A stretch of 9,200 nucleotides of DNA, taken from NCBI GenBank assembly GCA_019348305.1, contig JAHWJQ010000074.1:1-9200 (forward strand), in the 5' to 3' direction. This DNA comes from Actinomycetota bacterium (GTDB lineage: Bacteria > Actinomycetota > Acidimicrobiia > Acidimicrobiales > CADCTF01). The notes below the pieces were generated by a model. It was given only the letters and a program-made list of their open reading frames with translations, made no database searches and had not been told where the DNA came from. A program made the translations under genes and the position numbers. This document shows, one piece after another, positions 1-9,200 of the stretch (positions are counted from its first letter, which is position 1; the number at the start of each line of letters is the position of its first letter).

Positions 1-121
1 CGCGGCCGCGCCCGAGGCAACCCAGTCGCCGGTGGTGAAGGGCGATCACGAGAAGCTGGGCCGCAACGACCCGTGCTGGTGCGCGAGCGGCAAGAAGTTC
101 AAGCACTGCCACGGCGCCTAG
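1..121 (+). CDS. secA: Preprotein translocase ATPase SecA, C-terminal end only (partial)
   Basis: The reading frame is open from base 2 and ends at TAG 119-121, giving the last 39 residues of a protein that begins left of the window. The end reads [20 protein letters not shown], the SEC-C zinc-binding tail (C-x-C-x8-C-H). In SecA this tail binds SecB or ribosomes and helps recruit the motor, which drives proteins through SecYEG. It follows a variable Ala/Pro/Gln-containing linker, as usual in SecA. SEC-C motifs also occur in unrelated small proteins, so the assignment rests on the linker and on prfB following directly, a neighbour seen in many genomes. The stop overlaps the prfB start by one base, suggesting translational coupling. 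The motor domains are not visible. Confidence 0.85.
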
Positions 122-1230
122 TGCGCAACTTCTCCGACGACCTGGTCGCCCTCCGCAAGCGGCTGAGCGAGGCCGAGGTGTACCTGGACCTCGTCGGCAA
201 GCGGGCCCGGCTGGCCCAGGTCGAAGTCGAGATCGCCAAGCCCGACCTGTGGGACGACCAGGCCCACGCCCGAGCGGTGACCACCGAGTACGGGCGGGTG
301 GGGGAGGACGTGAAGGTGCTCGAGGACCTGGGCCGGCGCCTCGCCGACGCCGAGACCCTCTATGAGATGGCCGTCGAGGAGGACGACGAGAACCAGGAGG
401 GCGACCTGGAGGCCGAGGTGGGGCAGCTGACCCGCGAGCTCGACCAGCTCGAGCTGCGGTCGCTGTTCAACGGGGAGTACGACGAGTCCGACGCCATCTG
501 CGAGATCCACGCCGGCGCCGGCGGTACCGACGCCCAGGACTGGGCCGAGATGATGATGCGGATGTACATCCGCTGGGCCGAGCGGCGAGGCTTCGCCTAC
601 GAGATCGACGACGTGTCGCCGGGCGCCGAGGCGGGGATCCTGTCGGCCACCCTGCTCATCAAGGGCCGTTACGCCTACGGGCTGCTGTCGGCCGAGAAGG
701 GCACCCACCGCTTGGTCCGCATCAGCCCCTTCGATGCCCAGGCCCGCCGCCAGACCTCCTTCGCCTCCCTCGATCCCACGCCGTTCATCGAGGACCTGTC
801 CGACGAGGTGACCATCGAGGAGAAGGACCTGCGGATCGACACCTACCGCTCCTCCGGTGCTGGCGGCCAGCACGTCAACGTGACCGACTCCGCCGTGCGC
901 CTCACCCACCTCCCCACCGGCATCGTCGTCAGCTGCCAGAACGAGCGCAGCCAGATGCAGAACAAGGCCCGGGCCATGCAGGTGCTGGCGGCCAAGATCG
1001 CCGAGCGCCAGCGAGACGAGCGCCGGGCCGAGATCGACGCCATCTCCGGTCCCGCCTCCCAGGCGGCCTGGGGCAACGCCTTCCGTCACTACGTCCAGGC
1101 GCCCTACCAGCTGGTCAAGGACGACCGCACCGGCTACGAGACCGGTAACGTGCAGGCGGTCCTCGACGGCGATCTCGACCCGTTCATGGAGGCGTGGCTG
1201 CGCTGGCGCCGGGGGCAGATGGACCGCTAG
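121..1230 (+). CDS. prfB: Peptide chain release factor 2 (RF2)
   Basis: This 369-residue protein recognises UGA and UAA stop codons in the ribosomal A site and triggers peptide release. The codon-reading SPF tripeptide is at residues 202-204 (RISPFDAQARRQTSF). The catalytic GGQ loop is at 248-250 (SSGAGGQHVN), almost where it lies in E. coli RF2. SPF rather than PxT separates RF2 from RF1. I place the start at GTG 121 because VRNFSDDL matches RF2 N-termini; the frame stays open upstream to 73, but that stretch is the secA end read in another frame. No Shine-Dalgarno is seen, and the TAGTG overlap with secA suggests coupled re-initiation. There is no in-frame UGA and no CTTTGA slip site near codon 25, so the autoregulatory frameshift of E. 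coli prfB is absent. Confidence 0.97.
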   Translation: MRNFSDDLVALRKRLSEAEVYLDLVGKRARLAQVEVEIAKPDLWDDQAHARAVTTEYGRVGEDVKVLEDLGRRLADAETLYEMAVEEDDENQEGDLEAEVGQLTRELDQLELRSLFNGEYDESDAICEIHAGAGGTDAQDWAEMMMRMYIRWAERRGFAYEIDDVSPGAEAGILSATLLIKGRYAYGLLSAEKGTHRLVRISPFDAQARRQTSFASLDPTPFIEDLSDEVTIEEKDLRIDTYRSSGAGGQHVNVTDSAVRLTHLPTGIVVSCQNERSQMQNKARAMQVLAAKIAERQRDERRAEIDAISGPASQAAWGNAFRHYVQAPYQLVKDDRTGYETGNVQAVLDGDLDPFMEAWLRWRRGQMDR

Positions 1231-1242
1231 CCGAGGCTCGCC

Positions 1243-2067
1243 TCAGAGGGCGTCTCCGAGCCGGCGCGCCTCGCCCCCCACCCGGGACGTCAGCCCGGTT
1301 ACGGCCACGAGCAGCAGGCCGGTGGCCAGGGCCACCTCGGTTGACACCTGCCGGGGTCGTGGGGCGGGGATCGAAGGACGGCCCAGCGGGGCCGCGGGAA
1401 CGGCCGCCTGCTGTGGCGGGGACGTGGGGGCGGGGGGCGGGGCGACGGGCGGTGTCGATGGTGGCGAAGCCGGCACCTTGGCGGCAGGAGTGACCCGTCG
1501 ACGGAGGGCGGGCGCCGCCCTCGACCGGTCGGCCGGAGCCGAGGTCGTCGTCGCCGACGTGACGGGAGCAGCCGAGGACGGCGCCGGTGCCGGGGTGGGC
1601 CGGCGGAACACCTGCGACACCCAGATGAGGCCGTGGTGGTGGACCACGCCCACGCCGATCTCCGTGAGGCGGGGGCTCAGGATCTCGCGTCGGTGGGTGT
1701 CGGATTCCATGAATGCCTCGTGGATGGCGTCCACCGTGTCCCCCTTGCCCACGTTCTCTCCGACGATGTCCCAGTTCTGCACCTGCTCGCGAAGGTTGGG
1801 GTTGTGGTAGAGCCGTCCCTCGCCGGCCATCCGCGCCGCATGGGCGCGGGCAACTTCGGCCAGGTCGGGGGCATGGCTGTAGGGGTGCAACCCGGCGGTG
1901 GCCCGCTCGCGGGCGATCAGGTCGGAGAAGCTGGTCTCGGCTGCCGCCGCGTTGGTGGGGGAGGTCTCGGCCCGGGCTGCCCAGCCGGGCAACAGAGCCG
2001 TGACGACGACAGCGACGACTGCCAGCACCGGGGCCCGCCTCGACACGGCTAGAGCTTCGACAGCCAC
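1243..2067 (-). CDS. Secreted CAP-domain (SCP/YkwD-like) protein with C-terminal membrane anchor
   Basis: The 274-residue protein has an N-terminal signal peptide (about 1-33; a hydrophobic stretch ending in an ARA cleavage site). The CAP domain follows at about 45-155, with GENVG at 103-107 and a [18 protein letters not shown] segment at 124-141, both typical of YkwD-type bacterial CAP proteins. H88, E104 and H125 lie where CAP cavity residues usually sit. A Pro/Ala/Thr-rich linker spans about 157-240, and a second hydrophobic helix at about 244-262 with a short basic tail probably anchors it in the membrane. The start is GTG 2067, preceded by GGAAGGG at 2082-2076 with 8-base spacing. It converges on prfB, leaving 12 bases, and diverges from ftsE. 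Bacterial CAP proteins are mostly uncharacterised, so the substrate is unknown. A cell-envelope role is inferred from the topology and neighbours. Confidence 0.9.
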
Positions 2068-2075
2068 GGGTCATT

Positions 2076-2082
2076 CCCTTCC
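2076..2082 (-). promoter_or_regulatory. Ribosome binding site of the CAP-domain gene
   Basis: On the minus strand GGAAGGG stands 8 bases before GTG 2067. It supports this GTG over the out-of-frame ATG at 2074-2072. Confidence 0.6.
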
Positions 2083-2150
2083 TTGGCCTTGCCTTGCTAG
2101 CCTTGGCCCGCTGCATCTCCGCCTCGGAAAAGCGCCTCCCCCAATATCCC

Positions 2151-2837
2151 ATGATTCGACTCGATCACGTCACCAAGTCCTACAAGGGCACAACGGTGGC
2201 GCTGCGCGACTGCTCTGTCGAGATCGCCAAGGGGGAGTTCGTGTTCCTCGTCGGCCCCTCGGGGTCGGGCAAGTCGACGTTCCTGCGCCTTTTGACCAAG
2301 GAGCAGGAACCGGACGCCGGCAGCATCTGGGTCGCCGGCAAGGAGATCAACACTCTCAGTCAGTGGAAGGTTCCCTACCTGCGCCGCAACATCGGCTGCG
2401 TGTTCCAGGACTTCCGGCTCCTGCCCAACAAGTCGGTCTACGAGAACGTCGCCTTCGCGCTCGAGGTGATCGGCCGGCCCAAGCACGTGATTTCGTCCCA
2501 GGTGCCCCAGATCCTCGATCTGGTCGGATTGTCCAAGAAGATGGAGAACCTCCCCACCGAGCTGTCCGGCGGGGAGCAGCAGCGGGTGAGCATCGCCCGC
2601 GCCTTCGTCAACCGGCCCCTCATCCTTCTGGCCGACGAGCCGACCGGCAACCTCGACCCCAACACCTCGGTGGGCATCATGCGCCTGCTCGACCGCATCA
2701 ACCGCACCGGTACCACGGTGGTGATGGCGACCCACGACCAGGGCATCGTCGACTCGATGCGCCGGCGGGTTATCGAGCTCGACCGCGGCACCGTGGTGCG
2801 CGACCAGGCCCGCGGCGTCTACGGCGTCGGTTCGTGA
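2151..2837 (+). CDS. ftsE: Cell division ATP-binding protein FtsE
   Basis: This 228-residue ABC ATPase is the cytoplasmic half of FtsEX, which converts ATP hydrolysis at the division site into activation of peptidoglycan hydrolases. All nucleotide-binding elements are present: Walker [10 protein letters not shown] at 35-43, Q-loop Q86 (FQDFRLLP), signature LSGGEQQR at 138-145, Walker B LILLADEP ending at 164 with catalytic E163, and the H-loop histidine H195 (ATHD). Length and the [11 protein letters not shown] opening match actinobacterial FtsE, so ATG 2151 is the start rather than the in-frame TTG at 2094. No clear Shine-Dalgarno or TANNNT element precedes the ATG at the usual distance. The stop overlaps the next start (GTGA, 2834-2837). 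LolD/MacB-type ATPases look similar, but ftsX nearby settles the identity. Confidence 0.96.
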
Positions 2838-3157
2838 CGGCGACTCGCCCGGCCGCGACCGAGCGAGACCACTGGCGCCGTCAGCTCTTGCTGACGCTCG
2901 TGGCCGTGGCCGGAGGCATCTTGTCGCTGCGGCTCATGGCGCTGAGCGTCGCCCGTGAAAGCGACGTGTACCAGGTGATCATGTCCGACGGCCGGCGGGT
3001 CCGCAGCGCCAGCTACCTTGTCACCCTGTGGCCGGCCGCAGTCGGTCTGGCTGCCGCCTTCGGCGTTTTCGCGTCGGTCGTGGTGCACACCTACCGGGTC
3101 GCCCGGTTCACCTTCCGCTCAGGCATCGAGCCCAGCCCCACAGGAGAGCTGCCATAG
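2834..3157 (+). CDS. Small two-helix membrane protein between FtsE and FtsX, function unknown
   Basis: This 107-residue gene begins at GTG 2834, overlapping the ftsE stop by four bases (GTGA), and ends at TAG 3155-3157 with ftsX ATG at 3158 and no gap. I do not recognise the family. The N-terminus is hydrophilic, with W14-R15-R16 before a first hydrophobic helix (about 17-38). A loop of about 22 residues follows ([20 protein letters not shown], 40-59), then a second helix (about 61-85), then a basic tail ([13 protein letters not shown]). Positive charges on both ends predict both termini inside and the short loop outside. The reading is supported by amphipathic, membrane-like composition and exact coupling to both neighbours. 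No good Shine-Dalgarno is seen, which fits re-initiation after ftsE. A role as an accessory subunit or regulator of FtsEX is inference. Confidence 0.8.
3142..3148 (+). promoter_or_regulatory. Ribosome binding site of ftsX
   Basis: AGGAGAG lies inside the end of the small membrane protein gene, 9 bases before the ftsX ATG. ftsX can therefore initiate on its own signal as well as by coupling to the TAG at 3155-3157. Confidence 0.6.
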
Positions 3158-4039
3158 ATGGCGATATCCGTCGACTACGTCGTCCGCGAGACGGCCACCA
3201 ACCTGCGCCGTAACCTGTTGATGACCACGGCGGCCATCCTCACCGTGGCCGTCTCGCTGTCCCTGGTGGGGGCGGCGCTGCTGCTCAGGCAGGGCGTGAC
3301 GCGGGCGACGCTGCAGTGGCAGGGCGGCGTCGAGCTGAGCATCTTCTTGAACCCAGACATCGCCACTACCCAGCGCGACGGGATCAAGGCCCAGCTGGAC
3401 GCCATGCCCGAGGTGCGCCGGGTCGCCTATGTCGACCAGGAAGCCGCCTATACGGAGTTCAAGCAGATGTTCGCCAACTCGCCCGACATGGTGGAAAGCG
3501 TGAGCGCCAAGGACCTGCCTCCGTCGTTCCGGGTCGTGCCCCGCCAGCCCGAGCTGACCGAGATCGTGGGGCAGCGCTTCAACAAGCGCGAGGGGGTGAA
3601 GGAGGTCGTCTACGCCGAGGACATGGTCGAGACGCTGATCAATTTCACCGACTTCCTGCAAAACGTCATCTTCGCCGTCGCCGGCGTGTTGCTGTTGTCC
3701 GCCGCCCTGCTCATCCTCAACACCATCCGCATGGCGATCTTCGCCCGGCGCCGGGAGGTGGCGGTGATGAAGCTCGTGGGGGCCACCAACTGGTTCATCC
3801 GGGTGCCGTTCATGTTGGAAGGCATGGTGCAGGGCGTCGTGGGAGCGGCCGCTTCGTTCCTGATGCTGGTGGTGAGCCGTGGGCTCATCGCCAGTGCCCT
3901 CGAGGGCAACCAACTCATCGAGCAGTTCGTCGTCTCGAGCGCCGACGTCATGGGGACGGGGTTCTTCATCCTGGGCATGGGGGCCCTCGTCGGTGGTGCC
4001 GGTTCGGCCCTCGCCGTGAGCCGCTTCCTGGACGTGTGA
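3158..4039 (+). CDS. ftsX: Cell division protein FtsX (permease-like subunit of FtsEX)
   Basis: The 293-residue protein is the membrane half of FtsEX; its extracellular domain relays FtsE ATPase activity to a wall hydrolase. It opens with DYVVRETATNLRRN, typical of Gram-positive FtsX. Helix 1 is at about 20-44, followed by an extracellular domain of about 120 residues (45-165) with the family motif VELSIFLNPD, then helices at about 168-190, 218-243 and 263-287. The conserved cytoplasmic segment RREVAVMKLVGATNWFIR (198-215) contacts FtsE. Length is normal (about 290-300 in actinobacteria). A good Shine-Dalgarno precedes ATG 3158. In several Gram-positive bacteria the partner is a coiled-coil peptidase such as RipC, PcsB or CwlO; none is encoded in this window. 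Confidence 0.96.
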   Translation: MAISVDYVVRETATNLRRNLLMTTAAILTVAVSLSLVGAALLLRQGVTRATLQWQGGVELSIFLNPDIATTQRDGIKAQLDAMPEVRRVAYVDQEAAYTEFKQMFANSPDMVESVSAKDLPPSFRVVPRQPELTEIVGQRFNKREGVKEVVYAEDMVETLINFTDFLQNVIFAVAGVLLLSAALLILNTIRMAIFARRREVAVMKLVGATNWFIRVPFMLEGMVQGVVGAAASFLMLVVSRGLIASALEGNQLIEQFVVSSADVMGTGFFILGMGALVGGAGSALAVSRFLDV

Positions 4040-4042
4040 CGA

Positions 4043-4075
4043 CTCGGCTGGCCGGCGACAGCCGGGCCCGCCGAG
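4043..4075. terminator. Possible GC-rich hairpin between converging genes
   Basis: The 60-base gap between ftsX and the converging membrane protein gene holds two alternative hairpins: CGGCTG (4045-4050) with CAGCCG (4059-4064), or CTCGGC (4043-4048) with GCCGAG (4070-4075). Neither has a T-run, so termination is only suggested by position and structure. Such hairpins arise easily by chance at this GC content. Confidence 0.3.
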
Positions 4076-4099
4076 GTCATCAGCTGCTCGAAGGGTCGG

Positions 4100-4855
4100 T
4101 CAGCGCATCGTTCGGGTTCGCGAGCTGTCGGCATCGTCGGTGGTTTCCGGCCGGCTGATCAGCGTCTCGTCGCCGTCGCGGCCCGTCCGCCCCGGCTCCT
4201 GTTCCCGCTCGCGCAGGTCGACGGTGCCGGTGTCGTCGCTGGTGTGGGCGTCGCTGGTGGTGGCAGTGGCGGCGGCAGTGGTCCCCACCGTCGGGTCGAG
4301 GGCCCGGGCCATGAGCTTGCCGTGCCACCGCTCGCCGGCGAGGCCGCCGCCGAGCGCCCCCAACAGCATGGCGACCAGGGCCCCGAGGCCAGCGGCAGTG
4401 CCGATGGCGCTCCACTCCGAGGCGGTGGTGGGCACGCCGATGCTGCGCAGGTTGGCGGTCAGGGCGTCGGTGTCGGCCTGGACACCGATGGCTGCGCCGA
4501 TGCCACCGGCCACCAGGATGCCCAGCACGAAGACCAGCAGCCCGTTCACCGCACCGGCACGGCGGGCCATCCGTCCGGCGACGTAGCCACCGAAGAGGTA
4601 GGCGAGGAAGAGGCTGAGCCCGACGGCGATGCCGCTGCCGATGCCGAGCTGGCGCCAGTCGTTGGTGCCGATCTCGGTGGTGTCGAAGCCGATGGCACCG
4701 AGGACAGCGCCCACGATGGCCGCGATCACGGCGAAGGCGCCGTAGGCCACGAGCACGCCGGCCAGGATGCTCACGAACGAGGCACTCCCGAGCCCCGCCT
4801 CCTGTGCCAGCTCCAACCGGTCCCTTCGGTTCTCGACTGCTCTCTGTCTGCGCAT
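4100..4855 (-). CDS. Four-helix integral membrane protein with acidic C-terminal tail, function unknown
   Basis: This 251-residue protein starts at ATG 4855, backed by a near-perfect Shine-Dalgarno (AAGGAGG, 4867-4861). The frame stays open far upstream, but that part is only antisense to the SpoIIE gene. The N-terminus is charged (about 1-22). Four Gly/Ala-rich hydrophobic segments follow at about 25-57, 70-94, 101-125 and 148-172. The GGYVAGRMARRAGAVNGLL stretch (89-107) between helices 2 and 3 resembles conserved loops of small actinobacterial membrane proteins, possibly YrzE/TIGR04086-like; I am not sure of this. The last 70 residues are Thr/Asp/Glu/Arg-rich and look disordered. It diverges from the SpoIIE phosphatase across 135 bases. 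No catalytic motif is seen, and no function is assigned. Confidence 0.85.
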   Translation of the reverse strand: MRRQRAVENRRDRLELAQEAGLGSASFVSILAGVLVAYGAFAVIAAIVGAVLGAIGFDTTEIGTNDWRQLGIGSGIAVGLSLFLAYLFGGYVAGRMARRAGAVNGLLVFVLGILVAGGIGAAIGVQADTDALTANLRSIGVPTTASEWSAIGTAAGLGALVAMLLGALGGGLAGERWHGKLMARALDPTVGTTAAATATTSDAHTSDDTGTVDLREREQEPGRTGRDGDETLISRPETTDDADSSRTRTMR

Positions 4856-4860
4856 GAGTT

Positions 4861-4867
4861 CCTCCTT
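4861..4867 (-). promoter_or_regulatory. Strong ribosome binding site that fixes the membrane protein start
   Basis: On the minus strand AAGGAGG lies 5 bases before ATG 4855. It is the best Shine-Dalgarno I found in the window and decides the start in a frame that remains open for more than 2.5 kb upstream. Confidence 0.75.
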
Positions 4868-4977
4868 GGGCGACTCCTGTGAGTGATGTTCCCGACCACG
4901 GCGCCGCAGTAACCCCGCGCCCCAGTCGTTGGGGCGGCCCACGCCCACGCCTGGCGCGAAGCGTCCTCGTACGCCCC

Positions 4978-4983
4978 TACCAT
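4978..4983 (+). promoter_or_regulatory. Possible -10 element for leaderless transcription of the PAS/GAF/SpoIIE gene
   Basis: TACCAT matches the actinobacterial -10 pattern TANNNT and ends 7 bases before GTG 4991. Transcription could therefore start on the start codon itself. No Shine-Dalgarno precedes this GTG, and no clear -35 is seen. The pattern is short, so chance remains possible. Confidence 0.4.
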
Positions 4984-4990
4984 CTGCGTT

Positions 4991-7615
4991 GTGAACCCGA
5001 AAGGCGGGGTCCTTCCGGTGGATGCCCTCGACGCGCTCGAGCGACTGCCCGTGGCGGTCGGGCTCGTCGACGCCCAGGGCCTGATTTGCTACGTCAACCC
5101 CGCCGCCGAGCGGCTGTACGGCTTCAGGGCCGAAGACGTCGTCGGCCAGAGCGCGCTCGCCTGGGCGGTGGCGCCGAGCGACACCGCCCAGGCCGCCGAC
5201 CTGCTGGCCAAGCTGCAAGAGGGCCAGAGCTGGTCGGGTCGGTTCCCGATCACCCGGCCCGACGGCACCCGCTTCACCGCCTGGCACGCGGTGGTGCCGC
5301 TCCTCGACGAGCAGGGCCAGCCCGCCGGCATTGTCACCGTGTCGGCGGACGACGCGGAGTGGAAACACGAGGAACCCCCGTTGCGGGAGGCCGTGGTCGT
5401 GGCCGAGGAGGCCAACCTTCTCGTGGAAGCCCTGCTGCACTCGGCGCCGGTGGGGATGGCGCTGTTCGACCGGTCGTTGCGCTTCGTGAGGGTCAACGCC
5501 GCCCTGGCTGAGATCAACGGCATCGAGCCGGAGGCCCATGTCGGCCGGGCCGTGGAGGAGCTGCTCACCGGGCTGCCCCAAGAGGTGGTCGACGACATCC
5601 GATCGGTGTTCCGGTCGGCGAGGACGATCGAGCAGCGGCAGGTGACGGGGGAGACCCCCCAGGCGCCGGGCCAGCGTCGCCACTGGATCGTCAGCTATTA
5701 CCCCGTCACCCGGGCGGGCGAGGTGCTGTGGGTCGGAGCCTCCGTGGTGGAGGTGACGAAGTGGCGCCAGGTCGAGGCTGAGCGGGCGCGGCTGCTCGAA
5801 GCCGAACGGGAGGCTCGGCGGGCAGCCGAGCAGGCGGTCGAGCGCCTGGCCAGGCTCCAGGTGCTCACGGGGCGCTTGGCCGAGGTCTCCGATCAGGCCA
5901 TGGCCGCCCACATCATGGTCACCTACGGGAGCCAGAGTGTGGAGGCCGCGGCCGCCGCCCTGTGCATCACCGATGGCGACGACCTCGAGGTCGTCGCCAG
6001 CACCGGAATGGACCCCGAAGCGGTGGGCCGCTTCAGCCGCATGTCCCTGCAGGAGGATCTGCCTTCGGTCCGCGCGCTCCGGCGGGGAGAGTTGGTGCTC
6101 CTCGGGTCGGTCGACGAGCGGGACCGGCGCTATCCCTCGCTGGCCGACGTGAGCACCGGCAACCGCGCCTTCGCTGCGGTGCCGCTGCTCCTCGAGGGCC
6201 ACTCCCTGGGGTCGCTCCTGTTCGCCTGGGCCGATGAGCGGGGGTTCACCGACGCCGACCGCAGCTTCCTCGTCGCCATCGGCCGCCAAGCGGCCCAGGC
6301 GCTGGAACGAGCCCGGCTGTACGACGCCGAGCGGCGAGCACGCGCCTCGGCGGTCGAGGCTTCCGAGCGAATGGCGTTTCTCGCTGAGGCGAGCCGGGTC
6401 CTCTCGTCGTCGCTCGACTACGAGGTGACCCTGGCCGAGCTGGCCCAGCTGGCCGTCCCCGCCATTGCCGACGCTTGTTCGATCCATCTCCTCGAAGACG
6501 ATCACCTCCGCCTGGTGATGGTCGAACACGCCGACGCCGCCAAGCGCCAGGAGTTGACGGCGTTGTCGTCGCGGCCGACGCGGTCCAGGGGGCCCATGCT
6601 CCTGGGACGGGTGGCAGCCCACCGCCAGCCGGTGGTGTTCCCCGAGGTGCCCGACGCGCTCTGGCAGGACATGGCGGAGGACGACGCCCATCTCGCCGCC
6701 CTGCAGGCCCTCGGCATCCACTCGGTGGTGGTGGTGCCGCTGGTGGTACAGGACCGGGTCCTCGGCATCCTCTCGCTGGCAAGCATCTCCTCGGACCGTC
6801 GCTACGACATCGGCGACGTGCCCTTCGTCGAGGACCTCGCCGGCCGCGCCGCGGTGGCCATCGACAACGCCCGGTCCCACAAGGCCCGCTCGGAGATCGC
6901 GCAGACACTGCAGCGAAGCCTCCTGCCCCCCCACCTCCCCCACATCCGCGGTCTGGAGCTGGCACAGCGGTACCACTCGATGGGGGACGTGGAGGTCGGA
7001 GGCGACTTCTTCGACGTGTTCCCGGCCGGTGACGGGCGCTGGGGCGTGGTCATGGGCGACGTGTGCGGCAAGGGCGTAGGGGCGGCTTCGCTCACCGCCC
7101 TGGCCCGCTACACCGTCCGTGCGGCGGCGATCGATGAAGGGCAGCCGGCCAAGGTGCTGCGCCTGCTCAACCGGGCGATCCTCGACGACGGCGATGCCGG
7201 CGAGCGCTTCTGCACCCTCTGCCACGCGGTGGTCGAGCCTGGGGACGCGTCGGTGCGCGTCACCCTGGCGTGCGCCGGCCACCCGCTGCCGTTGCTGGTG
7301 TCGGCCGACGGCGGGGTCCAGCTGGTCGGGCGGCCAGGCACCCTCATCGGCCTGTTCGAAGACATCGTCGTGGGCGAGGTCGACTTGGTGCTCCACCCCG
7401 GCGACGCCTTCGTGCTCTACACCGACGGCTTCATCGAGGTCCGCTCACCCAAGGGCGAGTTCAACCCAGAGCTGCTGTCCCGCGCCCTGGCCGAGGCGGC
7501 GGGCGGATCGGCCGAGGAGATGGCCTCGGCCGTCGACCGGGCGGTGCTCAGTTACCAGGGCGGACAGCCCCGCGACGACATGGCCCTCCTGATCCTCAAG
7601 GTTCCGCCGTCGTGA
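4991..7615 (+). CDS. PAS-PAS-GAF-GAF-SpoIIE (RsbU-like) PP2C serine phosphatase
   Basis: The 874-residue soluble protein probably senses signals through four N-terminal domains and dephosphorylates an anti-sigma-factor antagonist, as RsbU and RsbP do in partner-switching stress responses. PAS1 spans about 12-122 (GLICYVNPAAERLYGF) and PAS2 about 145-258. A charged coiled coil (258-290) precedes GAF1 (about 295-442), a second helical linker, and GAF2 (about 462-628). The linker LQRSLLPPHLP (640-650) leads into the SpoIIE/PP2C domain (about 655-872). Its metal-binding acidic residues are present: D672 (GGDFFDVF), D690 (GDVCGKG), D812 (YTDGFIE) and D862/D863 (RDDMAL), so it should be active. There is no HAMP, histidine kinase or membrane segment. 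The start GTG 4991 lacks a Shine-Dalgarno but has a TANNNT 7 bases upstream. No sigma factor, anti-sigma or STAS antagonist gene is adjacent, so target and ligand are unknown. Confidence 0.93.
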   Translation: MNPKGGVLPVDALDALERLPVAVGLVDAQGLICYVNPAAERLYGFRAEDVVGQSALAWAVAPSDTAQAADLLAKLQEGQSWSGRFPITRPDGTRFTAWHAVVPLLDEQGQPAGIVTVSADDAEWKHEEPPLREAVVVAEEANLLVEALLHSAPVGMALFDRSLRFVRVNAALAEINGIEPEAHVGRAVEELLTGLPQEVVDDIRSVFRSARTIEQRQVTGETPQAPGQRRHWIVSYYPVTRAGEVLWVGASVVEVTKWRQVEAERARLLEAEREARRAAEQAVERLARLQVLTGRLAEVSDQAMAAHIMVTYGSQSVEAAAAALCITDGDDLEVVASTGMDPEAVGRFSRMSLQEDLPSVRALRRGELVLLGSVDERDRRYPSLADVSTGNRAFAAVPLLLEGHSLGSLLFAWADERGFTDADRSFLVAIGRQAAQALERARLYDAERRARASAVEASERMAFLAEASRVLSSSLDYEVTLAELAQLAVPAIADACSIHLLEDDHLRLVMVEHADAAKRQELTALSSRPTRSRGPMLLGRVAAHRQPVVFPEVPDALWQDMAEDDAHLAALQALGIHSVVVVPLVVQDRVLGILSLASISSDRRYDIGDVPFVEDLAGRAAVAIDNARSHKARSEIAQTLQRSLLPPHLPHIRGLELAQRYHSMGDVEVGGDFFDVFPAGDGRWGVVMGDVCGKGVGAASLTALARYTVRAAAIDEGQPAKVLRLLNRAILDDGDAGERFCTLCHAVVEPGDASVRVTLACAGHPLPLLVSADGGVQLVGRPGTLIGLFEDIVVGEVDLVLHPGDAFVLYTDGFIEVRSPKGEFNPELLSRALAEAAGGSAEEMASAVDRAVLSYQGGQPRDDMALLILKVPPS

Positions 7616-8027
7616 CCCCGGTGCTGCCCTGGGCGGCGGCGACCTCTTCGGGTTCGAGGGGCTTCATCCACAGGTCGATGGCCGACCAGAACGTCCTGCT
7701 GAACGGGTAAAAGGCGACCGGCACCAACGTCGCCAGCACCATTCCCCCCACCGCCAGCTTGCCCGGCGGCGGATCGGGCAGGGTGAGCGCCACACCGACG
7801 CCGATGTAGACGGCCAGCAGCACCAGGATGAGCCCGAAGTTCACGACGAAGGCCCCCAGGAAGAAGCCCTCCTCCCGCTCGAAGGCCATACCGCATCGGG
7901 GACAGCGGTCCACCATGCGGAACCACGAGGGGAAGAGCCGGCCCGCCCCGCACCTGGGGCAGCGGCGCAGGAGCCCCCGCAGCAGCAGGCGCACCGGATG
8001 CGGGTGGGGGAACTCCGTGTTCGTCAT
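7596..8027 (-). CDS. DUF983-family zinc-ribbon membrane protein
   Basis: The 143-residue protein carries two CPRCG knuckles (Cys23/26 and Cys42/45) spaced as in DUF983, expected to form a zinc ribbon at the cytoplasmic N-terminus. The family-typical FEREEGFFLGAFVVN segment (49-63) follows, then two hydrophobic helices (about 57-82 and 90-109). The family function is unknown. I chose ATG 8027; the in-frame TTG 8030 immediately before it adds one residue and cannot be excluded. No Shine-Dalgarno is seen. The 3' end overlaps the end of the SpoIIE gene by 20 bases on the opposite strand. The tmRNA gene lies upstream in the same direction, separated by a long palindrome. Confidence 0.9.
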   Translation of the reverse strand: MTNTEFPHPHPVRLLLRGLLRRCPRCGAGRLFPSWFRMVDRCPRCGMAFEREEGFFLGAFVVNFGLILVLLAVYIGVGVALTLPDPPPGKLAVGGMVLATLVPVAFYPFSRTFWSAIDLWMKPLEPEEVAAAQGSTGVTTAEP

Positions 8028-8058
8028 CAACAGTTCGGGCTCGTGGAGGCGCCGTTCC

Positions 8059-8099
8059 GGGTCCTGAAACGGTGCGGAATCCGCACCGTTTCAGGACCC
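8059..8099. repeat. Perfect 41-base palindrome (20-bp arms) just past the tmRNA 3' end
   Basis: Bases 8059-8078 are the exact reverse complement of 8080-8099, with a single central A at 8079. Every one of the 20 pairs matches; the next pair outward (8058/8100) does not. It begins 29 bases beyond the mature 3' end of ssrA and ends 32 bases before the DUF983 start. As RNA it would fold into a very stable hairpin on either strand. No T-run follows on the minus strand, so it is not a canonical intrinsic terminator. It may still be a U-tract-less terminator or processing signal for ssrA, or a dispersed genomic repeat. Confidence 0.85.
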
Positions 8100-8127
8100 A
8101 GAAGCGCCGGCGGTAGGTGAAGCTGGG

Positions 8128-8476
8128 TGGAGGTGGAGGGAATCGAACCCTCGTCCCTCGGGTTCTCGACGGGTCTTCTCCGAGCGCAGCCGGTGGAAGG
8201 TCTCGGGCCTCGCCCCTTCACCGGCAACGGTGCGAGGCCCCAGTCAACTGAGGTGTTCCCGACGAGCCCGTTGACGAGGCTTGTCAGGTGAGCCCTGCTG
8301 AATGATGCCCGAACCCGGCCCGCAGGGCGGGGGCCGGAAGGACATCGCTGCTAGTTAGGCAGCGAGCGTCAACGGTGTGTTGGCGTTTGTTTTTGTGCCG
8401 GCTCTTTTACGTGGACTCCGACAACCACGGCTCGCTTCTCCCGTCTCGACGACCGAGGTCGAAACCAGGCACCCCC
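8128..8476 (-). ncRNA. ssrA: Transfer-messenger RNA (tmRNA, SsrA)
   Basis: tmRNA frees stalled ribosomes by acting first as tRNA-Ala and then as mRNA for a degradation tag. The minus-strand 5' end at 8476 reads GGGGGTGCCTGGTTTCGAC. Its GGGGGTG pairs with CACCTCC (8135-8129) to form a 7-bp acceptor stem whose third pair is G·U, the alanine identity element. The T arm is GAGGG-TTCGATT-CCCTC (8152-8136), and 8128 is the discriminator A. The encoded 3' sequence is ACCCA, not ACCA, so CCA is probably added after transcription. Without CCA the RNA is about 349 nt, normal for one-piece bacterial tmRNA. smpB, its obligate partner, lies directly upstream on the same strand. Pseudoknots were not worked out in detail. 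Confidence 0.95.
8355..8402 (-). other. tmRNA tag reading frame (proteolysis tag)
   Basis: Within ssrA a short frame reads AGTKTNANTPLTLAA and ends at TAA (8357-8355). The resume codon is probably GCC (8402-8400); starting one codon later at GGC gives a 14-residue tag. An A stands four bases before either candidate, where the conserved upstream adenosine is expected. The Leu-Ala-Ala ending is the usual ClpXP/protease signal. The residue before it is Thr where most bacterial tags have Ala (ALAA). Confidence 0.75.
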
Positions 8477-8495
8477 TTGTCAATGTGCTGCACCA

Positions 8496-8501
8496 AGGGT
8501 A
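8496..8501 (-). promoter_or_regulatory. Weak candidate -10 element for ssrA
   Basis: On the minus strand TACCCT (TANNNT) lies in the 54-base gap between smpB and ssrA. Transcription starting about 7 bases on would give a 5' leader of roughly a dozen bases for RNase P to remove. No convincing -35 was found, so ssrA could instead be co-transcribed with smpB. Confidence 0.25.
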
Positions 8502-8530
8502 ACGCCTCGCAGTCCGACGCATTCCCCCGG

Positions 8531-9034
8531 TCATTCCCGCCGGCGGCCGGCGTGGGCGCGGTCGGCCTCACGCTCGGCATCGCGTTTGGCGATGGCGGCC
8601 CGCTTGTCGTAGTTCTTGCGGGGGCGGGCCAGGCCCAGCTCGACCTTGGCCCGGCCCTCCTTGAAGTAGATCGCCAGGGGCACCAGGGCCAGCCCTTCCT
8701 GCTGCGTGCGCTCGGCCAGCTCGTCGATCTCGCGACGGTGCGCGAGCAGCTTGCGCGATCTGTCGGGGTCGTGGCCGTCGCGCCCCGTGGCGAAGGCGTA
8801 GGGGGAGATGTGGACGTTGTGGAGCCACAGCTGGCTGCCCTCCACCCGGGCGTAGGAGTCACGCAGCTGGACCTTGGCGTCGCGCAGCGACTTGACCTCG
8901 CTGCCCAGGAGCTGGAGGCCGCATTCGTAGGTCTCGAGGATGTCGTAGTCGTGGCGGGCCTTGCGGTTCTGGGCCACGGGCTTGGAGCCCCGTGCTCCCC
9001 GCTCTGACGGGCCGCTCGGGCCCTTGGTCGCCAT
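8531..9034 (-). CDS. smpB: SsrA-binding protein SmpB
   Basis: The 167-residue protein binds the tRNA-like part of tmRNA and delivers it to stalled ribosomes, its C-terminal tail probing the empty mRNA channel. Family signatures are clear: NRKARHDYDILETYECGLQL (23-42), the GSEVKSLR segment, DSYARV, HNVHISPYA, and the RNA-binding block KEGRAKVELGLARPRKNYDK (125-144). A basic/acidic C-terminal tail (145-167) follows. The first 20 residues are a hydrophilic actinobacterial-style extension. Start ATG 9034 has no Shine-Dalgarno, but a TANNNT hexamer ends 7 bases upstream, so the mRNA may be leaderless. ssrA follows 54 bases downstream on the same strand, making a two-gene trans-translation unit. 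Confidence 0.97.
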   Translation of the reverse strand: MATKGPSGPSERGARGSKPVAQNRKARHDYDILETYECGLQLLGSEVKSLRDAKVQLRDSYARVEGSQLWLHNVHISPYAFATGRDGHDPDRSRKLLAHRREIDELAERTQQEGLALVPLAIYFKEGRAKVELGLARPRKNYDKRAAIAKRDAEREADRAHAGRRRE

Positions 9035-9040
9035 GGCCGT

Positions 9041-9047
9041 TACCGTA
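9041..9047. promoter_or_regulatory. Candidate shared bidirectional -10 element between smpB and the JAMM gene
   Basis: TACCGTA contains TACCGT on the plus strand (9041-9046) and TACGGT on the minus strand (9047-9042), both TANNNT. Exactly 7 bases separate each hexamer from its start codon: ATG 9054 rightward and ATG 9034 leftward. Neither gene has a Shine-Dalgarno, and the whole divergent gap is 19 bases, so both mRNAs would be leaderless. No consensus -35 is seen on either side. Inferred from geometry alone. Confidence 0.5.
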
Positions 9048-9053
9048 CCGGCG

Positions 9054-9200
9054 ATGCTGCGCCTCACCCCCACCGTCTACGAACAGATGGTGGGCCACGG
9101 CTACGACGCCCTGCCGCTCGAGGCGTGCGGGCTCTTCGCCGGTCCGCCGGGCAGCAATGATGCCTTGGCCTGCTATCCCACCGGGAACCTGGCCGCGTCG
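9054..9200 (+). CDS. JAMM/MPN (Mov34, peptidase M67) family metalloprotease, N-terminal part
   Basis: The first 49 residues are present and the gene continues beyond the window. The opening MLRLTPTVYEQMVGHGYDALPLE, followed by ACGLFAG, matches the start of bacterial Mec/M67 JAMM proteins. E23 is in the position of the JAMM catalytic glutamate, and CYPTGNLAAS matches the usual strand with its Asn. The zinc-binding HxH...SxxD part would lie downstream and cannot be checked. In actinobacteria such enzymes (for example Mec) cleave ubiquitin-like sulfur carriers (CysO/ThiS/MoaD type) in cysteine biosynthesis, often beside cysO and cysM; whether those follow here is unknown. The start ATG 9054 is only 19 bases from that of smpB. 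Confidence 0.8.
   Translation, partial: MLRLTPTVYEQMVGHGYDALPLEACGLFAGPPGSNDALACYPTGNLAAS

What the first reader, a model, noticed from the sequence alone, without database searches (positions are those of the whole stretch)
2834..3157. A coupled two-helix membrane protein sits between ftsE and ftsX
ftsE and ftsX are normally adjacent or overlapping. Here a 107-residue gene overlaps the ftsE stop by four bases (GTGA) and ends immediately before the ftsX ATG, so all three should be made together in a fixed ratio. Its predicted topology is both ends inside with a short outside loop. It could be a third subunit, an assembly factor or a regulator of FtsEX. I do not recognise the family, and it is easy to miss because a longer overlapping frame masks it. 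The function is inference.
Basis: partly seen in the sequence, partly recalled or inferred. Interest (0 to 1): 0.75.

Follow-up and report, generated by a model that had tools for sequence, protein, structure and literature searches.

The report
Mini-FtsX gene between ftsE and ftsX
In one group of actinobacteria a small two-helix membrane protein is encoded between the two genes of a cell-division machine, and it looks like a cut-down copy of part of that machine's own membrane subunit.

Summary
A 107-codon gene (2834-3157, GTG start) overlaps the ftsE stop by four bases and ends directly before the ftsX ATG. It is a real gene: against its nearest relative 25 of 36 differences are at third codon positions, dN/dS 0.12. 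It belongs to a family of 49 database proteins without a Pfam or NCBIfam assignment. In all ten loci read (window plus nine genomes) it lies directly before ftsX. It is often absent: of the 30 nearest ftsX loci 9 have it, 1 has a 28-codon remnant, 20 have ftsE and ftsX adjacent. A tree fits one old gain with repeated losses.

New here: the family profile matches FtsX itself, helix 1 on TM1 and helix 2 on TM2 plus stalk, skipping the extracellular domain (hhalign p 3.1e-5 on the excised hairpin; controls 0.19 and 0.27). The TM2 half alone does not stand out from background. I read it as a degenerate half-FtsX that packs into the FtsEX membrane core as a dispensable modulator. Descent is suggested, function inferred.

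The parts
2151..2837 (+). ftsE, ATPase subunit
   Evidence: TIGR02673 FtsE 292.5 bits, cut-off 264.85
2834..3157 (+). the small gene ('mini-FtsX'), 107 codons, GTG start, TAG stop
   Evidence: ORF and overlaps; homologues; dN/dS 0.12
2834..2837 (+). GTGA start/stop overlap with ftsE
   Evidence: sequence; NTGA in 7 of 8 other carriers readable there
2876..2887 (+). RRQL motif (residues 15-18) at the start of helix 1; aligned with R17-R18-N19 of FtsX
   Evidence: R16 and Q17 in 51 of 51, R15 in 50 of 51, L18 in 49 of 51 aligned members; hhalign
2888..2953 (+). helix 1, about residues 19-40; resembles FtsX TM1
   Evidence: AF2 helix 7-43; hits on FtsX TM1
2954..3022 (+). variable loop (residues 41-63), standing where FtsX carries its extracellular domain
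   Evidence: length 9 to 34 residues in 51 members
3023..3085 (+). helix 2 (residues 64-84); resembles FtsX TM2
   Evidence: AF2 helix 61-95; hits on FtsX TM2
3086..3118 (+). H..RVA.F stalk motif (residues 85-95); aligned with N188-R198 of FtsX, ends before the stretch of the FtsX coupling helix
   Evidence: H85 51, R88 50, V89 48, A90 49, F92 48 of 52; alignment
3142..3147 (+). AGGAGA, possible ribosome-binding site for ftsX inside the small gene
   Evidence: read from the sequence; not tested
3158..4039 (+). ftsX, membrane subunit
   Evidence: Pfam FtsX_ECD (residues 58-150) and FtsX above cut-off

Best explanation
The gene encodes a 'mini-FtsX': a degenerate partial copy of FtsX that keeps the TM1-TM2 hairpin and the cytosolic end of TM2 and has lost the extracellular domain, the coupling helix, TM3 and TM4. 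It is translated between FtsE and FtsX and most likely packs, both ends inside, against the FtsX transmembrane core, as a dispensable modulator or assembly aid of FtsEX that works through its two conserved cytosol-side motifs and not through its variable outside loop. SHOWN: real gene, conserved family, fixed place before ftsX, purifying selection, best conservation at the two cytosol-side helix ends. SUGGESTED: descent from FtsX TM1-TM2. INFERRED: binding to FtsX or FtsE, and the tuning or assembly role.
For: Place before ftsX in 10 of 10 loci. Purifying selection, dN/dS 0.12. Best conserved segments are pre-TM1 and stalk (1.01 and 1.09 bits entropy; loop 1.63; tails 2.21 and 2.06). Family HMM gives window FtsX 14.0 bits, above all 661 background ORFs (best 12.9). 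N-half falls on FtsX TM1 in 66 of 89, C-half on TM2 in 55 of 89; column shuffles reach the observed medians in 0 of 60 each. TM1-TM2 pair of window FtsX 26.7 bits, 0 of 860 background helix pairs as high; TM2-TM3 and TM3-TM4 medians 8.5 and 3.7. hhalign against FtsX TM1+TM2 72.9%, p 3.1e-5, 86 columns in order; TM3-TM4 0.19, reversed 0.27. Genome searches outside the small gene: FtsX TM1 in 4 of 11 weak hits; FtsX TM2 in 3 and TM1 in 1 of 20 weak hits tested, 25 being listed. FtsX TM1 and TM2 form the central core in E. coli FtsEX (PMC11491553, passages).
Against: Uncut FtsX gives only p 0.0026 or 0.0092, TM1 alone. The C-half alone is ordinary: 69 of 661 background ORFs score at least as high as window FtsX, and shuffles reach its maximum in 8 and its window score in 4 of 60; it falls on TM1 in 26 of 89. 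Single-sequence hhalign: 1 of 860 background pairs as good as window FtsX, 7 as good as the FtsX median. The excision was chosen after the half-hits were seen, and FtsX orthologues are not independent. Absent from most relatives. No Pfam FtsX match. No interaction data.
Confidence: 0.5

Rival explanations
1. An FtsEX-associated two-helix protein of independent origin (regulator or chaperone, like SweCD or SteAB in role). Its likeness to FtsX TM1-TM2 is convergence of short membrane helices with arginines at the inner face.
For: Likeness rests on about 30 residues around each helix; C-half alone is ordinary; uncut FtsX only p 0.0026; other lineages recruit unrelated membrane co-factors (passages of PMC6705773 and PMC6705760).
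Against: Both halves point to the colinear FtsX helices; excised-hairpin and shuffle controls.
Confidence: 0.25
2. A membrane protein with an unrelated envelope role that merely rides in the ftsEX operon.
For: Frequent loss and faster evolution than ftsE and ftsX.
Against: Never seen away from ftsX among clear matches: the same 9 genomes in 397 and 298 overlapping relatives searched; coupling on both sides in most carriers.
Confidence: 0.12
3. The coding sequence matters mainly as a translational coupling spacer setting the FtsE:FtsX ratio; the protein itself is nearly idle and decaying.
For: L013 keeps a 28-codon ORF with the NTGA overlap and 3 bases to ftsX after losing the helices; repeated losses in the tree; distant pairs show dN/dS 0.25-0.74.
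Against: dN/dS 0.12 between window and L009; RRQ and H..RVA.F kept in members about 30% identical to the window; other lineages link ftsE and ftsX without any insert.
Confidence: 0.1

Closest known systems
FtsX, membrane subunit of the type VII ABC complex FtsEX (NCBIfam NF038346, NF038347; Pfam PF18075 and PF02687)
   Same: Next-door gene; TM1-like helix after RR[QN], TM2-like helix followed by R.A.F; N-in topology expected
   Different: 107 residues against 293; two helices; no extracellular domain, coupling helix, TM3 or TM4; no Pfam FtsX match
SweC/SweD of Bacillus subtilis, co-factors of FtsEX-CwlO (PMC6705773; listing and passages seen)
   Same: Small membrane proteins (13 and 16 kDa) needed for an FtsEX hydrolase pathway: a parallel in role if the small protein serves FtsEX
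   Different: One N-terminal membrane segment each plus coiled-coil/HTH or LysM-like domain; encoded together in an operon of their own
SteA/SteB of Corynebacterineae, RipC-FtsEX cell separation pathway (PMC6705760; listing and passages seen)
   Same: Actinobacterial membrane proteins of the FtsEX pathway
   Different: Single-pass proteins with soluble domains in their own apparent operon; that study detected no direct contact with FtsEX

Membership tests
FtsX | Extracellular domain FtsX_ECD (PF18075) | tested here: not met
   No Pfam family at E <= 0.1 for the small protein; not among the 25 of 70 families shown for 52 members at E <= 1
FtsX | C-terminal permease domain PF02687 with coupling helix, TM3 and TM4 | tested here: not met
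   107 residues, two helices; no PF02687 match
FtsX | Sequence relation of the TM1-TM2 hairpin | tested here: inconclusive
   p 3.1e-5 on the excised hairpin with good controls, 0.0026 on uncut FtsX; window pair 0 of 860 by HMM, 1 of 860 by hhalign; C-half alone ordinary
FtsX | Gene linked to ftsE | tested here: met
SweC/SweD | Single N-terminal membrane segment with coiled-coil/HTH or LysM-like domain | tested here: not met
   Two helices, no soluble domain in the model
SteA/SteB | Single-pass protein with a soluble cytosolic (SteA) or external (SteB) domain | tested here: not met
   Two helices, no soluble domain; PF12555 SteA-like_C only in 2 of 52 members, best E 0.24
FtsEX accessory subunit (functional class) | Physical contact with FtsE or FtsX | not testable with these tools
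   The folding tool takes one chain

The most novel reading that the evidence does not exclude
A true 'half-FtsX' that takes the place of, or wedges beside, one FtsX TM1-TM2 hairpin in the dimer core, giving asymmetric FtsEX complexes with one extracellular arm and one coupling helix missing or displaced: a brake or gear on cell-wall hydrolysis evolved by gutting a copy of the transmitter itself.
Probability: 0.15. Interest if true: 0.85.

Novelty: new variant of a known kind. Interest (0 to 1): 0.62.

Why it matters
FtsEX tells cell-wall hydrolases when to cut during division and is treated as a two-gene system plus outside partners. A third gene inside the operon, apparently carved from ftsX, would be a kind of subunit that did not come up in my paper searches (titles, abstract starts and some passages seen). 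The gain, repeated loss and a remnant in one bacterial group make a natural experiment, and the protein isolates the two helices that form the FtsX core, so it could show what that core does without its extracellular arm.

Tried and rejected
Rejected: a spurious ORF in GC-rich DNA. Rejected: an insertion peculiar to one assembly (nine other genomes and 49 database proteins). Relocated copies in genomes that lack it: none clear; the best match away from ftsX is one place in carrier G187 with E 1.0e-4, which is not FtsX and was not followed further. Not adopted: weak Pfam matches such as Trp_oprn_chp (10 of 52 members, best E 0.023), SecE (4, 0.018) and Phage_holin_3_6 (2, 0.00058), without consistency, as expected of hydrophobic helices (25 of 70 families shown). 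PDB profile search: one photosystem II helix at E 0.35. Foldseek on the model (pLDDT 70.8, pTM 0.37): three matches, none better than E 7.6. Gap values of -897, -897 and -334 for L044, L058 and L074 were my script missing the ftsE stop; read directly, ftsE and ftsX are adjacent there.

Full report
WHAT IS THERE. The window carries prfB, a CAP-domain gene on the minus strand, ftsE (2151-2837), the reported gene (2834-3157), ftsX (3158-4039), a putative membrane ORF on the minus strand, a PAS/GAF/SpoIIE gene, a DUF983 gene, a tmRNA and smpB. The 107-codon gene starts with GTG inside the ftsE stop (GTGA) and its TAG abuts the ftsX ATG. An AGGAGA lies at 3142-3147, inside the small gene; as a ribosome-binding site for ftsX it is untested. 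The 'masking' frame 1898-3157 is the same frame with an earlier start.

IT IS A GENE. The first protein search gave 11 homologues at E <= 0.001, 55-91% identical. An alignment widened by genome loci gave 47 at E <= 0.01 (only the 7997 candidates sharing most words were scored), 49 in union with the first; none has a precomputed Pfam domain, 39 of the 47 have no name, and the five whose name cites an organism cite Acidimicrobiales (four) or Acidimicrobiaceae (one). A scan of 11.3 million genome contigs gave one locus, L001, an Actinomycetota metagenome genome. Between the window and that genome (L009) there are 36 differences, 25 at third codon positions: dN/dS 0.12, against 0.005 for ftsE and 0.028 for ftsX. 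The other forward frames give 1.9 and 3.6, the antisense frames 1.8, 4.2 and 0.30. Five distant pairs of small genes give 0.25-0.74, so constraint is loose over long times.

WHERE IT OCCURS. FtsX was found in 191 of 198 relatives of that genome (kinship is not told). Of the 30 loci fetched automatically, 9 have the small gene (L009, L010, L011, L012, L014, L015, L016, L025, and G162 read as L018/L039), 1 (L013) has a 28-codon ORF with the NTGA overlap and a similar C-terminal end but no helices, and 20 have ftsE and ftsX adjacent, with spacers of -7 to 39 bases. I fetched 59 further genomes from the same listing: none has the gene; spacers are at most 98 bases, except 251 bases of repetitive, unrelated sequence in L097. 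So 89 of the 191 were read. In the 8 carriers whose ftsE end could be read, 7 start at NTGA (ATGA, GTGA or TTGA); L011 starts 7 bases after the stop. The 3' end runs from 3 bases before the ftsX start to a 10-base overlap. Profile searches of 397 relatives of G001 and 298 of G104 (overlapping sets) gave the same 9 genomes as clear matches. A tree of FtsE+FtsX (58 rows) needs 5 changes for the gene (shuffled mean 9.4; 1 of 500 shuffles as low). One early gain with four losses fits; the branch that joins L014 to the rest is not well supported (86/66). L013 is the sister of carrier L010.

ANATOMY. Among 52 aligned members (51 with the N-terminal columns) R16 and Q17 are invariant, and R15 (50 of 51), L18 (49 of 51), H85 (51 of 52), R88 (50), V89 (48), A90 (49) and F92 (48) nearly so. 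Mean entropy is 1.01 and 1.09 bits in the two cytosol-side segments, 1.63 in helix 1, 1.53 in helix 2, 1.63 in the loop, and 2.21 and 2.06 in the tails. The loop runs from 9 to 34 residues. Mean net charge is +1.5 (N side), +0.5 (loop) and +2.6 (C side), but only 31 of 51 members have both ends above the loop, so the charge rule supports both-ends-inside only weakly. AlphaFold2 gives helices 7-43 and 61-95 (pLDDT 70.8, pTM 0.37). This anatomy points to work in the membrane and at its inner face, not outside where FtsX holds its hydrolase (inference).

LIKENESS TO FTSX. The lead came: of 11 weak hits outside the small gene, 4 (G002, G135, G124, G311) fall on FtsX TM1. Tests followed. (1) The family HMM scores window FtsX 14.0 bits over residues 12-52, above all 661 background ORFs (best 12.9); the FtsX median is 9.8, with 3 of 661 above. 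Half by half it is weaker: N-half, 2 of 661 at or above window FtsX; C-half, 69 of 661. (2) The N-half falls on TM1 in 66 of 89 FtsX, the C-half on TM2 in 55 (TM1 in 26). Shuffling hydrophobic columns reaches the observed median in 0 of 60 for either half; it reaches the N-half maximum in 1 and window score in 0, the C-half maximum in 8 and window score in 4 of 60. (3) With loops trimmed alike, the TM1-TM2 pair of window FtsX scores 26.7 bits, 0 of 860 background pairs as high (next 26.3, a low-complexity ORF); the FtsX median is 22.2, 2 of 860 as high; TM2-TM3 and TM3-TM4 medians are 8.5 and 3.7. Several top background ORFs look like misread frames to me, which makes the background harsh rather than lenient. 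(4) hhalign with the FtsX TM1+TM2 alignment: 72.9%, p 3.1e-5, 86 columns; TM1 alone 0.00048, TM2 alone 0.0062, TM3-TM4 0.19, reversed 0.27, uncut FtsX 0.0026, uncut with 13 sequences 0.0092. (5) Single-sequence hhalign: window pair E 0.003, 1 of 860 background pairs as good; median 0.011, 7 as good; the best FtsX pairs (0.00025) beat the best background pair (0.0013). (6) A second genome search listed 25 weak hits outside the small gene; of the 20 tested, 3 (G286, G209, G249) fall on FtsX TM2, about residues 155-203, and 1 (G002) on TM1. The FtsX stretch skipped is the Pfam FtsX_ECD domain (58-150). Conserved positions agree: R16-Q17 with FtsX R18-N19 (88 of 89 each), and R88, A90, F92 with FtsX R191 (71 of 89), A193 (89) and F195 (86). 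I put descent from FtsX at about 0.6. It is not shown: the excision was chosen after seeing half-hits, the halves are short, and FtsX orthologues are not independent.

HOW IT MAY WORK. In E. coli FtsEX, TM1 and TM2 of both FtsX form a central four-helix core (PMC11491553, passages), and dimer contacts are mainly TM1 and TM3 with TM2 (PMC11139282, passages). In the mycobacterial complex the text gives TM2 and TM3 for dimerization, an extracellular domain at residues 54-156 and an elbow helix at 1-17 (PMC10694151, passages). A protein keeping only TM1-TM2 could pack on that core; without the coupling helix FtsE would not drive it in the usual way, and without the extracellular domain it would not hold a hydrolase. 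Hence a tuning or assembly role that evolution can drop is my best reading; this step is inference.

AGAINST WHAT IS KNOWN. No paper on a gene between ftsE and ftsX or on an FtsX-derived small protein came up in four searches (listings and abstract starts; the library lacks most subscription papers). SweC/SweD and SteA/SteB are parallels in role with other layouts. By the family's defining domains the protein is not an FtsX, though it may descend from one.

Noticed in passing
L013 1411-1497: A 28-codon ORF between ftsE and ftsX keeps the ATGA overlap and a C-terminal end like that of sister carrier L010 but lacks both helices: probably a gene caught in loss.
   Followed up: partly
window 8126-8476 (-) and 8531-9073 (-): tmRNA gene (tag ANTPLTLAA) next to smpB on the same strand, beyond ftsX.
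   Followed up: no
window 1243-2067 (-): CAP/YkwD-like secreted-protein gene between prfB and ftsE, on the opposite strand; weak match to divisome-associated lipoprotein DalA (20.9 bits, cut-off 200).
   Followed up: no
window 4991-7615: 874-residue PAS/GAF/SpoIIE-type phosphatase gene; a 1098-codon minus-strand ORF (4100-7396) lies across it and is probably spurious over most of its length.
   Followed up: no
L097, between ftsE and ftsX: 251-base spacer of repetitive sequence, unrelated to the small gene.
   Followed up: partly
L118 and L228 (G187:C237): One weak match to the family away from ftsX (E 8.1e-4, 1.0e-4), inside a frame of 490 residues; not FtsX.
   Followed up: partly
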